Of a stretch of DNA of 64,000 nt, positions 1-64,000 are shown piece by piece. Both the position numbers and the translations under genes were made by a program. This DNA comes from Dyadobacter tibetensis Y620-1 (GTDB lineage Bacteria > Bacteroidota > Bacteroidia > Cytophagales > Spirosomataceae). The notes below the pieces were generated by a model. That model was not told where the DNA came from and ran no database searches. It was given only the letters and a program-made list of their open reading frames with translations. Within the stretch, counting starts at the first letter, position 1; each line of letters opens with the position of its first letter. The stretch lies in the NCBI RefSeq assembly GCF_000566685.1, contig NZ_AZQN01000001.1:1-64000 (forward strand), given 5' to 3'.

Positions 1-72
1 GGGGGCGTCTTAGCTGGCCATATGATTCAACCATTTTAATAATGAATGTTTGCCAGATTTTCCATATTGTTT

Positions 73-200
73 TTAATAAGCCTTTCTCAGCTGATCTGCC
101 AGCTTGTCGGGAAGTGAACTAATTTCAATTGCCTTAGCTGCTTTTTCAATGTCATACTTTACCCGAATAAAATCCGTCTTAATATAGTCTGAATCAGCTG
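73..200 (-). pseudogene. Metallophosphoesterase 3'-end fragment
   Basis: Read on the minus strand this stretch encodes about 42 residues, from ADSDYIKTDF to SSLPDKLADQLRKAY and a TAA stop at 73-75. Its first 80 bases (200 back to 121) are identical to codons inside the metallophosphoesterase gene at 3386-4246 and are in the same reading frame. The terminal residues resemble the end of the neighbouring paralogue at 4243-5019 (ENSILPNTYAQSLRSGI), so this is very probably the original C-terminus of the 3386-4246 gene. It is now stranded about 3.4 kb away behind inserted DNA. It has no start codon and is presumably not expressed. Confidence 0.8.
121..200. repeat. Left copy of perfect 80-bp direct repeat
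   Basis: These 80 bases recur without mismatch at 3545-3624. The flanks differ immediately on both sides (120 t versus 3544 c; 201 g versus 3625 a). Both copies are minus-strand codons of the metallophosphoesterase C-terminal region. The outer flanks of the two copies together rebuild one intact gene end. Confidence 0.95.
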
Positions 201-1480
201 GGTAAAATGCATTTTTCGGCGATTGATTATCATCAATGTTTTGTTTTCTAAAGTTATTCCATTCCTAGAAGCTTCAAAGAAAAGTAATGATGGGGTTATA
301 CGGGCTGTTGTTTTCTTTCAATTAACGCCTATAGAATCTGGCAAGTCAGTCATCAGCAATGGCATGGTAGGCATGAGATTCCATTACTTTTTTAAAAAAA
401 AGTTACAATTTTAGTTACTTGTGAGTTCGATATTAGTCCTAAAAAAAGCTGGATGATGTTCGATTTTATGGCTAATGTATGTGTAGAGTCTTGTGGCTCT
501 AAAATAGTTTGTAAAAGCCTCATCTATATATAAAATAGCAATGTAGAATTATTTAATCGGTAAAATATTAAACCAATCAAGCAGAAAAAATATGAAAAAA
601 ATAAATTATGAACAATTATTTGTTGGTGAATTTACTAGAGCCAATTGTATAGCTTTCTAGAAGCTATTGAATTGGGAGTACCATATCTGATATGCTATTG
701 GCGTTTATACAGAACAAATGAGAAGGGAATTCGGAGTAGGGGGGGAACAAGAAATTTACGGTTATTCGGTTCCGGATTTTAAGAATAAGTTATAAATAGG
801 TTATTCGGATTCAAGATCTAAATTTTATCTATCGAATATCAAAAGAAATTTGAGAGGTGATGATGAATTATTTTAGTATTCATTTTGGAAAAAGTGGTTT
901 TATATATAGATTTATGTTTAATTATTTAGATCAAATCTTGACTAAATTGGATTTTTTTGTTGGCTCCCCTGGCCTATATACGACTATAATATAATAGCAA
1001 GTGATAATTAATACATGGTTTCGCCTATAGTAGAATAGGACTCACATTAATTATAACCAAGAAAACATCAATCTCATATTTATTAAATATATCTGAACTT
1101 CCAATCAGTATTTAAGTTAAGCCCATTTTTACCATTGTATTATGGTTAGGGCCAGATTTAGAGCAAGCGTTAAATGACTTGAATTCAATTTAACCGGTAA
1201 TTATTGCATACTATTGATGAAATGATATGATCAGAAACTTACAGTAGTTAGAAATTGGTAAGCAGAAATCATTCATATTTCCTGCTGGTTGCTTGTGGTA
1301 AAATTGCAGCTGGTGCGATAAATATAAATTTTTCAATTAGCTCGTCTATCTGGGAGCAATCCATACAAGTTAAAACACCCATATTTTGGGATTCGGAGCA
1401 GCAAACCTCCGAATATCAATGAATTATTCAATTCACTCAAGAAGTATTTTAATCTATTTTCTTACCTAAATACACTTATA
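201..1480. other. Low-GC stretch without an intact gene
   Basis: This 1.3-kb stretch is visibly richer in A+T than the operons to its right and has frequent stops in all frames. Apart from the decayed small ORF at 592-795 I see no supported coding region. The 63-codon open frame at 223-414 has no recognisable features and is probably chance. No clear promoter or terminator was identified ahead of the gene at 1481. Confidence 0.5.
592..795 (+). pseudogene. Decayed small ORF with two in-frame stops
   Basis: Starting at ATG 592, a single reading frame runs MKKINYEQLFVGEFTRANCIAF, stop (658-660), KLLNWEYHI, stop (688-690), then YAIGVYTEQM to PDFKNKL and a final TAA at 793-795. The continuous protein-like character in one frame across two nonsense codons suggests a recently inactivated gene of about 67 codons. 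I do not recognise the family. Confidence 0.35.
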
Positions 1481-3079
1481 ATGAAAAATCACATACTATC
1501 AATTGGATTAACATTGGTTTCCGTATCGACTGTTTTAGCTCAATCAAAAATTAAGGATGGTACCGTTTCGGGGACATCTTCCTTACCCAACGCGAATGCT
1601 ATTTTAGACTTGGAAAGTGCTAATAAAGGACTGTTACTCCCAAGAGTAGCGCTGAGCAGTACGACATTGGCAGCTCCATTAAGCGCTCACGTTGCGGGTA
1701 TGGCCGTATATAATACTGCAACAACTGGGGATGTAGTACCTGGATACTACTATAATGATGGAAGCAAATGGGTGGCAGGTGTAAGTGCCGCGAGCTCCAC
1801 AGAGCCTTGGTTTAACCAGGCAACGGATGCGGAAGCAAACGCCAATACCCAGAGTATATACCAGATGGGTAATGTAGCAGTGAATAAAACGGACAATCTT
1901 GTTGGTACATCGTTGGATGTGGAAGGAGCAGTTCATGCTGGTACCGGCCATTCGGGCACTGTAGGTTTGAATTCCGCAACTTTTGGTCAAAATAATGTGA
2001 ATGCAGGGCCTTATTCATTAGTAGCAGGGGGGAATAACGTGCTTTGGGGGACAGGTTCTGCCGTGTTTGGAAGGGATAATAATATTGGTGCTGCCTCCAA
2101 TGAGGGTAACTGGAGTCTAGTAGCCGGTCTACGAAATCAGCTAGACGCAGGTCCAGCATTTGTTTTCGGGACAGATAATTCTATTGTATCTCACCCCAGT
2201 GGAAATACTAGCAATTATATTCTAGGAAATAACAATAACGTTAACGGTCGTTATAATGCAGCCATTGGACGGGATTTAGTGCTAAATACGGGTGATCAGG
2301 TCGTATTAGGTAGGATGAACGCAATAAGAACTTCGGGGAATGCCGACCCAAATTCTATCCCTGCGGCAACGGATCCAGTATTACAAGTAGCTGTAGGTAA
2401 TACGCAAAAAAATGCTATGACAATCCTTCAAAACAGCTTCACAGGTATCGGAATAACTGGTACGGAAGCTGCAGCCAAACCAACTCAAATGTTGGACGTC
2501 GGCACGGGCAACGTACGCGTAAGAGATATTAATACAGTGGCCGGAGGCGTCTCCGATAAAATGGTTGTGGCTGATGCCAACGGAGTTTTAAAAACGATGC
2601 CCAAGCAAAATACTTTATTAGTTGGTGGAGATTTGTCTGATGCCCTCTCAGTCGTCACCATTACTAATACACCCGCAGCCGCCACTTATAATACTTCATT
2701 ACTAAATAGTTATAGCATAGTGATCACACAGAAATCCCTGGTTACCTTTTCCTATGATGTGAGTTTTACCGTCAATGATGCGGCTGATAATAAAGCTCGG
2801 TTTATCGAAACTTATTTTGATATCGCCAGTAAACCTGCAGGGAGCAACTTAGCCCTCAATAGTGCATTTGCGCATGTACGAGTTCCATATTCTACTGCTA
2901 CTGGAGGAATTCCGGGTTTTTATCATAATTCAAGCTCCAGTAGGTTGGTATTAGAGCCGGGAACCTATACCGTGAATATAACGGGTGGTTTTTATACACC
3001 AGCATCTGGTGGTGGGACCGTCATCTTTGGAGGAGCCGCAAACGATCATGTAACCATAGTCGCCGATCCTAATTTTTAA
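1481..3079 (+). CDS. Secreted adhesin/fibre-like protein with beta-roll repeats
   Basis: This 532-residue protein begins with a signal peptide (about residues 1-21, ending VLAQS). The next part, about residues 35-100 (NANAILDLES, GLLLPRV, YYYNDGSKW), is typical of a large group of Bacteroidota secreted or tail-fibre-like surface proteins. About residues 160-290 contain short repeats such as SLVAGGNN, AVFGRDN, SLVAGLRN and YILGNNN, resembling the left-handed beta-roll of YadA-type adhesin heads. The last 150 residues look like a beta-sandwich. It probably acts at the cell surface, but no ligand can be named. It is the only intact gene inside the 80-bp-repeat-bounded segment, so it is likely a recent acquisition unrelated to the arsenic and galactan genes beside it. 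Confidence 0.75.
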   Translation: MKNHILSIGLTLVSVSTVLAQSKIKDGTVSGTSSLPNANAILDLESANKGLLLPRVALSSTTLAAPLSAHVAGMAVYNTATTGDVVPGYYYNDGSKWVAGVSAASSTEPWFNQATDAEANANTQSIYQMGNVAVNKTDNLVGTSLDVEGAVHAGTGHSGTVGLNSATFGQNNVNAGPYSLVAGGNNVLWGTGSAVFGRDNNIGAASNEGNWSLVAGLRNQLDAGPAFVFGTDNSIVSHPSGNTSNYILGNNNNVNGRYNAAIGRDLVLNTGDQVVLGRMNAIRTSGNADPNSIPAATDPVLQVAVGNTQKNAMTILQNSFTGIGITGTEAAAKPTQMLDVGTGNVRVRDINTVAGGVSDKMVVADANGVLKTMPKQNTLLVGGDLSDALSVVTITNTPAAATYNTSLLNSYSIVITQKSLVTFSYDVSFTVNDAADNKARFIETYFDIASKPAGSNLALNSAFAHVRVPYSTATGGIPGFYHNSSSSRLVLEPGTYTVNITGGFYTPASGGGTVIFGGAANDHVTIVADPNF

Positions 3080-3401
3080 TGAATTATCCACATTGGGTAT
3101 CCGAATTTTGAGAGGAAAAATCTTAGCTGGTCAGAAAAGGCTTTTCAAGCGCATATTACGTTTTCAGTCTTTCCTGATAGCTCTGTTTGTGATTTAACAC
3201 CCAGGTAATAAATAACTCTTATTCATTGAAGCGGTCGCTTTTAATCGAAATTAAAAGGTTTTATGCAGACACTTCGATTGTATTATAATGAGAGTCCCTT
3301 GGAGAGTCGCTTGGAGTATATTGGGGTTGTTTGGGTTGATGAACTCATTCCTGCTGGATTTTCCTCAATTCGATATAAAGCTTAATTAAAATAGAAGCAC
3401 T
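3080..3401. other. Intergenic region, no gene seen
   Basis: This 322-bp gap lies between the adhesin-like gene and the truncated secreted-protein gene. I see no plausible ORF, RNA gene or clear terminator. Its right end (3386-3401) is read on the minus strand as the artificial tail of the metallophosphoesterase at 3386-4246. Confidence 0.5.
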
Positions 3402-4246
3402 ATGAAAAATTTTCCGAGTATATTAATAATGATACTGGTGCTTGCCTTAATTGGTGGGTATGCCAAAGCGCAGGCGCCTGGCTCTGAGACGACATACGGA
3501 GGTCCGCTGAGCACGGTCAGTATTGCTCCCGGGGGCACCCATGCAATTTCAATTGCCTTAGCTGCTTTTTCAATGTCATACTTTACCCGAATAAAATCCG
3601 TCTTAATATAGTCTGAATCAGCTGAACCCTCCTGTAAACCGAGGTTCAAAATCGTGTAACAAGCCCTTGGGTCACCGTCTTTTGGCTTTCCTATTGAGCC
3701 GGCATTTATTATGTGGCGAGGCGTTTTTTCGGCATTTGTCTGAGAAAACAGAACACGATGATAGGGTATATGTGAATGTCCGCAGCACAGAATATCAACT
3801 CCATTCGTTTGGAGCATTTCTTCCAGATATTCCTCTGGGAGCTCTTCAATCAGATATTCGTTAACACTGCGTAGACTGCCATGAACCATTGCAAGCTTAA
3901 GTGTAATGTCCTTTAGTTTGAATTCCAGAATAATATGTCGGGGTAAAGTCTGTAAATAATTCCTTTCTGAGTCTCCTATCAACTTATAGGCATATTCATT
4001 GCTTACCTCTGTACTGCATGCTGCATTGGGCGCGGTGGGAAGCTGAACTTTCAGGTCATGATTGCCTGCAATCGTGGCGATTCGATGTTCACGTATCAGG
4101 GCAATCACCTGGTTAGGCCAAACATTATATCCTACCAGGTCACCTAAACAGTAAATGGCATCCGGTTTCTGGCTTTTCAGATCTTCCAACACAGCTTCAA
4201 GAGCAGGTAGATTGGCGTGAATATCAGACAATATCGCAATTCTCAT
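3386..4246 (-). CDS. Metallophosphoesterase with replaced C-terminus
   Basis: The 286-residue product is a calcineurin-like phosphoesterase of the YfcE/MJ0936 type. It has the metal-binding blocks SDIHAN (N-terminus), GDLVGYN, GNHD and GHSHIPYH. It is expected to hydrolyse a phosphodiester or phosphomonoester in the cytoplasm; the substrate is unknown. From about residue 233 the sequence is no longer family-like: it reads WVPPGAILTV to FIVLLF, which is the antisense of a signal-peptide gene on the plus strand (3402-3544). The native ending lies at 73-200. The start overlaps the stop of the upstream paralogue by four bases (ATGA), so it is the last gene of the arsC-acr3-phosphoesterase operon. 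The catalytic core is intact, but folding of the modified protein is uncertain. Confidence 0.8.
   Translation of the reverse strand: MRIAILSDIHANLPALEAVLEDLKSQKPDAIYCLGDLVGYNVWPNQVIALIREHRIATIAGNHDLKVQLPTAPNAACSTEVSNEYAYKLIGDSERNYLQTLPRHIILEFKLKDITLKLAMVHGSLRSVNEYLIEELPEEYLEEMLQTNGVDILCCGHSHIPYHRVLFSQTNAEKTPRHIINAGSIGKPKDGDPRACYTILNLGLQEGSADSDYIKTDFIRVKYDIEKAAKAIEIAWVPPGAILTVLSGPPYVVSEPGACALAYPPIKASTSIIINILGKFFIVLLF
3402..3544 (+). pseudogene. Truncated secreted-protein gene (5' end only)
   Basis: ATG 3402 opens a typical signal peptide (MKNFPSILIMILVLALIGG, cleavage near AKAQ) followed by APGSETTYGGPLSTVSIAPG. At 3545 the reading frame runs into the 80-bp metallophosphoesterase repeat in antisense and stops at 3611. 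The gene is therefore cut off after about 48 codons exactly at the insertion junction. It resembles in style the secreted protein at 1481-3079 and was probably its neighbour in the donor DNA. Confidence 0.65.
3545..3624. repeat. Right copy of perfect 80-bp direct repeat
   Basis: It is identical to 121-200 and in the same orientation. This copy stays attached to the 5' part of the metallophosphoesterase gene and marks the exact border between native gene sequence and foreign sequence. Confidence 0.95.
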
Positions 4247-5019
4247 ATTCCACTACGTAAAGATTGCGCATAGGTATTTGGTAGAATACTATTTTCCACT
4301 GCCATGGCAGCCTTTTCAATATCATATTCGAATCGTATGACTTCCACGGAAACAGATTCTCGGTCTGAGGTTGAAGTTGTTTGGTTAATATTCAGGATAA
4401 CATAAGAACCTCTGGGGTCACCATCTTTGGGTTTGCCCACGGATCCAATATTAATGGCGTGACGATAACGATCATTGCCAAAAGAGTCAGTTGTATGTAG
4501 TATCCTATGATAGGGTTTATGTGTATGGCCAAAAAGCATAACGTCGGAATCGGCTTGCTCCATTATCCTGAGTAAACTTTTCTGGTCCCGGTCTTCAAAT
4601 AGGTATTCATTGATACGTCGGGGACTGCCGTGGACCAAAAGAACCTTTAGCATTTGCTCGTTTAACTGGAATTCCAATTGGATGTGAGCCGGTAAGGTGC
4701 GTAGGTATAGCCTCGATTCTTCCTCAATAAGCTCATTCGTCAGGGCTATAGAAATGGCGCCGTTGGCCTTTTCATCTTCTGTTTTGTAGGCGCAGCCGCA
4801 GTCATTACTGTTGCGACCTATACCAAAATCGTAGTTTCCTGCAATGGTGGGGATGCGTCTTTTTCGAATTTCTGCTATAACTTCATTGGGCCAAATATTA
4901 TAGCCAACCAAATCGCCTAAGCAATAAATTGAATCCGTATTGCGCTGATCAACATCCCGGAAAAATGCTTCTAGGGCAGGTAAATTTGCATGTATATCTG
5001 AAAAAAGGGCGATTCTCAT
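4243..5019 (-). CDS. Metallophosphoesterase, arsenic operon
   Basis: This 258-residue calcineurin-like phosphoesterase is a paralogue of the next gene (shared blocks SDIHANLPALEA, YCLGDLVGYN, GHTHKPYH). I chose the ATG at 5019 because MRIALFSDIHAN matches the paralogue's start; a longer reading frame to 5061 would overlap acr3. The gap to the acr3 stop is 5 bases, and the stop overlaps the next start (ATGA). The third motif reads GNYD instead of the common GNHD, so the usual histidine is a tyrosine; whether activity changes is unknown. Tandem phosphoesterases behind arsC-acr3 suggest a link to phosphate or arsenate chemistry, but that is inference. Confidence 0.82.
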   Translation of the reverse strand: MRIALFSDIHANLPALEAFFRDVDQRNTDSIYCLGDLVGYNIWPNEVIAEIRKRRIPTIAGNYDFGIGRNSNDCGCAYKTEDEKANGAISIALTNELIEEESRLYLRTLPAHIQLEFQLNEQMLKVLLVHGSPRRINEYLFEDRDQKSLLRIMEQADSDVMLFGHTHKPYHRILHTTDSFGNDRYRHAINIGSVGKPKDGDPRGSYVILNINQTTSTSDRESVSVEVIRFEYDIEKAAMAVENSILPNTYAQSLRSGI

Positions 5020-5024
5020 ATATT

Positions 5025-6095
5025 TTAAGCTTTGGTTTTGTAATATTTTTTTCGCAGCCAAAAAGCGACATTTACTAGGGCAATGAGCGCTGGTACTTCT
5101 ACTAATGGGCCGATAACCCCCACAAAGGCCTGGCCAGAGTTTATCCCGAATACCCCTATGGCAACGGCAATGGCAAGCTCAAAATTATTCCCAGCCGCGG
5201 TAAAGGCAATGGAGGCATTCTGCGCATAGGTAGCTCCTAGTGATCTGGCCATTAAGAAGCTAATCAAAAACATGACTGCAAAGTAGATAATTAATGGAAT
5301 AGCAATAAGAAGAACGTCTCCAGGTAGCTGCACGATAAGTTCACCTTTCAAACTAAACATTAGGATGATTGTCGCTAATAAGGCTATCAGGGTGATAGGT
5401 GAGATGAAAGGGATAAATTTTTTCTCATACCATTCTTCTCCTTTGAGGGCCGTCAGCCCTACTCGGCTGATGATGCCTGCTGCAAAGGGGACTCCCAGAT
5501 AAATACCTACACTTTTTGCTATTTCGGCGATGGTAATGTTTATATTTAAACCTTTCAATCCAATAAGTGGAGGAAGCACAGTAATAAAGAAATAGGCATA
5601 AACACTATAAAGTAACACTTGAAAAACACTATTCAGGGCTACTAAACCTGCCGCATATTCTCGGCTACCTTCTGCCAGTTCGTTCCACACTAAAACCATA
5701 GCAATACAACGGGCTAATCCGATTAATATCAGTCCAATCATATATTCCGGATGATTGGGAAGGAAAATAATGGCCAGAATAAACATAAGGGCCGGGCCAA
5801 CGATCCAATTGAGGACCAATGAAGCCGTCATCACCTTAGTATTACGGAATACTTCTCCCATTTGGTTGTATTTTACCTTGGCCAGTGGGGGATACATCAT
5901 CAGAATCAGACCAATAGCCAAGGGAATGTTGGTGCTACCATTAGAAAAACTACTGATATATTTTGGTAATGAAGGTAGAAAATTTCCCATGCTCACACCT
6001 AGGGCCATGGCCAGAAAAATCCATAAGGTGAGATATCGATCCAGGAATCCAAGCTTCTTACGATTCGCTGCGGGAGCGCAATTATTTGCAGACAT
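5025..6095 (-). CDS. acr3: ACR3-family arsenite efflux permease
   Basis: This 356-residue, roughly ten-helix inner-membrane protein belongs to the ACR3 group of the bile/arsenite/riboflavin transporter superfamily. It exports arsenite produced by ArsC. The family-typical segments [24 protein letters not shown] and [20 protein letters not shown] are present; the last contains the conserved membrane cysteine (Cys130) needed for transport in studied ACR3 proteins. It lies 5 bases after arsC and 5 bases before the phosphoesterase start, so it is clearly co-transcribed. Length is normal for the family. Confidence 0.95.
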
Positions 6096-6100
6096 AATTC

Positions 6101-6517
6101 TTAATTAAGGTTTTCTTGAACAAAACGCTGAGCATACATTTTAATCATTTCCCGCACCGCTCGAAACTGCGCTGATATTTCTTCCTCACTGCCAGTAGCT
6201 TTTGCCGGATCGGGAAAATTATGATGAAATTTTTGAGAATTGGTCGGAAAGTAGGGACATCGCTCATTAGCATGATCACATACGGTAATGACAAAATCAA
6301 AGTCTATATCCTGGTACTCTTCAATATGATTAGAGGTATGAGTGGAAATGTCAATTCCGTCTTGAGCCATAATGGCTATCGCTTTTGGATTCACGCCGTG
6401 CGTCTCGATTCCTGCACTATAAATGCTTGCTTTCTGACCAGCAAATTTTCTGAGGTAACCTTCTGCGATCTGACTCCGGCAACTGTTGCCCGTACAGAGT
6501 ACTAATACTTTTTTCAT
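6101..6517 (-). CDS. arsC: Thioredoxin-coupled arsenate reductase ArsC
   Basis: This 138-residue protein has the low-molecular-weight phosphatase fold and reduces arsenate to arsenite in the cytoplasm. The P-loop CTGNSCRS at the N-terminus supplies nucleophile Cys8. VCDHANERC supplies the redox pair Cys80 and Cys87, the Staphylococcus pI258-type cysteine relay regenerated by thioredoxin. It is the first gene of the minus-strand operon arsC-acr3-phosphoesterase-phosphoesterase. No arsR repressor gene is visible in the window, so regulation is unclear. Confidence 0.95.
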
Positions 6518-6589
6518 TGCTTTTTATATACTAAAATGTTCATTTTACTTAATTAACCAACACCAATCCGATGTTACTGTGCACTATGC

Positions 6590-6802
6590 TTAATTCATAT
6601 GTCTATTGAACTTCTCATTCAGGTCTGTCACTCCCTGAAAATTCTCTTTAATGAATCTGCCGATCCGCAGATTCTATTCATCGATAGATTTAGATACAAA
6701 GGCATATTGAAACGCTTGCTCACCAGAGTGAATATTTTTATTCTTTGGAATGCTGGGTACAGTCTCTTTAATCAGTAAGAAAGTAGCTGCAAAGCCTGGA
6801 CT
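6590..6802 (-). pseudogene. Possible decayed coding remnant
   Basis: On the minus strand one frame reads PGFAATFLLIKETVPSIPKN and on to AFVSKSIDE, a TAG stop (6674-6676), then NLRIGRFIKENFQGVTDLNE to HMN and a TAA at 6590-6592. The protein-like sequence on both sides of one internal stop suggests the 3' part of a dead gene upstream of arsC. I do not recognise the family; its hydrophobic start might come from a membrane protein. The rest of the 518-bp gap (6518-7035) shows no other gene. Confidence 0.3.
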
Positions 6803-6965
6803 CTATTATTTCATGAGGTGTAATGTCGTTAAACCTTATCGGATATATTTGGTTTCAGATGAGTCGGTATTCCGGTCTTACCATTTTCTATAGTTCAGTG
6901 GCCTGTTTCTTTCTGGGAACAAAGTTATGACATGTTTTATATATTGCAATAATACGATGGGTTTT

Positions 6966-6993
6966 TTGCTTTTAATATTTCATCGTATCTTTA
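6966..6993 (+). promoter_or_regulatory. Bacteroidota-type promoter of the exported ArsC-like gene
   Basis: A TTG at 6966-6968 is separated by 17 bases from TATCTTTA (6986-6993), one mismatch from the TAnnTTTG minus-7 consensus used by the main sigma factor of this phylum. It lies 42 bases upstream of the ATG at 7036. Confidence 0.55.
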
Positions 6994-7035
6994 CGATCTA
7001 TTAAAAGTCTATTATTTTTTCAAAACAGTGACCTT

Positions 7036-7743
7036 ATGAAGCTTATTTCACTCATCCTATTATTTTTAGTCCCCACCTCCATAATACTAGCTGAGGACCC
7101 CATTAAGCAGGTGATATTCAATCCAGGTTTATTAAATTATATTCATCAGATAACTTCTGATTTTTCAACCATTTCAGAGGAAAGGAAAAATGAGTTAGAT
7201 AAAATAGCCCTTTATATGCAAAATAAAGTTAGTGCTAAGGAGCCCATTAGTCTCACATATATTTGTACCCACAACTCCCGGCGCAGCCATTTTGGTCAGA
7301 TCTGGGCCGCAACAGCCGCTGCCTATTATTTAATTCCAGAGGTTAAAACCTTTTCGGGGGGGACCGAAGCTACGGCCTTCAATGAAAGGGCGGTTGCTGC
7401 ATGCACCCGCGCCGGATTTATAATAAAGAAGACTTCAGAAGAGAAGAATCCACTATATGAGGTGCGATTCGCAAGGGATGTGGAGCCCATCAGAGCCTTT
7501 TCCAAAAAGTATAATGATGCAAGTAATCCACAAAAAGATTTTTGTGCAATCATGACCTGTTCTCAGGCCGATATGGCCTGCCCAGTGGTAAAAGGTGCTT
7601 CTGCACGTGTGGCGGTTCCATATGATGATCCCAAAGAATTTGACGGCAAATCTCAGGAAGCTGCCAAATACGATGAGCGCTGTAAGCAAATTGCAATCGA
7701 GACGTTTTATGTCTTTTCTCAGGTAAAGACGGGGACTCCATAA
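7036..7743 (+). CDS. Exported ArsC-like / low-MW phosphatase-fold protein
   Basis: The 235-residue product starts with a signal peptide (about residues 1-19, SIILAEDP) and should act in the periplasm or outer-membrane space. The P-loop CTHNSRRS (Cys77, CX5R) is that of low-molecular-weight phosphatases and ArsC. Further along, MTCSQADMAC places Cys175 and Cys182 seven residues apart, the same spacing as the redox cysteines of the cytoplasmic ArsC (Cys80/Cys87). It may therefore be an arsenate- or phosphate-related reductase or phosphatase outside the cytoplasm, coupled to a periplasmic thioredoxin-like partner. Such proteins are often annotated as protein-tyrosine-phosphatase. It is divergent from the ars operon. 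Confidence 0.75.
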   Translation: MKLISLILLFLVPTSIILAEDPIKQVIFNPGLLNYIHQITSDFSTISEERKNELDKIALYMQNKVSAKEPISLTYICTHNSRRSHFGQIWAATAAAYYLIPEVKTFSGGTEATAFNERAVAACTRAGFIIKKTSEEKNPLYEVRFARDVEPIRAFSKKYNDASNPQKDFCAIMTCSQADMACPVVKGASARVAVPYDDPKEFDGKSQEAAKYDERCKQIAIETFYVFSQVKTGTP

Positions 7744-8102
7744 AGTATATTTCTTTCCTTATATGTGATCTATGCATTCTGTTTAATCGCACCCCCTTTC
7801 TTTCAAGGTAGGGGGTCAGATATGTATTGTTACGCTTATTGTCTCCTATCCGTAATAGCTGCCATAGTAATTGAGGCCTGGACAAGTCATTGGGTCATTT
7901 AGGTCTACAGAGGGTCTTTGCCAAAATGGTATTGGTCTTTGCTAATGTAGTTTTAAGGTCAGCCCCCGGTCTTGCATAAATTTGTATGATTACTTCTTTC
8001 GATAGTACCATTCCGATCGATTTGATCGGAATGGTTTACTATGGAAAGGGTTTCCATTGTAAGAACATTGGTACAATCTTCACTTTTATTTATCCTGCTA
8101 AT
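7744..8102. other. Intergenic region and GH86 leader
   Basis: A weak inverted repeat (ACCCCCT and AGGGGGT, about 7790-7817) follows the ArsC-like gene and could help end its transcript. A minus-7-like box TAAATTTG lies at 7977-7984. The reading frame of the GH86 gene stays open back to ATG 7986, but those 39 residues are not signal-peptide-like and include the hairpin at 8007-8035, so I treat this as leader. Confidence 0.5.
8007..8035 (+). promoter_or_regulatory. Perfect 12-bp inverted repeat in GH86 leader
   Basis: ACCATTCCGATC (8007-8018), a 5-base loop and GATCGGAATGGT (8024-8035) form a perfect hairpin or operator. It lies downstream of the likely minus-7 box (7977-7984) and 67 bases before the chosen ATG. 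There is no T-run, so it is not a simple terminator. A repressor operator or a leader RNA stem are the likely options. Confidence 0.6.
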
Positions 8103-9938
8103 ATGTTACAACCCTTTAAGCGCATCCTTGGGGCTTCACTTTTTCTTTGGTATTTTGGATGCCATCCGAACACCTATTGCCTGGCGCAATCCAGGGTTAC
8201 TGTAGACTTTACAACCAAGAGAAGTATAGACGGTTATACATTTCTGGACCGCAATGCCTATTTCAATATGCATCACGGAATTCCCGATACAGAATTTACC
8301 GATAAAGAGCGCGAATTCCTGTATAAGGAATTAAGAATTGGTAACGGAGGGAGATCGTTTAGCGGAGTGGGGGGGCTTGGGCATCAGTTGACTCAGTTAC
8401 CAACGGATGCCATGATGCGGGAGAGTGGGAAATCCAGTCTAGAAAAGGTAAAAGATGGGATAAAATCAGATGGACAACTGATTGTTACGGAACATCCTAG
8501 GATGGTTTTTAACGCAGAGGTTCCATTGGATAGCTTGGCAGCCTTTGCGACTCGCTATTTTAAATACTATTATGGTGTTTCCAGGCCACTTCCGCAGTTT
8601 TATGAGCCTATGAATGAGCCTTTTGTTCATGCACGTGAATTCGGTAAGGATCCGCTCGCTATCATTGAAAAAATGAGCAACTACCATGCAATTTTAGGAC
8701 AAATGTTACATCAGCATGTTCCCAATTTAAAAGTGGTAGGCTATTCTTCCGCCTGGCCTGAATACGATCTGCATGATTTTGAGATATGGAATACCCGTAT
8801 GAAAAAGTTTATGGATATTGCTGGCGCCGAAATGGATTATCTTTCCATTCACCTATACGACGGGGTCAACCTTGCCGGGGAGGTTGCCAAACGATCGGGA
8901 AGCAATTCAGAAGCCATTCTGGATCTGATAGAATCGTATTCCTATATAAAATGGAACAAGGTTAAACCTATGCTTATTTCCGAATTTGGAATTACAGGAA
9001 AAGGTTGGAGCGATGTGTATAAGGAAGAGAGACTGCCTCTGACCATCAATTCAATGCATAATCTGGTGATGGGCTTTATGGAACGTCCGGAAGTTATCAA
9101 ACTCAGCATCCCCTTCATAACTGGGAAATCGAAATGGAGGCTTTCCGCTGGTAATACCATACCATATCAGTGGTGTATTTCTCGGCCTTCTAAAACCGAT
9201 CCTTCTGGCTGGGAATTTACTGCTTTAACTCAGTTTTACGATTTCTGGAAAAATGTGGAAGGGGAGCGTGTGGCCATAACTTCCAGCGATCCCGATCTTG
9301 CTACCCAGGCATTTATCAAGGATAAAAAGGCATTTATTATTATAAAAAATCTGGAGCAGGAAGACAGCAGAGTGAATCTGTCCAGCATAACTGGTCCTAT
9401 GCAAGTTAAAAGTATTGTTCAAAAATCCTGGTCAATCAATCCGGACAGCAGCATATTATATACTGTAGGTAAAATAGAATCTATTCCCGATTATCTGGAC
9501 TTACCTTCCGAGGGAGCCGTATTATTTGAAATAGAACATAAAGCCAAAGCATCATCGGTGACCAGAAATATTTTATCTGAGAAAAAGTTTTATGCGCGTG
9601 AATATATCAAGCCCATTATAGAAGGGAATCCATTGACTTTTAATATTGCCAGTGACGACACCACCTCCAATTTGGCAGAAATACGACTTTCGATTGCACG
9701 ACAATTGGGCAGATCATTACAACCCTATGTTGAAGTTAATGGAGTGTCTCAAGTGGTGCCCGATGACTGGGCTGGCTATGATCAGGCGTCACGACATGGG
9801 TATTTCGGGACCTTAATCATACCTGTTAAGGGAACTGGTATTAAAAAAAATAATACTGTAACTGTTCGTTTCGATGACGCAGACGGGGGACGGGTGAGCT
9901 CCGTTGTATTAAAAGCCGTAAAAATTAAAAAGCAATAG
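8103..9938 (+). CDS. GH86-type beta-agarase / beta-porphyranase
   Basis: I place the start at ATG 8103, which gives a signal-peptide-bearing protein of 611 residues (MLQPFKRILGASLFLWYFGC, processing near CLAQS). The catalytic TIM barrel follows: EPMNEP carries the likely acid/base Glu172 and LISEFG the likely nucleophile Glu294. The C-terminal third is beta-rich. The arrangement resembles GH86 enzymes, which cut beta-1,4 bonds in agarose or porphyran. The sulfatase gene behind it and the GH16/GH117 genes elsewhere support a red-algal galactan substrate. It heads the operon GH86-sulfatase-mutarotase-UxaB. Agarase versus porphyranase cannot be decided here. Confidence 0.8.
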   Translation: MLQPFKRILGASLFLWYFGCHPNTYCLAQSRVTVDFTTKRSIDGYTFLDRNAYFNMHHGIPDTEFTDKEREFLYKELRIGNGGRSFSGVGGLGHQLTQLPTDAMMRESGKSSLEKVKDGIKSDGQLIVTEHPRMVFNAEVPLDSLAAFATRYFKYYYGVSRPLPQFYEPMNEPFVHAREFGKDPLAIIEKMSNYHAILGQMLHQHVPNLKVVGYSSAWPEYDLHDFEIWNTRMKKFMDIAGAEMDYLSIHLYDGVNLAGEVAKRSGSNSEAILDLIESYSYIKWNKVKPMLISEFGITGKGWSDVYKEERLPLTINSMHNLVMGFMERPEVIKLSIPFITGKSKWRLSAGNTIPYQWCISRPSKTDPSGWEFTALTQFYDFWKNVEGERVAITSSDPDLATQAFIKDKKAFIIIKNLEQEDSRVNLSSITGPMQVKSIVQKSWSINPDSSILYTVGKIESIPDYLDLPSEGAVLFEIEHKAKASSVTRNILSEKKFYAREYIKPIIEGNPLTFNIASDDTTSNLAEIRLSIARQLGRSLQPYVEVNGVSQVVPDDWAGYDQASRHGYFGTLIIPVKGTGIKKNNTVTVRFDDADGGRVSSVVLKAVKIKKQ

Positions 9939-9984
9939 ACCATTGGGATAGCTAATTCCTCCATTTAAATTTGAATTCAGAATA

Positions 9985-11598
9985 ATGATGAAAAAATTGA
10001 CAATTTTAGTTCGAACCGTACTTCGCGGCCTTCCTATATCCCTCGTCCTCGTCCTTTGGGGAATGATTGTTGAGGCGCAAAAGCGACCCAATATTATCTA
10101 TATTATGTCCGATGACCACACCTCGCAGGCTATAGGCGCCTATGGTGGGAGGTTGGCAACACTTAATCCCACACCCAACATCGATCTGTTGGCGAAGGAA
10201 GGGATGTTATTTGAGAATGCCTTTTGCACCAATTCAATCTGTACACCAAGTCGGGCCAATATCATGACTGGCCAGTATAGTCAGACCAATGGTGTGCTGG
10301 ACCTGGATGGTATTTTGCCTCCCGAAAAGCAATATCTACCATTAGAAATGAAAAAATTAGGGTATCAAACCGCTATGATAGGGAAGTGGCACCTTAAAGA
10401 AGAGCCGGCTGCCTTCGATTTTTACAAGGTTTTGCATAGCCAGGGAGAGTATTTTGACCCCAAATTTAAAGATAATACGAAAGGGAAATGGCCCAATAAT
10501 TATACCCATACCAAGGGATATGTCTCCGATGTGATTACCGATCTTACTCTCGATTATTTGGACAAAGTGGATAAGTCGAAGCCATTTTTTTTAATGCATC
10601 ATCACAAGGCACCACATGACGACTTTGAATATCCCGAGCGTTATGAAACCTACTTGGCCGATACTTTTATTCCCGAGCCTGCCAATATGTATAGCCAACC
10701 ATTCTTTGGATCGGAAGGAACCCTAGGTCGTCATGGAACATTAAAACATAGAATTGGGACTTCGGTTTCGGGGAGACATCCCTACAGAAGTTACCTCAGA
10801 CAATACGGCTTGGACACCATTCGGAATGAGGCCGCAGGCACTTCAGCTGCTTACCAGATGTATCTCAAAAAATACTTACGCTGCGTTAAGGGTGTTGATG
10901 ATAATTTAGGTAGATTGTTTGCCTACCTAAAGAAGAATAACCTCTGGGATAATACTATTATTATATACACGTCAGATCAAGGGATGATGCTGGGGGAACA
11001 CGACTATATGGACAAACGGTGGATGTATGAAGAGTCAATGCGTATGCCTTTCGTGGTTAAAAATGTTAAATCGGCTCAGGCGAATACACGTACCAGTGCC
11101 ATGATAAACAATACGGATTTTGCACCCACCCTACTAGAGTTGGCGGGGGGGAAGATACCTACTTATATGCAAGGAGAAAGTTTTACCAAGGTTCTGAAAG
11201 AACCTAAAGAGCAATTCCGTAAATCGACTTACTATCGCTACTGGATGCATTTGACACATCATGATATTCCAGCTAATTTCGGATTGCGGACGGACAAGTA
11301 CAAATTGATTTTCTATTATGGAGCTCATTATTTGCCTGAGCTTTATGGACAAAACACAATGGCCTGGCATAAGGATCCTAGTAATTCCTATCATTTTGAG
11401 CCCACTCCTGCCGCCTGGGAGTTTTATGATTTATCGTTGGATGCCGAGGAGACAATTAACCGTTATAAGGATCCCCGGTATAAGGATATAATAGCCGACA
11501 TGAAAAAGGAATTGATGGCTCAGCGCGAGAAATATAAGGAGACAGATACGCAATATCCCCATATCCAAAGTGTAATTGAGAAACATTGGAACGACTAA
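9985..11598 (+). CDS. Family S1 sulfatase (formylglycine type)
   Basis: This 537-residue exported sulfatase has an N-terminal signal segment (to about residue 31, VEAQ), the metal-binding block IMSDDH, and the formylglycine signature CTPSR with Cys86. GKWHLK and TSDQGMMLGEHD are further S1 active-site blocks. A maturase must convert Cys86 to formylglycine; none is encoded in this window. It should remove sulfate esters from galactan fragments made by the GH86 enzyme 46 bases upstream, for example from L-galactose-6-sulfate in porphyran (inferred). The end lies close to the mutarotase start (11610), consistent with one operon. Confidence 0.9.
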   Translation: MMKKLTILVRTVLRGLPISLVLVLWGMIVEAQKRPNIIYIMSDDHTSQAIGAYGGRLATLNPTPNIDLLAKEGMLFENAFCTNSICTPSRANIMTGQYSQTNGVLDLDGILPPEKQYLPLEMKKLGYQTAMIGKWHLKEEPAAFDFYKVLHSQGEYFDPKFKDNTKGKWPNNYTHTKGYVSDVITDLTLDYLDKVDKSKPFFLMHHHKAPHDDFEYPERYETYLADTFIPEPANMYSQPFFGSEGTLGRHGTLKHRIGTSVSGRHPYRSYLRQYGLDTIRNEAAGTSAAYQMYLKKYLRCVKGVDDNLGRLFAYLKKNNLWDNTIIIYTSDQGMMLGEHDYMDKRWMYEESMRMPFVVKNVKSAQANTRTSAMINNTDFAPTLLELAGGKIPTYMQGESFTKVLKEPKEQFRKSTYYRYWMHLTHHDIPANFGLRTDKYKLIFYYGAHYLPELYGQNTMAWHKDPSNSYHFEPTPAAWEFYDLSLDAEETINRYKDPRYKDIIADMKKELMAQREKYKETDTQYPHIQSVIEKHWND

Positions 11599-11609
11599 AA
11601 TATAATGAA

Positions 11610-11963
11610 ATGAATACTGATAACTTGAGAAGATATTGCCTGACACTAGACTTGGTGGAGGATGAAGCATCCATAGCTAAGTATCGGTGGCATCATGAAC
11701 CGGAGAACCAATGGCCAGAGATTAATGCCAGCATACGTGAGGCCGGAGTAGAATCCATGGAGATTTACCTACTTGGTGAGCGGATGTTTATGATCATGGA
11801 TGTTAATGATACATTTTCGTTTGAAAGAATGAATGAAATTAATCAAAGGCCCATATCGGTAGAATGGGAAAATCTTATGTGGGGTTTTCAGAAAGCCATT
11901 CCAGGAGCCAAGCCTGGAGAAAAATGGGTATTAATGGAACAAATATATAAGCTGCCATCATGA
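11610..11963 (+). CDS. L-rhamnose/L-fucose mutarotase family protein
   Basis: The 117-residue protein matches the small dimeric alpha-beta-barrel mutarotases (RhaM and the DUF718 L-fucose mutarotases): RYCLTLDL near the start, YRWHHEPENQWPEI, then GVESMEIYLLGERMFMIMD. I chose ATG 11610 because the earlier in-frame ATG at 11586 lies inside the sulfatase gene. The 3' end overlaps uxaB by four bases (ATGA). These enzymes interconvert alpha and beta anomers of deoxy sugars. L-fucose is 6-deoxy-L-galactose, so in this agar/porphyran context L-galactose is a plausible substrate (inference). Confidence 0.85.
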   Translation: MNTDNLRRYCLTLDLVEDEASIAKYRWHHEPENQWPEINASIREAGVESMEIYLLGERMFMIMDVNDTFSFERMNEINQRPISVEWENLMWGFQKAIPGAKPGEKWVLMEQIYKLPS

Positions 11964-13447
11964 AAAACCTTTCGAAAGAATTTTGCCCTCAGAGGGAGAT
12001 TTTCGATTTCCCTGAAAAGGCTCTTTTCTTCGGTACCGGAGTTTTACTACGGGGACTCCCTCTTTACTTTATAGACAAGGCTAATAAAAATGGTGTCTTT
12101 AAGGGGAGGGTAGTGGTTGTTAAATCTACAGATAAAGGAGATATTTCGGCCTATGCTCGACAGGACAACTGCTTTACGACGGTGGTTCGGGGAGAAGAGA
12201 AAGGCAAGTCTATCATGGAAAATGAGGTGAATTATGCCATCAGTAGAGTCCTTACTGCAGCTGATGAATGGTCCGACATATTAGAGTTCGCCCGTTCTCC
12301 GAATCTCAATTTGGTGGTCTCCAATACCACAGAAGTGGGTATCACTTACGTAGATGAGGATTTTATGGCAGGCCCTCCTAGCTCATTTCCGGGTAAATTA
12401 TTGGCGGTGCTTTATGAGCGGTATCAGGCTTTTAAGGGAGATCCTGCCAAAGGTTTGGGAATTGTGCCCACAGAGCTTGTATCCGAAAATGGAGATCAGT
12501 TAAGGCATATTTTGCTTCGTCATGTGGAGCGAAATGGTTTGGAGACTGGCTTTCGGCATTGGCTGCTTACGGCCAATCACTTCTGTAATTCCTTAGTGGA
12601 TCGAATTGTTCCAGGAGAAATTAAAGGCGCATTAAAGGATAAATTAGAAGCTGAATTGGGTTATCAAGACGATCTTATGATCATGGCTGAACCCTATCGC
12701 CTCTGGGCTATTGAGGGTGATGCGCAGGTTAAAGAACTATTGTCTTTTGCCCAAATAGACGAAGGCGTAAAAGTGGTTCCGTCCATTGCTGATTATAAAG
12801 AGTTAAAATTACGATTGTTAAATGCGCCTCATACATTTTGTTGTGGGGTAGCTTACCTAAGTGGGCATAGTTCGGTGAAAGCAGCCATGAAAGACAGCAA
12901 CTTCGTTCATTTCATGGAAGGCATCATGTCCCAGGAAATTGCACTATGCCTTCCCAAGCATATAGAAAAAGAGCAGATTAAAGCCTTTTCTGAAACGGTA
13001 TTAGATCGCTTTAGAAATGAATTTCTCGATCACCAATGGCTTTCCATCAGTACGAATTACACCACCAAGATGAAAATGCGCTGCGTGGGTCTTATTGAAA
13101 ACTGGTATCAGAATAGTGCTGAAGTGCCCCACTATATGGCTTTTGCCTTTGCCGCCTACATCCGGTTTATGAAAGCTGTGGATAGGCAGGGGAATGGCTT
13201 TCAAGGCGAGGCTAGCCAGGGCTGTTACACCATCAACGATTCTGAAGCGAGTCTTTTGGCTTCTATTTGGGCGGATGCGTCTTTAAATATGTCTGCCAAA
13301 GTTCAGGTGATTTTGAGTCAGATAGGCCTTTGGGGTAGTGATTTATCCTCCCTTCCGGGGTTTGCAAAAACCGTAGAGAGGTATTTAGAGCATATGTTGG
13401 CAGACCGCCCCATTACTCTAAAGGCCTGGAAAAATATTGTTGCGTAA
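11960..13447 (+). CDS. uxaB: UxaB-like tagaturonate (altronate) oxidoreductase
   Basis: This 495-residue cytoplasmic enzyme belongs to the mannitol/altronate dehydrogenase family: N-terminal Rossmann domain (FGTGVLLRGLPLYFIDKAN), NTTEVGIT, and the family-typical CNSLVDRIVPG segment. UxaB reduces D-tagaturonate to D-altronate with NADH, on the way to 2-keto-3-deoxy-gluconate. It is the last gene of the GH86 operon, followed by a strong terminator. No uronic-acid hydrolase is present in the operon. L-galactonate, which E. coli oxidises to tagaturonate, is an attractive source, since L-galactose is released from porphyran. Fructuronate reductase-like activity cannot be excluded. Confidence 0.82.
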   Translation: MKNLSKEFCPQREIFDFPEKALFFGTGVLLRGLPLYFIDKANKNGVFKGRVVVVKSTDKGDISAYARQDNCFTTVVRGEEKGKSIMENEVNYAISRVLTAADEWSDILEFARSPNLNLVVSNTTEVGITYVDEDFMAGPPSSFPGKLLAVLYERYQAFKGDPAKGLGIVPTELVSENGDQLRHILLRHVERNGLETGFRHWLLTANHFCNSLVDRIVPGEIKGALKDKLEAELGYQDDLMIMAEPYRLWAIEGDAQVKELLSFAQIDEGVKVVPSIADYKELKLRLLNAPHTFCCGVAYLSGHSSVKAAMKDSNFVHFMEGIMSQEIALCLPKHIEKEQIKAFSETVLDRFRNEFLDHQWLSISTNYTTKMKMRCVGLIENWYQNSAEVPHYMAFAFAAYIRFMKAVDRQGNGFQGEASQGCYTINDSEASLLASIWADASLNMSAKVQVILSQIGLWGSDLSSLPGFAKTVERYLEHMLADRPITLKAWKNIVA

Positions 13448-13471
13448 GAGACAGATTGTCTAGCAAGAATT

Positions 13472-13516
13472 AATATCGCTGCTGCCAACTTGGCTGAATG
13501 CAGCGATATTTTTTTT
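13472..13516 (+). terminator. Intrinsic terminator of the GH86 operon
   Basis: AATATCGCTGC (13472-13482) pairs perfectly with GCAGCGATATT (13500-13510), and the T-run extends to 13516. It is a textbook stem plus U-tract 25 bases after the UxaB stop. Confidence 0.9.
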
Positions 13517-13528
13517 GGTTACTGTAAC

Positions 13529-13578
13529 AAAAAAATCCCCTGATTAATACCATTTTATTCGAAGGGTACAATCAGGGG
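13529..13578 (-). terminator. Intrinsic terminator of the minus-strand sus operon
   Basis: On the minus strand CCCCTGATT (opposite 13570-13578) pairs with AATCAGGGG (opposite 13537-13545) and is followed by a T-run (a's at 13529-13535). It faces the plus-strand terminator, as expected between convergent operons. Confidence 0.85.
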
Positions 13579-13599
13579 GGTATATTTAGATAGGTTGGC

Positions 13600-15114
13600 T
13601 TATGGCCTTACTTCTTTTTCTACCAGATAGAAGTCGTCGAAGTAGTAGGAGCCTGCCTCAGGAAGGTGAATATACAAGTATCTCCCATTGGGATCTCCTT
13701 CGTATTTGATTTCTCGTGTAATAGTTTCCCATTTACCTGTTTTCACATTGGCTATGCTGGTCCAGAACTGCTGCCAGTTGGGGAGTATCCAGGTATTAAG
13801 CGATTTGGCAGGAGAATTGGCGTCGATCCATACCTTATAGCTATATACATAGGTAACTCCGTTTTTGAGGCTAAATGGCGCCTTTTCACTGGTAAACCCT
13901 CCAGCTCCCGAAGTAACATCCACTTTAAGGCTATAGCTTCCGCTGGCAGCCTTAGCCGTGGTAAATTCGTATGAGGCGGTATTGGTGCTATAGGGTACCC
14001 ATCCTGTGCCCGCTCCTTCAAATCCATAAACGGATGCAGGAAGCAGATTGACATCATGCATGATCACGGGTTGGTTGGAGAAGGGCTGGACTTCTCTTTC
14101 GTCTACCGACTTCATACCACTTCCGGGCAACAAACTAACGGTTATGACATCGGGACGGTATATTTTTTCGACGAGCTTAATGTCCAAATTAGTTTTGTTT
14201 GCCAATACGGATTGAACCTTGAAGGCTTGTCCATTCACTTTTACCTCAACAAAATTCACTTTATTGGAAAAAGCAGCAAACTCTCCGTTGAAGGGGACTT
14301 GTATAGTCTCATTCTCCAGCTCCCGAATGGCACCGGTAAGAACGAATGGTTTTGAAGACTTAATCACCTTGATTGGGTTGGGGATTTTAATAAAATCACC
14401 ATCGGGAGGAATATTTAGTCCGGTACGGCTGGAATTAAAAGTAGCATTAAAAACACCCAAGGAATTGAAAGCTATAGAAGCTACCGAATCTGTGCTTGAA
14501 ATGCTTCCAATAGTCCAGCGACGCGTATCGGGTCTACCGATTGTAGTTAGGTCGACAAACTCCAATTTACCTCCAGCCTCTACAAAGATGGTATCTTTGG
14601 AAAGTGGGCGAACCACACCGTCTTGTCTGATTTCTATCTGGGGTACAATGGTATCGTATACATCCACCATAAAGGTCTTGTCGATCACCCAGACATTACC
14701 TTCTTTAACCGAATGAAGCGTGTCCAACCCTCTGAAGGTCACTGAATCTGGAAAGGTATTTCTAAGCCTTACAGTTTGTATCCCTCCCTTTTTGAAATAC
14801 ACATGAACGGTAGGATCAGAGGAGACCAAGCCAGCATCCTTTTTTATGAATTTTTCAAGAACCGTGTCTCTTCGTGTGATGACACCTTCAAGGAAATGAT
14901 TCCCTTCACTAATTTCCCAGGTATGGGTCAGGGTGTTTTGAGAGACATCCGTAAAAGAAATGAAGTCGTCGATGCCGATTTTAAATGTTTGTTGCGTGAA
15001 GTTGCTGGTATACCAGCCCACATCTGAAAAGCTGCTGGGTTCTACATATTCCCTGGAGCATCCCACCAGTAAGGTGACGAATGCCAGTAGTAGGGTGGTT
15101 ATATTTTTTTTCAT
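13600..15114 (-). CDS. Surface glycan-binding lipoprotein with C-terminal CBM-like domain
   Basis: Start at 15114 (MKKNITTLLLAF) gives a lipoprotein signal with lipobox LLVGC, so a 504-residue surface lipoprotein. It sits directly behind susC and susD, the usual position of SusE/F-like or PKD-containing surface glycan-binding proteins. About residues 30-290 look like tandem beta-sandwich domains; the last 150 residues (from VYGFEGAG to YYFDDFYLVEKE) resemble a carbohydrate-binding module of the galactose-binding type. It should hold polysaccharide at the outer membrane for the SusCD importer. No enzyme motif is seen. Confidence 0.75.
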   Translation of the reverse strand: MKKNITTLLLAFVTLLVGCSREYVEPSSFSDVGWYTSNFTQQTFKIGIDDFISFTDVSQNTLTHTWEISEGNHFLEGVITRRDTVLEKFIKKDAGLVSSDPTVHVYFKKGGIQTVRLRNTFPDSVTFRGLDTLHSVKEGNVWVIDKTFMVDVYDTIVPQIEIRQDGVVRPLSKDTIFVEAGGKLEFVDLTTIGRPDTRRWTIGSISSTDSVASIAFNSLGVFNATFNSSRTGLNIPPDGDFIKIPNPIKVIKSSKPFVLTGAIRELENETIQVPFNGEFAAFSNKVNFVEVKVNGQAFKVQSVLANKTNLDIKLVEKIYRPDVITVSLLPGSGMKSVDEREVQPFSNQPVIMHDVNLLPASVYGFEGAGTGWVPYSTNTASYEFTTAKAASGSYSLKVDVTSGAGGFTSEKAPFSLKNGVTYVYSYKVWIDANSPAKSLNTWILPNWQQFWTSIANVKTGKWETITREIKYEGDPNGRYLYIHLPEAGSYYFDDFYLVEKEVRP

Positions 15115-15153
15115 TGTCTTCAATATTTTAGGACGGAATTTCTTGTTCAAGAT

Positions 15154-16911
15154 TTACTTTACGTCGGGATTGGTTAGGAGTTCATTATTAGGTAAAGGCC
15201 AGTAGGCATGAGCGGCCTCCACGTAATTTTTGGCCGCTTGAGTATAGTCGGTAATTTCTACATAAGTGGCCTTAGTACCTTCTGTTAACACACTCGCCCA
15301 GCGTGTTCCTTCTTTCCCATTGATATCCGTATATTTATAATGTTCCCCATAGTATTTTTTTGTGGCTAACTCCTGAAAACGCTTTTTGGTAATACCCCAG
15401 CGGCGCAAATCGATCACCCGCGTAGCATGCCCTTCAATACTTAGCTCCAGCGGCCGTTCGATGTACATCAAATGATCCATCAGGGTGGTTGCCGTATAGG
15501 CTACTCCGTCATGACTTGAGGCAGGATATTCGCTCTGAGCAGCTGTGCCCAACAAACGTAACGCTGATCGTCTGCGTACCTTATTCACATACCGTATAGC
15601 GTCCTCGACTCCTGCTTCGTCGGTTCCCCCTTTAATCAGGCATTCAGCATACATCAGATAAATATCTGCCAGACGAATGACACGTACATTAGCCCCTGAG
15701 CGGAGGGTCGGCTGTATATCTTTTTCATTTTTAACAATATCCCAATTGGAATATTTTCGGAAATAAGCTGTTTCTCCATTATTGAATAGGGTGGCCTGAG
15801 CGGGAGTAAGTTGGTAATATTTAGTGTCCATATCGTCGGGTAAAGCTATGGAGTAGGAGGTCCGCAGAGAATAGCTTCTCAAGCGACGTACCCCTTTGCT
15901 ATCAATGACATAGTTCCGCTCGTCGTTGGTGTCCATCACCTCCTGCTTATAAGCCATGATCAGCCATGAGCTTGGATAAATAGCTCTATATCCGCCCACT
16001 GGGCTAACCATAAAATTAAGATTATTGGAAACCTGCTCTTCCGCATATGGATTTTGCTCTGCTTTAAAGGCAAGGCTATAACTGATTTCTAAGATCGATT
16101 CGGAATTGAATTCATTCGCACTGGTAAAGTTGTCGCCGATATTTGGAGTTAAAGCATAACCATAATTGGTGTTAGTGATCACATCTTTAAAGTAGGTGGC
16201 GGCTTTGTCGTAATTCTTATCATAAAGATAGCTCATGCCCAGCACTGCAGAGGCGGCGCCTGCGGTAACCCGACCAAGATCCTTGTTGGCAGTCCACTTA
16301 AAAGGTAAGTTGGCCAGAGCAAATTCCATATCTGCTCTGAAAAAATCCTGAACCTTTTGTGCTGATTGAAGTGGTTGATAGAATTCACTTTCATCTTGCG
16401 GGACAAAGTCGAATATCGGTACGCTTCCTCCATTAAAGGAACTATGCAGATAAGAATAAAAGAGCCCTCTGAAAAAATGCGCCTGGGCCTTAATTATAGT
16501 AGCCCTCTTAATGGAGGCGGCATCTTTTTGAGCAGGCATTAGCAGGTCAATTGCTGCTATTACTTGATTGGCACGGAAAATGCCCTTATACAGTGCATCC
16601 CATTTATTATTGGGTGTAGAAGATCCATTATTGAAATTCTGCAGATAATATTCGTTTGAAGTGTTGGGTCTTCCCCAACCCGGATAGGTCATATCACTTC
16701 GGTTATTTTCGTCACCAATTGCTAGGACATTCTGGTTCTTAAAGGCATTATATACCGAAATTAATCCAGCATCCGCATCGTCCAGGGTTTTCCAAAAACT
16801 GTCCGTAGACATCTCATTAGGGTTAACCTCCTCAAGGAAGTTATTACATCCCAACTGGCTTACGGCCAAAAGGCCCAATGTCATATATTTAAATATCGAT
16901 TTTTTCATCAT
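15154..16911 (-). CDS. susD: SusD-family glycan-binding lipoprotein
   Basis: The 585-residue lipoprotein (signal MMKKSIFKYM, lipobox QLGC) starts its mature part with NNFLEEVNPNE, typical of SusD/RagB proteins. Internal landmarks are KAQAHFFRGLFY in the first third, RLADIYLMYAECL and the C-terminal IERPLELSIEGHATRVIDLRRWG. It caps the SusC pore and binds incoming oligosaccharide at the cell surface. It lies 15 bases behind susC in the same minus-strand operon and is followed by the glycan-binding lipoprotein. Confidence 0.95.
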   Translation of the reverse strand: MMKKSIFKYMTLGLLAVSQLGCNNFLEEVNPNEMSTDSFWKTLDDADAGLISVYNAFKNQNVLAIGDENNRSDMTYPGWGRPNTSNEYYLQNFNNGSSTPNNKWDALYKGIFRANQVIAAIDLLMPAQKDAASIKRATIIKAQAHFFRGLFYSYLHSSFNGGSVPIFDFVPQDESEFYQPLQSAQKVQDFFRADMEFALANLPFKWTANKDLGRVTAGAASAVLGMSYLYDKNYDKAATYFKDVITNTNYGYALTPNIGDNFTSANEFNSESILEISYSLAFKAEQNPYAEEQVSNNLNFMVSPVGGYRAIYPSSWLIMAYKQEVMDTNDERNYVIDSKGVRRLRSYSLRTSYSIALPDDMDTKYYQLTPAQATLFNNGETAYFRKYSNWDIVKNEKDIQPTLRSGANVRVIRLADIYLMYAECLIKGGTDEAGVEDAIRYVNKVRRRSALRLLGTAAQSEYPASSHDGVAYTATTLMDHLMYIERPLELSIEGHATRVIDLRRWGITKKRFQELATKKYYGEHYKYTDINGKEGTRWASVLTEGTKATYVEITDYTQAAKNYVEAAHAYWPLPNNELLTNPDVK

Positions 16912-16926
16912 GATAGTTTTTAATGC

Positions 16927-19900
16927 TTAGAAATCCAATGAGAACCCTACCCGATACTGTGAGCTAACGGGGTAATTTCCTCGGTCAATTCCTCTGGATT
17001 GTAGCCCATCGCCTCCCACTTCAGGGTCGAAGCCTGTGTATTTGGTAAGGGTAATTGGGTTTTGTGAGGCGACGTACACGCGCATATTATTAAGGCCTAA
17101 TTTCTTAATCGCCTTCTTAGGGATATTGTAGCCTAGGCTTACATTCCTTAATCGCACATAGGTGCCGTCTTCAATCCAATAATCCGACCAGCCCCGGGCG
17201 TTAACATGGCTTCCTCCTAAATAGGTAGGGATATTGGAGTCAGGGTTTTGTGGTGAATATTGATAAACCAGATCCTTATGCGTCCCGTAGTTATAGGCCT
17301 GTATTTTGCTTCCATTGATAATTTCGGCACCAAAAGCACCAAACCATTGCATAGAAAGATCGAAATTTTTATAGCTCGCATTCAGGTTCAACCCAATTTC
17401 AAAATCAGGGGTGCCGCTACCTGCGAAAACGCGGTCATTTTCGTTGAGAAGATTGTCGCCTTTGTCTGGAATGCCATCCCCATCCGTATCGATGGTAAGG
17501 GCATCTATATAACGCAAATCGCCAATTCGGGCAGTAGGAACCAAGGTCTTATAAGCATCCAACTCCTCTTGAGTTCTGATTATTCCGTTGGTAGGCATTA
17601 CCATAAAGGCACCCGCTATATATCCTTCCTTAATTACTGTTACCCGGTCCTTATTGTCAATTGAGCCTCCGGAAAGATAATTGACCTTATTGGAGCCTGC
17701 CATTTTTGTGATTTTATTTACATTTTTAGAGAAGGTAGCGTTGGTAGACCAGGAAAACTCTCCCGACTGGCGGAACCCTGCTGCTAGCTCTAAGCCCTTA
17801 TTGTTCATATCTCCTACGTTCAGGATTACGGTAGAACCGGAGCCCGCGCCAGTGGATGGCGGAACCAATAATGGGAATAGCATATCCTTTTTATTGGTAT
17901 TATAAATGTCTGCTGAGAAAGTGAAACGGTTGTTGAAAAAGGCCATGTCCAAACCGATATTGCTCTGAACGGTAGTCTCCCACTTTACATTTCTATTGGC
18001 GAAACTGGTCTGAATAGCGCCCAATCCGAGCACCTCGTTTCCATTCATTCCGAAGGCATAATCCTTCCCTAAGGAAATAGTAGCAGCATTACTATAATCC
18101 AAAAAGTTTTGGTTACCTGTGGTACCTTGGCTTGCACGGATTCGCAGATTGTTTATGGTATTGGCTAAAGGCTTGAAGAATTCTTCATCAGAAACGTTCC
18201 AGCCCGCCGACAATGATGGGAAAAGCCCCCAGCGATACTTTTGCGAGAAACGAGAAGAACCATCCTGTCTGGCGCTTAGGCTGAGCATATACTTGCCCTT
18301 ATAGTTATATTGTGCCCGTCCGAGCAAGCCAATTAATGAATTGGTTCGGTCTTGGTTCCATCCCGTGCCCGAACCGGCATTTGGGTCTAGCGTGCCACCA
18401 TTTATAACCGTAATATCGTTACTGATCAGGTCGAATTTCTCGGCGAAAAATGAACTGTATTTATAAGATTCCATGGTAATACCTGCAAATACATTGAGGT
18501 TGTGGCTTCCATAGCTCTTATTAAAGCTTAAGGTATTTTCAAATGCGAAGCTACTCCCTCGGTCGCTGGTATTCCGGACTCCCGACCTTACTTGCTCAGG
18601 TTGTCTTACACCAAGATTGTCGTAAGTAACAAATAAAGGGTTAATCCGAGCTCTGGTATTGAAGGTATTGGAGCCACCAAAACGACTCATGAATTTAAGA
18701 TTATTAGTGATCTTATATTCAGCCTGAATATTTCCGTTAAACTGACCACCTTTTCTTCTGTCTTTTTGTTTGATGCGCGCCGTGAGATAACCCATAGCCA
18801 CTGCTTCATTGCTTCCATTATTTCCAGCGTCCTGTATGGTGTTTACATTGGGGTCGAGCATTTGCTGATAAGGCTTATAGCGAAAGACCTCTGCCAATAA
18901 GCCCCAGGGCTCATACTGTTGGTCCTCGGTACGAATTCCTAGACTGGTACGTATGGTCCATTTGTTTTTAGTGTAATTTGTGTTGGCACGTACGTTAAAT
19001 CTATCATAACCCGAGTTGATGATCATACCCTTCTGACCGAAGTAATTGGCATTGATACTGTAACTAAGGTCTTGCTTCCCTCCCGAAACATTGAGACTAT
19101 AATTCTGAATGGGCGCATTGTCATTCTGAATCACATCATTTAAATCACTGTTATTGGTAAACCCATAACGATTGGATTCCAGAGAGGTCCAGGTGTTTCC
19201 ATAATGTGTTCCATTCAAATTCTTTTTAAGTAGGAATTCCACATAAATATTCTCTTCAAAATTGGTGCGTGGTACACCTGAGGTAATACTCTGGATACCA
19301 TAATATCCATCTAAAGATACTTTCATGGCTCCCGCCTTACCCTGTTTGGTGGTAATGAGGATTACGCCGCCGGCACCTCTTGTACCATAAATAGATGCTG
19401 ATGCAGCATCCTTTAGCACGTCGATTGTTTCTATTTCTGATATACTGAGTTTAGGATCGCCGCTATATGGGATGCCATCGACAACATAAAGCGGTTCGTT
19501 GGCCCCTGTTACAGAGCTAATACCCCGAATTTGTATATTGGACCCTGATCCAGGACTTCCAGAACTTGCCTGTACGGAAACACCGGCGATTTGCCCCTGA
19601 AGGGCAGTACCAAGATCTGCTGTTGAAGACTTTGATAACACTTCATTATCAATCTGTACTACTGCTCCGGTCACCTCCTTTTTTTTCTGGGTGCCGTACC
19701 CTACAGTTATCACTTCCTGGAGTTCAATCGCGTCCTCTTTTAAAACGATATCCAGTTTGGATTTTCCGTCTATGGGTACTCCGGTGGTAATATAACCCAC
19801 AAAAGATACCATAAGAGTGCCTTTGGCAGGGGCAGAGATCTTGTATTCCCCTTCCGCATTTGTAGTAGTTCCATTTTGCGTGCCTTTTACGATGATGGTG

Positions 19901-20043
19901 GCCCCGGGAATCGGCCCCCCATCTTCTCCAGTGACCTTGCCACTGACCGATACACCCTGGGCGAAGCCGATACCGATCTGTAGTAAGGTGATGAAAAAGC
20001 CAGCTAATAATAACCGACTGATTTTTGTAATTATTTTAGTCAT
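16927..20043 (-). CDS. susC: SusC-family TonB-dependent outer-membrane transporter
   Basis: The 1,038-residue protein has a signal peptide (to IGFAQG), a carboxypeptidase-regulatory-like domain (about residues 30-110, VSGKVTGEDGGPIPGATI), the TonB-box-like VITVGYGTQKK, a plug (about 120-240, VDGIPYSGD, GTRGAGGVILITTKQG) and a 22-strand type barrel ending in YRVGFSLDF. It imports oligosaccharides in a TonB-dependent way together with the SusD gene 15 bases downstream. It lacks an STN domain, so it is not expected to signal to an anti-sigma factor. It is the first gene of the 13600-20043 operon. Confidence 0.95.
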   Translation of the reverse strand: MTKIITKISRLLLAGFFITLLQIGIGFAQGVSVSGKVTGEDGGPIPGATIIVKGTQNGTTTNAEGEYKISAPAKGTLMVSFVGYITTGVPIDGKSKLDIVLKEDAIELQEVITVGYGTQKKKEVTGAVVQIDNEVLSKSSTADLGTALQGQIAGVSVQASSGSPGSGSNIQIRGISSVTGANEPLYVVDGIPYSGDPKLSISEIETIDVLKDAASASIYGTRGAGGVILITTKQGKAGAMKVSLDGYYGIQSITSGVPRTNFEENIYVEFLLKKNLNGTHYGNTWTSLESNRYGFTNNSDLNDVIQNDNAPIQNYSLNVSGGKQDLSYSINANYFGQKGMIINSGYDRFNVRANTNYTKNKWTIRTSLGIRTEDQQYEPWGLLAEVFRYKPYQQMLDPNVNTIQDAGNNGSNEAVAMGYLTARIKQKDRRKGGQFNGNIQAEYKITNNLKFMSRFGGSNTFNTRARINPLFVTYDNLGVRQPEQVRSGVRNTSDRGSSFAFENTLSFNKSYGSHNLNVFAGITMESYKYSSFFAEKFDLISNDITVINGGTLDPNAGSGTGWNQDRTNSLIGLLGRAQYNYKGKYMLSLSARQDGSSRFSQKYRWGLFPSLSAGWNVSDEEFFKPLANTINNLRIRASQGTTGNQNFLDYSNAATISLGKDYAFGMNGNEVLGLGAIQTSFANRNVKWETTVQSNIGLDMAFFNNRFTFSADIYNTNKKDMLFPLLVPPSTGAGSGSTVILNVGDMNNKGLELAAGFRQSGEFSWSTNATFSKNVNKITKMAGSNKVNYLSGGSIDNKDRVTVIKEGYIAGAFMVMPTNGIIRTQEELDAYKTLVPTARIGDLRYIDALTIDTDGDGIPDKGDNLLNENDRVFAGSGTPDFEIGLNLNASYKNFDLSMQWFGAFGAEIINGSKIQAYNYGTHKDLVYQYSPQNPDSNIPTYLGGSHVNARGWSDYWIEDGTYVRLRNVSLGYNIPKKAIKKLGLNNMRVYVASQNPITLTKYTGFDPEVGGDGLQSRGIDRGNYPVSSQYRVGFSLDF

Positions 20044-20673
20044 ACGATTGGATGTTTACAGTGATACTTATGATTCTATACGGTTTTGTTCTCATGTCTT
20101 TATTATTGATAATTGGGAAATAGATTATGTATTGATAATGGAGTAAAATTGTGAAATGCACCAGAGTCCGGGCCAAACAGTCGCAGGTCATAGCGCGTGT
20201 TTATGATGAGGTCGTGAGGCACCTGGAGTGCCTGTTATCAATCCTTGGGTTTATAAGACTTTCGTTCTGAGCTGGATTCTACAATACAAATTTGAAATTA
20301 TTAACTACATCATACCATAATCAAATTGGCATAAGGTGGTATTAAATTAGCATTGATAGGAGGAAGAGAGTATAATATTGGATTTTATAAGTAAAATCTG
20401 AATGAGATTAGTACAACTTCGGAAAAAAATTGAATGAAATTCCTGATTCCGTGGAAGATGGTGTCTAAGAATACCAACAGTTTAAAATTTGATTAAAGCA
20501 TTGAGATAGCATTAGGTTGAGGTAACCTTCTGTAAATGAAAGTTATAATGTCTATATCAGGGCTTATGTCATAGGGGAGTGGAGGAAGCAGTTGGGCAGT
20601 AATTGCGTGTACTGACATTAGCCCTTTAATTTGAAGCAAAATAGTATTACGTCCGACTCCAGCAGTATGAAAA
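20044..20673. other. Long leader/intergenic region before susC
   Basis: About 630 bases separate the susC start (minus strand) from the terminator of the GH29 operon. No supported ORF lies here. The susC promoter must be in this stretch, but I could not assign a convincing TAnnTTTG box. An imperfect symmetric element (TACCA and TGGTA about 20 bases apart, near 20313-20342) could be a regulator site; this is weak. Confidence 0.4.
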
Positions 20674-20715
20674 TTAAAAAACCAGCCAAGCCTATTTCTA
20701 GACCTTAGCTGGTTT
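20674..20715 (-). terminator. Intrinsic terminator of the NHL-cytochrome-GH29 operon
   Basis: On the minus strand AAACCAGCTAAG (opposite 20704-20715) pairs with CTTGGCTGGTTT (opposite 20679-20690) with one non-ideal pair and is followed by a T-run (a's at 20676-20680). It lies about 50 bases after the GH29 stop. Confidence 0.85.
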
Positions 20716-20765
20716 CTCTCCAGGAAGGTATTTTAGGAAGGAATTTCCTTTGGGTTATATAAAAT

Positions 20766-21830
20766 TTATTTTAATCGGTCAATATTGGCTTTTAATCTTT
20801 GCAGGGCTTCGACATACATATCGGGGATTAACCCCTCTTTATTTGGGGGCACGTTCAATAAGAAATTTGCTCCCCGCGATTTATTGATTAGGTACATGCC
20901 TAACAATTCCTCATCAGACTTAGGTAAATCACCTTCCACAAAAAACCACTCGTTGCCAATTGGAAGATTCATTTCTCCGGGCAAATAATAGTGCTTGCCA
21001 TCTACCGTTTTCCAGGGTTCATATTTCGATTTTTTACTCATAAAATTTCCGTCCGGAAGCTGTCTTTCCATCTCCAGTAGATCGGTGGGCCAGGTGGAAT
21101 GGGTTTTCAGCGTGGTGCCATCGCCGTGTCCATTATTAAAGGTTATGATCGTGTTGGGCTGCCACTTTAATATTTGGTTATAGAGGTCGTTACGATAGTC
21201 TCGTGGCAAGAAAGAAGGTATGTCAATCCAAACTTCTCCTATTTCCCCATACAGGGTGCACAGTTCCTCTAATTGCTTCCACTGGAAATCACGGTAGGCT
21301 TTGGTGGTATATGCCTGACCAAAGGTAGTGTGAGCAGGAGGAGTCTTGCTGCCAGATAAATTTTTGTTATCCCAGGAGCAGTAATATAATCCAGGCATCA
21401 ACCCGTATTTTCGGCACTGAGTAACAAATTCTTTCACAATATCTATTTTAACTGGGCTGTTGCGGACATTGTATTCATTGTATTTTGTGGGCCATAAGCA
21501 AAATCCACTAACATGTTTGGCGGTCAGAACCGCATACTTCATTCCAGCTTCCGCTGCCGTCCTTACCCACTGCTCTACATCCAGCTTGGTTGGATTAAAA
21601 TCGGAGGCCGGAAGCAATCCTTGGGACATTTCGACGCCGTCATAGGTGCTCATTCCAAAATGTATGAACATGCCATAGCCCAAAGATTCCCACTTTTGGA
21701 TTTGTGACTTAGTCAAGCGCTGGGCGCCATCTTCGATTTTCCTTTCAGTATCAGAATGTTCCTGCTTTTGCGCTACTCCCATGTAGGTGGTGCCTAATAG
21801 AAGGAGGCTACTTAGTATAATAATCTTCAT
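20766..21830 (-). CDS. GH29 alpha-L-fucosidase / alpha-L-galactosidase-type enzyme
   Basis: This 354-residue exported enzyme has a signal peptide (to GVAQK) and GH29 landmarks: GYGMFIHFGMSTYDG, KYAVLTAKHVSGFCLWPT, and GEVWIDIP with the probable nucleophile Asp203. GH29 enzymes remove terminal alpha-L-fucose. L-fucose differs from L-galactose only at C6, and the locus targets galactans, so alpha-L-galactosidase activity is plausible. It is shorter than common GH29 proteins (about 450 residues), probably lacking the C-terminal beta-sandwich. It is the last gene of a three-gene operon with the cytochrome and NHL proteins, 33 bases after the cytochrome gene. Confidence 0.85.
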   Translation of the reverse strand: MKIIILSSLLLLGTTYMGVAQKQEHSDTERKIEDGAQRLTKSQIQKWESLGYGMFIHFGMSTYDGVEMSQGLLPASDFNPTKLDVEQWVRTAAEAGMKYAVLTAKHVSGFCLWPTKYNEYNVRNSPVKIDIVKEFVTQCRKYGLMPGLYYCSWDNKNLSGSKTPPAHTTFGQAYTTKAYRDFQWKQLEELCTLYGEIGEVWIDIPSFLPRDYRNDLYNQILKWQPNTIITFNNGHGDGTTLKTHSTWPTDLLEMERQLPDGNFMSKKSKYEPWKTVDGKHYYLPGEMNLPIGNEWFFVEGDLPKSDEELLGMYLINKSRGANFLLNVPPNKEGLIPDMYVEALQRLKANIDRLK

Positions 21831-21863
21831 GAGCTTGGAAATGAATAATTTAAGGTGATTTTT

Positions 21864-23234
21864 TTAAAAAATAAATTCTATATGGATGCTGTCCCGCTGA
21901 AATGCCGATATTTCATGATGATTGGCATTGGTCTGCCAGACATATACTTTTTTCAGATTTGGCAGCTCTTTTAACTGGCTGAGACCCTCTCCCGAGATTG
22001 GATTGCCATAGAGATTCAAGGTTTTAAGATGCTCTAATCTGTTTATTACCTTCATGCTTTGATCGGTCAGATCATTTTTTCCCAGATTTAGTTGATTAAG
22101 GTTTTTAAAATTTGGGATAGGGGCAATATGCTCATCCTTAAGTGCTAGGTCAGATAGTTGGAGACTAACGATATGCAAAGCCAGGCCTTGAAGCGACTTA
22201 AGATCAGGTGACTGCTGCTTTTGTCCCGGATGGTACGATATATCCAGCAAAACGGGGTTATGGCTGACCGTCCTGATTTCGAAACCTTTACTAATAGCCT
22301 CCCGCAGGAATGTCGTGTCCAGCTGTTTCGGTATGCCCGAGATATGGTACTCGCTTGTGGAACTTCCTGCATTATTTTCAGTATTTGGGAGGCCTGGTAC
22401 ATTCGTTATCATTGGTAACATGGCCTCATATCCTTTAACGGAGGTTAACAAAATATTTTCCTCATGGGATGCATGCTCAATCCACCATTCAATGAGGGCT
22501 ACTTCATGGGCGGTCAATGGGGTTTTGCCTTCTGTGGGCATAAACTTTTCGTGATCCGGGTCCAATGTAATACGCTTGAAGAGTTCACTTTGCTCCGGTT
22601 TTCCAGGAGTAAATGAAGGTCCATGCTTGCCCCCTCTCAAGAGTTCGGTATAATTCTTCATGTTCAGTTCGCCCTTCAATTTTCCATCTTGATGACATGA
22701 CTGGCAACGTTTTTGAAGAACAGGAGCTACCATATGAGCATAAACCGCCACTTCTTCTATAGTATCAGGTGTTTCTATTTTCGAAGTATTAAGTTGGCTA
22801 AAGGCCAGATACTCCGCTCCATGTGTAAGGTTTCCTCCTTGGTGACCCACATATGACAAGAGTCCTACCAACAAGATATAACTTATGGAGACTGATTTTT
22901 TAGGTACTTTAATCCATTGTCTTTCCATTGCCAGATGTACCAGATATAGCAAAATGCTTAGGAGGCATAAGCTTAAACCTGAAAACATATGATTGTTCAG
23001 ATAAATGTCGTCGTAACCTCCAGACCAGGAGAGCATCCAGCCTAAAACACTAGCAATTATAGCAGAAAATGCTCCCAGTAGCAGGGTTGCGGAAGAGGCT
23101 ACCTTTAAATAAGCGTAACGTGACCAGTACGAAGACCAGTCGAAAATGGCTGCCAGTAAAATAAAACCAATGGGCAGGTGTACCAATAAGGGATGTAGGC
23201 GGCCAATAAAAGATAGTATATCTATATAATCCAT
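21864..23234 (-). CDS. DUF2231 membrane cytochrome c with LRR tail
   Basis: This 456-residue protein joins three parts. About residues 1-130 are four membrane helices of the DUF2231 type (GRLHPLLVHLPIGFILLA). About 160-260 form a planctomycete-type cytochrome c domain with the haem motif CQSCH (Cys177, Cys180, His181) and KFMPTEG as a likely Met ligand. About 280-456 are leucine-rich repeats (LKSLQGLALH, LNQLNLGKND, LKTLNLYGNP). It is an inner-membrane redox protein facing the periplasm. Its ATG follows the NHL gene's TAG without a gap, so the two are tightly coupled. The electron donor is unknown; the NHL propeller is a candidate partner. Confidence 0.82.
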   Translation of the reverse strand: MDYIDILSFIGRLHPLLVHLPIGFILLAAIFDWSSYWSRYAYLKVASSATLLLGAFSAIIASVLGWMLSWSGGYDDIYLNNHMFSGLSLCLLSILLYLVHLAMERQWIKVPKKSVSISYILLVGLLSYVGHQGGNLTHGAEYLAFSQLNTSKIETPDTIEEVAVYAHMVAPVLQKRCQSCHQDGKLKGELNMKNYTELLRGGKHGPSFTPGKPEQSELFKRITLDPDHEKFMPTEGKTPLTAHEVALIEWWIEHASHEENILLTSVKGYEAMLPMITNVPGLPNTENNAGSSTSEYHISGIPKQLDTTFLREAISKGFEIRTVSHNPVLLDISYHPGQKQQSPDLKSLQGLALHIVSLQLSDLALKDEHIAPIPNFKNLNQLNLGKNDLTDQSMKVINRLEHLKTLNLYGNPISGEGLSQLKELPNLKKVYVWQTNANHHEISAFQRDSIHIEFIF

Positions 23235-24353
23235 CTATATGCGCGTTAACTTTACAGGTGGGGTATAATTGGCTTTCCACTGACATATGTACAGGTTCTC
23301 CTCATCGTCCACGCAGACATCGTGGCCATGCTGGAAGGTACCATTTTTGTCTTGCAAAGTGGGGAGTAACTTACCGTGCTCATAACGCGGAGGCATACCT
23401 CCGGGGTTGCTTACTACTTTGTTTTGAGCGTTAAGTATAGTGACAAATCCTGAATCTCCATAATCGGTATTCCCTGCCTTATCTTTGCTCCAGCATACTC
23501 CTGCATATAAGGTGTTTCCTTTAATAACGGCTCTGCACACATGCATTCCGGGTAGATCGATTCGCTCCAGAAATTTTCCGTCTAAGCTGAAAACTTTGAA
23601 GCAGTTTTCCGCTCTGGAAGTACAGATTAGTTTTGGCGATGAGGGATCCCTCAGATCCACAGTTACACCATGCGCATTATGTAAGTTATATTCCTTATCG
23701 CTATTCTGGTGCCCTCCAAAGTGTCGGATATAGCGCCCTTGCTGGTCATATTGAATGATATAATCACTCCCATAACCATCAGCTACATATATATCGCCAT
23801 TCGGGGCCACGGCCGTTTCTGTAGGCATAAATGGTGCATCTGGAGGATATATTCCTATAGTTTTAGGATGGCCAATGGTCATTCGAATCTTGCCGTCAGT
23901 TGTTGTCTGAACCACCTGTCCCTGCTGTTTGCCCCATTTACCGGTTCTATCCTGGTACCAGCCACAATCCGTTATTAATAAAAAATCATCTCCAGCATCG
24001 TCGAGGCCCAGGGAAAGTCCATGCCCCCCAGGAAAGGCATTACCCCAGCTGTCGAGTAGCTTTCCAGATTTGTCAAAAATAAGTATATTATTATGGGTAT
24101 GGTCCCCAAGCATTATTAGGCGGCCTGAGCTATCCTGTATCATTTCATGACAGTTGAATAGGGGGGTGGTATTGGGACTAATTTTGCCCCAAGCCTTGTC
24201 TACCTTGTACTGATAGTCTCCATGGCCGATGACGGCCTCCTCAGGTAAAGGGTGGCTATTCCTGGTAATGGGATAGATGGCTTCAAAGGGAGTAGTTGCC
24301 GAGGTGCCCAATAACAGGGCTGCCTTTTTAAGGAAATCTCTTCTTGGACTCAT
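23235..24353 (-). CDS. Tat-exported NHL-repeat beta-propeller protein
   Basis: The 372-residue protein begins with a Tat-like signal (MSPRRDFLKKAALLLGTSA). The mature part is a six-bladed NHL-type propeller: repeated blocks such as GRLIMLGDHTHNNILIFDKSGK, NGDIYVADGYGSDYIIQYDQ, HNAHGVTVDL and ENLYICQW. Related proteins are found with cytochromes and sugar-active enzymes in Bacteroidota and Planctomycetes, but no reaction is established for this group to my knowledge. A folded export substrate followed by a membrane cytochrome c suggests a periplasmic oxidation step. It is the first gene of the operon and divergent from the AraC-type gene. Confidence 0.75.
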   Translation of the reverse strand: MSPRRDFLKKAALLLGTSATTPFEAIYPITRNSHPLPEEAVIGHGDYQYKVDKAWGKISPNTTPLFNCHEMIQDSSGRLIMLGDHTHNNILIFDKSGKLLDSWGNAFPGGHGLSLGLDDAGDDFLLITDCGWYQDRTGKWGKQQGQVVQTTTDGKIRMTIGHPKTIGIYPPDAPFMPTETAVAPNGDIYVADGYGSDYIIQYDQQGRYIRHFGGHQNSDKEYNLHNAHGVTVDLRDPSSPKLICTSRAENCFKVFSLDGKFLERIDLPGMHVCRAVIKGNTLYAGVCWSKDKAGNTDYGDSGFVTILNAQNKVVSNPGGMPPRYEHGKLLPTLQDKNGTFQHGHDVCVDDEENLYICQWKANYTPPVKLTRI

Positions 24354-24409
24354 GGAATAATGAGGTTCGTAAAAAACTGTTGGTTATTGGGAAGGATTCA
24401 AGATGACTA

Positions 24410-24417
24410 CAAAGATA
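24410..24417 (-). promoter_or_regulatory. Minus-7 box of the NHL operon
   Basis: Read on the minus strand the bases are TATCTTTG, a match to TAnnTTTG, 56 bases before the NHL start. No clean TTG minus-33 element was found, so the call is moderate. The shared palindrome at 24456-24469 lies about 40-60 bases upstream of this box. Confidence 0.45.
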
Positions 24418-24429
24418 TAGGTCTATATT

Positions 24430-24469
24430 TTGTTAAAATTATCCATATTGTATAAATTTGTATACAAAT
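24430..24469 (+). promoter_or_regulatory. araC-type gene promoter with overlapping 14-bp palindrome
   Basis: TTG at 24430-24432 and TAAATTTG at 24453-24460 (TAnnTTTG) form a promoter with 20-base spacing. The perfect palindrome ATTTGTATACAAAT spans 24456-24469 and covers the TTTG of the minus-7 box. The same core in the same position occurs at the gntR promoter (49077-49090), so this is probably a GntR-family operator. Bound protein would block polymerase. Confidence 0.7.
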
Positions 24470-24531
24470 CCTACAACAGACCCTCAGGATAAAGATATTT
24501 ATTCCTCCCAACACTTATTAATGATACAGCA

Positions 24532-25386
24532 ATGCATGCACTTATTGCCAATAATCGCTTCAATTTGCTCAATACAGCCGAGGTAACCCTGGATATTAGC
24601 TGGAGTTATTTCAACGTTATGAGTCCTTTTTACCGACTTTATTACATTAAAGGGGGAAGCGGTACTGTGCATTTTGCTGGTACTGAATTGAATCTGAGAT
24701 CGGGCTTCCTGTACCTGATCCCAGATTTTCAATTATCTCATTATGAATGTACCGATTTCCTTCATCAATTATATATACATTTTGAGGAGGAAATGGCTCA
24801 GGGAGTTTCCGTCAAATCTATTTATAGGATTATTCACGAACGGAAGGCAACGGATTTGGACATTGCCCTAATCAATAGAATATTAGAAATTAATCCGGAC
24901 AGTAAGTTGCCTTCCGAAAGACCTTCTACACTTTCGGAGGTACAGGTAAGTCGGGATGAGACCTATCAGTTAAGAAGAATGGAAACTCAGGCCATTCTAC
25001 AACAGTTGTTAGCTCGGTTTATGACGGGAACCATTTTGGCCGAGACCACCGATACGAGTAACGATAATAGAATATCTAAGGCTCTGCAATATATCCACAA
25101 AAATCTGGATCAGGAACTGTCAGTAGCTTACCTGGCTTCCCTGGCCCATCTTAATCCGGATTATTTCAGCCGTATTTTTTATGAGCTGGTAGGTCAAAGA
25201 CCCATTCCTTACATCCATCAGCTTCGGATTCAAAAAGCTCAATATCTACTATTGTTTTCGGAAGCTACGCATGACGAGATTGCTGAGCTGACTGGATTTC
25301 CGAATCGCCCTTATTTTGCCAAAATATTTAAAAGGTATACCGGTTTGAGTGTAGGTCAATATAGAAACCAGTCGCCGGAGGTATGA
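24532..25386 (+). CDS. AraC-family transcriptional regulator
   Basis: The 284-residue protein has an N-terminal cupin-like sensor half (about 1-130, YYIKGGSGTVHFAG, SGFLYLIPDF) and two C-terminal helix-turn-helix motifs of the AraC type (about 185-284: LSVAYLASLAHLNPDYFSRIF and HDEIAELTGFPNRPYFAKIFKRYTG). It likely senses a sugar and activates transcription. It is divergent from the NHL-cytochrome-GH29 operon and upstream of the GH16/GH2/susCD genes, either of which may be its target. A palindrome over its own promoter implies control by another regulator. Confidence 0.9.
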   Translation: MHALIANNRFNLLNTAEVTLDISWSYFNVMSPFYRLYYIKGGSGTVHFAGTELNLRSGFLYLIPDFQLSHYECTDFLHQLYIHFEEEMAQGVSVKSIYRIIHERKATDLDIALINRILEINPDSKLPSERPSTLSEVQVSRDETYQLRRMETQAILQQLLARFMTGTILAETTDTSNDNRISKALQYIHKNLDQELSVAYLASLAHLNPDYFSRIFYELVGQRPIPYIHQLRIQKAQYLLLFSEATHDEIAELTGFPNRPYFAKIFKRYTGLSVGQYRNQSPEV

Positions 25387-25700
25387 TACTTCACCACTTG
25401 ATTTCACAGGGAGGAATCACTATTATGTATTTTACGTATACTTGCTATCGGTAGGAATTGGATTTTATATCATATACATGGGTTTGGGATATGGATCAGA
25501 GCCAGATTAATATTTATTCCCTATAAGCGATTAGCTGGTTTTATTGGCTTATCTAAAGTTGAACAGGTATTATTTAAGGTTTTGTTTTAAGCCCTAATAT
25601 GAAATATTTGGCTTGAACTGTACAACATAGGATATATTTTAAAGTGGTTGAAATTTATATAAATGGTTGAAAAAGAAATAGATAGGATTAATTTTTCTCG

Positions 25701-25720
25701 ATGTTCAGTTTTTGTCTAGT
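25701..25720 (+). repeat. 20-bp intergenic repeat, copy 1
   Basis: The 20 bases starting ATGTTCAGTT are identical to 37911-37930. Similarity continues weakly on both sides (T-rich left flank, ATTTT right flank). Both copies lie upstream of glycoside hydrolase genes of this locus, so a shared regulatory element or a duplicated remnant is possible. Confidence 0.6.
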
Positions 25721-25828
25721 TGATATTTTACAGCTTTATCCCTAAATAATTTCATATTTGCTGAGTGCAAAAAGGAGAGACAATTTTATGCGAACCGAAA
25801 GTGAATTGGAAATGAATATTATAATAAT

Positions 25829-25933
25829 ATGGATAAAACGGAAGTTCCGAATAGAAGAAAGGCAAATAGGATATCTAAAGGTTTAGGATTAACTATTAGC
25901 ACTATACGTTCATCTTTTGTTTGGATAATTTGA
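25829..25933 (+). pseudogene. Possible LacI-type regulator N-terminal remnant
   Basis: The 34-codon frame MDKTEVPNRRKANRISKGLG to LTISTIRSSF resembles the DNA-binding N-terminus of LacI-family repressors (pattern like VTIxDIAKxLGLSISTVSRAL) with several changes. It stops at 25931-25933. No downstream LacI body is present, so this would be a dead 5' fragment. It could also be chance. Confidence 0.25.
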
Positions 25934-26119
25934 TAAGTTCTGGCCTGCAAACGAGCAAAAGTCTCAGGAGGCAAAGGGAAAGGCGGATAGAGTACTGAAT
26001 TTTGATTTATGAATTATGAACAACTGGAATGCTATTATAGTATTGTTTTATGCCAAACGACTCATTCTGTCATAGTTATGGATTGAATAATTTTGTTTTA
26101 AAATTAAATAAAACCATGT

Positions 26120-26980
26120 ATGTCTAGAAAAATTTTAAGTTTGGTAATGCATTTCGGGATCTTTTCAATGGCCGTGGCGCAGCCAGCACCACCCAAAGGG
26201 TTTAAATGGGTAAAAAATGAGGCATTTTCTGATGAGTTCAATGGAGAGAAGTTAGACGCCAATAAATGGCACGATCGCTCTCCCTATTGGAAAAACGGCC
26301 GTCCACCTGCTGATTTCAGAGCCGAAAATGTCTCTGTAAAGGATGGTATGTTACAGATTAAAAATGAGGTTCTGGATCCGGCGGAGGGTGTGTACAATCT
26401 CACGGGAGGAGCCGTAGCTTCTAGAAGCAGTGACGCCTCTTTTGGTTATTATGAAGCCCGGATGAAGGCTTCTGGTGTGTCAATGTCGTCAACATTTTGG
26501 TTAAAGGCGCCACGTCATCAGGTTGGTTGTAAGACTATTCAGCAAGAATTAGACATAGTAGAAGCCATAGGAGGAGCCAAGAAATTCGCCGCATTCAAAT
26601 ATAAAATGAAATCTAACGCTCATATTTTTAGAACTGATTGTGAGGGTAATAAAATGGAAACCTTATCAACGCCAGGAGAAACAGACCTAGTTGCCGCCGC
26701 TGACAGTATGTTTCATGTTTTTGGTTGTTGGTGGAAGGATGCTAATACTTTGGATTTTTACTATAACGGCCAATATGCTTTTACTATTAAGCCTGATACT
26801 ACCGAGAGTAAAACACCCTTTGATACACCAATGTATATGCATTTAGTTACAGAAACTTATAATTGGGAAACGCCTCCTACACCAGAGGAATTGGCGGATA
26901 AGACCAAAAATGTCACCTATTATGATTGGGTACGAAGCTATAAACTGGTGCCGGTCGATGTAAAGAGTTGGATAAATTAA
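26120..26980 (+). CDS. GH16 agarase/porphyranase-type endo-hydrolase
   Basis: This 286-residue exported enzyme (signal peptide to about residue 20, MAVAQ) is a compact GH16 jelly-roll. The catalytic ELDIVE holds nucleophile Glu143, Asp145 and acid/base Glu148. NEAFSDEFNGEKLDANKW near the start and NVTYYDWVRSYKLV at the end match GH16 agarases and porphyranases. It should cut internal beta-1,4 bonds of agar-type galactans outside the cell. It is a paralogue of the GH16 at 47701 (shared SDEFNG, GRPP, SSTFWL, YYDWVRSY). The next gene is a GH2, 380 bases downstream. Confidence 0.9.
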   Translation: MSRKILSLVMHFGIFSMAVAQPAPPKGFKWVKNEAFSDEFNGEKLDANKWHDRSPYWKNGRPPADFRAENVSVKDGMLQIKNEVLDPAEGVYNLTGGAVASRSSDASFGYYEARMKASGVSMSSTFWLKAPRHQVGCKTIQQELDIVEAIGGAKKFAAFKYKMKSNAHIFRTDCEGNKMETLSTPGETDLVAAADSMFHVFGCWWKDANTLDFYYNGQYAFTIKPDTTESKTPFDTPMYMHLVTETYNWETPPTPEELADKTKNVTYYDWVRSYKLVPVDVKSWIN

Positions 26981-27359
26981 GCATATTTCCATTTAAGGAT
27001 TATTTAAAGCTAATAGGTCCTAAGATCTCATTGAATATCCTTTATAAGGGTATTCAATGTTAAATATCAGAATTTTGCAAGTATTACAAACGAGATCAGC
27101 CAGAGATATGGACACAAAAGCCTGTCCAAGGGAAAGGGCCATGCCTCGGGGGCTGGCAGGACGGCTCACAGAATACTCCATGATGTGTCGCCGATTAATC
27201 GCCCACTCGGATCATATATATATTAAAACAGGTCCTTTCGTATGGTCATAAAGTAGGAGGTACTATTCCGATGACCCGGATATGCAAGCTGAAGAAAAGG
27301 TATTTCGGGTATAATACTACAATGGAGGTAGTATTCAATTTTTAACCAATTATATTAAA
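26981..27359. other. Intergenic region between GH16 and GH2
   Basis: This 379-bp gap has a terminator-like hairpin at 27031-27057 and otherwise no supported gene. The short open frame at 27057-27251 shows no protein-like features. The GH2 promoter is expected near the right end; none was assigned with confidence. Confidence 0.5.
27031..27057 (+). terminator. Hairpin after the GH16 gene
   Basis: TTGAATATCC and GGGTATTCAA form a near-perfect stem around a 7-base loop, 50 bases after the GH16 stop. There is only a short T-rich tail, so termination may be partial. Confidence 0.5.
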
Positions 27360-29876
27360 ATGAGAAAAATTCTTTTACTCATATCAGTACTTTGCTGGTG
27401 CATTTCGGTCATAGCGCAGCCTCAAACCAGTAGCTTTAAAGAGGGAGAGACGCAGGTAGTGCGCGACCTCTCGGGGTTCCGTTGGAAGATGAAGATGATG
27501 CTCCCTGGTCAGGGTGAAAAAGAAGGTTTGAATAAACTGCCACCAGAAGATATAGAAACCTTGGTATGGAATATCGCTCAGGTGCCTGGGGATGTATATA
27601 CCGATTTATGGAAGAACGGGATTATTGAAGATCCTTATTTTGGCAGGAATGCCTCAAAAGCTCAGTGGGTTGGGCAATATGAATGGTGGTATGCTACCCA
27701 ATTTAACGTGACCGACGACTTGGCAAATAAGTTTGTAGAATTAGAATTTGCAGGTGTAGACTACAGCTGTGATATATGGCTTAATGGTCATTACTTAGGC
27801 CAGCATCAAGGAGCATTTTCATCTTTCTCCTTTGACGTAACGGCTCATTTGCGTTCATCTAAGAAAACCCGGGAGAGTAGTAATATGCTGATGATCAGAC
27901 TAAATCCCCCTCCAAAGGTCAATGCTCTTGTAGCGGGGAGAAAAACACCCTGGTTTGGAGATTATTGGAGAGATATAATCCCTTTTGGTATCACCCGGCC
28001 AATCAGACTACGCAGCACAGGGGCTAGTAGTATCAAGGACATCTATGCCAAAACGACTCTGCGCAAAGATGGCAAAGCCACGGTAAACCTGGAATTGGAA
28101 ATCAATAATACTACTACCAGCCCGCTTCATATAACTGCTTTAGGAGAAATTACTGGAGAGAATTTCAAATCAGCGATTTATAGTAAAAGCACATCCATAC
28201 GGTTGAAGCCCGGGCTAAATAAGGTAATTCAGAGTTTCGAAATTCCTGATGCTAAACTCTGGTGGCCATGGGATCTTGGTGAGCAGAACCTTTATAAAGC
28301 TAAAGTCTCTATAACCCAGCAGGGCTCCAGTCATGATTTCGCCGAAACTACTTTTGGAATCCGCGAAGTAAGGATGCAATGGAATCCAGGTTTTACCAGG
28401 GATGAAGTCAGTTTTCCCCGCACTACGACTATTAATGGTAAGGTTCATTTCATTCGCTCTGCTTGTTGGGGAGGGCCACCGGATATATTTGTGGGCCGCA
28501 CTTCGGTTGCAGAATATGCTCAATTAATCGACCTGGCGAAAAAGGCGAATATGAATAACATTAGAATATTTGGCTGGCACCCTCCAGAAATTCCTGAATT
28601 CTATGAACTCTGCGACCGGGCTGGGATCACTGTCTGGCAGGATGTTATCCCTTTTGGTACCGGAAATATACCCTCTGATAAGGCTTTTTTAAACCAGGCT
28701 ATTCAGGAAGGAATTTCGGTAATTAAGGAACGAAGAAACCATCCTTCTCTCATCATGATGGAAGGGGGAGAAGAGATGATGCTCCGAACCAGAGATCCTA
28801 AATTTACCAGAGCTTTCCTGGAACAATTTGGAGATAGCCTACAGAAATATGTGGACCTGCCCTATGTTCCGGATTCTCCACTTACGGACGAAGCATCGCT
28901 GGAGGCAGGCTTTAAGCCAAAGGAGGCGGTGCATGCTTTGGGTTATTTCTATAATATGGGTAATTGGCTTATGGAAGATTGGTTCAAATCCTTAGATTAT
29001 CCGATTGTACCCGAACTGGCTATAACCTCGGTTCCTGCTGTAGAAAGTCTGAAGAAATTTATTCCCGAAAATGAAATGTGGCCCCCAGGACTAAGTTGGG
29101 GCTATCATTGGGCTGATTTGGATAAGTTGCGCATGCAGAATTTTGATGCCTTCGGGAGTGAAAAAACAGGCTCTCTGGATGAATTTGTAAACGCTACCCA
29201 AGATGCACAAGGCATTATCTTTCAGTTGTCAGTAGAGCATTTCAGACGTAATAAGCCTCGGCTTAGCGGCATCTCCTTATGTCATTTTATTACTTATTGG
29301 CCTGATATGAAATGGGGAATAGTGGACAATTATCAGGTGCCAAAACGATCCTATGATTATGTTAAAAAAGCTTACCAGCCACTTTTGGTCAGTCTTAATT
29401 TTAACAAACGACGCTGGCAGTCAACAGAATTGTTTAAGGGAGAGATCTGGGTGGTAAACGATTACTATAAAAACTTCCCTAATACTTCAGTCGAAATTGA
29501 AGTGAAAAATGATCGGAAAGAACAGATTTATAAGCATCTCTACAAGTTGGGAACCATAGAGGAAAACAGCGCAAGGCAAATGATTGAAGTGGACGAAAAG
29601 TTCCTTGATAAGGTGAATTCTGAATTTTATGTAACGCTCAAACTGATAGGAGATCAGGGTCAGGAGCTATCCACGAACGACTATTTATTTCTAATAGGGG
29701 ATCAACAGGAGGCGTCTAGAACATTTAAGGAAATGGGCAAAACGATGAAAAAACATATTTCCAAATATGGAGCGGGTAATTATTTTGAATATTTCCCGGA
29801 TCTGATGGGGGAAGGGGAGCAAAAAATCAACAGTGATTTAGATATTCCAAGGGCAAGAGGATTCGAACCGAAATAG
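27360..29876 (+). CDS. GH2-family beta-glycosidase (beta-galactosidase/mannosidase type)
   Basis: The 838-residue exported protein (signal to SVIAQP) has the GH2 layout: N-terminal sugar-binding jelly roll (about 40-220, LEFAGVDYSCDIWLNGHYLGQHQGAF), immunoglobulin-like domain (about 220-340), TIM barrel (about 350-700) and a C-terminal beta domain. GGEE near residue 470 supplies the acid/base Glu and PELA near residue 549 the likely nucleophile. In this locus it probably removes beta-linked D-galactose from agar or porphyran oligosaccharides. The overall look is closer to the mannosidase-like GH2 branch, so specificity is uncertain. Confidence 0.85.
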   Translation: MRKILLLISVLCWCISVIAQPQTSSFKEGETQVVRDLSGFRWKMKMMLPGQGEKEGLNKLPPEDIETLVWNIAQVPGDVYTDLWKNGIIEDPYFGRNASKAQWVGQYEWWYATQFNVTDDLANKFVELEFAGVDYSCDIWLNGHYLGQHQGAFSSFSFDVTAHLRSSKKTRESSNMLMIRLNPPPKVNALVAGRKTPWFGDYWRDIIPFGITRPIRLRSTGASSIKDIYAKTTLRKDGKATVNLELEINNTTTSPLHITALGEITGENFKSAIYSKSTSIRLKPGLNKVIQSFEIPDAKLWWPWDLGEQNLYKAKVSITQQGSSHDFAETTFGIREVRMQWNPGFTRDEVSFPRTTTINGKVHFIRSACWGGPPDIFVGRTSVAEYAQLIDLAKKANMNNIRIFGWHPPEIPEFYELCDRAGITVWQDVIPFGTGNIPSDKAFLNQAIQEGISVIKERRNHPSLIMMEGGEEMMLRTRDPKFTRAFLEQFGDSLQKYVDLPYVPDSPLTDEASLEAGFKPKEAVHALGYFYNMGNWLMEDWFKSLDYPIVPELAITSVPAVESLKKFIPENEMWPPGLSWGYHWADLDKLRMQNFDAFGSEKTGSLDEFVNATQDAQGIIFQLSVEHFRRNKPRLSGISLCHFITYWPDMKWGIVDNYQVPKRSYDYVKKAYQPLLVSLNFNKRRWQSTELFKGEIWVVNDYYKNFPNTSVEIEVKNDRKEQIYKHLYKLGTIEENSARQMIEVDEKFLDKVNSEFYVTLKLIGDQGQELSTNDYLFLIGDQQEASRTFKEMGKTMKKHISKYGAGNYFEYFPDLMGEGEQKINSDLDIPRARGFEPK

Positions 29877-29922
29877 CAGATTCTACTAAACATTTATATA
29901 TGGAAAAATAACTTAGAAAGTA

Positions 29923-29957
29923 AAATACCAACTGTGTTTGCAGCACAGCTGGTATTT
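29923..29957 (+). terminator. Hairpin between GH2 and susC
   Basis: AAATACCAACTGTG (29923-29936) pairs with CACAGCTGGTATTT (29944-29957) with one mismatch. There is no long T-run. It could be a terminator, an RNA-processing site or a susC leader stem. Confidence 0.5.
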
Positions 29958-30032
29958 AAGTCCAGATGTATGTACTAACATATGCTCTGTGACTCCGTGT
30001 TCATTTATACAATTAAACATCATTTCAAAAAT

Positions 30033-33000
30033 ATGAAAAAGGTCAACTCGTACCTAATGCTATGGGTCAGATATTCAGCGATTCAGTTGCTGCTGGTGAT
30101 ATTATCCTTTGGGGTTCTGTCAGCCGCTGTCCCACCCACTAAAGAATTATTGGAGAAAAGAACCGCCCTAGAAATCAGGCAAAAAAAGTTATTAGCAGTT
30201 AATGGAAATAGGGAAAGTATTCCGCCGGCTCATACCAGGTCTACTTCCGATAACACCTTATATCCACTAAAGCGTACCGAGCAGAATCGAAATCTGCAAC
30301 TTATTTCAGGGATTGTTACGGATGAAAAAGGAGAGGGCCTGCCTGGAGTTAGTATTCTGGTGAAGGGGACCCAGGTAGGGACGACCAGTGGCGTAGATGG
30401 TAGCTACAAATTGGACATGCCGGAAGGGAAGTCCATTCTGATATTCTCGTTTGTTGGATATGTCAGTCAAGAGCTTAATGTAAGCACTACCAAAAACTAT
30501 TCGATCTCCCTGGCCTTAGACACGCAGACCTTGGAAGACGTGGTTGTGATAGGTTATGGTACACAAAAGAAGTCAGATGTAACGGGCTCGGTAGCCACCG
30601 TTTCAGGGAAGGATATTGTGAAGACAACGGCCCCAGGTATCGATCAGGCTTTACAGGGCCGTCTGGCAGGGGTTACAGTGACAGCCAATTCAGGGAGTCC
30701 AGGCAGTGCAGTCACGGTCAAGATCCGAGGGGTAGGCACTGTGGGCAATTCGTCCCCACTGTATGTAGTGGATGGAGTGCCGCTTAGCAGTATCCTGAGT
30801 TTGAACATGCAGGATGTGGAAAGTATTAATGTCTTGAAGGATGCATCGGCTTCGGCCATTTATGGATCACGAGCCGCTAATGGAGTGGTGCTGGTTACAA
30901 CCAAACAAGGGGCCAATGGAAAGCCTCGTATCAGTTATAGTGGAAGCATAGGTATTCAGCAAAGTTGGAAAAAACTGGATGTTCTCGATGCGAGCCAATG
31001 GGCGACTTTATATAATGAGGCGACTTTAAACGATGGTCTGGCCATCAACCCGGAGCTTGCCAATCCTGCTGCCTTGCCTAGTTATGACTGGACCAAATTG
31101 GCGTACCAGAATGGGGTGATTCAGAATCATCAATTGTCGGTATCAGGAGGATCGGAGAAGGGTAAATATTATCTTTCCCTCAACCAGCTAAAACAGGAAG
31201 GGATTATAAAAACGTCGGGATACGAGCGTTTAAGTGTCCGTAGTAATAATAATTATTATCTCAACGATCGGATAGAGGTAGGGAGTAGCTTGTCTTATTC
31301 ACATGCCTCCCGGACTAGTTCGGGTGGGGAAAGTGGTATAGAAATTGACAATCGGCTCGCTTATCAGGGCTATGTCATGGATCCTGTAACCCCGATCTAT
31401 AAGGAAGATGGAAGTCCGAATACTAGCCCATATAGAACCAATTCCATCTCTCCATTGGTACAGATGAATTATAATAAGACAGAGTCATTCGAAAATTACC
31501 TCTACGCCAACGGATTCATCAAGTTAGACCTGGGTAAAGGTCTTTTCCTACGTTCGAATTATGCGGTCACCAGAGGAGAGAATTTTGGTGATAATTTCCT
31601 CCCAGCATACTTCGCCTCTGGATATCAGAGTCGTAAAGTCAATACCTATTCCTCAAATCGTGCGGTTACGACCTATAACGTATGGACAAGTACGTTAAAC
31701 TACTCCGGCCAGTTTGATGCACATCATCTAGATGCCATGTTAGGATATGAAACCCAGTCGAATAAGTATAATTTTATTACGGCCTCAAGAAACGATATTC
31801 CGACCAGTATTTCCAATCCCACGCTGGGGTCGGGTAATATCGGATCGGCTAGCAATGGTGGTACGGCAAACCAATCGGAGCTGATATCCTTTTTTGGGAG
31901 GATTAATTATAATTACTCAGGTCGTTATTTTATCACTGCCAATTTAAGAAGGGATGGGTCTTCTCGTTTTGGACCGAGCAATAAGTGGGGGCTATTTCCT
32001 TCGTTTGCCGCTGGATGGGACATCAGCAATGAAAAGTTTTTTAACTCCAAATTGATTAATTTACTCAAGTTAAGAGGAGGTTATGGGGAAATCGGAAATC
32101 AAAATTTTGCCGATTATGCATACTTTCAGACTATAGCAACTGGAAGTAATGTAACTTTTGGCTCCCCCGAGATATTGAATCCTGGTCTCGCACCACAGTC
32201 ACAAGGCAATCCCAAGCTCAAATGGGAAACGGTCAAGTCTACTAATGTGGGGATGGACCTGGGGTTGTTTCAGAACCAACTGAATCTAACGGCCGATTAT
32301 TTTGTGAAATATACCACTGATATGATCTTGCGACTTCCGATCGTGGACATAATCGGTCTGGTAACGCCTCCATATCAGAATGCGGGGAAAATGAAAAATA
32401 ATGGTTTAGAAATTTCAGCAAATTATAGAAAAGAATTCGGAGCGCTGAAACTAAATTTAGGTGGTAACATCTCTTTTATCCGTAATAAAGTCTTAAACTT
32501 AGGACCTGCCGGCAACAGCATTCAGGTAAAGGGCCTTATTAATTATGCACCCATTGGAATCACCCAGGTGGGCGGATCGGTAGGTTCATTTATTGGCTAT
32601 AAGGCAGACGGACTATTCCAGACCCAGGACGAGATCGATAATAGCAGTCAGCCTACGGCCAAGCCTGGAGATGTAAAATATGTCGATATCAATAATGATG
32701 GAGCCATTGATGGAAGCGACCGAACCATTATCGGTTCTCCGCTCCCCAAGTCTACCTATGGAATTAATCTAGGCCTAGAATTTAAGAATTTTGATCTGAG
32801 TACTCTTTTCCAGGGATCTCAGGGGAATGATATCTATAGCTTGGTTGATTACGCAATGAATGGAAATGTTACTACCAATTCCACGACCGATATCCTGAAT
32901 CGATGGACAGGACCCGGAACGTCCAATACCATACCACGACTTTCGCGAATTTATAATGGACAAAACGTTATGCCCTCTTCACGTTTCGTTCATGATGGAT

Positions 33001-33251
33001 CCTTTTTTCGTCTGAAAAATATTCAATTAGGATACAATTTTAAGCCGGAAATGCTTAAAAGCATCTATTTGTCCGACCTGCGAATCTACCTAGGGGCTCA
33101 AAACCTGCTGACCTGGACTCGATATAAAGCCGGACTTGACCCCGAGATTGGTAATGACCCTCAAGCCAATTCTCCTTTAGATTTGGGAATGGATCGTGGT
33201 ACTTATCCCCAGGCTCGAGCATTTATTATTGGTCTAAACGTATCATTTTGA
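30033..33251 (+). CDS. susC: SusC-family TonB-dependent outer-membrane transporter
   Basis: Start at ATG 30033 (MKKVNSYLMLW) gives 1,072 residues. After the signal segment there is an unusual low-complexity stretch (about residues 30-85, KELLEKRTALEIRQKK) in the place where STN domains often sit, without an STN fold being recognisable. Then come the carboxypeptidase-regulatory-like domain (GIVTDEKGEGLPGVSILVKG), VVVIGYGTQKK, plug (VDGVPLSSI, GSRAANGVVLVTTKQG) and barrel ending IIGLNVSF. It imports galactan oligosaccharides with the SusD encoded 10 bases downstream. GH2 and GH16 genes lie upstream and GH117-type genes downstream. Confidence 0.94.
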   Translation: MKKVNSYLMLWVRYSAIQLLLVILSFGVLSAAVPPTKELLEKRTALEIRQKKLLAVNGNRESIPPAHTRSTSDNTLYPLKRTEQNRNLQLISGIVTDEKGEGLPGVSILVKGTQVGTTSGVDGSYKLDMPEGKSILIFSFVGYVSQELNVSTTKNYSISLALDTQTLEDVVVIGYGTQKKSDVTGSVATVSGKDIVKTTAPGIDQALQGRLAGVTVTANSGSPGSAVTVKIRGVGTVGNSSPLYVVDGVPLSSILSLNMQDVESINVLKDASASAIYGSRAANGVVLVTTKQGANGKPRISYSGSIGIQQSWKKLDVLDASQWATLYNEATLNDGLAINPELANPAALPSYDWTKLAYQNGVIQNHQLSVSGGSEKGKYYLSLNQLKQEGIIKTSGYERLSVRSNNNYYLNDRIEVGSSLSYSHASRTSSGGESGIEIDNRLAYQGYVMDPVTPIYKEDGSPNTSPYRTNSISPLVQMNYNKTESFENYLYANGFIKLDLGKGLFLRSNYAVTRGENFGDNFLPAYFASGYQSRKVNTYSSNRAVTTYNVWTSTLNYSGQFDAHHLDAMLGYETQSNKYNFITASRNDIPTSISNPTLGSGNIGSASNGGTANQSELISFFGRINYNYSGRYFITANLRRDGSSRFGPSNKWGLFPSFAAGWDISNEKFFNSKLINLLKLRGGYGEIGNQNFADYAYFQTIATGSNVTFGSPEILNPGLAPQSQGNPKLKWETVKSTNVGMDLGLFQNQLNLTADYFVKYTTDMILRLPIVDIIGLVTPPYQNAGKMKNNGLEISANYRKEFGALKLNLGGNISFIRNKVLNLGPAGNSIQVKGLINYAPIGITQVGGSVGSFIGYKADGLFQTQDEIDNSSQPTAKPGDVKYVDINNDGAIDGSDRTIIGSPLPKSTYGINLGLEFKNFDLSTLFQGSQGNDIYSLVDYAMNGNVTTNSTTDILNRWTGPGTSNTIPRLSRIYNGQNVMPSSRFVHDGSFFRLKNIQLGYNFKPEMLKSIYLSDLRIYLGAQNLLTWTRYKAGLDPEIGNDPQANSPLDLGMDRGTYPQARAFIIGLNVSF

Positions 33252-33261
33252 AATTAGAATC

Positions 33262-34746
33262 ATGAAAAAAAATATCATCAATCTCCGTACTTTCCTTCAT
33301 TTAGGTACCATAGTTTTGCTCTTTCTGGGCACATTTTCCTGTTCAGATAAATTAGAACTGACTCCCTATGGAGAGCCTGTGGAGCAAACCTTTTACAAGA
33401 CTGAGCAGGATGCTATCCAGGCTATTAATGCTGCCTATTACCCTTTACGTGAGCTGGGACAGGGTTGGCGTAACGATTTGGTAGTCGGGGACGTCGGTAC
33501 CGACGATGCCATAAAAGGAGGTGTAAATGTGGAGGATAATGGGGGGCTGCTGGAAAAGGAAACATATCAGCTAACTTCTGCCAACGCGACCCTCGCCATG
33601 CGCTGGAAGGCTAATTATCAAGGGATCTACTATGCCAACATCGTATTGGAGAAGATTCCAGGTATCAATATGTCGGAGGAGCTAAAGAAAAGAATCCTGG
33701 GTGAGGCCCATTTCCTTAGGGCATTTTATCATTTTGACTTAGTAAAACTTTATGGAGGGGTTCCTATTGGCGATCGAACGCTTCCTATTGATGGTAAATT
33801 CTCCCGAGCTTCGAGGGAAGAAGTGTATGCATTTGTAGAAAAGGATTTTAATAGCGCTATGGACTTACTTCCCTTGAAGAGCAAGAATACCGGTGTGAAC
33901 GTAGGAAGGGCAGATAAGGGAGCCGCCATAGGCATGATGGTGCGCGTAAGTGCCTATCAGAATAAGATGGAAAAAGTGGTTCAATATGCCAATGCCCTTT
34001 TTGCCTTAGGAGAGTACCGCCTTGCCGATGACTTTGGTAGTATCTATCAGCCCACTGGTGAGTGGGGAGTAGGTTCGATTTTCGAAATCAACTATTACCC
34101 TTCCAATGATCCAGGTTGGTTGCAGGGGCAGGGGAATCTAACCGCTACGGCGGCAGGTCCCCGAACAATTGGCGGTTGGGGATTTGGTCAATTCAAACAA
34201 AATCTGGTGGACGAGTTCGAAGAAGGTGACCCACGAAAAGAAGCATCAATCTATCTGGTAGGGGGACAGGCCTATGGTACTGGCATCTTTAATCGTAAAT
34301 ACTCCTATACACCCTATAGCAAATATGACTATGCCAAAGTTGGTTCTGTCCCAACCAATGGTCCTCATAATTATCGGGTGTTGCGTTTGGCAGACGTATA
34401 TCTGATGTATGCTGAAGCCAATTATGCCCTGGGAAATGAGTCGGTGGCTAGGGAATATGTAAACAAGGTACGCACCCGGGCGCGTGGGAACCAGCCTGCA
34501 TCCGTTCTCCCAGATATAAAAAGTACCGTTACGGGTCAGGCGCTGTTAGATGCCATTTATCATGAGCGAAGGGTAGAGCTGGCCGGGGAAGGTCTTCGCT
34601 ATTGGGATTTGATTCGGACGGGTCGTGCAGAAAAAATACTAGGTCCTCTAGGTTTTAAAAAGGGAGTTAACGAGGTACTTCCACTTCCAATTTCCGATAT
34701 CATTCTCTCTGATGGAGCATTGGTTCAAAATAATGGTTATAACTAA
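33262..34746 (+). CDS. susD: SusD-family glycan-binding lipoprotein
   Basis: The 494-residue lipoprotein (lipobox TFSC) has SusD/RagB landmarks: SDKLELTPYG at the mature start, GEAHFLRAFYHFDLVKLYGGVPI, RLADVYLMYAEANYAL and HERRVELAGEGLRYWDLIRTG near the end. It is the partner lid of the SusC transporter encoded 10 bases upstream. A perfect hairpin with a T-rich tail follows the stop, so susCD may be made at a higher level than the enzymes behind it. Confidence 0.95.
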   Translation: MKKNIINLRTFLHLGTIVLLFLGTFSCSDKLELTPYGEPVEQTFYKTEQDAIQAINAAYYPLRELGQGWRNDLVVGDVGTDDAIKGGVNVEDNGGLLEKETYQLTSANATLAMRWKANYQGIYYANIVLEKIPGINMSEELKKRILGEAHFLRAFYHFDLVKLYGGVPIGDRTLPIDGKFSRASREEVYAFVEKDFNSAMDLLPLKSKNTGVNVGRADKGAAIGMMVRVSAYQNKMEKVVQYANALFALGEYRLADDFGSIYQPTGEWGVGSIFEINYYPSNDPGWLQGQGNLTATAAGPRTIGGWGFGQFKQNLVDEFEEGDPRKEASIYLVGGQAYGTGIFNRKYSYTPYSKYDYAKVGSVPTNGPHNYRVLRLADVYLMYAEANYALGNESVAREYVNKVRTRARGNQPASVLPDIKSTVTGQALLDAIYHERRVELAGEGLRYWDLIRTGRAEKILGPLGFKKGVNEVLPLPISDIILSDGALVQNNGYN

Positions 34747-34757
34747 TCACTAATTAG

Positions 34758-34797
34758 ATTTCAGTAGTATCAATACCTGGGCACTACTGAAATTTTA
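34758..34797 (+). terminator. Terminator or attenuator after susD
   Basis: ATTTCAGTAGT (34758-34768) pairs perfectly with ACTACTGAAAT (34783-34793), followed by TTTTAT. It lies between susD and the GH117 gene start (34809), so it may only reduce read-through. Confidence 0.75.
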
Positions 34798-34808
34798 TAC
34801 CTTAAATA

Positions 34809-36047
34809 TTGATGAAAAGATTATTCTTGAATTTTTTATTGGTTTTTTGCTGCTCATATTCGCAGGCACAGGACCTTCCTGCCTTTCCTTTTAAATTGCC
34901 GGCTAAAAAACCTGATCGAGTGCTTAGTGCAGCCATGAATAGACTCTACGATCAGTATATGGCTCCTACACCCCAGGAAAATGAGCTTTATTCCCAGTTT
35001 AAATATACCGAGTTGCAAGGCTTCGATTATCATGATGGGGACGGTACCATTTCTCGTCGCGATCCTTCTAAAATTATTTTTGCCAATGGTAAATATTATG
35101 TCTGGTATACCTATAGAAATACTCCGGTCCCTCCTCAGGGCCCTGATAAGGCTAACGATACTATTCCTTCAAGTGATTGGGACCTTTCTGAAATCTGGTA
35201 TGCCACAAGTTTAGACGGATTTGTATGGAAGGAGCAGGGCGTGGCTATCAGCAGACCCCCGAAACCGCAGGTTGGTTGGCGTTCGGTAAGCACGGCTGAT
35301 ATCCTTTTTTTTGAGGGGAAATATTATCTTTATTATCAGGGATTTATGGAGATCAGCGGGAAAAGAGGGGATGATTGCCCCGTAACAGCCTCCTATGCCG
35401 ATAGCCCAGATGGCCCCTGGACCCCATGTAATAAAATAGTAATCCCGAATGGTAAGGAAGGCGCATGGGATCAGTTTTCCATTCATGATCCTTATCCTCT
35501 GATCTATAATGGAAAAATATATTTATATTATAAATCAGATTATAATGGTAAGCCTGATCTGATACGTTCTTCAGGTCTCGCCGTTGCTGACCATCCTCTT
35601 GGTCCTTTCAAGAAAAACCCCCTTAACCCTGTGCTAAACTCAGGTCACGAAACGACTCTATTTCCATTTAAAAAAGGGATTGCTGCTATGGTAATCCGGG
35701 ATGGTCAAGAACATAATACGATTCAATATGCTGAAGATGGTATTCAGTTTGAAATTGCCGCACATGTCTCACTGATGCCCAACGCTGCGGGGCCATTTAT
35801 TGCAGATGCTTTCGATAGCAAGGGCAATGGCAGGGGAATAACATGGGGCCTCTCACACTTCACTAACGCTGGGAGTCGCGGTAAACAACATTCCATTCTA
35901 GGCCGTTTCGACTGTGACCTTAGTCTGGATCTGGACGACCCTTTCATGAAAAAAACCGGCGCCTTACTCAGTCCTGAGATTCACTTTCAAAACGGACTTA
36001 ATAAAGAGCAGATGCAGCGTATAAAATCTGAAAAGCCCGGGAGGTGA
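34809..36047 (+). CDS. GH117 neoagarooligosaccharide hydrolase
   Basis: This 412-residue exported enzyme (signal to SYSQAQ) has the five-bladed propeller of GH117. GDGTISRRDPSKII carries Asp85, FSIHDPYPLIY Asp227 and NSGHETTLFP His280 and Glu281; in characterised GH117 enzymes the equivalent histidine is the proposed unusual general acid. GH117 removes terminal alpha-1,3-linked 3,6-anhydro-L-galactose from neoagaro-oligosaccharides. This fits the anhydrogalactose catabolic genes at 39322-43718. It is followed 36 bases later by a DUF5060-type gene. Confidence 0.9.
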   Translation: MMKRLFLNFLLVFCCSYSQAQDLPAFPFKLPAKKPDRVLSAAMNRLYDQYMAPTPQENELYSQFKYTELQGFDYHDGDGTISRRDPSKIIFANGKYYVWYTYRNTPVPPQGPDKANDTIPSSDWDLSEIWYATSLDGFVWKEQGVAISRPPKPQVGWRSVSTADILFFEGKYYLYYQGFMEISGKRGDDCPVTASYADSPDGPWTPCNKIVIPNGKEGAWDQFSIHDPYPLIYNGKIYLYYKSDYNGKPDLIRSSGLAVADHPLGPFKKNPLNPVLNSGHETTLFPFKKGIAAMVIRDGQEHNTIQYAEDGIQFEIAAHVSLMPNAAGPFIADAFDSKGNGRGITWGLSHFTNAGSRGKQHSILGRFDCDLSLDLDDPFMKKTGALLSPEIHFQNGLNKEQMQRIKSEKPGR

Positions 36048-36083
36048 CAAAACTTAATAGACAGAGCGTAGCTGCTTACAATT

Positions 36084-37727
36084 ATGATTCGAATTCTGAC
36101 GATTTTAATACTATTTCAGTCCTGTATTACCCTTGCGCAACATCCATGGCCAGAGCCCAATAGGGCGCAAACGATGGTTGTCGATCAGTGGACGGTTCAC
36201 GACGTTTCGTATCGGGTAGCTGAGATAATGGAAGATCCTTTTGAAAGGCAGGTTTTTGCCAATATGATTTCTCAAGAGGATACACTGCATATTCCTCTTT
36301 TTTTTAATGGGGAAAATGAGTGGGTACTTCGGTTCTCTGGTAATAAGCCGGGAGACTATTATTTCGAACTATCTGGAGATATTGAAGAACTGAATGGTAA
36401 AAAGGGACATTTCAGTGTTGGCAAAAACAAAAAACAAAACCGGCATGGTGGTGTTGTGTTGAACAAGAAAAATCCCCAACACTTTTACTATCAAGATGGT
36501 ACACCCTATCGTAACCTTGCCTTTGAATGTGATTGGTTATTTGCCTTGGATTACGGCCAGAAAAATATGGAAAAGTCTCGCCAACTATTAAATACTATAG
36601 CTGAAAATGGATTTAATCAAATCGTTATGAACGTCTATTCATTCGATGTGCCGTGGCCGAAGGATTCGTTACTCTTGGCTCATCCTGAACACGAATACGG
36701 GGGAAGGAATGATATATATCCGTTTTTGGGTTCTAACGCCCATCCAGATCATGATGCATTAAATGTAAATTTTTTTAAGCACTTCGATAAGGTAATGGCA
36801 GAAATGCATGATCGTGAGCTGGTAAGTCATCTGATGATATATGTCTGGAACAAAATGGTAGTATGGCCTGAAATGAATTCTACAGCTGATAACCGCTACT
36901 TCGATTATGTCATTAAAAGGTATCAGGCCTTTCCCAACATTATCTGGGATATCTCTAAAGAAGCTCTTTTCTATGGAAGGGCTACTAATGAGTACATATC
37001 AGAGCGTATTGAGCGCACCCGAAATTTAGATGCCTATGATCGGTTGCTGTCGGTTCACGACTATGGATTTTGCCGAAACCACCCTGAGGAAGTAGATTTT
37101 ATTTCTACTCAAGATTGGAAACATACCTTATATCAAAGCATGCTCAATGTACGTCAGGAATTTCCTTCAAAACCCATTTTTAATATTGAACATGGAGGGT
37201 ACGAAAAAGCACCCTATGTCGTATTCCCGGGTGCTTACGACGATGCCGAGGTATGCCTTAGACGCAATTATATGTGTCTTTTTGCTGGAGTATACACCAC
37301 CTATTACTGACAGGGGGTATCTTGGAATGCCATCATTCATAATCCATTTGACCAGCCGAGTTCCTTTTTCAAACCACGGTTCGATTATTTTTCACATCTC
37401 TCCAGTTTCTTTGAAAAACACCCATTTGAAAGCTTGAAGCCAACCCCTCATTTTAATGCCAGTGGATATAGCATGACTAGTGACATAGATGGTCTGATGC
37501 TGGTGTATGTTCCTAAAGAAAATAATGCGACGAGTACTGACTACCAAATTGATAAGAACTACTATTGGGACCAAGCCAGTGTACAATGGTTTAATACCTT
37601 GACAGGGGCCTATACCGAAGAAAGGAAATATAGTTTAAATCCAAATATATTTTGGGTTCACCGACCCTGGAAAATGGAAGCGGACGCTATTATTATCATA
37701 AAAGGACTCCGTCCGAAAACTAAATAA
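36084..37727 (+). pseudogene. DUF5060/apiosidase-like glycosidase interrupted by TGA
   Basis: The frame from ATG 36084 (signal peptide to ITLAQH) reads through a DUF5060-like beta domain (about 20-115), then a TIM barrel of the DUF4038 (apiosidase-like) type. It stops at TGA 37308-37310 within TTYY-stop-QGVSWN. The same frame continues without further stops for 138 codons to TAA 37725-37727. The family usually has tryptophan here (YYWQG), so a single TGG-to-TGA change explains the stop. The remaining tail resembles the C-terminal domain of these proteins. The intact relative is at 55071-56948. The truncated 408-residue product lacks the end of the barrel and is probably inactive. Confidence 0.8.
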
Positions 37728-38096
37728 ATGATCAGGCCACAATTTCCTATTATTGATTGAGAGTCACCAAGTATCAGGTCTCATTTTCTAATTACCGAAT
37801 CTATCTCTTATTGATCCAAGAATCACATTCAGAGGAGTGGATGTGGGAAATGGGGTGGAATTTCATTGAAAACAACAGGAAATTAGCATTAAAAGTAAAC
37901 TTTTTGCCGGATGTTCAGTTTTTGTCTAGTCAAATTTTCTCTTTTAAAACCTTATCCTACCGTTATTTGAATGCCATAACAAGCTTTGACCGGGAGCGGG
38001 TCAAGCAGGGGAATTTCCCCCTCGCATTGATAGGTATACCCAACAGAAGATATATCTAATATAATTTAATCTTTGTAATATTATATAGAAAAATTA
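37728..38096. other. Intergenic region before second GH117-like gene
   Basis: This 369-bp gap contains copy 2 of the 20-bp repeat (37911-37930) and a GGTATACC palindrome near 38033-38040. The open frame 37757-38059 has no protein family features and I do not consider it a gene. It probably carries the promoter for the 38097-44757 catabolic run. Confidence 0.5.
37911..37930 (+). repeat. 20-bp intergenic repeat, copy 2
   Basis: It is identical to 25701-25720 and in the same orientation, about 170 bases upstream of the GH117-like gene at 38097. Confidence 0.6.
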
Positions 38097-39308
38097 ATGA
38101 AAAATACTCTTTATAGTTTTTTGGCCTTAGGCCTCTCCCTAGTTTCTGCATCATGTAGCAAACAGCAAACGAATCAGCAGACTGGAAAAATACAAATTTC
38201 AGATGAGGAAATGGATTATCTGGGTATCACAGATCGGGAACATGTAAGTGCTGCTTCTTTACGGGCGCTGAAGTGGCCAAAAATCGGAAATGAATGGTTT
38301 ATAGAGTTTAGTAAACCCCAGCCATTGAAGGGCGATTTGGCCTATGAAGAAGGGGTCGTACGACGTGATCCTAGTGCCATGATTCAGGAAAATGGCTTGT
38401 ATTATGTTTGGTATAGCAAAAGTGTGGGCCCTACCCAGGGGTTTGCAGGAGATATAGAGAAGGATAAGGTATTCCCCTGGGATCGTTGTGACATCTGGTA
38501 TGCAACTTCCAAGGATGGAATCACGTGGAAAGAGGAGGGAATTGCTGTAGCCAGAGGCAAGAAGGGAGCCTATGACGACCGTTCTGTATTTACGGTTGAA
38601 ATTATGAAGCACCAAGGGAAATATTATCTCTGCTACCAAACGGTGAAATCGCCTTATATGGTGCGTGTGAAAAATCAGATCGGTCTGGCCTGGGCGGATT
38701 CCCCAAATGGGCCATGGACTAAAAGTGCCGAGCCTATCTTAAGTCCCGCTGATAATGGCATTTGGAAAGGGGAAGAGGACAATCGATTCAACGTAGTAAA
38801 AAAGGGAGACTTTGATAGCCATAAGGTTCATGACCCTTGCATCATACCCTATAAAGGAAAGTTTTATCTCTATTATAAAGGAGAGCAAATGGGTGAACAG
38901 ATCACATTTGGAGGACGTCAGATACGCCATGGGGTGGCAATTGCTGATAATCCCTTGGGGCCATATGTGAAATCGCCCTATAATCCGATCAGTAATAGCG
39001 GGCACGAGATCTGTGTTTGGCCCTATAAGGGTGGTATCGCCGCATTGATAACCACCGATGGTCCCGAAAAAAATACCCTGCAGTGGGCAGAAGATGGAAT
39101 CAACTTTGAAATAATGGGCTCTATAAAAGACGCTCCACACGCCATAGGTCTCAATCGATCAGCGGATAATGAGAAAGAACCCACGGAGATACTTCGATGG
39201 GGATTGACACATGTATATAATAATTCCAATGACCAGAGTATTATGCGCTTTACTTCCAATAGGGTGACTAAGCATGTGGCTAAAGGAGAAAATGGAAAAT
39301 CAAAATAA
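38097..39308 (+). CDS. GH117-like lipoprotein (anhydrogalactosidase type)
   Basis: This 403-residue lipoprotein (lipobox SASC, Cys20) is a divergent relative of the GH117 at 34809. The equivalents of key residues are kept: VVRRDPSAM (Asp91), [10 protein letters not shown] (Asp246) and [10 protein letters not shown] (His303, Glu304). A longer insert is present around 105-125. It may act on a different anhydrogalactose or galactose linkage, or on sulfated or methylated oligosaccharides; this cannot be decided. It is the first gene of the run that continues with the anhydrogalactose pathway (13-base gap to the next gene). Confidence 0.82.
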
Positions 39309-39321
39309 CTGAATTCAATAA

Positions 39322-40335
39322 ATGAAAGCAACCGTATATCAGGGGAATAAAACTTTCTCCGTGGTGGAAAACCCTATAGAGGAGCCAAAGGAAGGTGAAG
39401 TAAGGATTAAAGTAGCATACGTAGGAATTTGTGGAACCGATGTTCATGTCTATCATGGGAATATGGACAAAAGGGTTCAAATACCCCAAACGATCGGGCA
39501 CGAAATGTCGGGGGTAATCGATGCAGTAGGCCCTGGTGTCACCGACATAGTCGTAGGTGATAAAGTAGTGGTAAGGCCCCTTGACGACCGGGCACAACAG
39601 GCTTCTGATAAGGGTATCAGTCATATTTGTGAGAAGTTGAAGTTTATTGGCGTGGACAGTCCGGGAGCTATGCAGCAATACTGGAATGTACCAGCATTTA
39701 CCATACACCAGTTACAGCCAGAAACTGACCTGAAGTTAGCAGCACTCACCGAACCCTTGGCGGTGGCATGCCATGATGTCCGACTAAGTGAATTGATCGC
39801 TGGTGAGACAGCGGTGGTCTTAGGGGGTGGGCCTATCGGTCTGCTTATTGCTAAGGTAGCGGCGCGTAAGGGTGCTCAGGTTATTATTTCGGAAGTGAAT
39901 GAAGCCAGGGTCCAGATTGCACAGGACTTGGGTTTTACCGTAGTTAACCCTATGAACCAAGATATTCAGGCCTATGTACAAGAGGTTACTGATGGACGAA
40001 AGGCTGATGTTGTATTTGAGGTTGCAGGCGTCCAGCCCTCTGTAGATATCATGACCAAACTGGCAGGAATTAGGGGTCGTGTGGTCATGGTAGCCATCCA
40101 CGCCCAGCCCAAATCGGTAAACTTATTCGATTTTTTCTGGAAGGAACTTCGATTGATCGGCGCAAGGGTTTACGAAAAAGAGGACTACGAAGAGGCTATT
40201 CAGTTGATAACTGAAAATGAGCTAGCCTTCGAGAAATTAATTACAGAGGTTCTTCCTTTAGATTCGATTCAGGAAGCATTTGAGTCTATAGATAGGAATC
40301 CTGCCGGAATAAAAACACTTTTGAAGTGTCAATAA
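39322..40335 (+). CDS. MDR alcohol dehydrogenase, candidate 2-keto-3-deoxy-L-galactonate 5-dehydrogenase
   Basis: The 337-residue enzyme is a medium-chain zinc alcohol dehydrogenase: catalytic-zinc residues in CGTDVH (Cys37) and GHEMSG (His60, Glu61), Rossmann motif VLGGGPIGLL. Relatives include threonine, sorbitol and L-galactonate 5-dehydrogenases. The usual four-cysteine structural-zinc lobe is missing (only HICEKLKF has a Cys), which is seen in some family branches. Placed directly before a KduD-like reductase and the AHG genes, it fits the oxidation of 2-keto-3-deoxy-L-galactonate at C5 in the known anhydrogalactose pathway. L-galactonate is a second plausible substrate. Confidence 0.78.
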   Translation: MKATVYQGNKTFSVVENPIEEPKEGEVRIKVAYVGICGTDVHVYHGNMDKRVQIPQTIGHEMSGVIDAVGPGVTDIVVGDKVVVRPLDDRAQQASDKGISHICEKLKFIGVDSPGAMQQYWNVPAFTIHQLQPETDLKLAALTEPLAVACHDVRLSELIAGETAVVLGGGPIGLLIAKVAARKGAQVIISEVNEARVQIAQDLGFTVVNPMNQDIQAYVQEVTDGRKADVVFEVAGVQPSVDIMTKLAGIRGRVVMVAIHAQPKSVNLFDFFWKELRLIGARVYEKEDYEEAIQLITENELAFEKLITEVLPLDSIQEAFESIDRNPAGIKTLLKCQ

Positions 40336-40348
40336 AACAAAAATAATA

Positions 40349-41119
40349 ATGAGTATATTAAACAAATTTAGCCTGGCTGGGAAGACGGCCTTGGTAACGG
40401 GATGTAAAAGAGGAATCGGAAAGGCCATGGCCGTTGCCTTGGCAGAAGCAGGGGCCGATATCATTGGAGTAAGTGCCTCCCTGGAAACGAAGGGAAGTGA
40501 GGTTGAAATGGCTGTACGTGCCACTGGGAGAGAATTTGCTGGCTACAGTTGTGATTTTTCGGATAGGAAGGCATTGTATCATTTTATTGCTCGGGTAAAG
40601 ACCGATTTTCCTGTTATCGACATTCTGATCAATAATGCAGGCACCATTCTCCGTGCCCCGGCTGCCCAGCATAATGACGAGTTATGGGATAAAGTGATAG
40701 AGATAAATCAGAATGCTCAGTTTATTCTTACCCGTGAAATTGGGAAGGAAATGGTGGCGCGTAAAAGTGGAAAAATTGTATTTACAGCCTCTTTGCTAAC
40801 TTTTCAAGGGGGGGTTACCGTACCAGGATATGCAGCTAGCAAAGGGGCAATTGGCCAGCTTACCATGGCTTTCGCTAACGAATGGGCATCTCAGGGTGTA
40901 AATGTTAACGCATTGGCACCAGGTTATATCAACACAGATAATACTGAGGCCTTACGGAATGACCCAGAACGGTCCGTTTCCATTTTGTCACGTATCCCGG
41001 CGGGTCGCTGGGGGGAACCCGAAGACTTTTCGGGCCCGGTCGTTTTCCTTTGTTCCGAAGCAGCCAGCTATATGCATGGCACCGTAATGCTTGTAGACGG
41101 AGGTTGGATGGGGCGTTAG
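40349..41119 (+). CDS. KduD-like SDR, candidate 2,5-diketo-3-deoxy-sugar-acid reductase
   Basis: This 256-residue short-chain dehydrogenase has the cofactor motif TGCKRGIGKA, NNAGTI, the active-site Ser in TASLL and YAASK. It is close in style to KduD (2-dehydro-3-deoxy-D-gluconate 5-dehydrogenase). Run in the reducing direction, such an enzyme turns 2,5-diketo-3-deoxy-galactonate into 2-keto-3-deoxy-D-gluconate. With the dehydrogenase 13 bases upstream this would invert C5, as in the established route for anhydro-L-galactose. It is part of the 38097-43718 operon. Confidence 0.82.
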   Translation: MSILNKFSLAGKTALVTGCKRGIGKAMAVALAEAGADIIGVSASLETKGSEVEMAVRATGREFAGYSCDFSDRKALYHFIARVKTDFPVIDILINNAGTILRAPAAQHNDELWDKVIEINQNAQFILTREIGKEMVARKSGKIVFTASLLTFQGGVTVPGYAASKGAIGQLTMAFANEWASQGVNVNALAPGYINTDNTEALRNDPERSVSILSRIPAGRWGEPEDFSGPVVFLCSEAASYMHGTVMLVDGGWMGR

Positions 41120-41167
41120 GTAGGTACAATAATTCAATAGAAATTCATTCAAGTCCATATTATTCTC

Positions 41168-42622
41168 ATGTCTGAAATTAAGCAATATGAACTCTTCATC
41201 AATGGAGAGTGGGTGGCTCCGCTGAGTGGGGAGTCGCACCGGGTTACAAGTCCTACCGACGAATCGTTGGTGGGTGTGGTCGCCAGAGGCGGAGAAGCCG
41301 ATGCCCACCGTGCCCTGGAAGCCGCTGAAGCGGCACAGCGCCTTTGGAAAAAAGTCCCTGCAAAGCAACGTGCTGAGCTGATGAGAAAGTTTGCTGCCGA
41401 AATTCGCGCGCAGAAGGGAAATCTTTCACAGTTGCTCGTCAGAGAGCAGGGAAAACTGATTGGAGTTGCTGAAATGGAAGTGGAAGTAACGGCTTCGTTT
41501 ATAGAATATGCCTGTGATGGGGCCCGCAGTATTGAAGGAGATATCGTACCATCCGACAATCCTAATGAACAGATATGGATCAACAAAGTGCCTCGTGGTG
41601 TGGTAGTGGCCATTACGGCATGGAATTTCCCACTCGCACTGGCTGGTCGTAAATTGGGGCCTGCTTTAATTGCCGGGAATAGTATCGTAATCAAGCCTAC
41701 TGAAGAAACCCCACTCGCCACCTTAGAACTGGGTAATATCGCTCTTAAAGTAGGACTGCCCAACGGTTTGTTGAATATTGTAACGGGCACTGGAAGGATT
41801 CTTGGTGAAGCACTGGTAGGGCATCCCATTACAAAAATGGTTAGTATGACTGGGAGTACACGGGCAGGGCAACAAATTTTTAGAACCGCAGCCAATCACC
41901 TTATACACGTCCAATTAGAATTGGGTGGCAAGGCACCCAGCATTGTTTTTGCCGATGCCAATCTAGACCAGGCAGTAGAATCAACATTTCATTCCCGATT
42001 TGATAATTGTGGCCAGGTTTGTACTTGTAATGAGCGGATGTATGTTCATGAAGCCATTTATGAGGAGTTTATGATAAAATTTATGGCCAAAGTCAAGGCT
42101 CTGAAGCTCGGTGATCCCATGGACCCGTCTACCACGATAGGTCCTAAAATCAATGCTTCGGAACTGGCCAATATGGAAAGATTGGTCGCTGTCTCACTAG
42201 AGGAAGGCGCCGTCCTGGCAAGTGGTGGTAAAAAACCCACAGGGGCCGGATTTGAAAAAGGATATTGGTTCGAGCCTACCATTCTGACCAATGTAACCCA
42301 GGAAATGACCATCGTACACGAAGAAGCGTTTGGTCCAATACTCCCTGTAATTAAATTTCAGAATTTCGATCAGGTAATAGGATATGCCAACGACTCGGAG
42401 TACGGATTGGCGGCTATGATTTTTACCAAGGACATGCGCACCATCATGCGCTGCAAGGATGAACTGGAATGTGGGGAGATTTATGTCAACCGTGGCCATG
42501 GGGAGCAGCACCAAGGCTTTCATAATGGTTATAAACATAGTGGAACGGGAGGAGAAGACGGTAAATATGGGTTGGAGCAGTATCTGGAAAAGAAAACCTT
42601 TTATGTAAATTATAATGACTGA
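41168..42622 (+). CDS. Aldehyde dehydrogenase, candidate 3,6-anhydro-L-galactose dehydrogenase
   Basis: This 484-residue NAD(P)-dependent aldehyde dehydrogenase has [17 protein letters not shown], the active Glu in LELGGKAPS and the catalytic Cys in [11 protein letters not shown]. It resembles lactaldehyde/glycolaldehyde dehydrogenases (AldA), the group that includes characterised anhydrogalactose dehydrogenases. It should oxidise 3,6-anhydro-L-galactose to the aldonic acid. It overlaps the cycloisomerase gene by 8 bases, which supports sequential steps. Confidence 0.85.
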
Positions 42623-43718
42623 AATAGATACGCGAATACAAAGTGTTGATGTGCAGCTGTTTCGTGTGCCACTCCCTGAAATTTTAAGTGACGCAAAGCA
42701 TGGAGATCACAGTCATTTCGAGCTGATAACGACGACTATTACATTGGCTGATGGCAGCGTCGGAACGGGTTATACCTATACCGGAGGTAAGGGGGGGCAT
42801 GCGATCAAAGCCATGGTGCTATACGACATTGTTCCAGCCCTTTTAGGAAAAGATGGTGTTCAGATAGAGGAAATCTATGATTTTCTTGAGTGGCATCTCC
42901 ATTATGTAGGACGGGGTGGAATTGCTTCATTCGCCGTATCTACGGTAGATATTGCCTTATGGGATATCCGGTGTAAAAAAGCTGGTAATCCTCTCTGGAA
43001 AATGGCCGGTGGAGCAGATAATAGCTGTAAGGCATATTGTGGAGGAATAGATCTCCAATTTCCTATCGACAAATTGCTAAGAAATATAACCGGATATCTG
43101 GAAGCCGGTTTTAATGCGGTAAAAATAAAAATAGGGCGGGAGAACCTGGACGAAGACATTGCTCGAATTAAGGCGGTGAGGGAATTAATTGGTCCCGATA
43201 TTACCTTTATGGTCGATGCTAACTACTCTATGAGTGTGGAGAAGGCCATTGAAGCTGCCCGACGATTCGAACCTTATGATATACTTTGGTTCGAAGAACC
43301 CACTATCCCTGATGACTATAAAGGTTATGCCAGGATTGCCGAAGCAACGGGTATGCCCTTGGCCATGGGTGAAAATCTGCATACGATTCATGAATTTGAG
43401 TACGCATTTGAGCAGTCAAAATTGTCATACATTCAGCCGGATGCTTCAAATTGTGGAGGAATTACCGGATGGCTGAAGGCGGCAAGGTTAGCAAAAATGT
43501 ATCAGATTCCCGTATGTTCTCACGGCATGCAAGAGCTACATGTCAGCCTGGTATCCGCTCAGCCCAATGCAGGCTGGCTGGAAGTGCATAGCTTTCCTAT
43601 CGACCAGTATACCACCCGTCCATTGGTTGTTTCTAACTTCCGGGCGGTTGCTTCCGACGAGCCAGGAATAGGAGTTGATTTCGATTGGCAGAAACTCGAA
43701 CCATATCGTGTGGTCTAA
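42615..43718 (+). CDS. Enolase-superfamily enzyme, candidate 3,6-anhydro-L-galactonate cycloisomerase
   Basis: This 367-residue member of the mandelate racemase/muconate cycloisomerase group has the full catalytic set: AVKIKIG (KxK), MVDANYS (Asp), FEEPTIPDD (Glu), MGENLHT (Glu) and CSHGMQE (His). In agar degraders the enzyme of this family opens the anhydro ring of 3,6-anhydro-L-galactonate to 2-keto-3-deoxy-L-galactonate. The 8-base overlap with the aldehyde dehydrogenase and the following transporter support that role. A general sugar-acid dehydratase is the alternative. Confidence 0.88.
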
Positions 43719-43746
43719 ACTTCACGCTTAACTTTAATTTGAATTT

Positions 43747-44757
43747 ATGTTAGAAGGTATATTAATTGCCGTGTTAGCCGGCATTTTGCTGGGCCTTTAT
43801 GCTCTTCCGGAAAAATTTACCAGAGATTTTAAATTTGAAAATACCTGGGGATTATTTTTTCTGATTAATATGCTGATAGTTCCCCTGGTGGCTACTGGTT
43901 TATTGATGAAAGGGGCCAATGAGATTTTTCTTTCGGTGCCTTCCGATGTTCTCTTCAAAATGGCAGTAGCTAGTGTGTTATGGGGAGTAGGGGTGATGTT
44001 ATGGGGAAAGGCTATCAACTATATTGGTCTGTCTCTTGGCTTCTCTTTGTTTATCGGAACGGTCATTTTAATAGGCTCATTATTGCCCTTTTTGGTTGAG
44101 GGGCTGCCCCCAGCCAATGTATTTACCACAATACTTACCGGCATCTCTGTGGTGCTAATAGGTATTGTAGCCAATGCAAAGGCGGGATTGTCACGTCAGG
44201 AAGACGAAGATGCTGAGCAGGCTACTTTCGAGGATAGCTCAATGGTTACTGGAATATTTATTGCCGTGGGAGGGGGTATATTAGCCACCGGCTTCAGTTA
44301 TGCCAATGCCGTTGGTCGCCCCTTTATTCATCAGGCCAGTCAATCGATGGGAAATGCGGAATGGGTGACAGCATTAGCCGTGATGTGCGTGATTTATATT
44401 TGTGGCGGCATTCCTATTACCCTGTATTTTATCTACCAATTATCGAAAGGTAAATTATGGGCCAACTTCAGAACCTCTGCATTTAGTATCAATGTTTCCC
44501 TGATATCGGTGATGGCCATATTTAATTTTGCTGCATCTATTCTCTTTGCCTTTGCCGCTTTCAAACTAGGTAATAGTGGTAATACAGTAGGGTATGCTAT
44601 ATTTAACACAGTCTGTGTGGCCGTTGCAATTATCAGCGGACTCGTGACAGGAGAATGGGCAAGGGCTACGGCACGCACCAAAAAATATCTCTATGCCGGA
44701 CTTGCCTTTATGATCTTGGGCGTGATTATCATTGCATTAGGCAATAGCCTGGTATAG
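43747..44757 (+). CDS. RhaT-family sugar:proton symporter
   Basis: The 336-residue, about ten-helix inner-membrane protein matches the L-rhamnose-proton symporter family (LLGLYALPEKF, NTWGLFFLINML, SVLWGVGVMLWGKAINYIG). In this operon it probably brings 3,6-anhydro-L-galactose or L-galactose from periplasm to cytoplasm, rather than rhamnose. It lies 28 bases after the cycloisomerase gene and ends the catabolic run. Confidence 0.85.
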   Translation: MLEGILIAVLAGILLGLYALPEKFTRDFKFENTWGLFFLINMLIVPLVATGLLMKGANEIFLSVPSDVLFKMAVASVLWGVGVMLWGKAINYIGLSLGFSLFIGTVILIGSLLPFLVEGLPPANVFTTILTGISVVLIGIVANAKAGLSRQEDEDAEQATFEDSSMVTGIFIAVGGGILATGFSYANAVGRPFIHQASQSMGNAEWVTALAVMCVIYICGGIPITLYFIYQLSKGKLWANFRTSAFSINVSLISVMAIFNFAASILFAFAAFKLGNSGNTVGYAIFNTVCVAVAIISGLVTGEWARATARTKKYLYAGLAFMILGVIIIALGNSLV

Positions 44758-44899
44758 GAGGTTGCCAATATAGTATTGTCTTTAGCCAATATTATGTTCT
44801 ATTTGCAGAGTCGATTTTGGATAAATTTGTCATATACTAGAACTTAATGTATTGCTCTGGCAAGCGTTCTGGTATATGCATCCCTATATCGACTCTGCC

Positions 44900-45442
44900 A
44901 TGATCATTCATTTTATAAGACGACATTTATCAATATTATTACTTGCCTTTTTTTTTCCAACATTAGGATCCGGCCAGCAGAACAGGCCCAATATTATTTT
45001 CCTGCTCACTGACGATCAACCTTATGATTTCATGGGTTGTGTAGACAACCAGTTAATCGATACGCCTCATCTCGACCAAAGGGCAGGAGAGGGAATCTTG
45101 TTTACAAACTATCATGTTACCAGAGGTCTGGTCGACTCCCGCATAAACCCACCTTCAGGCATTTTCATTACAGGAACCCCTGATCATCCCATCGGAAGGA
45201 TCAACCTGATTTCCGTTGAAATAGAACTTCCCGGAAGCGGCAATGCTAGTCTAAATAAGCAAATGGTGGAGGAACAGACCGAACGTTATCCGGAATATTC
45301 ATTTTTTGGACCATTGCCTGCATATGGGATCATGGCACGCCATGTTAATACACTTAAATTGGCAAAGGTTCAATTTTTCACCAAGGAACCCGATGAAAGG
45401 CAGATTTATAAATTCGAGGATGTGAGTCACCTGATTGAATAA
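44900..45442 (+). pseudogene. In-frame fusion of sulfatase N-terminus to GH28 C-terminus
   Basis: From ATG 44900 the product starts with a signal peptide and a sulfatase N-terminus ([29 protein letters not shown], to about 45121). Where the CxPSR motif should follow, it switches to [19 protein letters not shown] and then to [20 protein letters not shown], which is the C-terminal part of a GH28 polygalacturonase-type protein. The sulfatase lacks its catalytic cysteine and the GH28 lacks its catalytic core. It looks like the scar of a deletion that removed most of two genes, and the frame survived by chance. Confidence 0.75.
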
Positions 45443-45837
45443 GTTCGGAATGCAAGTAGGATATAAGGGGGAATTGTCATTTTCGAGTCTTGCTGGTAGC
45501 CATCATCGTACTGGAAAGCTGAGGGCCTTCCGTAGTGATAACCGCATGAGTGGAATTTTTAATAGTTAAAATTCTTTTAGGAGGTCTAAATTTCAGCATA
45601 CATGTTATCAGAAAAGAATATTACATCGAGTTTTTGCTCTAAGTCACTGCAAGAGTAGAAGCTAAGCATGAGCATCTTTGTCCTATTGACTATCACTAGT
45701 GAAGAGATGGTCTCCCAAGAGAAATACAAATCACCCAGCAGATTTTACTACGGATCATCGCCGTTTTTCGACCAGGGAATATGAATGATGGACTACTTAA
45801 TCTTTTAAACGAATGATAACAAATCAATTCCTTTACA
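45443..45837. other. Intergenic region before sulfatase
   Basis: This 395-bp gap has no supported gene, no strong hairpin and no clear promoter box. It may include more residue of the genes lost in the neighbouring fusion, but I cannot identify any. Confidence 0.45.
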
Positions 45838-47625
45838 ATGAAATATCTTTTTAAATCTTTCGGGTTCTTCTTGATTCTCCTCGCCAGTGTTTCATCGATC
45901 AAAGCCCAAAATCCTAATGTGGTTTTTATTTTGACCGATGATCAGGGCTATGGTGATATTGGTGCACATGGTAATAAGAATATCAAAACTCCTCACCTTG
46001 ACGCTCTTTACAGGAATAGCATTCGGTTTACCGACTTTCATGTGGCTACTACCTGTGCTCCATCACGGTCGGGTCTGTTAACGGGTAAGTATTGCAATCG
46101 GGTAGGTGTATGGCATACCATCTTGGGTCGGCAGATCTTGGCTCGGGAGGAAAAAACCATTGCCGAATTATTTCAGAAAGCAGGTTATAGAACCGGTATA
46201 TTTGGTAAATGGCATCTCGGAGATAATTATCCCTACCGTCCCCAGGATCGTGGTTTCGACGAAACTTTAATTCATGGCGGCGGGGGTATTACCCAGGCTC
46301 CGGACTATTGGAATAACGACTATTTTGATGATGTATATCTGCATAATGGGAAACCCAAAAAGTTTGAAGGTTACTGCAACGACGTCTGGTTTGAAGAGGC
46401 AACAAGTTTCATCTTAAAAAATAAGAAGAAACCATTTTTTTGCTATATCCCTACCAACTCACCTCATGGCCCATACCATATTGAAGACGCGTTTAGTGCG
46501 CCTTATAAAAATAACCCTGAGATCCCCAATCCAAATTTCTACGGGATGATCACAAATATTGACCAGCAGGTTGGTAAGCTTATCGACCGCTTGAAAAAAG
46601 AAGGCCTTTACGAGAATACAATTTTCGTATTTATGACAGATAATGGCACTGCAGCTGGAGTAAAGTTTGGAAAGGATAATGCAGTGGTCTCCGGTTTCAA
46701 TGCCGGTATGAGAGGTACCAAAGGGTCACCCTATGAGGGCGGGCATCGGGTACCCTTTTATCTGCATTGGGCCAAAGGGGGTTATAATAAAGGGCAGGAT
46801 ATCGACCAGCTCGCGGCCTATACCGATTTTATGCCTACACTTCTCGACTTATGTGGACTCAAAAATGCTACACCAGAGAAATTAGATGGAAATAGTTTAT
46901 TGCCTATCTTAAAAAATCAAGCTTCCTCCTGGCCCGATCGTACTTTCGTAGTCGATGTGCAAAGGGAAGAAAACCTTGTTAAGTACAAGCAATATTCGGT
47001 AATGACTACCGACTGGAGATTGGTGAATGGTAAGGAACTTTACAAGATTAAAACTGATCCGGGCCAAACCACCAACCTTGCTGGAAATAATCCGCAGAAA
47101 GTGGCAGAGCTTAAAGCAGCTTATGAAGATTGGTGGAAAATCAACTCTGAGCGTGAAGATGAATTTAGTAGAGTAATTATCGGCTCTAAATTCGAAAATC
47201 CAACAGCCCTGACTTCCCATGATATCCATGTCGAAGCCAAAGATTACCCCGCCTGGAACCAAATGCAGGTACGTGCCGGGGCAGGGGCCAACGGATACTG
47301 GGCCTTAGAAGTAAGTGAATCGGGGCAATATGACATCGAACTTCGACGCTACCCGGTAGAAAGTAAACTGGCCCTAGGAGCCTCGGCTCCCGAAGGGGAT
47401 CGGGTGCCCGGAGGTTCACCTTATCGTCCGGGAGTACCACTGAAGATTACGAAAATGAAGCTTAAAATTGGAGATAAAGTCCTGGAAAAATCGGTGCAGC
47501 CCACCGATCTTGGTGGCGTATTTCAAGTGCAGCTGCAGAAAGGCGATCTAGACCTATGGAGCTATATGGTCGACGACAGCGGGAAAGAATTGGGAGCATT
47601 TTATTTGTATATCAAGAAAAGGTAA
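45838..47625 (+). CDS. Family S1 arylsulfatase-type enzyme with C-terminal beta domain
   Basis: This 595-residue exported sulfatase (signal to SIKAQN) has ILTDDQGYGD, the formylglycine motif TTCAPSRSG with Cys73, GKWHLGD and FMTDNGTAAG. About residues 460-595 form an extra beta-rich domain (ANGYWALEVSESGQYDIELRRYP) seen in some Bacteroidota arylsulfatases. It should desulfate algal galactan fragments. A strong terminator follows, so it is transcribed apart from the GH16 at 47701. Confidence 0.9.
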   Translation: MKYLFKSFGFFLILLASVSSIKAQNPNVVFILTDDQGYGDIGAHGNKNIKTPHLDALYRNSIRFTDFHVATTCAPSRSGLLTGKYCNRVGVWHTILGRQILAREEKTIAELFQKAGYRTGIFGKWHLGDNYPYRPQDRGFDETLIHGGGGITQAPDYWNNDYFDDVYLHNGKPKKFEGYCNDVWFEEATSFILKNKKKPFFCYIPTNSPHGPYHIEDAFSAPYKNNPEIPNPNFYGMITNIDQQVGKLIDRLKKEGLYENTIFVFMTDNGTAAGVKFGKDNAVVSGFNAGMRGTKGSPYEGGHRVPFYLHWAKGGYNKGQDIDQLAAYTDFMPTLLDLCGLKNATPEKLDGNSLLPILKNQASSWPDRTFVVDVQREENLVKYKQYSVMTTDWRLVNGKELYKIKTDPGQTTNLAGNNPQKVAELKAAYEDWWKINSEREDEFSRVIIGSKFENPTALTSHDIHVEAKDYPAWNQMQVRAGAGANGYWALEVSESGQYDIELRRYPVESKLALGASAPEGDRVPGGSPYRPGVPLKITKMKLKIGDKVLEKSVQPTDLGGVFQVQLQKGDLDLWSYMVDDSGKELGAFYLYIKKR

Positions 47626-47629
47626 TTCC

Positions 47630-47673
47630 TTGCCCCTTGAGCCCGTTTACTTTTGAGCGGGTTCAAGGGGCAA
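47630..47673 (+). terminator. Strong hairpin terminator after sulfatase
   Basis: TTGCCCCTTGAGCCCG (47630-47645) pairs with CGGGTTCAAGGGGCAA (47658-47673) with one G-U pair around a 12-base loop. A T-rich stretch follows at 47681-47699. It begins 5 bases after the sulfatase stop. Confidence 0.85.
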
Positions 47674-47700
47674 TACAAAGATTTTATTTATATATTTTTC

Positions 47701-48924
47701 ATGATGAAAAGGATAGTATACCTGCAATTGTTATTGTTATGGGCATGGATGGGCTATGCCCAACCCCCTGCTCCACCCGCTGGAAAAAGATGGGTGCTTA
47801 ATGAAGCATTTTCTGACGAGTTTAATGGCGCTTCGCTCGATACCACCAAATGGCTCGACCACCACCCTTCTTGGAGAGGCCGACCTCCCGGATTATTCTT
47901 GCCTTCACAGGTGTCAGTAGCCGATGGATATCTCCAGTTAAAAGGTGGAAAAATGATGCGGGATAGCATCATTACGAGTGCCTCGGGAGAAAAACTCCTA
48001 TTCAATATCGCGAGTGGTATAGTGGTCTCTAAGTCTAATGATGCCTATTTTGGCTATTATGAATGCCGATTCAAGGCAGCCAAAACCACCATGTCCTCTA
48101 CCTTTTGGCTTTCGACTAGTGGTAATACCGATGGCCCCAATGACTGTAAAGATAAGTACGGTTTAGAACTGGATATCCAGGAATGCATCGGTCGGGAAGG
48201 GAATTTTGATGGCAAGTGGTTCGCCAAGGGAATGCATTCCAATGGTCATTTTTGGTATACTGACTGTCAAGGCATCCGACACGACTACCGTTCTCCCGAA
48301 GTTAGGTTTCCCTCTGACAAATTGGAGTCCGCTGATTTTAATATTTATGGCGGCTGGTGGCGTGACGAAAGTAGTGCGAGCTTCTATTATAATCAGTCAG
48401 ATCCTAAGCATATGCACTTTTACGACAAAGTGAAAACCAAGCCTTTCGACCAACCAATGACCATGCGCCTCGCCTCTGAAACGTATCCAGCACCATGGAT
48501 TGCCTTGCCAACGGATGAAGAGCTAGCTGATTCTACGAAGAATATCTGCTATTACGATTGGGTCCGATCATACTACCTGGTCGATATTGATGAACCTTCT
48601 AAACCTCAGAATCTGAAAAAAGGAAGTAATCCGGAAGCCAAGAGCATCCTTAAAACTAGTTCTCCCCTTTGGACCATGTTTCCTGACAGCGCATTTGTGA
48701 AAACAATAGAAGGAAATGTACCAGCCCAGGACTCTATTTCGATTACTTATATGGCACCGTCGGATAGAGAATTACGGATAGCGATAATTAATAGACGGGG
48801 AGATCTATTAGGAGAGCAAAAGGTTGAGGTATACGCTGGATATGGCACGAAAAACATGGCCATCTCCAATCCTTTATACAGCAGAGAATGCACCTTTAAG
48901 GCTACCCTACATCCACTCAAGTAA
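47701..48924 (+). CDS. GH16 porphyranase/agarase-type enzyme with C-terminal domain
   Basis: I chose ATG 47701 because it begins a signal peptide (MMKRIVYLQLLLLWAWMGYA); the reading frame extends to 47653 through the terminator. The 407-residue protein has a GH16 domain with ELDIQE (Glu156, Asp158, Glu161) and YYDWVRSYYLV. About residues 315-407 form an additional beta domain absent from the paralogue at 26120. It is expected to cut agar or porphyran chains outside the cell. It stands alone between the sulfatase terminator and the gntR gene. Confidence 0.9.
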   Translation: MMKRIVYLQLLLLWAWMGYAQPPAPPAGKRWVLNEAFSDEFNGASLDTTKWLDHHPSWRGRPPGLFLPSQVSVADGYLQLKGGKMMRDSIITSASGEKLLFNIASGIVVSKSNDAYFGYYECRFKAAKTTMSSTFWLSTSGNTDGPNDCKDKYGLELDIQECIGREGNFDGKWFAKGMHSNGHFWYTDCQGIRHDYRSPEVRFPSDKLESADFNIYGGWWRDESSASFYYNQSDPKHMHFYDKVKTKPFDQPMTMRLASETYPAPWIALPTDEELADSTKNICYYDWVRSYYLVDIDEPSKPQNLKKGSNPEAKSILKTSSPLWTMFPDSAFVKTIEGNVPAQDSISITYMAPSDRELRIAIINRRGDLLGEQKVEVYAGYGTKNMAISNPLYSRECTFKATLHPLK

Positions 48925-49051
48925 AATTTCATACAGTGGGAGTTGTGTCCAAACACGCTCATACTCTAGAAGTAATCTTCCAAAGCTTTTACCGCTGAGT
49001 CTGATTAATAATTAAAAATCACAGTATTTTAGAAATATAATACCAATTATA

Positions 49052-49090
49052 TTGGATTATTCACTGTGTTTTTTATTTTTGTATACAAAA
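49052..49090 (+). promoter_or_regulatory. gntR promoter with overlapping 14-bp palindrome
   Basis: TTG at 49052-49054, 19 bases, then TATTTTTG at 49074-49081 (TAnnTTTG). The perfect palindrome TTTTGTATACAAAA (49077-49090) overlaps the minus-7 box, ten bases before the ATG. Autorepression by the GntR protein is the simplest reading. A site with the same core and the same placement lies at the araC-type gene (24456-24469). Confidence 0.75.
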
Positions 49091-49100
49091 TACAATATAC

Positions 49101-49733
49101 ATGATTAGTCATAGTGATTTAAGTCAGCTGGCATTTCTGGAATTAAAACGTCAGATTCTTAATGGTGAGCTAGCCAGGGGTGAGAAGCTCGTTCAGGAAC
49201 GTATTGCTGAGCAATTGGGCATTAGTCGTATGCCGCTTCATAAGGCCTTTCAGATGCTGGAGGGAGAGTTTCTTGTGGAAGCCATACCACGACGTGGTTA
49301 TTTTGTTAAGAAATTTGAGTTCCAGGAGTTGATAGATGCCTTCGAGTGCCGGGAAGTCCTAGAAGGACTGGCCGCTCGCAAATTAGCCCTACGTCCCGAT
49401 CACAAGGATATCGCAGAAACCTTATTCGCTATTTTCGAGCCCTTTGTCAACCAAAGGAATATTGATTCGGATGCCTATAGGCTACAAGATCAATTATTCC
49501 ATAATACCATCAGGAGACTGTCGGACAACGCCGTACTTAAAAAACTAGATGCATTAGGTAATTATCTTCAGATGACTTTTTCATTGGGCCTGGTACGTCA
49601 ACCTATAGAAACGCTTCATGAGCATTTGTCGATTATAGATGCCATCAGAAAAGGCGATGGTGAGCGCTCGGAAGCCTTGATACGGATGCATGCAAATAAA
49701 ACCATTCAGAAACTAGTAAATACGAATCAATGA
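49101..49733 (+). CDS. GntR-family (FCD-type) transcriptional repressor
   Basis: The 210-residue protein has an N-terminal winged helix (LKRQILNGELARGEKLVQERIAEQLGISRMPLHKAFQ, family-typical) and a C-terminal all-helical FCD ligand domain (FECREVLEGLAARKLAL, DQLFHNTIRRLS, EHLSIIDAIRKGD). FCD regulators usually sense sugar acids or other carboxylates. It heads the 49101-56948 operon and overlaps the next gene by 4 bases (ATGA). Its promoter carries a palindrome, and so does that of the araC-type gene, so it may link two parts of the locus. Confidence 0.92.
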   Translation: MISHSDLSQLAFLELKRQILNGELARGEKLVQERIAEQLGISRMPLHKAFQMLEGEFLVEAIPRRGYFVKKFEFQELIDAFECREVLEGLAARKLALRPDHKDIAETLFAIFEPFVNQRNIDSDAYRLQDQLFHNTIRRLSDNAVLKKLDALGNYLQMTFSLGLVRQPIETLHEHLSIIDAIRKGDGERSEALIRMHANKTIQKLVNTNQ

Positions 49734-50782
49734 AAACGTACAGTATAGCCGTAATAAATGGCGATGGAATAGGACAGGAAATTGTACCCCTGGCAGCGCA
49801 AGTCATGCAGGTTGCCGCATCCAAGCACGGCATTCAAATGCAAACCACGAATTTCCCATATGGCGCCGGTTACTATATGGAGCATAGTGATTTTATGTCT
49901 CCCGAAGGTTTGGGAGCACTGAAAAAGTTTGACGCCATCCTATTTGGTGCCGTTGGGCTTCCCGAGGTTGATGACACCCTTCCCTTCAAAATGTTTACCA
50001 ATAAGGTTCGAACCGCATTTAAACAATATGTAAATTATCGTCCGGTCCGGTTGTTGGACGGAGTTCAGAGTCCACTCCGGAATAAAACCCAGGAGGATAT
50101 TGATTTTATCGTAGTAAGGGAGAACAACGAAGGCGAATTCGTTCAAAATGGCCGACAGATGTACCCTGATGAATCCTACGGATTTGCTACGGATACTAGT
50201 CTTTTTACTCGAGTAGGTATTGAGCGAATCGCTCATTATTCATTTCAACTTGCCAGAAAGCGTAGAAGTAAAGTTACCAATGTCACCAAATCCAACACCA
50301 TGATTAACACCTTGGCCTATTGGGATCGTGTGATACAGGAAGTTGCCGACCAGTATCCAGACGTTGCATATCACAAAATGTATATTGATGCGGCCACGGC
50401 CAATTTTGTTCTTCATCCGGAGTATTTTGATGTGGTACTTACAACGAATATGTTAGGAGATATTTTGTCGGATCTGGGAGGAGCCATCATGGGCAGTTTG
50501 GGTTTTGGACCCAGTGGAAATATCAATCCGGAAAAGACTTTTCCTTCAATGTTTGAACCCATTCATGGTTCGGCACCAGATATCGCTGGTAAGGGGATTG
50601 CTAATCCCATAGGGCAGATTTGGTCAGTCGCTATTATGCTTGAACATTTGGGAGAGAAAGAAGCCGCCACCTCCATTATATCGGCCATTAACCAAACCAC
50701 GGCCGAAGGTATTTTGACCAGTGATGTAGGAGGAAAGAGCTCGACCCGGGAGGTAGCTCAAGCTATTATCGATCGGATATGA
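49730..50782 (+). CDS. Tartrate/isopropylmalate dehydrogenase-family beta-decarboxylating dehydrogenase
   Basis: This 350-residue enzyme has NGDGIGQEIVP, VVRENNEGEF, and the metal-binding DAATANFVLHPEYFDVVLTTN with MLGDILSDLGG. The family (isocitrate, isopropylmalate, D-malate and tartrate dehydrogenases) oxidises a 2-hydroxyacid and removes CO2. It is closest in style to tartrate/D-malate dehydrogenases. Its partners are a DUF1537 kinase and a cyclase-type hydrolase, so the substrate may be a four-carbon sugar acid or its phosphate. Overlaps on both sides (4 bases) show tight operon coupling. Confidence 0.82.
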   Translation: MKTYSIAVINGDGIGQEIVPLAAQVMQVAASKHGIQMQTTNFPYGAGYYMEHSDFMSPEGLGALKKFDAILFGAVGLPEVDDTLPFKMFTNKVRTAFKQYVNYRPVRLLDGVQSPLRNKTQEDIDFIVVRENNEGEFVQNGRQMYPDESYGFATDTSLFTRVGIERIAHYSFQLARKRRSKVTNVTKSNTMINTLAYWDRVIQEVADQYPDVAYHKMYIDAATANFVLHPEYFDVVLTTNMLGDILSDLGGAIMGSLGFGPSGNINPEKTFPSMFEPIHGSAPDIAGKGIANPIGQIWSVAIMLEHLGEKEAATSIISAINQTTAEGILTSDVGGKSSTREVAQAIIDRI

Positions 50783-51405
50783 GAGCCGTAGATCTTACTT
50801 TGCCTTATTCGGAAAAGTTGAGAGGATTTGCTCAGAAGCCAGCCAAAACCTTACTTCAGGATGGCTGGAATGCAACTACATTGACCATCTATTCTCATGC
50901 CGGAACCCATATGGATGCTCCTAAACACTTTGGTGTTGGTACCCAGTCCATAGATCAATTCGATGTTTCCCGGTTTATAGTAGAGAAAGCGTGGGTAGTC
51001 GATTTGAGCCACGTTGCTGAAAAGGCATTGTTAGAGGTGCAGGACCTTGGGACTATTCCGGAAAAGCTAGTCCCGGGGGATGCTATTTTACTACGAACCG
51101 ATTGGTATCTTCGTCTGGGGACGGAGGCTTATCGGGATATGCTTCCCCGGATCAGTGAGGAGCTGGCTCATTGGATAGTTGACAGAGGAGTCAGTATAAT
51201 AGGGGTGGAAACACCCTCTGTGGCCGATGTTCATAATCTGAAAGAGGTAACTCGAATTCATCAGATATTACTTGAAACAGTGATCATTATTGAAGGTCTA
51301 GCTTTCTTAGATGCCATTGATCAACCCTACGTCAAACTTCTGGCTTTTCCATTAAAAATCGAAAATGGGGATGGCGCACCCTGTAGGGTTATTGCGCTTC
51401 AGTAA
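50779..51405 (+). CDS. Cyclase-family metal-dependent hydrolase
   Basis: The 208-residue protein belongs to the putative cyclase / kynurenine formamidase-like family; the metal motif is HAGTHMDAPKHF. Characterised members hydrolyse amides or lactone-like rings. Within this operon a role in opening a sugar lactone made by the Gfo/Idh/MocA oxidoreductase is a reasonable idea but unproven. It overlaps the dehydrogenase gene by 4 bases; an 82-base gap follows before the kinase gene. Confidence 0.82.
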   Translation: MRAVDLTLPYSEKLRGFAQKPAKTLLQDGWNATTLTIYSHAGTHMDAPKHFGVGTQSIDQFDVSRFIVEKAWVVDLSHVAEKALLEVQDLGTIPEKLVPGDAILLRTDWYLRLGTEAYRDMLPRISEELAHWIVDRGVSIIGVETPSVADVHNLKEVTRIHQILLETVIIIEGLAFLDAIDQPYVKLLAFPLKIENGDGAPCRVIALQ

Positions 51406-51487
51406 TTGGATTTTACTCTGACTGAAAAGTCTGGCTTGTTTTGGAAATTCAAGGGTTCGTATACATAATACCGTTAATTCGTAACGC

Positions 51488-52783
51488 ATGTCATTCACAA
51501 GAACGATTATTGTCCTGGACGACGATCCTACAGGAACGCAGACAGTGCATCATATACCGGTTCTGACGGGCTGGTCGGACCGAGAAATTCAGGAGGAATA
51601 CGAAAGAGGAACAGCATTGTTTTTTATTCTAACCAACAGTCGTGCCTTTTCTCTTAGCGAGGCAAAGAAGATCAATTATGACATCGGCAGGGTCATTGCA
51701 AATCTGCCGGGCCCTACTTGGATCATCAGTCGGGGGGACTCTACATTAAGAGGACATTTTCCTGGTGAAACGGATGCTCTCTCCGAGGGTTTAGGCTGGG
51801 GGACCGACTTTTTATACGTATTAATTCCAGCCTTTTTCGAAGGGAAGCGTTTCACCCATCAAGATATACACTATCTGATAGAAGGGGGGGAATGGGTGCC
51901 AGTGGGAGAAACTCCCTATGCCAGGGATTTAAGTTTCGGATTTAAAAGTTCCAATCTGCGAGACTGGGTCATGGAAAAATCCCAGGGAAGCATCGGGCCC
52001 GATCAGATTCATTCACTCAGGGTAGAGGATTTGGAAGCGATGAATTTGGAGGAAATACGTGAAAGAATACTTGAGACGCCCGCCTTACTGATTGTCAACG
52101 CACTCGGTCCAAAACATCTCGACCGGTTTGTAGAAGCAGCGGAGGGCTGCGATCGGCGGATAATATTTCGAACTGCAGCCTCTTTTGTAGCATCGGCAGG
52201 CCATATCTCTCAGCAAGAACTTCTAACCAGTAAGGACTTAAAAGCTGAAATAAAGGGTAATGGAGGTGGGTTGGTGGTTGTAGGCTCTCATGTCCCCAAA
52301 ACCAACGCACAGCTAAAGGTATTATTGAAAACCGATATTATAGGCGTCGAATTTGAAGTTATTAAATATTTTAACCATCCCCATACCTATCTGACAGACA
52401 TAGTCCATAAAGTGGAAAAGCATCTCAAATCTGGTATGCATGTAGTACTTTACACGAGTCGGACAGTGCTTGCCGGCTCTGACGAACAGGATAGCCTGCA
52501 TGTAAGCACAAAGATATCTGAAGGGCTGGTAGCGGTGGTGGCAAACCTAGCAACTCACCCTTCATTTCTGATAGCCAAAGGAGGAATCACTTCCAGTGAT
52601 ATTGCTACCAAGGCCCTATCGATCAAGAGGGCACTGGTACTTGGTCAATTATTGCCTGGCGTTCCCGTATGGGAGGCCGACGCCACCTCACGCTTTCCTG
52701 GATTGCAATATGTTATTTTTCCGGGAAACGTTGGTGAAGAAGACAGTTTGTTTCAAGCCTATCAAAAAATACGAAATGACTAA
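51488..52783 (+). CDS. DUF1537 four-carbon sugar-acid kinase
   Basis: This 431-residue kinase has the N-terminal DDDPTGTQTVH motif, SRGDSTLRGHF, and in the C-terminal nucleotide-binding domain GSHVPKTNAQL and KGGITSSDIATKAL. Characterised family members phosphorylate threonate, erythronate or 3-oxo-tetronate at O4. Such kinases usually pair with a PdxA2-type dehydrogenase or an aldolase; here the only candidate is the isopropylmalate-dehydrogenase-like gene. The 3' end overlaps the MFS gene by 8 bases. A GTATAC-centred site at about 51457-51468 lies upstream and may be a weak operator. Confidence 0.88.
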   Translation: MSFTRTIIVLDDDPTGTQTVHHIPVLTGWSDREIQEEYERGTALFFILTNSRAFSLSEAKKINYDIGRVIANLPGPTWIISRGDSTLRGHFPGETDALSEGLGWGTDFLYVLIPAFFEGKRFTHQDIHYLIEGGEWVPVGETPYARDLSFGFKSSNLRDWVMEKSQGSIGPDQIHSLRVEDLEAMNLEEIRERILETPALLIVNALGPKHLDRFVEAAEGCDRRIIFRTAASFVASAGHISQQELLTSKDLKAEIKGNGGGLVVVGSHVPKTNAQLKVLLKTDIIGVEFEVIKYFNHPHTYLTDIVHKVEKHLKSGMHVVLYTSRTVLAGSDEQDSLHVSTKISEGLVAVVANLATHPSFLIAKGGITSSDIATKALSIKRALVLGQLLPGVPVWEADATSRFPGLQYVIFPGNVGEEDSLFQAYQKIRND

Positions 52784-54032
52784 ACTGCCCACCCGTTACC
52801 GACTAGTTGCTACCACGTTTTCTCTGACCATCCTGTTATATATCGATAGGGTGTGTATCTCGGCGGCCAAGGATCCAATAACGGCGGGATTAGGCTTATC
52901 CGACACTCAATTTGGCTGGATATTATCGGCCTTTGCCCTTGGCTATGCCTTATGTCAGACTCCTTCGGGGCAGTTGGTAGATAGCAAAGGCCCCCATCTG
53001 GTATTGGCAGTAATTGTGTCGTTATGGTCGATCATGACCGCGTTGACCGCTTCAGCCTGGAACTATCTGTCTATGCTGATTATTAGATTCCTTTTTGGAG
53101 CGGGGGAGGCGGGGGCTTTTCCCGGAATTTCCAAGTCCACGCTGGCCTGGATCCCCCTCTCTGAAAGGGGAATAGTGACCGGTATCAATTTCTCTGGTAG
53201 TCGGTTGGGCGCAGCCTTTGCCATGCCTTTGGTAGTGATTATGTTAGATGCCTTTGGCTGGCGCTGGACCTTCATTTTGCTAGGGGCCATTGGAGTAGGG
53301 TGGGCATTGTACTGGTATTGGTGGTTTCGTGACAGTCCGGAAGATCACCCATCTGTCAGTGAAAAGGAATTGGACCTTATATTAAAAAACCGTCAGCAGA
53401 TTGAGCGACATACCAAAATGTTGCCCATGCGGAATCTTTTGGCCAATGCTCCCGTATGGTGGGCCATGCTTCAATATTTTAGTAGTAATTATATCTTTTT
53501 CTTCTGTCTTACCTGGCTCTTTCCTTTCCTGAAAACCAAGTATCAGATGGATGATCTGGAGGTGAGCTATTGGGTTATGTTGCCATTCCTTGCCGGTGCA
53601 CTAGGTAATTACTTTTCTGGGTTTTTGGTAGATTATTTATTTAAAAATTTAAACCTTACCCGTTCTCGTCAAGTGCCGGCCATCATCGGGTTTTCTCTTA
53701 TTGTTTTAGGATTATGGGGTAACCTCTATACTTCTACCATTTATGGATCTATTGCCTGGTTATCGCTCGCAATTTTTGGGGCGGATATGACCTTGAGCCC
53801 TTCCTGGTCCTACTGTATCGATGTTGGAAGAGAATATGCAGGAACCCTGTCGGGCACCATGAATATGGCGGGAAACTTGGGTTCCTTTTTGACTGCCCTC
53901 GCTTTTCCCTATCTACAAGCCTGGACGGGAGATGAAGATACCTTTTTCTACGTGGGAATAGGATTGGCCCTAGTGGCTATTTATAGTTGGACGCAAATGA
54001 ACGCAGCATTTCCGCTGAAAAATAATGAATAA
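52776..54032 (+). CDS. MFS anion:cation symporter (hexuronate/sugar-acid transporter type)
   Basis: Start at ATG 52776 (MTKLPTRYRLVATTF) overlaps the kinase end by 8 bases. The 418-residue, twelve-helix protein resembles ExuT/GudP/DgoT-type transporters (ILLYIDRVCISAA, LGLSDTQFGWILSAFALGYAL, RFLFGAGEAGAFPGISK). It is expected to import a sugar acid, which agrees with the FCD-type regulator and the kinase. Confidence 0.9.
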   Translation: MTKLPTRYRLVATTFSLTILLYIDRVCISAAKDPITAGLGLSDTQFGWILSAFALGYALCQTPSGQLVDSKGPHLVLAVIVSLWSIMTALTASAWNYLSMLIIRFLFGAGEAGAFPGISKSTLAWIPLSERGIVTGINFSGSRLGAAFAMPLVVIMLDAFGWRWTFILLGAIGVGWALYWYWWFRDSPEDHPSVSEKELDLILKNRQQIERHTKMLPMRNLLANAPVWWAMLQYFSSNYIFFFCLTWLFPFLKTKYQMDDLEVSYWVMLPFLAGALGNYFSGFLVDYLFKNLNLTRSRQVPAIIGFSLIVLGLWGNLYTSTIYGSIAWLSLAIFGADMTLSPSWSYCIDVGREYAGTLSGTMNMAGNLGSFLTALAFPYLQAWTGDEDTFFYVGIGLALVAIYSWTQMNAAFPLKNNE

Positions 54033-55047
54033 ATTGAAAGGAGTAGTGATAGGTGCCGGCTATTTTAGTGATTTTCACTATGATGCCTGGTCGCGAATGC
54101 CAGAAGTAGAGATTCTGGCTTTGGCCGATACCAATTGTCAGAACGCCAGATTGATGCAAGAAAAATATAAAATCGAGGCTGTTTACGAGGACTATCTGCA
54201 CATGGTCATGGAGATAAAGCCAGATTTTGTAGATATTGTGACCCCCCCAGCTACCCATCTGGACATCGTATCTGAGCTTGCAGGGATGGGTATCCCTATG
54301 ATCTGTCAGAAACCCCTGGCACCTAGCTTGGAAGAAGCCAAACAGTTGGTAGGTTTGGTAGAATCGACGGCTGTGCCCTTTATGGTTCACGAAAATTTTC
54401 GCTTCCAGCCCTGGCACCAGGAGATTCAAAAATTAGTGGCAGAAGGCACCATCGGGGAAATTCATAACATAAACTTTCATTCTAGAATGGGAGATGGCTG
54501 GGGGCCTGATGCCTACCTGTCTCGTCAGCCCTATTTTCGGGAGTATGATCGACTATTAATTTATGAAACAGGAATCCATTTTATTGATTTGATACGCTTC
54601 TATGGAGGAGAAATAGTAGCGGGGATGGCCAAAATCCGTAGACTCAATCCTGCAATACGCGGTGAAGATAGGGTGCTTATGCATTTTGAAACGGAAAGAG
54701 GTATCTGGGCACAGTGGGACGCTAATCGGTACAACGAGCCCGATACTTCCAATAGTAGATATACCTTTTGTAGAATGGAAATTGAAGGGTATCAAGGTAC
54801 CATAGGATTGGATTATCAAGGTAATATTACAATTCAGAAATTGGGACAACTAAAGGAGCAGCATTCTTACAGCCCCAGCAACCAAGGTTTCGCAGGGGAC
54901 AGTTGTCTGGCTACTCAACGACATTTTATCCAGGGGTTATCAGGTGGTGCCAAATTCGAAACCAACGGGTTATTTTATTTGGAAAATCTTAAAATTCAAG
55001 AATTGGCCTACCAGTCGGCTATAGAGGGGCAGCCATTTAAAGTATAA
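54025..55047 (+). CDS. Gfo/Idh/MocA-family oxidoreductase
   Basis: The 340-residue NAD(P)-dependent enzyme has a Rossmann start (GVVIGAGYFSDFHYDAW), ICQKPLAPS in place of the common EKPLA (Glu to Gln) and the C-terminal beta-sheet domain with FINL-like YETGIHFIDLIRFYGG. Family members oxidise or reduce sugars and cyclitols. It could form a lactone or a keto-sugar feeding the hydrolase and kinase of this operon. It overlaps the MFS gene by 8 bases and is followed by the DUF5060-type gene after 23 bases. Confidence 0.85.
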   Translation: MNKLKGVVIGAGYFSDFHYDAWSRMPEVEILALADTNCQNARLMQEKYKIEAVYEDYLHMVMEIKPDFVDIVTPPATHLDIVSELAGMGIPMICQKPLAPSLEEAKQLVGLVESTAVPFMVHENFRFQPWHQEIQKLVAEGTIGEIHNINFHSRMGDGWGPDAYLSRQPYFREYDRLLIYETGIHFIDLIRFYGGEIVAGMAKIRRLNPAIRGEDRVLMHFETERGIWAQWDANRYNEPDTSNSRYTFCRMEIEGYQGTIGLDYQGNITIQKLGQLKEQHSYSPSNQGFAGDSCLATQRHFIQGLSGGAKFETNGLFYLENLKIQELAYQSAIEGQPFKV

Positions 55048-55070
55048 TTCAATATTCACTTAATTTAAAA

Positions 55071-56948
55071 TTGATGATGATGCATAACACCAAAATTAAT
55101 GTTGCTTTTGCTTTGCTCTGCTTCCTGATGGCAGGTGTAGGCCTTGCGATGGGGCAAGGAACCGTGACAGGTAAAAAATGGGATAATACTACCCTAGATT
55201 TTCAGGGGCCTGCGACCTCTGAGTTGGCTATGCCCAATCCGTTCACTTATTACCGCCTCGACGTAACGTTTACCCATGAAGACGGTCACCCGATCATGGT
55301 TGTTCCGGGCTATTATGCCGCAGATGGAAAGGCTGGGAATTCTTCGGCGAACACAGGGAATATTTGGCGTGTACACTTTGCCGCCCCTAAAACTGGAACA
55401 TGGAAATATAGTGTTAGTTTCAAAGCGGGTGAAATGGTAGCCGTACAGGATAACGGAGTTTCTGCCGGCTTTATGGATGGAGAAGAGGGAATTCTGCACA
55501 TAAGCAATGCCAACTATAAATTGCCGGATAATCGGGCAAAAGGTCGCCTGCAATATGTAGGAAAGCGTTATCTGAAATGGGCCGAGATCGACCGCCCCTT
55601 CCTGAAAACAGGAGCCGACTCCCCCGAGAATATGTTACATTATGCCGATTTTGATGGTACGTTGGATGCCTATGGCAAGTTAGGAAAGCAATATTATCGG
55701 TTGATGAAAGACTGGGCACCCCATCAAGGGGATTACGAACCGTCAGCAGCCGAGTACACCTGGAAAAACGGTAAAGGGAAAAATTTACTTGGAGCCATTA
55801 ATTATCTTTCCAAGGTAGGGGTAAATGCCATATCCTTTCTAACGATGAGCATCGATGGTGACGATGGAGGGGTATACCCTCATCTGGTAAAAGATGATAG
55901 TGTTTTTATTGCCAGGTCTCAGGAATCCCGTTCTTGGATAAATGCCGTGCATCAGCAGCGTTTCGATTGCTCGAAACTCGACCAGTGGGAGAGAATTTTT
56001 GCTTATGCCGAAAGTAAAGGCATGTTTTTACATTTCAAAACCTTTGAAAACGAGAACGTGTGGTTGATGGGGACCAAGGAGTTAACCATGGAAAGGAAGC
56101 TTTACTACAGGGAGTTAATCGCACGCTATGCTCATCATTTGGCGTTGAACTGGAACCTTAGCGAAGAGACTAACGTCGATGTTGCCCTTATCAAGAAAAC
56201 CGCATCATATATTCGACTAATTGATCCCTATCAGAATCATGTGGTGCAGCATACCTTTCCTCTGGGGCATGGTAAGGGCACGCAAAAACCTACCTATGAA
56301 TACTACTATCCAAACCTAGTAGGACAGCAGTCAGAACTGACTGGCGCCTCCTTACAATTGCAGGTAGATGACATTTACACCGAGGTAAAACGATGGGTGC
56401 TGGCTTCAGCGAAAAGTGGCAAGCCCTGGGTGGTGGCCAATGATGAGCAGGGCGGAGCAGGAGTAGGGGTAACTGTAGACGAAAACTTCCCTGGTTATAC
56501 CGGTAAAATGAAACTCGATAACCGAGATATGGTTCGAGATAAGGTATTATGGGCAACCTTTATGGCTGGTGGAGCAGGAGTGGAATATTATTATGGCTAT
56601 GATACAGAACAGAATGATCTTAATGCCCAGGATCATAGAAGTCGGGAGAAGAAATACCAGGATGCGGCTGTTGCCCGGAAGTTTTTTGAAAGTATCGATG
56701 TGGAATCACTTCAGCCTCTTGACGATGCCTATGCAGGCAAAGGGAATTATGCTCTTGGTAACGATAGTTTAGTCCTTATCTATATGCCAAAAGGGGGAGC
56801 TGCTTCCGTTCAGTTGGAAGGTAAAAATTGGAAGGGAATGGTGGTTGATCCGAAAACAGGGAAGACCATTAAGCAAATAAGTATAGCAGGCAACAAAATT
56901 TCGGCACCTAATTCCAGCCAGGACTGGGTAGTTGTCATCCGGAAATAG
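55071..56948 (+). CDS. DUF5060-domain putative glycoside hydrolase
   Basis: The 625-residue exported protein (signal to GLAMGQG) has an N-terminal DUF5060 beta domain (about 30-125, NPFTYYRLDVTFTHEDGHPI), a TIM barrel (about 150-510, GVNAISFLTMSIDGDDGGVYPHL, NWNLSEETN) and a small C-terminal putative collagen-binding-like domain (PKGGAASVQLEGKNWKG). Glu in NLSEETN and the acidic WVVANDEQGG could be catalytic. It is the intact relative of the broken gene at 36084. Substrate unknown; linkage to the sugar-acid operon suggests a galactan or uronide side-group. Confidence 0.78.
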   Translation: MMMMHNTKINVAFALLCFLMAGVGLAMGQGTVTGKKWDNTTLDFQGPATSELAMPNPFTYYRLDVTFTHEDGHPIMVVPGYYAADGKAGNSSANTGNIWRVHFAAPKTGTWKYSVSFKAGEMVAVQDNGVSAGFMDGEEGILHISNANYKLPDNRAKGRLQYVGKRYLKWAEIDRPFLKTGADSPENMLHYADFDGTLDAYGKLGKQYYRLMKDWAPHQGDYEPSAAEYTWKNGKGKNLLGAINYLSKVGVNAISFLTMSIDGDDGGVYPHLVKDDSVFIARSQESRSWINAVHQQRFDCSKLDQWERIFAYAESKGMFLHFKTFENENVWLMGTKELTMERKLYYRELIARYAHHLALNWNLSEETNVDVALIKKTASYIRLIDPYQNHVVQHTFPLGHGKGTQKPTYEYYYPNLVGQQSELTGASLQLQVDDIYTEVKRWVLASAKSGKPWVVANDEQGGAGVGVTVDENFPGYTGKMKLDNRDMVRDKVLWATFMAGGAGVEYYYGYDTEQNDLNAQDHRSREKKYQDAAVARKFFESIDVESLQPLDDAYAGKGNYALGNDSLVLIYMPKGGAASVQLEGKNWKGMVVDPKTGKTIKQISIAGNKISAPNSSQDWVVVIRK

Positions 56949-56953
56949 AAAAC

Positions 56954-57002
56954 AGACACCGTCTATAGCTAGCTAATTCAGGGCCGGCTATAGACAATGT
57001 CT
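56954..57002 (+). terminator. Hairpin terminator of the gntR operon
   Basis: AGACACCGTCTATAGC (56954-56969) pairs with GCTATAGACAATGTCT (56987-57002) at 14 of 16 positions; TTTTCTATT follows shortly. It begins 6 bases after the stop of the last gene. Confidence 0.75.
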
Positions 57003-57228
57003 AAGTTTTCTATTGGATTCCTTACCTGTGGATACTCAACTGCCATCAAAGGAGAGCGAACCGCCACTCCCAATCTTTTGGTAGTTTCGTTAGGGGTATC
57101 ATATGGAAAAGTCGTCACATGGATAGGTTACATCCGCTTAGTGGAGCATTGCCCTGTAATTCAGGGCACAACATCGGGTTTTACTTGCTGAATGTAAGCT
57201 TTAATCTCATGATTAAACGGGGACAGGT

Positions 57229-57837
57229 TTGGAAACTACTAAAATTGCAATCGAGTATGGTGCTGAGGATCCGCTATGGCAAAGCCTGAAGGCTGGGGAT
57301 AGTGCCGCTTTTGGGCGTATTTTTCATGAAAACTATCGGCCCTTGTTTAATTACGGTTGTCGTATCAATAAAGATCAGGAGGAGGTTAAAGATTGTATTC
57401 AGCTCTTATTTCTAAAAATCTGGGAAAGCAGGGAGCGTCTTGGAGCCTCCGATAATATCCGCAATTACTTATACTCCTCCCTACGCCGACTTATTATCAA
57501 GCGGATGCGTTCCGACTCTAATCTTTTCGTTGAAATCGATCAGGCCTCAGTGGCATTTCACGCCGATTTATCGATAGAGAGTACTTTTATTCAGGATGAA
57601 ACCAGCAAGCAAGATATTTTGTCCCTTCAAACTGCCCTAGAAAAGCTTCCGGCCAGGCAAAAGGAAGCACTATTTCTAAAATATTACGGCGGTCATTCAT
57701 TCCCCGACATTTCCCAAATCATGGGCATATCAACTAGGGCTGTTTATAAGCTCATCTACAAAGGCCTCGATTCCTTACAGGCCGAATTAAAACCTAAGGT
57801 CCGGCAGATTCCCCACCTGTTATCGTTGCTATTTTAA
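57229..57837 (+). CDS. ECF-type RNA polymerase sigma factor
   Basis: This 202-residue sigma-70 family protein has region 2 (AFGRIFHENYRPLFNYGCRI, DCIQLLFLKIWESRE) and region 4 (LPARQKEALFLKYYGGHSFPDISQIMGISTRAVYKLIYKGL). The only start in this frame is TTG at 57229; TAA at 57214-57216 blocks any earlier start. With the FecR gene 288 bases on and an STN-domain SusC behind it, this forms a cell-surface signalling trio: ligand import releases the sigma factor to transcribe the sus genes. Confidence 0.9.
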   Translation: METTKIAIEYGAEDPLWQSLKAGDSAAFGRIFHENYRPLFNYGCRINKDQEEVKDCIQLLFLKIWESRERLGASDNIRNYLYSSLRRLIIKRMRSDSNLFVEIDQASVAFHADLSIESTFIQDETSKQDILSLQTALEKLPARQKEALFLKYYGGHSFPDISQIMGISTRAVYKLIYKGLDSLQAELKPKVRQIPHLLSLLF

Positions 57838-58125
57838 TAAGGCTACGAATCCATGTTCGCTCATGTATCTTTTCTGATTTTATCAGCATTCCCTCCTTCG
57901 AATCAGCGTAGGATGTATTTTTTATACTCTTCCTAACTACCGCATTCTTAAAGTTTTTCAAATAAATATTGGAAAAATAAAATATATCAACTGTCTATAT
58001 ATCAAACAGTTTCGGCTTTATAATTTCAAAAATGAAAAAAAATATGGAATTAACCATATTTAAAAGGGTCACTTTATTCATCTCTGGGCTTCCTATTAGT
58101 ATACAATAGTCAAATCGGGCTGATC

Positions 58126-59166
58126 ATGGATAAGTACAGAGGGTATACCGTAAAAGAATTTCTAGTCGACGACCATTTTTTGCAGTGGATCGAAGGTGGA
58201 AACCAAGCCTTAAACCAGCAGTGGGAAGACTGGGTTAGTTTACATCCGGAATCAGCAGAGGAAATAGCCCAGGCTAGATTAATCTTAAAGGCGATTCGTT
58301 TTAAGAAGCACTCAGTAAGTGCCGAAGAGATTCAGCTGGAGTGGTCGAAATTACAGTCCGGAATCCAATTGTCCGAATCAAGGCCTAGGGAGGATGCGAG
58401 AAGTCCTCATTGGAGACAAATATGGTGGAAAGTAGCCGCAGTTTTCTTGCTGGTGGGGCTCATTATTATTGGGAGACAATATCAATACCCAGGGATGAGT
58501 GCCGATGCTTCAGACGAACATCGTGTGATAGCCGGTCCGGGCAAGAGACTATTACTTGTATTACCCGATGGGTCAAGAGTTAAACTTAATTCGGGCTCTC
58601 AAGTATCTTATGCAAAATCTTTTTCTGACTCCCAGAGAACTGTCACACTCGAGGGGGAAGCCTTTTTTGAGGTTCGTCGGGATACCCTAAGACCCTTTGT
58701 GATTCATACTGGCAAACTCTCGACTGAAGTTCTCGGCACCTCCTTCGCTATCCGGGCCTATAAGGGTCAGCCCGATATAGAGGTTGCCGTAGTTGAAGGC
58801 AAGGTTCGTGTCAATGCTAACAGGAACGACAAAAAGGAGATAGGGGCCGTACTGCAGAAGGATGAAATGGCAACTTTCGATTTGAAGAGTGAAAAAATTG
58901 ATATAAGTGCCTTTGATCCATCCGAGCAAATATTATGGAAGGATGGGATCATCCACTTCAAGAAGGCGGATTTCCCATCTATCATAAAAAAGCTGGAAAG
59001 GTGTTATGGGGTGAGATTTCAGCTAGGGAGAAACGTCCATATTGACAAACAGTGGCGATATACAGGTCGTTTTGCTAACAAGTCCTTAGAGTATATTCTC
59101 CAAGTGATCAGCTACCCCGACAGATTCCAGTATAAGGTGAATGATGATTTCGTAGAAATAATGTAA
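58126..59166 (+). CDS. FecR-family anti-sigma factor
   Basis: The 346-residue protein has a cytoplasmic N-terminal sigma-binding part (about 1-100), one membrane helix (about 106-120, VAAVFLLVGLIIIG) and the periplasmic FecR domain (about 130-235, RLLLVLPDGSRVKLNSGSQVSY, GEAFFEVRRD, TEVLGTSFAIRAY) followed by DUF4974 (about 270-345). It should hold the ECF sigma factor inactive until the STN domain of the SusC at 59328 signals. Confidence 0.95.
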   Translation: MDKYRGYTVKEFLVDDHFLQWIEGGNQALNQQWEDWVSLHPESAEEIAQARLILKAIRFKKHSVSAEEIQLEWSKLQSGIQLSESRPREDARSPHWRQIWWKVAAVFLLVGLIIIGRQYQYPGMSADASDEHRVIAGPGKRLLLVLPDGSRVKLNSGSQVSYAKSFSDSQRTVTLEGEAFFEVRRDTLRPFVIHTGKLSTEVLGTSFAIRAYKGQPDIEVAVVEGKVRVNANRNDKKEIGAVLQKDEMATFDLKSEKIDISAFDPSEQILWKDGIIHFKKADFPSIIKKLERCYGVRFQLGRNVHIDKQWRYTGRFANKSLEYILQVISYPDRFQYKVNDDFVEIM

Positions 59167-59210
59167 GAGCAATGATTAGAGATACATATATGAATACAAG
59201 CTAGAATAAT

Positions 59211-59233
59211 CCGGCAATCAGGAAGATTGCCGG
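59211..59233 (+). promoter_or_regulatory. Perfect hairpin between fecR and susC
   Basis: CCGGCAATC (59211-59219), loop AGGAA and GATTGCCGG (59225-59233) form a perfect 9-bp stem. No U-tract follows, so it may be a leader element or a processing site before susC rather than a terminator. Confidence 0.5.
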
Positions 59234-59327
59234 AAAGGATACGGCAGAGCTTTCAAGAGTTGGCGCTCCTATTTGAAAATGCTCTGCTGCGGTTAAAAAT
59301 GAGGTAAACATTCTAACATCTAAAATT

Positions 59328-62300
59328 ATGCAATTAAAATTACCATCACAAATTGTAGTCATGTCCAGATATGCCCTGTTCGGAATGTTGGTGCAATGCT
59401 TATTAGCGGGATTATTATGTGCAGAACATAGTAATGCCCAGGAGCAAAGTATGGAAAGGATTAGCATCTCGCTGACTGCCAAGTCATTGCCTTTAGAGGA
59501 TGCTTTGGTGGAAATAAGTGAAAAAACGAATCTGAACTTTCAATATGATCATAAATTAGTTCGGGATAAGCAAATCGACCTGAACTTCGATCGAAGTAGT
59601 CTTGGCAACGTCCTTCGGTATATTTCTAAGGAAACTAATCTTAGTTTTAGGAGAGTGAGTGAAACCATTTATCTGGGTCGAGCGGCTAAGCGATCGGTGG
59701 TAGAAGTATTGCAGGAAGAGGCTTTGGCTACTGTTGGGATAGCGGACAACAGGAACAATATGGGCTTTAGCTCAACGGATATAAAGAATGGTTATTTGCA
59801 GAGAATGGAGACGTTGATGGCCCAGGGCAAAGCAGTCAGCGCCATTTCCATTCAGGGAATCGTTAAGGATGAGAATGGAGACCCTCTTCCTGGAGTAAAT
59901 ATCATTGAGAAAGGAACAGTTAATGGTGTTTCCAGTGATACAGAGGGACGTTTCAAGATAACCGTTCCAAGCAATGCTTCCATACTGGTATTCAGTTATA
60001 TCGGTTTTGTCACTCAGGAATTGGAAGTGGGAAGTAAGAGAGTAATGAATGTAAACCTGGTATCAGAAAATAAATCCCTTGAGGAAGTAATCGTGGTGGG
60101 GTATGGTGTACAGCGTAAAGAGAGTGTGGTAGGGGCCATCTCCCAAGTAGATAACAGAGCCCTCATGCGCTCCGGTACTTCTAACGTGACCAATGCCATT
60201 GCCGGAAAACTTTCAGGCGTACTGACTATGCAGGGGAGTGGAGAGCCAGGTAAAGATCATTCCGAAATTATAATCCGTGGACTCTCGAGCTGGAACGGCT
60301 CTCAACCTTTAATTATGGTGGATGGAGTAGAGAGAGATTTTAAGGACATGGATCCCAATGAAATAGCAACCATATCTGTTTTGAAAGATGCCTCGGCCAC
60401 CGCGGTATTCGGCGCTAAAGGGGCTAATGGGGTAGTAATAGTCACCACCAAGAGAGGGGTTATAGGAAAGCCCAAACTGGACTTCACCGCCTCGTATGGA
60501 ATTTCGAAAGCTACCAGGATCCCCGATCATATCAGTTCCTATACTACCATGACCATGTACAATCAGGCCTTGATGAATGGCCAGCAATTTACCGATCTAA
60601 TACCGCAGTATGCTCTTAATGAATACAAAAATCCCTCCACCCCCCTGAATGCCCTGCGGTATCCGAATGTTGACTGGTTTAATACGCTATCTAAGCCTTT
60701 TGCTACCAATGCCAACGCCAATTTTAATGTGTCGGGAGGAACCAACTTTATCAAATATTTTGCTTCTGTAGGTTATTCGCATCAAGGTGACTTTTTTAAG
60801 GCCTACCATGATGGGTATAATGACACCCGTTACTGGTACAATCGTTTCAATTATAGGACTAATATCGACTTTAACCTTTCTAAAAGTACTACCCTTTCTT
60901 TGAATGTTGGTGGTGAAACAGGCGTAAAAAATCAACCCAGTGGTACGCCATGGAGAAACTTATACGCAACAGGACCGGCGCGCTATCCTGCATTCTTTCC
61001 AGAATGGGTGTTGCAACAGGTTCCAGATCCAGATTATCCTAACGACACAGGGAAACGACTGGCCATGAATTTTGGAGAATATACGGGTAACCCCTATACC
61101 TCTATGAACCAAGGGTCTTTCAATCGGTATTTGGATTCCAAATTGTTTACCGACCTTATCCTGGATCAGAAACTTAATGTGATCACCACGGGGCTTAGCG
61201 CTAGAGGAAAGGTGTCTATGAGTACTTATTACCGTAATAACTCCCTAAACGCTTCCTATTCTTTTCCTCAGTATCAGCTCAATTACGATAAAATAGGAAC
61301 CGAAGAGAACCCTTGGTTCCGCATGGGACAGGGCAATGAAGTGTTCGAACAAGGCCCTCTCGACATCAATGTAGGTGGGCTGGAAAACGATTATTATAAG
61401 GATATGTATTATGAAATGTCGCTAAATTATAATCGTGATTTCGGAAAGCATCATGTATCCGGGTTGGCCTTGGTCAATCGCCAGCAGAAAGACAAGACAA
61501 CCGAGTTCCCCTATTATAACCAGGGACTTGTAGGGCGGGGAACCTATGACTTTGGAGGTAAATATATGATGGAGGTCAACGTCGGCTATACTGGATCGGA
61601 GCGTTTTGCACCCGGAAATCGTTACGGCTTTTTTCCTTCAGGAGCGGTGGGTTATATGCTTTCTGAAGAAAAATTCATGAAAAAGAATGTTCCCTGGATC
61701 AGTAAATTGAAATTTAGATACTCCGATGGTATGGTGGGAAGTGATGTAGCCGCCAATCGTTGGCTATATCTAAGCGATTATTTCAAAGATAATGCCGGCT
61801 ATATTCGTGAAGACCTGGGGGCCAATGTGGTTTCGCAATGGGAGGAAGCCCGTAAGCGCGATTTGGGAATTGAGTTAGGTCTTTTCAATGATAGCTTTAC
61901 TTTTAGCGTCGACTTTTTCGATGAAAAACGTGAGCGAATGTTACTGGTTCCACGGAGTGTAACCATGCTGGTTGGTAATTCTTTCAAGGAATTAAACTTA
62001 GGAAGGCTTAAGAAGCATGGTATTGAACTTGAGGCCGAGTACCGCAACAAAACCGCTTCAGGATTGAATTACTTCGTTAGAGGAATATTTGGTTTTAATG
62101 AAAACCGGATCTTATACAAGGATGACCTTCCTTATGCATCAGATTATCAGAAGGCTGCCGGAAAACCTCTGGGTGCACAGTTGAGCGGTGTGGAGCTAAC
62201 GGGCTCGGGATACTATACGTCCATAGACGATATACATAATAATGTGGCGGCCATCGATGTCAACAAGCTGAACGTTGGAGATTATAAGTATTTAGATTTT

Positions 62301-62879
62301 AACTCTGATGGCTTAGTAAATAGCCTTGACAAATACCCCATACCTGGGTCTGACTATCCCCCGATTACCTATTCATTTTCATCGGGCTTTTCCTTCAAAA
62401 AATTTGATTTCAACTTCGTTTTTCAAGGCAACGTAGGCAAGTTTGTAGAATACAACCAGACCTACGAAGTCGAATTTATCAAAGGCGACTGGCGTGTGCA
62501 TCATTCTCAGCTCGACTTTTGGACCCCAACTAATCCGAATGCTAATCATGCGACCTTACATTATTCGGGTGGAGGGAGTACTGACAACTTATTCTGGGGT
62601 GGGGGAGAGGCCGATAGAGGATTCGATATTATGGTTGAAAACAGATTTTGGAGAAATGCTAACTACCTGCGTTTGAAGGAAGTTTATGCGGCCTATACCT
62701 TCAATTCAAAATTTTTGCAAAGGGTTATAGGTACATCTAATCTGGTGTTTTTTGTTACCGGTAACAACCTCTGGACAGTCACCAAACTGATAGAAGGCGA
62801 TCCTGAATATAAAGATTTTAATCAGGGTTTTTATCCACAAATGACCAGTATCAAATTTGCCATCAAGGCGGCATTTTAA
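59328..62879 (+). CDS. susC: STN-domain SusC transporter/transducer
   Basis: This 1,183-residue TonB-dependent protein has a signal peptide (to HSNAQE), an STN domain (about 45-120, ISISLTAKSLPLEDALVEISE, ETIYLG), a linker, the carboxypeptidase-regulatory-like domain (about 175-255, GIVKDENGDPLPGVNI), VIVVGYGVQRK, plug (VDGVERDF, GAKGANGVVIVTTKRG) and barrel ending IKFAIKAAF. The STN domain contacts FecR, so this transporter both imports its glycan and reports it to the adjacent sigma/anti-sigma pair. SusD follows after 16 bases. Confidence 0.95.
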   Translation: MQLKLPSQIVVMSRYALFGMLVQCLLAGLLCAEHSNAQEQSMERISISLTAKSLPLEDALVEISEKTNLNFQYDHKLVRDKQIDLNFDRSSLGNVLRYISKETNLSFRRVSETIYLGRAAKRSVVEVLQEEALATVGIADNRNNMGFSSTDIKNGYLQRMETLMAQGKAVSAISIQGIVKDENGDPLPGVNIIEKGTVNGVSSDTEGRFKITVPSNASILVFSYIGFVTQELEVGSKRVMNVNLVSENKSLEEVIVVGYGVQRKESVVGAISQVDNRALMRSGTSNVTNAIAGKLSGVLTMQGSGEPGKDHSEIIIRGLSSWNGSQPLIMVDGVERDFKDMDPNEIATISVLKDASATAVFGAKGANGVVIVTTKRGVIGKPKLDFTASYGISKATRIPDHISSYTTMTMYNQALMNGQQFTDLIPQYALNEYKNPSTPLNALRYPNVDWFNTLSKPFATNANANFNVSGGTNFIKYFASVGYSHQGDFFKAYHDGYNDTRYWYNRFNYRTNIDFNLSKSTTLSLNVGGETGVKNQPSGTPWRNLYATGPARYPAFFPEWVLQQVPDPDYPNDTGKRLAMNFGEYTGNPYTSMNQGSFNRYLDSKLFTDLILDQKLNVITTGLSARGKVSMSTYYRNNSLNASYSFPQYQLNYDKIGTEENPWFRMGQGNEVFEQGPLDINVGGLENDYYKDMYYEMSLNYNRDFGKHHVSGLALVNRQQKDKTTEFPYYNQGLVGRGTYDFGGKYMMEVNVGYTGSERFAPGNRYGFFPSGAVGYMLSEEKFMKKNVPWISKLKFRYSDGMVGSDVAANRWLYLSDYFKDNAGYIREDLGANVVSQWEEARKRDLGIELGLFNDSFTFSVDFFDEKRERMLLVPRSVTMLVGNSFKELNLGRLKKHGIELEAEYRNKTASGLNYFVRGIFGFNENRILYKDDLPYASDYQKAAGKPLGAQLSGVELTGSGYYTSIDDIHNNVAAIDVNKLNVGDYKYLDFNSDGLVNSLDKYPIPGSDYPPITYSFSSGFSFKKFDFNFVFQGNVGKFVEYNQTYEVEFIKGDWRVHHSQLDFWTPTNPNANHATLHYSGGGSTDNLFWGGGEADRGFDIMVENRFWRNANYLRLKEVYAAYTFNSKFLQRVIGTSNLVFFVTGNNLWTVTKLIEGDPEYKDFNQGFYPQMTSIKFAIKAAF

Positions 62880-62895
62880 ACATTCATTGATAAGT

Positions 62896-64000
62896 ATGAA
62901 AAAATATTTCACACGATTGGTAGCCGCTACCGTATTGCTGGTGGCACCGGTATCCTGTATTAAAGACTTCCTGGAAAAAGCACCGGAATCGGGCTTGACC
63001 ACAACGGATGTCTTTACCAAATATGAAAATTTTAAAAAGTTTTTTGATGCCATTTATGAGGGTACCAAACAGGAAGGAGGTACCTGGAGAGGGTATAATA
63101 TCAAGCTTGCTTATGCCTCTTATCTGAATTTCTGGGATCAGAAATACACCCTGGAATCCCTGACCGATATGAGCGATATGGGGCGACTAATGGATGCTCA
63201 GGTAATAAAAAATGGCTCTATATCGGCTATCATCAATAAAATGACTTACGACCCGGCACGCCGACCAATTCTGGGAGCTATGTTTTCCATTATCCGGATC
63301 TGTAATACCACTTTGGCCAATATTCATATGCTCAAAGAAGTCAGTCCTGTCGATATCAATGATTTTAAGGGCCAGGCACATTTTATTAGGGCATTTGCAC
63401 ATTTCCAACTGGTTAAATTATGGGGAGGGATGCCCTACTTAAATGCGGTAATTGGCCCCGACGATCCTTGGGATATTCCACGTCTGAGCAATCACGAATC
63501 CTACCTACGCATTGCCATGGATATGGACACTGCCGCCTCTTATTTTGCTCAGGCTAATCTAATGCGCCGGGACCCTGGCCCTGGAGTAGGAGGCCACCTT
63601 AATAACCCTGAACAAAGAAGGCCTACCGGCGTAGCTGCCAAGGCCATTAAGGCCAGAGCCCTTCTGTACGCCGCCAGCCCCCTGAGTAATAAGAATGGAC
63701 AAAAGGACTGGGAAAACGCCGCTATCGCTAATTGGGAAGCTATCAAAATTGCTGAGGAAAATTCATATGCGTTATTACCACTTTCCGACTATAAGAAGAA
63801 TTATGTGGGCACCACCTATTCCAATGAACAATTATGGGGTTGGTATATTGGGACTATGGCCTATAACAACTCCAGCTTACAAGGGCTAGTAAATGGGGTT
63901 TTTGGAGGAGGAAAAACGGGATGGTCGGGTGAATGCCCTACACAAAATATGGTGGACCGGTTCGAAACCAAATGGGGTGAACCTCTGGTAACCGAGCAAG
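62896..64000 (+). CDS. susD: SusD-family lipoprotein, cut by window end
   Basis: ATG 62896 opens a frame that stays open to the window edge (368 codons seen). The start is a lipoprotein signal (MKKYFTRLVAATVLLVAPVSC) followed by IKDFLEKAPESG. SusD landmarks are GQAHFIRAFAHFQLVKLWGGMPYLN and AAKAIKARALLYAASPLSN. It is the partner of the STN-SusC 16 bases upstream. The C-terminal part lies outside the window. Confidence 0.93.
   Translation, partial: MKKYFTRLVAATVLLVAPVSCIKDFLEKAPESGLTTTDVFTKYENFKKFFDAIYEGTKQEGGTWRGYNIKLAYASYLNFWDQKYTLESLTDMSDMGRLMDAQVIKNGSISAIINKMTYDPARRPILGAMFSIIRICNTTLANIHMLKEVSPVDINDFKGQAHFIRAFAHFQLVKLWGGMPYLNAVIGPDDPWDIPRLSNHESYLRIAMDMDTAASYFAQANLMRRDPGPGVGGHLNNPEQRRPTGVAAKAIKARALLYAASPLSNKNGQKDWENAAIANWEAIKIAEENSYALLPLSDYKKNYVGTTYSNEQLWGWYIGTMAYNNSSLQGLVNGVFGGGKTGWSGECPTQNMVDRFETKWGEPLVTEQ

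Follow-up and report, generated by a model that had tools for sequence, protein, structure and literature searches.

A conserved gene set of Bacteroidota and other bacteria appears to feed an unusual short sugar into central metabolism

Introduction

Which reactions can a DUF1537 kinase serve when its genome lacks PdxA2 and its operon partners are an isopropylmalate-type dehydrogenase and a cyclase-family hydrolase? This question is raised by the first 64,000 nucleotides of contig NZ_AZQN01000001.1 of Dyadobacter tibetensis Y620-1 (hereafter the window). An earlier note on this DNA had proposed a single pathway, possibly running from sugar to lactone, acid, acid phosphate and finally triose phosphate plus CO2. 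Here, we describe a conserved bacterial gene set that appears to convert an unusual short sugar to a common energy intermediate. That the operon serves the catabolism of a small furanose-type sugar, which enters glycolysis via the oxo-tetronate node, has, in our estimate, an even chance of being correct. We found no description of this route.

Results

A compact operon that recurs across phyla

The window holds five genes, all open, on the + strand and in the order previously stated: an isopropylmalate/tartrate dehydrogenase-type enzyme (49730..50782; PF00180, 313.1 bits), a cyclase-family hydrolase and putative lactonase (50779..51405; PF04199, 96.5 bits against a cut-off of 23.1), the DUF1537 kinase (51488..52783; PF07005, 145.6 bits; PF17042, 124.6 bits), an MFS transporter of the ACS/D-galactonate type (52776..54032; PF07690, 180.8 bits; TIGR00893, 253.4 bits, below the cut-off of 395) and a Gfo/Idh/MocA oxidoreductase (Gfo; 54025..55047), a putative sugar 1-dehydrogenase. 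The coordinates confirm the reported overlaps (4 bases between dehydrogenase and cyclase, 8 between kinase and MFS and 8 between MFS and Gfo) and the sole gap, of 82 bases, directly before the kinase gene. An FCD-type GntR regulator gene (49101..49733, + strand; PF00392, PF07729) is part of the same run and shares 4 bases with the dehydrogenase gene; its orthologues lie upstream of the module at L032, L033 and L035, and its product is probably a sensor of the pathway acid.

The exact gene order recurs in 36 of the 85 loci holding the Gfo gene, all 36 from Bacteroidota. At 48 loci, among them ones from Planctomycetota, Balneolota and Verrucomicrobiota, the whole set forms a single run; since the 80 loci of the survey were the best 80 of 551, these counts describe close relatives. 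Among 395 genomes drawn from the phylum, a cyclase orthologue (at least 47% identity) was found in six, the window's own included, and five of these six have all five genes, one of the five (L079) with the kinase split into two frames; together with the recurring order, this exceeds chance. The genome search that the earlier note had called for speaks in favor of a single conserved pathway, in gene set as well as in order. At L036, at a contig end, kinase, MFS and Gfo genes are present and the dehydrogenase and cyclase genes are absent within 12 kb; the Marinovum locus has no DUF1537 or OtnC gene within 19 kb.

The cyclase carries the HxGTHxDxPxH metal motif, with H40, G42, T43, H44, D46, P48, H50, H161 and E172 each conserved in 97% or more of 67 cyclase rows. 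Its suggested role as a lactonase gains indirect support from two alphaproteobacterial loci (L088, L204) where no cyclase was found and an AHL-lactonase-type protein is present; both genes are missing from three of the nine OtnK loci described below (L128, L136, L140). The protein falls short of the arylformamidase model (TIGR03035), with 83.8 against 223.05 bits.

At some loci the kinase is exchanged for OtnK, mostly with OtnC

The window kinase is the only DUF1537 protein in its genome. It scores 50.5 bits on the D-threonate kinase model (cut-off 450) and 48.5 on the 3-oxo-tetronate kinase model (cut-off 350), has no match to the OiaK model at E 0.001, and is ~20% identical to OtnK and OiaK. 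Kinases located beside D-erythronate dehydrogenase (at L038, a gene of this type scoring 450.3 against 325) or GarR-type dehydrogenases are 40–45% identical to it. In Deinococcus and Rhodococcus, relatives at 37–39% identity have class II FBA-type genes beside them, and no FBA-type gene lies within 8 kb of its two annotated Bacillota relatives. The kinase is of a DUF1537 subfamily distinct from OtnK, DtnK and OiaK, and we propose 2-oxo-tetronate kinase activity for it, the 2-oxo specificity being suggested by the neighbors of proteins at 37–41% identity.

Across the 85 loci, 56 have a window-type kinase, nine have OtnK (3-oxo-tetronate kinase), 20 have neither in the examined locus DNA, and none has both. 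OtnC, the 3-oxo-tetronate-4-phosphate decarboxylase, accompanies OtnK in eight of the nine; two of these eight, the planctomycete loci L133 and L163, were scored against the equivalog models and gave 526 and 540 bits for OtnK (cut-off 350) and 319 and 324 for OtnC (cut-off 250). The Sulfitobacter OtnC also passes its cut-off (299.7 against 250), and the rhizobial OtnK and OtnC are identified as annotated. An ABM gene encoding an LsrG-like protein, perhaps an isomerase, occurs in seven of the nine OtnK loci (not detected in L136 and L164) and in none of the 56 with a window-type kinase; the sole NCBIfam match of the R. gallicum ABM protein is LsrG isomerase (42.5 bits against a cut-off of 135). 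This swap of the kinase for OtnK and OtnC, with the LsrG-like gene confined to the swapped form, argues that the dehydrogenase probably precedes the kinase, taking the free acid and making 2-oxo-tetronate.

A check of the genome for a PdxA2 serving the kinase found none, in keeping with the earlier note: its sole PdxA scores 380.3 on TIGR00557 (cut-off 290.35) and 237.6 on the D-threonate-4-phosphate dehydrogenase model (cut-off 583). The window's operon contains no decarboxylase gene, and the best OtnC-like protein in the genome lies far below the cut-off (50.5 against 250). Three unlinked genes encode class II FBA-family proteins (PF01116), and an FBA-type gene lies near a window-type kinase at one locus only (L138). 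The dehydrogenase, which the earlier note put forward as the only decarboxylating partner, need not be the only decarboxylating enzyme.

The dehydrogenase has lost its catalytic tyrosine in two lineages

In the isopropylmalate/tartrate dehydrogenase family, three arginines hold two carboxylates and a catalytic tyrosine helps decarboxylation. In the window enzyme, F137 sits at the tyrosine position (EGEF versus EGEY in 3flk); R94, R104, R130, K187, D220, D244 and D248 are kept in all module dehydrogenases reaching these positions. The same module slot is filled in other phyla by an isopropylmalate dehydrogenase (IPMDH) of another lineage. Phenylalanine replaces the tyrosine in 49 of 49 proteins of the window's lineage (50 rows, 49 of which reach the position) and in 20 of 20 of the second lineage; tyrosine occupies it in 22 of 22 other dehydrogenases, nearly all of them Bacteroidota LeuB-type. 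A single origin of the phenylalanine was rejected by a tree test (p-AU 3e-48). A Rhodococcus enzyme shares the phenylalanine, and neither Gfo nor OtnK was found nearby. The window enzyme passes the tartrate dehydrogenase model TIGR02089 narrowly (473.9 against 470.4 bits), and the window-type module dehydrogenases form a clade of their own (support 100/99), next to three tartrate dehydrogenase rows and not among them. Both the phenylalanine and this placement agree with the earlier view that the protein is not simply a tartrate enzyme.

Gfo, its relatives and a DUF5060 neighbor

The nearest solved relative of the Gfo protein is 5uhw, which is closely similar to an R. etli protein in a D-apiose-type locus. 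That locus contains ApnL (1063.8 against 750) and OiaX (785.4 against 700), a DUF1537 kinase nearest to OiaK (467.5, short of the cut-off of 700) and an ApnO candidate with the scaffold of a decarboxylating 6PGDH (PF16896). The Gfo protein has two arginines that the ApsD-type protein does not; these mark a wider clade, since Antarctobacter and Aminobacter Gfo proteins of other gene context have them too.

A DUF5060 glycoside-hydrolase-like protein is encoded directly downstream (55071..56948, + strand; PF16586, 65.3 bits), with homologues in 35 of the 85 Gfo loci. With an E limit of 1, all 12 of 12 family members matched Collagen_bind_2, the window protein scoring below the cut-off (16.2 against 22), and one of the 12 matched the Apiosidase catalytic domain (PF13204). 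The L110 protein also matches PF13204, just over the cut-off (27.2 against 26.5), and the window protein, whose structure model has a pLDDT of only 42, has no match. The protein is probably secreted and may release the sugar. Neither this neighbor nor the tyrosine-to-phenylalanine change featured in the earlier note.

Proposed pathway and alternatives

We infer the reactions, their order and the starting sugar as follows. The secreted DUF5060 hydrolase would liberate the sugar and the MFS protein take it up; Gfo would oxidize it at C1 to a lactone, to be opened by the cyclase-family hydrolase. The isopropylmalate-type dehydrogenase would then oxidize the free acid at its C2 hydroxyl to give 2-oxo-tetronate, in the form we prefer by oxidatively decarboxylating a tetronate that is carboxylated at C3 (a hydroxymethyl tartrate), a diacid suggested by the retained R94, R104 and R130 and the two extra arginines in Gfo. 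The DUF1537 kinase would phosphorylate O4 of 2-oxo-tetronate, and an unlinked decarboxylase, possibly one of the three class II FBA-family proteins with the fold of known 2-OtnC, would yield DHAP and CO2, so that the triose phosphate and CO2 of the earlier note still fit as end point. At other loci, the last two steps would be taken by the LsrG-like isomerase, OtnK and OtnC via 3-oxo-tetronate.

In its boldest version, the proposal has a C3-carboxylated tetrofuranose (apiose-like and carboxylate-bearing) as the substrate to which the operon is dedicated in Bacteroidota, Planctomycetota, Verrucomicrobiota and others, with two beta-decarboxylating dehydrogenase lineages recruited independently, each replacing tyrosine by phenylalanine, to turn hydroxymethyl-tartrate into 2-oxo-tetronate, and an LsrG-like isomerase standing in for OtnI in one branch. 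We regard this combination as speculative and unlikely to hold in full. No abundant glycan containing a tetrose or C3-carboxylated tetrose is known to us.

An unbranched 2R-tetronate could also be oxidized to 2-oxo-tetronate without CO2 loss, the dehydrogenase replacing LtnD/DenD and Gfo and the cyclase making the tetronate from a tetrose or tetrose lactone. L-threonate and D-erythronate are both 2R, like the known substrates of the dehydrogenase family; the OtnK/OtnC swap and the ABM distribution place the product at the oxo-tetronate node, the loss of the decarboxylation-aiding tyrosine fits a plain dehydrogenase, and the nearest non-module kinases adjoin D-erythronate dehydrogenase-type (L038) or GarR-type genes. 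Yet the three carboxylate-holding arginines are kept in every row reaching them, Gfo has its two extra arginines, and DUF5060 hydrolases stand at 35 of 85 loci although no tetrose-supplying glycan is known to us, which leaves this explanation rather doubtful.

Were D-apiose the sugar, Gfo would form apionolactone, the cyclase would open it, and the dehydrogenase would be a second kind of apionate oxidoisomerase supplying 3-oxo-isoapionate to the DUF1537 kinase. The kinship with 5uhw and the R. etli locus, the ApnO candidate there as a parallel case of a decarboxylating scaffold, and the Apiosidase matches in the DUF5060 family (one of 12 members, and L110) fit this idea. However, homologues of ApnO, ApnL, OiaX, RpiB and DhaK were found in none of 89 loci and TpiA in one (for ApnL, ApnO and OiaX, the R. 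etli proteins served as tblastn queries, E 1e-5), the replacement kinases resemble OtnK (526 and 540 bits) and not OiaK (173 and 148 bits), and the window kinase does not match the OiaK model at E 0.001; PF16896 had no match in the window's own genome, in a search whose controls gave none either. We consider D-apiose improbable.

It is more improbable still that the kinase acts first and the dehydrogenase then decarboxylates the acid phosphate in place of PdxA2, the order advanced in the earlier note: the absence of PdxA2 and the kinase's slightly better score on the D-threonate than on the OtnK model (50.5 versus 48.5 bits) would suit it, but the OtnK/OtnC substitution leaves the dehydrogenase no place after the kinase and the isomerase-like gene tracks OtnK. 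That the enzyme is an ordinary L-tartrate/D-malate dehydrogenase whose operon neighbors are unrelated to it is hardly credible despite the narrow TIGR02089 pass, given the conserved linkage, the phenylalanine at the catalytic tyrosine position and the filling of the same slot in other phyla by an IPMDH from a different lineage.

Discussion

If the proposed oxo-tetronate route is correct, it adds a new front end to this node of central metabolism, suggests a function for uncharacterized branches of DUF1537 kinases and cyclase-family hydrolases, and means new roles for PF00180 enzymes whose present annotation is tartrate or isopropylmalate dehydrogenase. The convergent tyrosine loss in two lineages offers a direct handle on reaction change in beta-decarboxylating dehydrogenases. 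Should the sugar be a carboxylated apiose-like unit, it would point to a complex-glycan component that chemists may have missed.

The D-threonate pathway consists of DtnK and PdxA2 and likewise joins a DUF1537 kinase to a dehydrogenase of the PdxA/IPMDH fold; in contrast, the window's genome has no PdxA2, and its dehydrogenase, a PF00180 member, probably precedes the kinase in the pathway. The D-apiose/D-apionate pathways (ApsD, ApnL, ApnO, OiaK, OiaX), reportedly described by Carter et al. in 2018, share a Gfo-type lactone-forming dehydrogenase, a lactonase and a free-acid oxidizing step followed by a DUF1537 kinase. They use other lactonase and oxidizing enzyme families, and our loci lack ApnL, ApnO and OiaX. 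In the L-ascorbate pathway through 2-carboxy-L-lyxonate, which Stack et al. are said to have reported in 2020, a branched-diacid lactone is also opened, and the resulting acid loses CO2 in the reaction of an NAD enzyme with the PdxA/IPMDH fold, but there with a PdxA-family enzyme, another lactonase and another product.

Two tetronate pathways are also close. The four-step aldolase-DUF1537 pathway (LtnD/DenD, OtnI, OtnK, OtnC; Zhang et al. 2016, via citing papers) has the OtnK and OtnC found downstream in the planctomycete and alphaproteobacterial versions of the module; the module's front end is replaced, OtnI perhaps by the LsrG-like ABM protein, and the window's own version is without OtnK and OtnC. 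With the three-step L-threonate pathway (LtnD, 2-OtnK, 2-OtnC; Guo et al. 2024, cited in PMC12540250), the window would share a DUF1537 kinase acting directly on 2-oxo-tetronate, the lack of OtnI and the end in DHAP and CO2; it differs in having Gfo, the cyclase and an IPMDH-type dehydrogenase in place of LtnD, and no FBA-type decarboxylase in the operon. L-threonate is degraded by two routes, through an isomerase, 3-OtnK and an Aldolase_II OtnC or directly through 2-OtnK and an F_bP_aldolase OtnC (PMC12540250), and the ABM/OtnK loci and the window-kinase loci parallel these two routes, differing from each other in just this way.

Conservation of the operon

On the forward strand, a GntR gene (49101–49733) opens a run that continues with genes for an isopropylmalate-type dehydrogenase (49730–50782), a PF04199 cyclase (50779–51405), a DUF1537 kinase (51488–52783), an MFS transporter (52776–54032) and a Gfo/Idh/MocA oxidoreductase (Gfo; 54025–55047), with a DUF5060 protein gene next in line (55071–56948). 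These coordinates bear out the gene overlaps and the one 82-base gap described in an earlier note on this DNA. The genome itself (5.3 Mb, 33 contigs) holds a single DUF1537 gene. Within the same family, the kinase query matched 34 genomes in a draw of 200, and dehydrogenase, cyclase and kinase genes were contiguous in 6 of 30 loci examined, the window counted. A cyclase orthologue (at least 47% identity) was present in 6 genomes of a phylum-wide draw of 395; five of these, including the window, carry the full set of five genes, with the kinase frame split in one genome, and at the sixth locus, L078, the remaining four were not found within 20 kb. Locus L076, from the same genus, carries the complete module at the spot where L078 has the cyclase gene alone (9963–10601), which suggests that the module has decayed in L078. 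In a draft genome (L079, 9136–10490), the kinase reads as two overlapping frames, probably because of a frameshift or an error in the assembly.

Named genomes scanned with a Gfo protein alignment yielded 80 loci, the best among 551. Seventy-six of these and 9 loci found earlier make up a set of 85 loci with a recognised Gfo gene, whose counts describe close relatives of this protein and not bacteria at large; outside the set stand the other four of the 80, which have no recognised Gfo open frame, L033 (a locus with no Gfo recognised on its piece) and the window. A single-protein scan of the named genomes' contigs with the kinase as query found no relative, whereas the Gfo alignment did. The earlier note had proposed looking for the same gene set in other genomes, and it recurs: Gfo, cyclase, PF00180 dehydrogenase and kinase genes form one same-strand run in 48 of the 85 loci (Planctomycetota 5, Balneolota 1, Verrucomicrobiota 1, Bacteroidota all others), and the exact order dehydrogenase, cyclase, kinase, MFS, Gfo occurs in 36 of 85, in Bacteroidota only. 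Organisms with Gfo loci include Zobellia, Maribacter, Algibacter, Tamlana and Rhodopirellula; further loci come from KSB1, Thermodesulfobacteriota, Acidobacteriota, Pseudomonadota and other groups, with the set partial or absent on the stretch examined. The five genes form one unit.

Kinase replacement and the proposed order of steps

The kinase is of the window's kind in 56 of the 85 loci and is replaced by OtnK (3-oxo-tetronate kinase) in nine; 20 loci have neither on the stretch examined, and none has both. OtnC (3-oxo-tetronate-4-phosphate decarboxylase) accompanies OtnK in eight of the nine, and two pairs scored against NCBIfam equivalog models reached 526 and 540 for OtnK (cut-off 350) and 319 and 324 for OtnC (cut-off 250). 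In Sulfitobacter mediterraneus, a trio of dehydrogenase, Gfo and GntR genes faces an operon that contains an annotated OtnK and a protein passing the OtnC cut-off (299.7 versus 250), while Rhizobium gallicum and Agrobacterium have annotated otnK and otnC beside a related dehydrogenase and no Gfo gene of this kind. Around the same trio in Marinovum, neither DUF1537 nor OtnC was found within 19 kb. Because OtnK and OtnC stand in for the window's kinase, the simplest reading of the dehydrogenase product, or of its tautomer, is an oxo-tetronate. The sugar-acid pathway of the earlier note is partly retained, and its order, with the kinase ahead of a decarboxylating dehydrogenase, is judged unlikely on the evidence of the kinase swap; we now place the dehydrogenase first, in an overall scheme that we consider about evenly balanced between right and wrong. 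The window operon represents a variant within the DUF1537/oxo-tetronate class of pathways. In the open-licence literature, no paper joining these gene families was found by title or abstract opening.

The Gfo protein and neighbouring genes

In a structure comparison of the Gfo protein, 5uhw ranks first, an entry that we take to be D-apiose dehydrogenase, with ligand-bound sister entries; two extra Arg of the Gfo protein also occur in proteins of another gene context. The known apiose pathway is rejected as the same pathway, since its specific enzymes are absent, and stays a possible relative. An own-genome search for PF16896 returned zero matches, but its positive controls were also silent. 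Three alphaproteobacterial plasmid loci (L085, L086, L087) carry a ~40% identical Gfo gene with a hypothetical protein of about 222 residues, for which no Pfam match was found in L085 and L086, as well as TPP enzymes and a sugar phosphate isomerase-type protein; from their gene content, they may encode a separate pathway based on the same clade of dehydrogenases.

For the DUF5060 protein, the fold from structure prediction was set aside (pLDDT 42 with 4 sequences given), and a profile of 12 relatives matched one PDB chain, the putative glycoside hydrolase 4n0r, too weakly to use (E 0.0011). GH5-like proteins of about 360 residues, with marginal or no Pfam recognition, are found close to the module at 6 of the 85 loci (for example L034 5760–6857, L037 1974–3050 and L158 3889–4995) and could possibly be a second glycosidase of the same substrate. 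Elsewhere in the window, 39322–43718 encodes consecutively a Zn-alcohol dehydrogenase, a KduD-like SDR (312.9, cut-off 338.85), an aldehyde dehydrogenase (530.6, cut-off 500) and an enolase-superfamily protein. Sulfatase and GH16-like genes lie near this row, which resembles the 3,6-anhydro-L-galactose pathway and fits a locus for agar or porphyran.

Tyr-to-Phe change in the dehydrogenase

The window dehydrogenase has Phe at the position of the catalytic Tyr, the residue that protonates the enol after decarboxylation. Among the 50 rows of its clade, all 49 enzymes whose sequence extends to the position likewise have Phe (the truncated L117 frame has a gap here), as do all 20 enzymes of a second, LEU3-like lineage from the same kind of locus. 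All 22 of the remaining IPMDH-type sequences, with few exceptions LeuB-type enzymes of Bacteroidota, have Tyr there (full frames obtained at 22 of 27 loci tried). Three Arg, a Lys and three Asp are kept in the dehydrogenases. Among plasmid-borne controls, Phe occurs in Marinovum, Sulfitobacter and both rhizobial OtnK loci; Tyr is found in two tartrate dehydrogenases, Aminobacter, Paracoccus and Roseomonas, and likewise in 3flk. Phe tracks the pathway, the exception being a Rhodococcus enzyme with Phe but without these neighbours.

Trees were built on subsets of 60 and 38 aligned rows with the Phe column omitted, the smaller excluding Rhodococcus and Roseomonas (long branches in the 60-row tree) and an Agrobacterium near-copy. 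The window's clade falls beside the tartrate dehydrogenases and the LEU3-like lineage elsewhere, and an AU test on the 38 rows, with the group named after the pattern was seen, rejects one clade of all Phe enzymes (p-AU 3e-48). The replacement of Tyr by Phe therefore has at least two origins; three changes or more are required with Rhodococcus (60-row tree) and two without it (38-row tree). An ordinary tartrate or malate dehydrogenase would agree with the 3.5 bits by which the window enzyme clears the tartrate dehydrogenase model, but is rejected on the Phe, the separate clade and the conserved linkage. Service of the kinase by a PdxA2 elsewhere, the other objection foreseen in the earlier note, is rejected because the genome has none.

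Candidate lactone-opening step

Of 67 cyclase rows, at least 97% have the complete metal motif. No cyclase was found on the stretch examined in Marinovum or Sulfitobacter, each of which carries a metallo-beta-lactamase-fold protein resembling AHL lactonases (77% identity between the two). As unrelated hydrolases occupy like neighbourhoods, they point to lactone opening. In the OtnK loci L128, L136 and L140, neither a cyclase nor an AHL-lactonase-type gene was found.

Proposed fate of the oxo-tetronate and comparison with L-threonate pathways

A small ABM-fold gene is present in 7 of 9 OtnK loci, in Marinovum, Sulfitobacter and both rhizobia, and in none of the 56 loci that carry the window's kinase. 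Against NCBIfam, the R. gallicum protein matches only the ketol isomerase LsrG, scoring 42.5 bits where the cut-off is 135. One open frame (L133, 13584–15113) joins an LsrG-like ABM domain to an isopropylmalate-type dehydrogenase and is possibly an isomerase-dehydrogenase fusion. We infer from this distribution that the dehydrogenase may yield 2-oxo-tetronate, which the window's kinase would take directly and which would need an isomerase step ahead of OtnK in the OtnK versions. This 2-oxo-tetronate reading of the kinase split agrees with the class II FBA-type genes adjoining relatives of the window's kinase in Deinococcus and Rhodococcus, and with a D-erythronate dehydrogenase-type gene (450.3 versus 325) adjoining one in the same-family locus L038. 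Two more loci of the family (L040, L043) have, by eye, kinase relatives beside such dehydrogenase-type genes, with permease-like genes near; tblastn found neither OtnK nor OtnC in any of the three, which may hold another, unfinished tetronate pathway. The decarboxylase is the missing piece of the scheme: an FBA-type gene lies near a window-type kinase in L138 only, and the three PF01116 genes of the window's own genome are unlinked to the operon.

Two forms of L-threonate breakdown are outlined in a citing paper (PMC12540250). One, credited to Zhang 2016 there and in PMC10580937, proceeds through LtnD (L-threonate dehydrogenase), the isomerase OtnI, 3-OtnK and an Aldolase_II-type 3-OtnC; the other, credited to Guo 2024, skips the isomerase and uses LtnD, 2-OtnK and an F_bP_aldolase-type 2-OtnC. 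Provided that the dehydrogenase yields 2-oxo-tetronate, the module splits in the same way as these two published forms, as far as that outline describes them.
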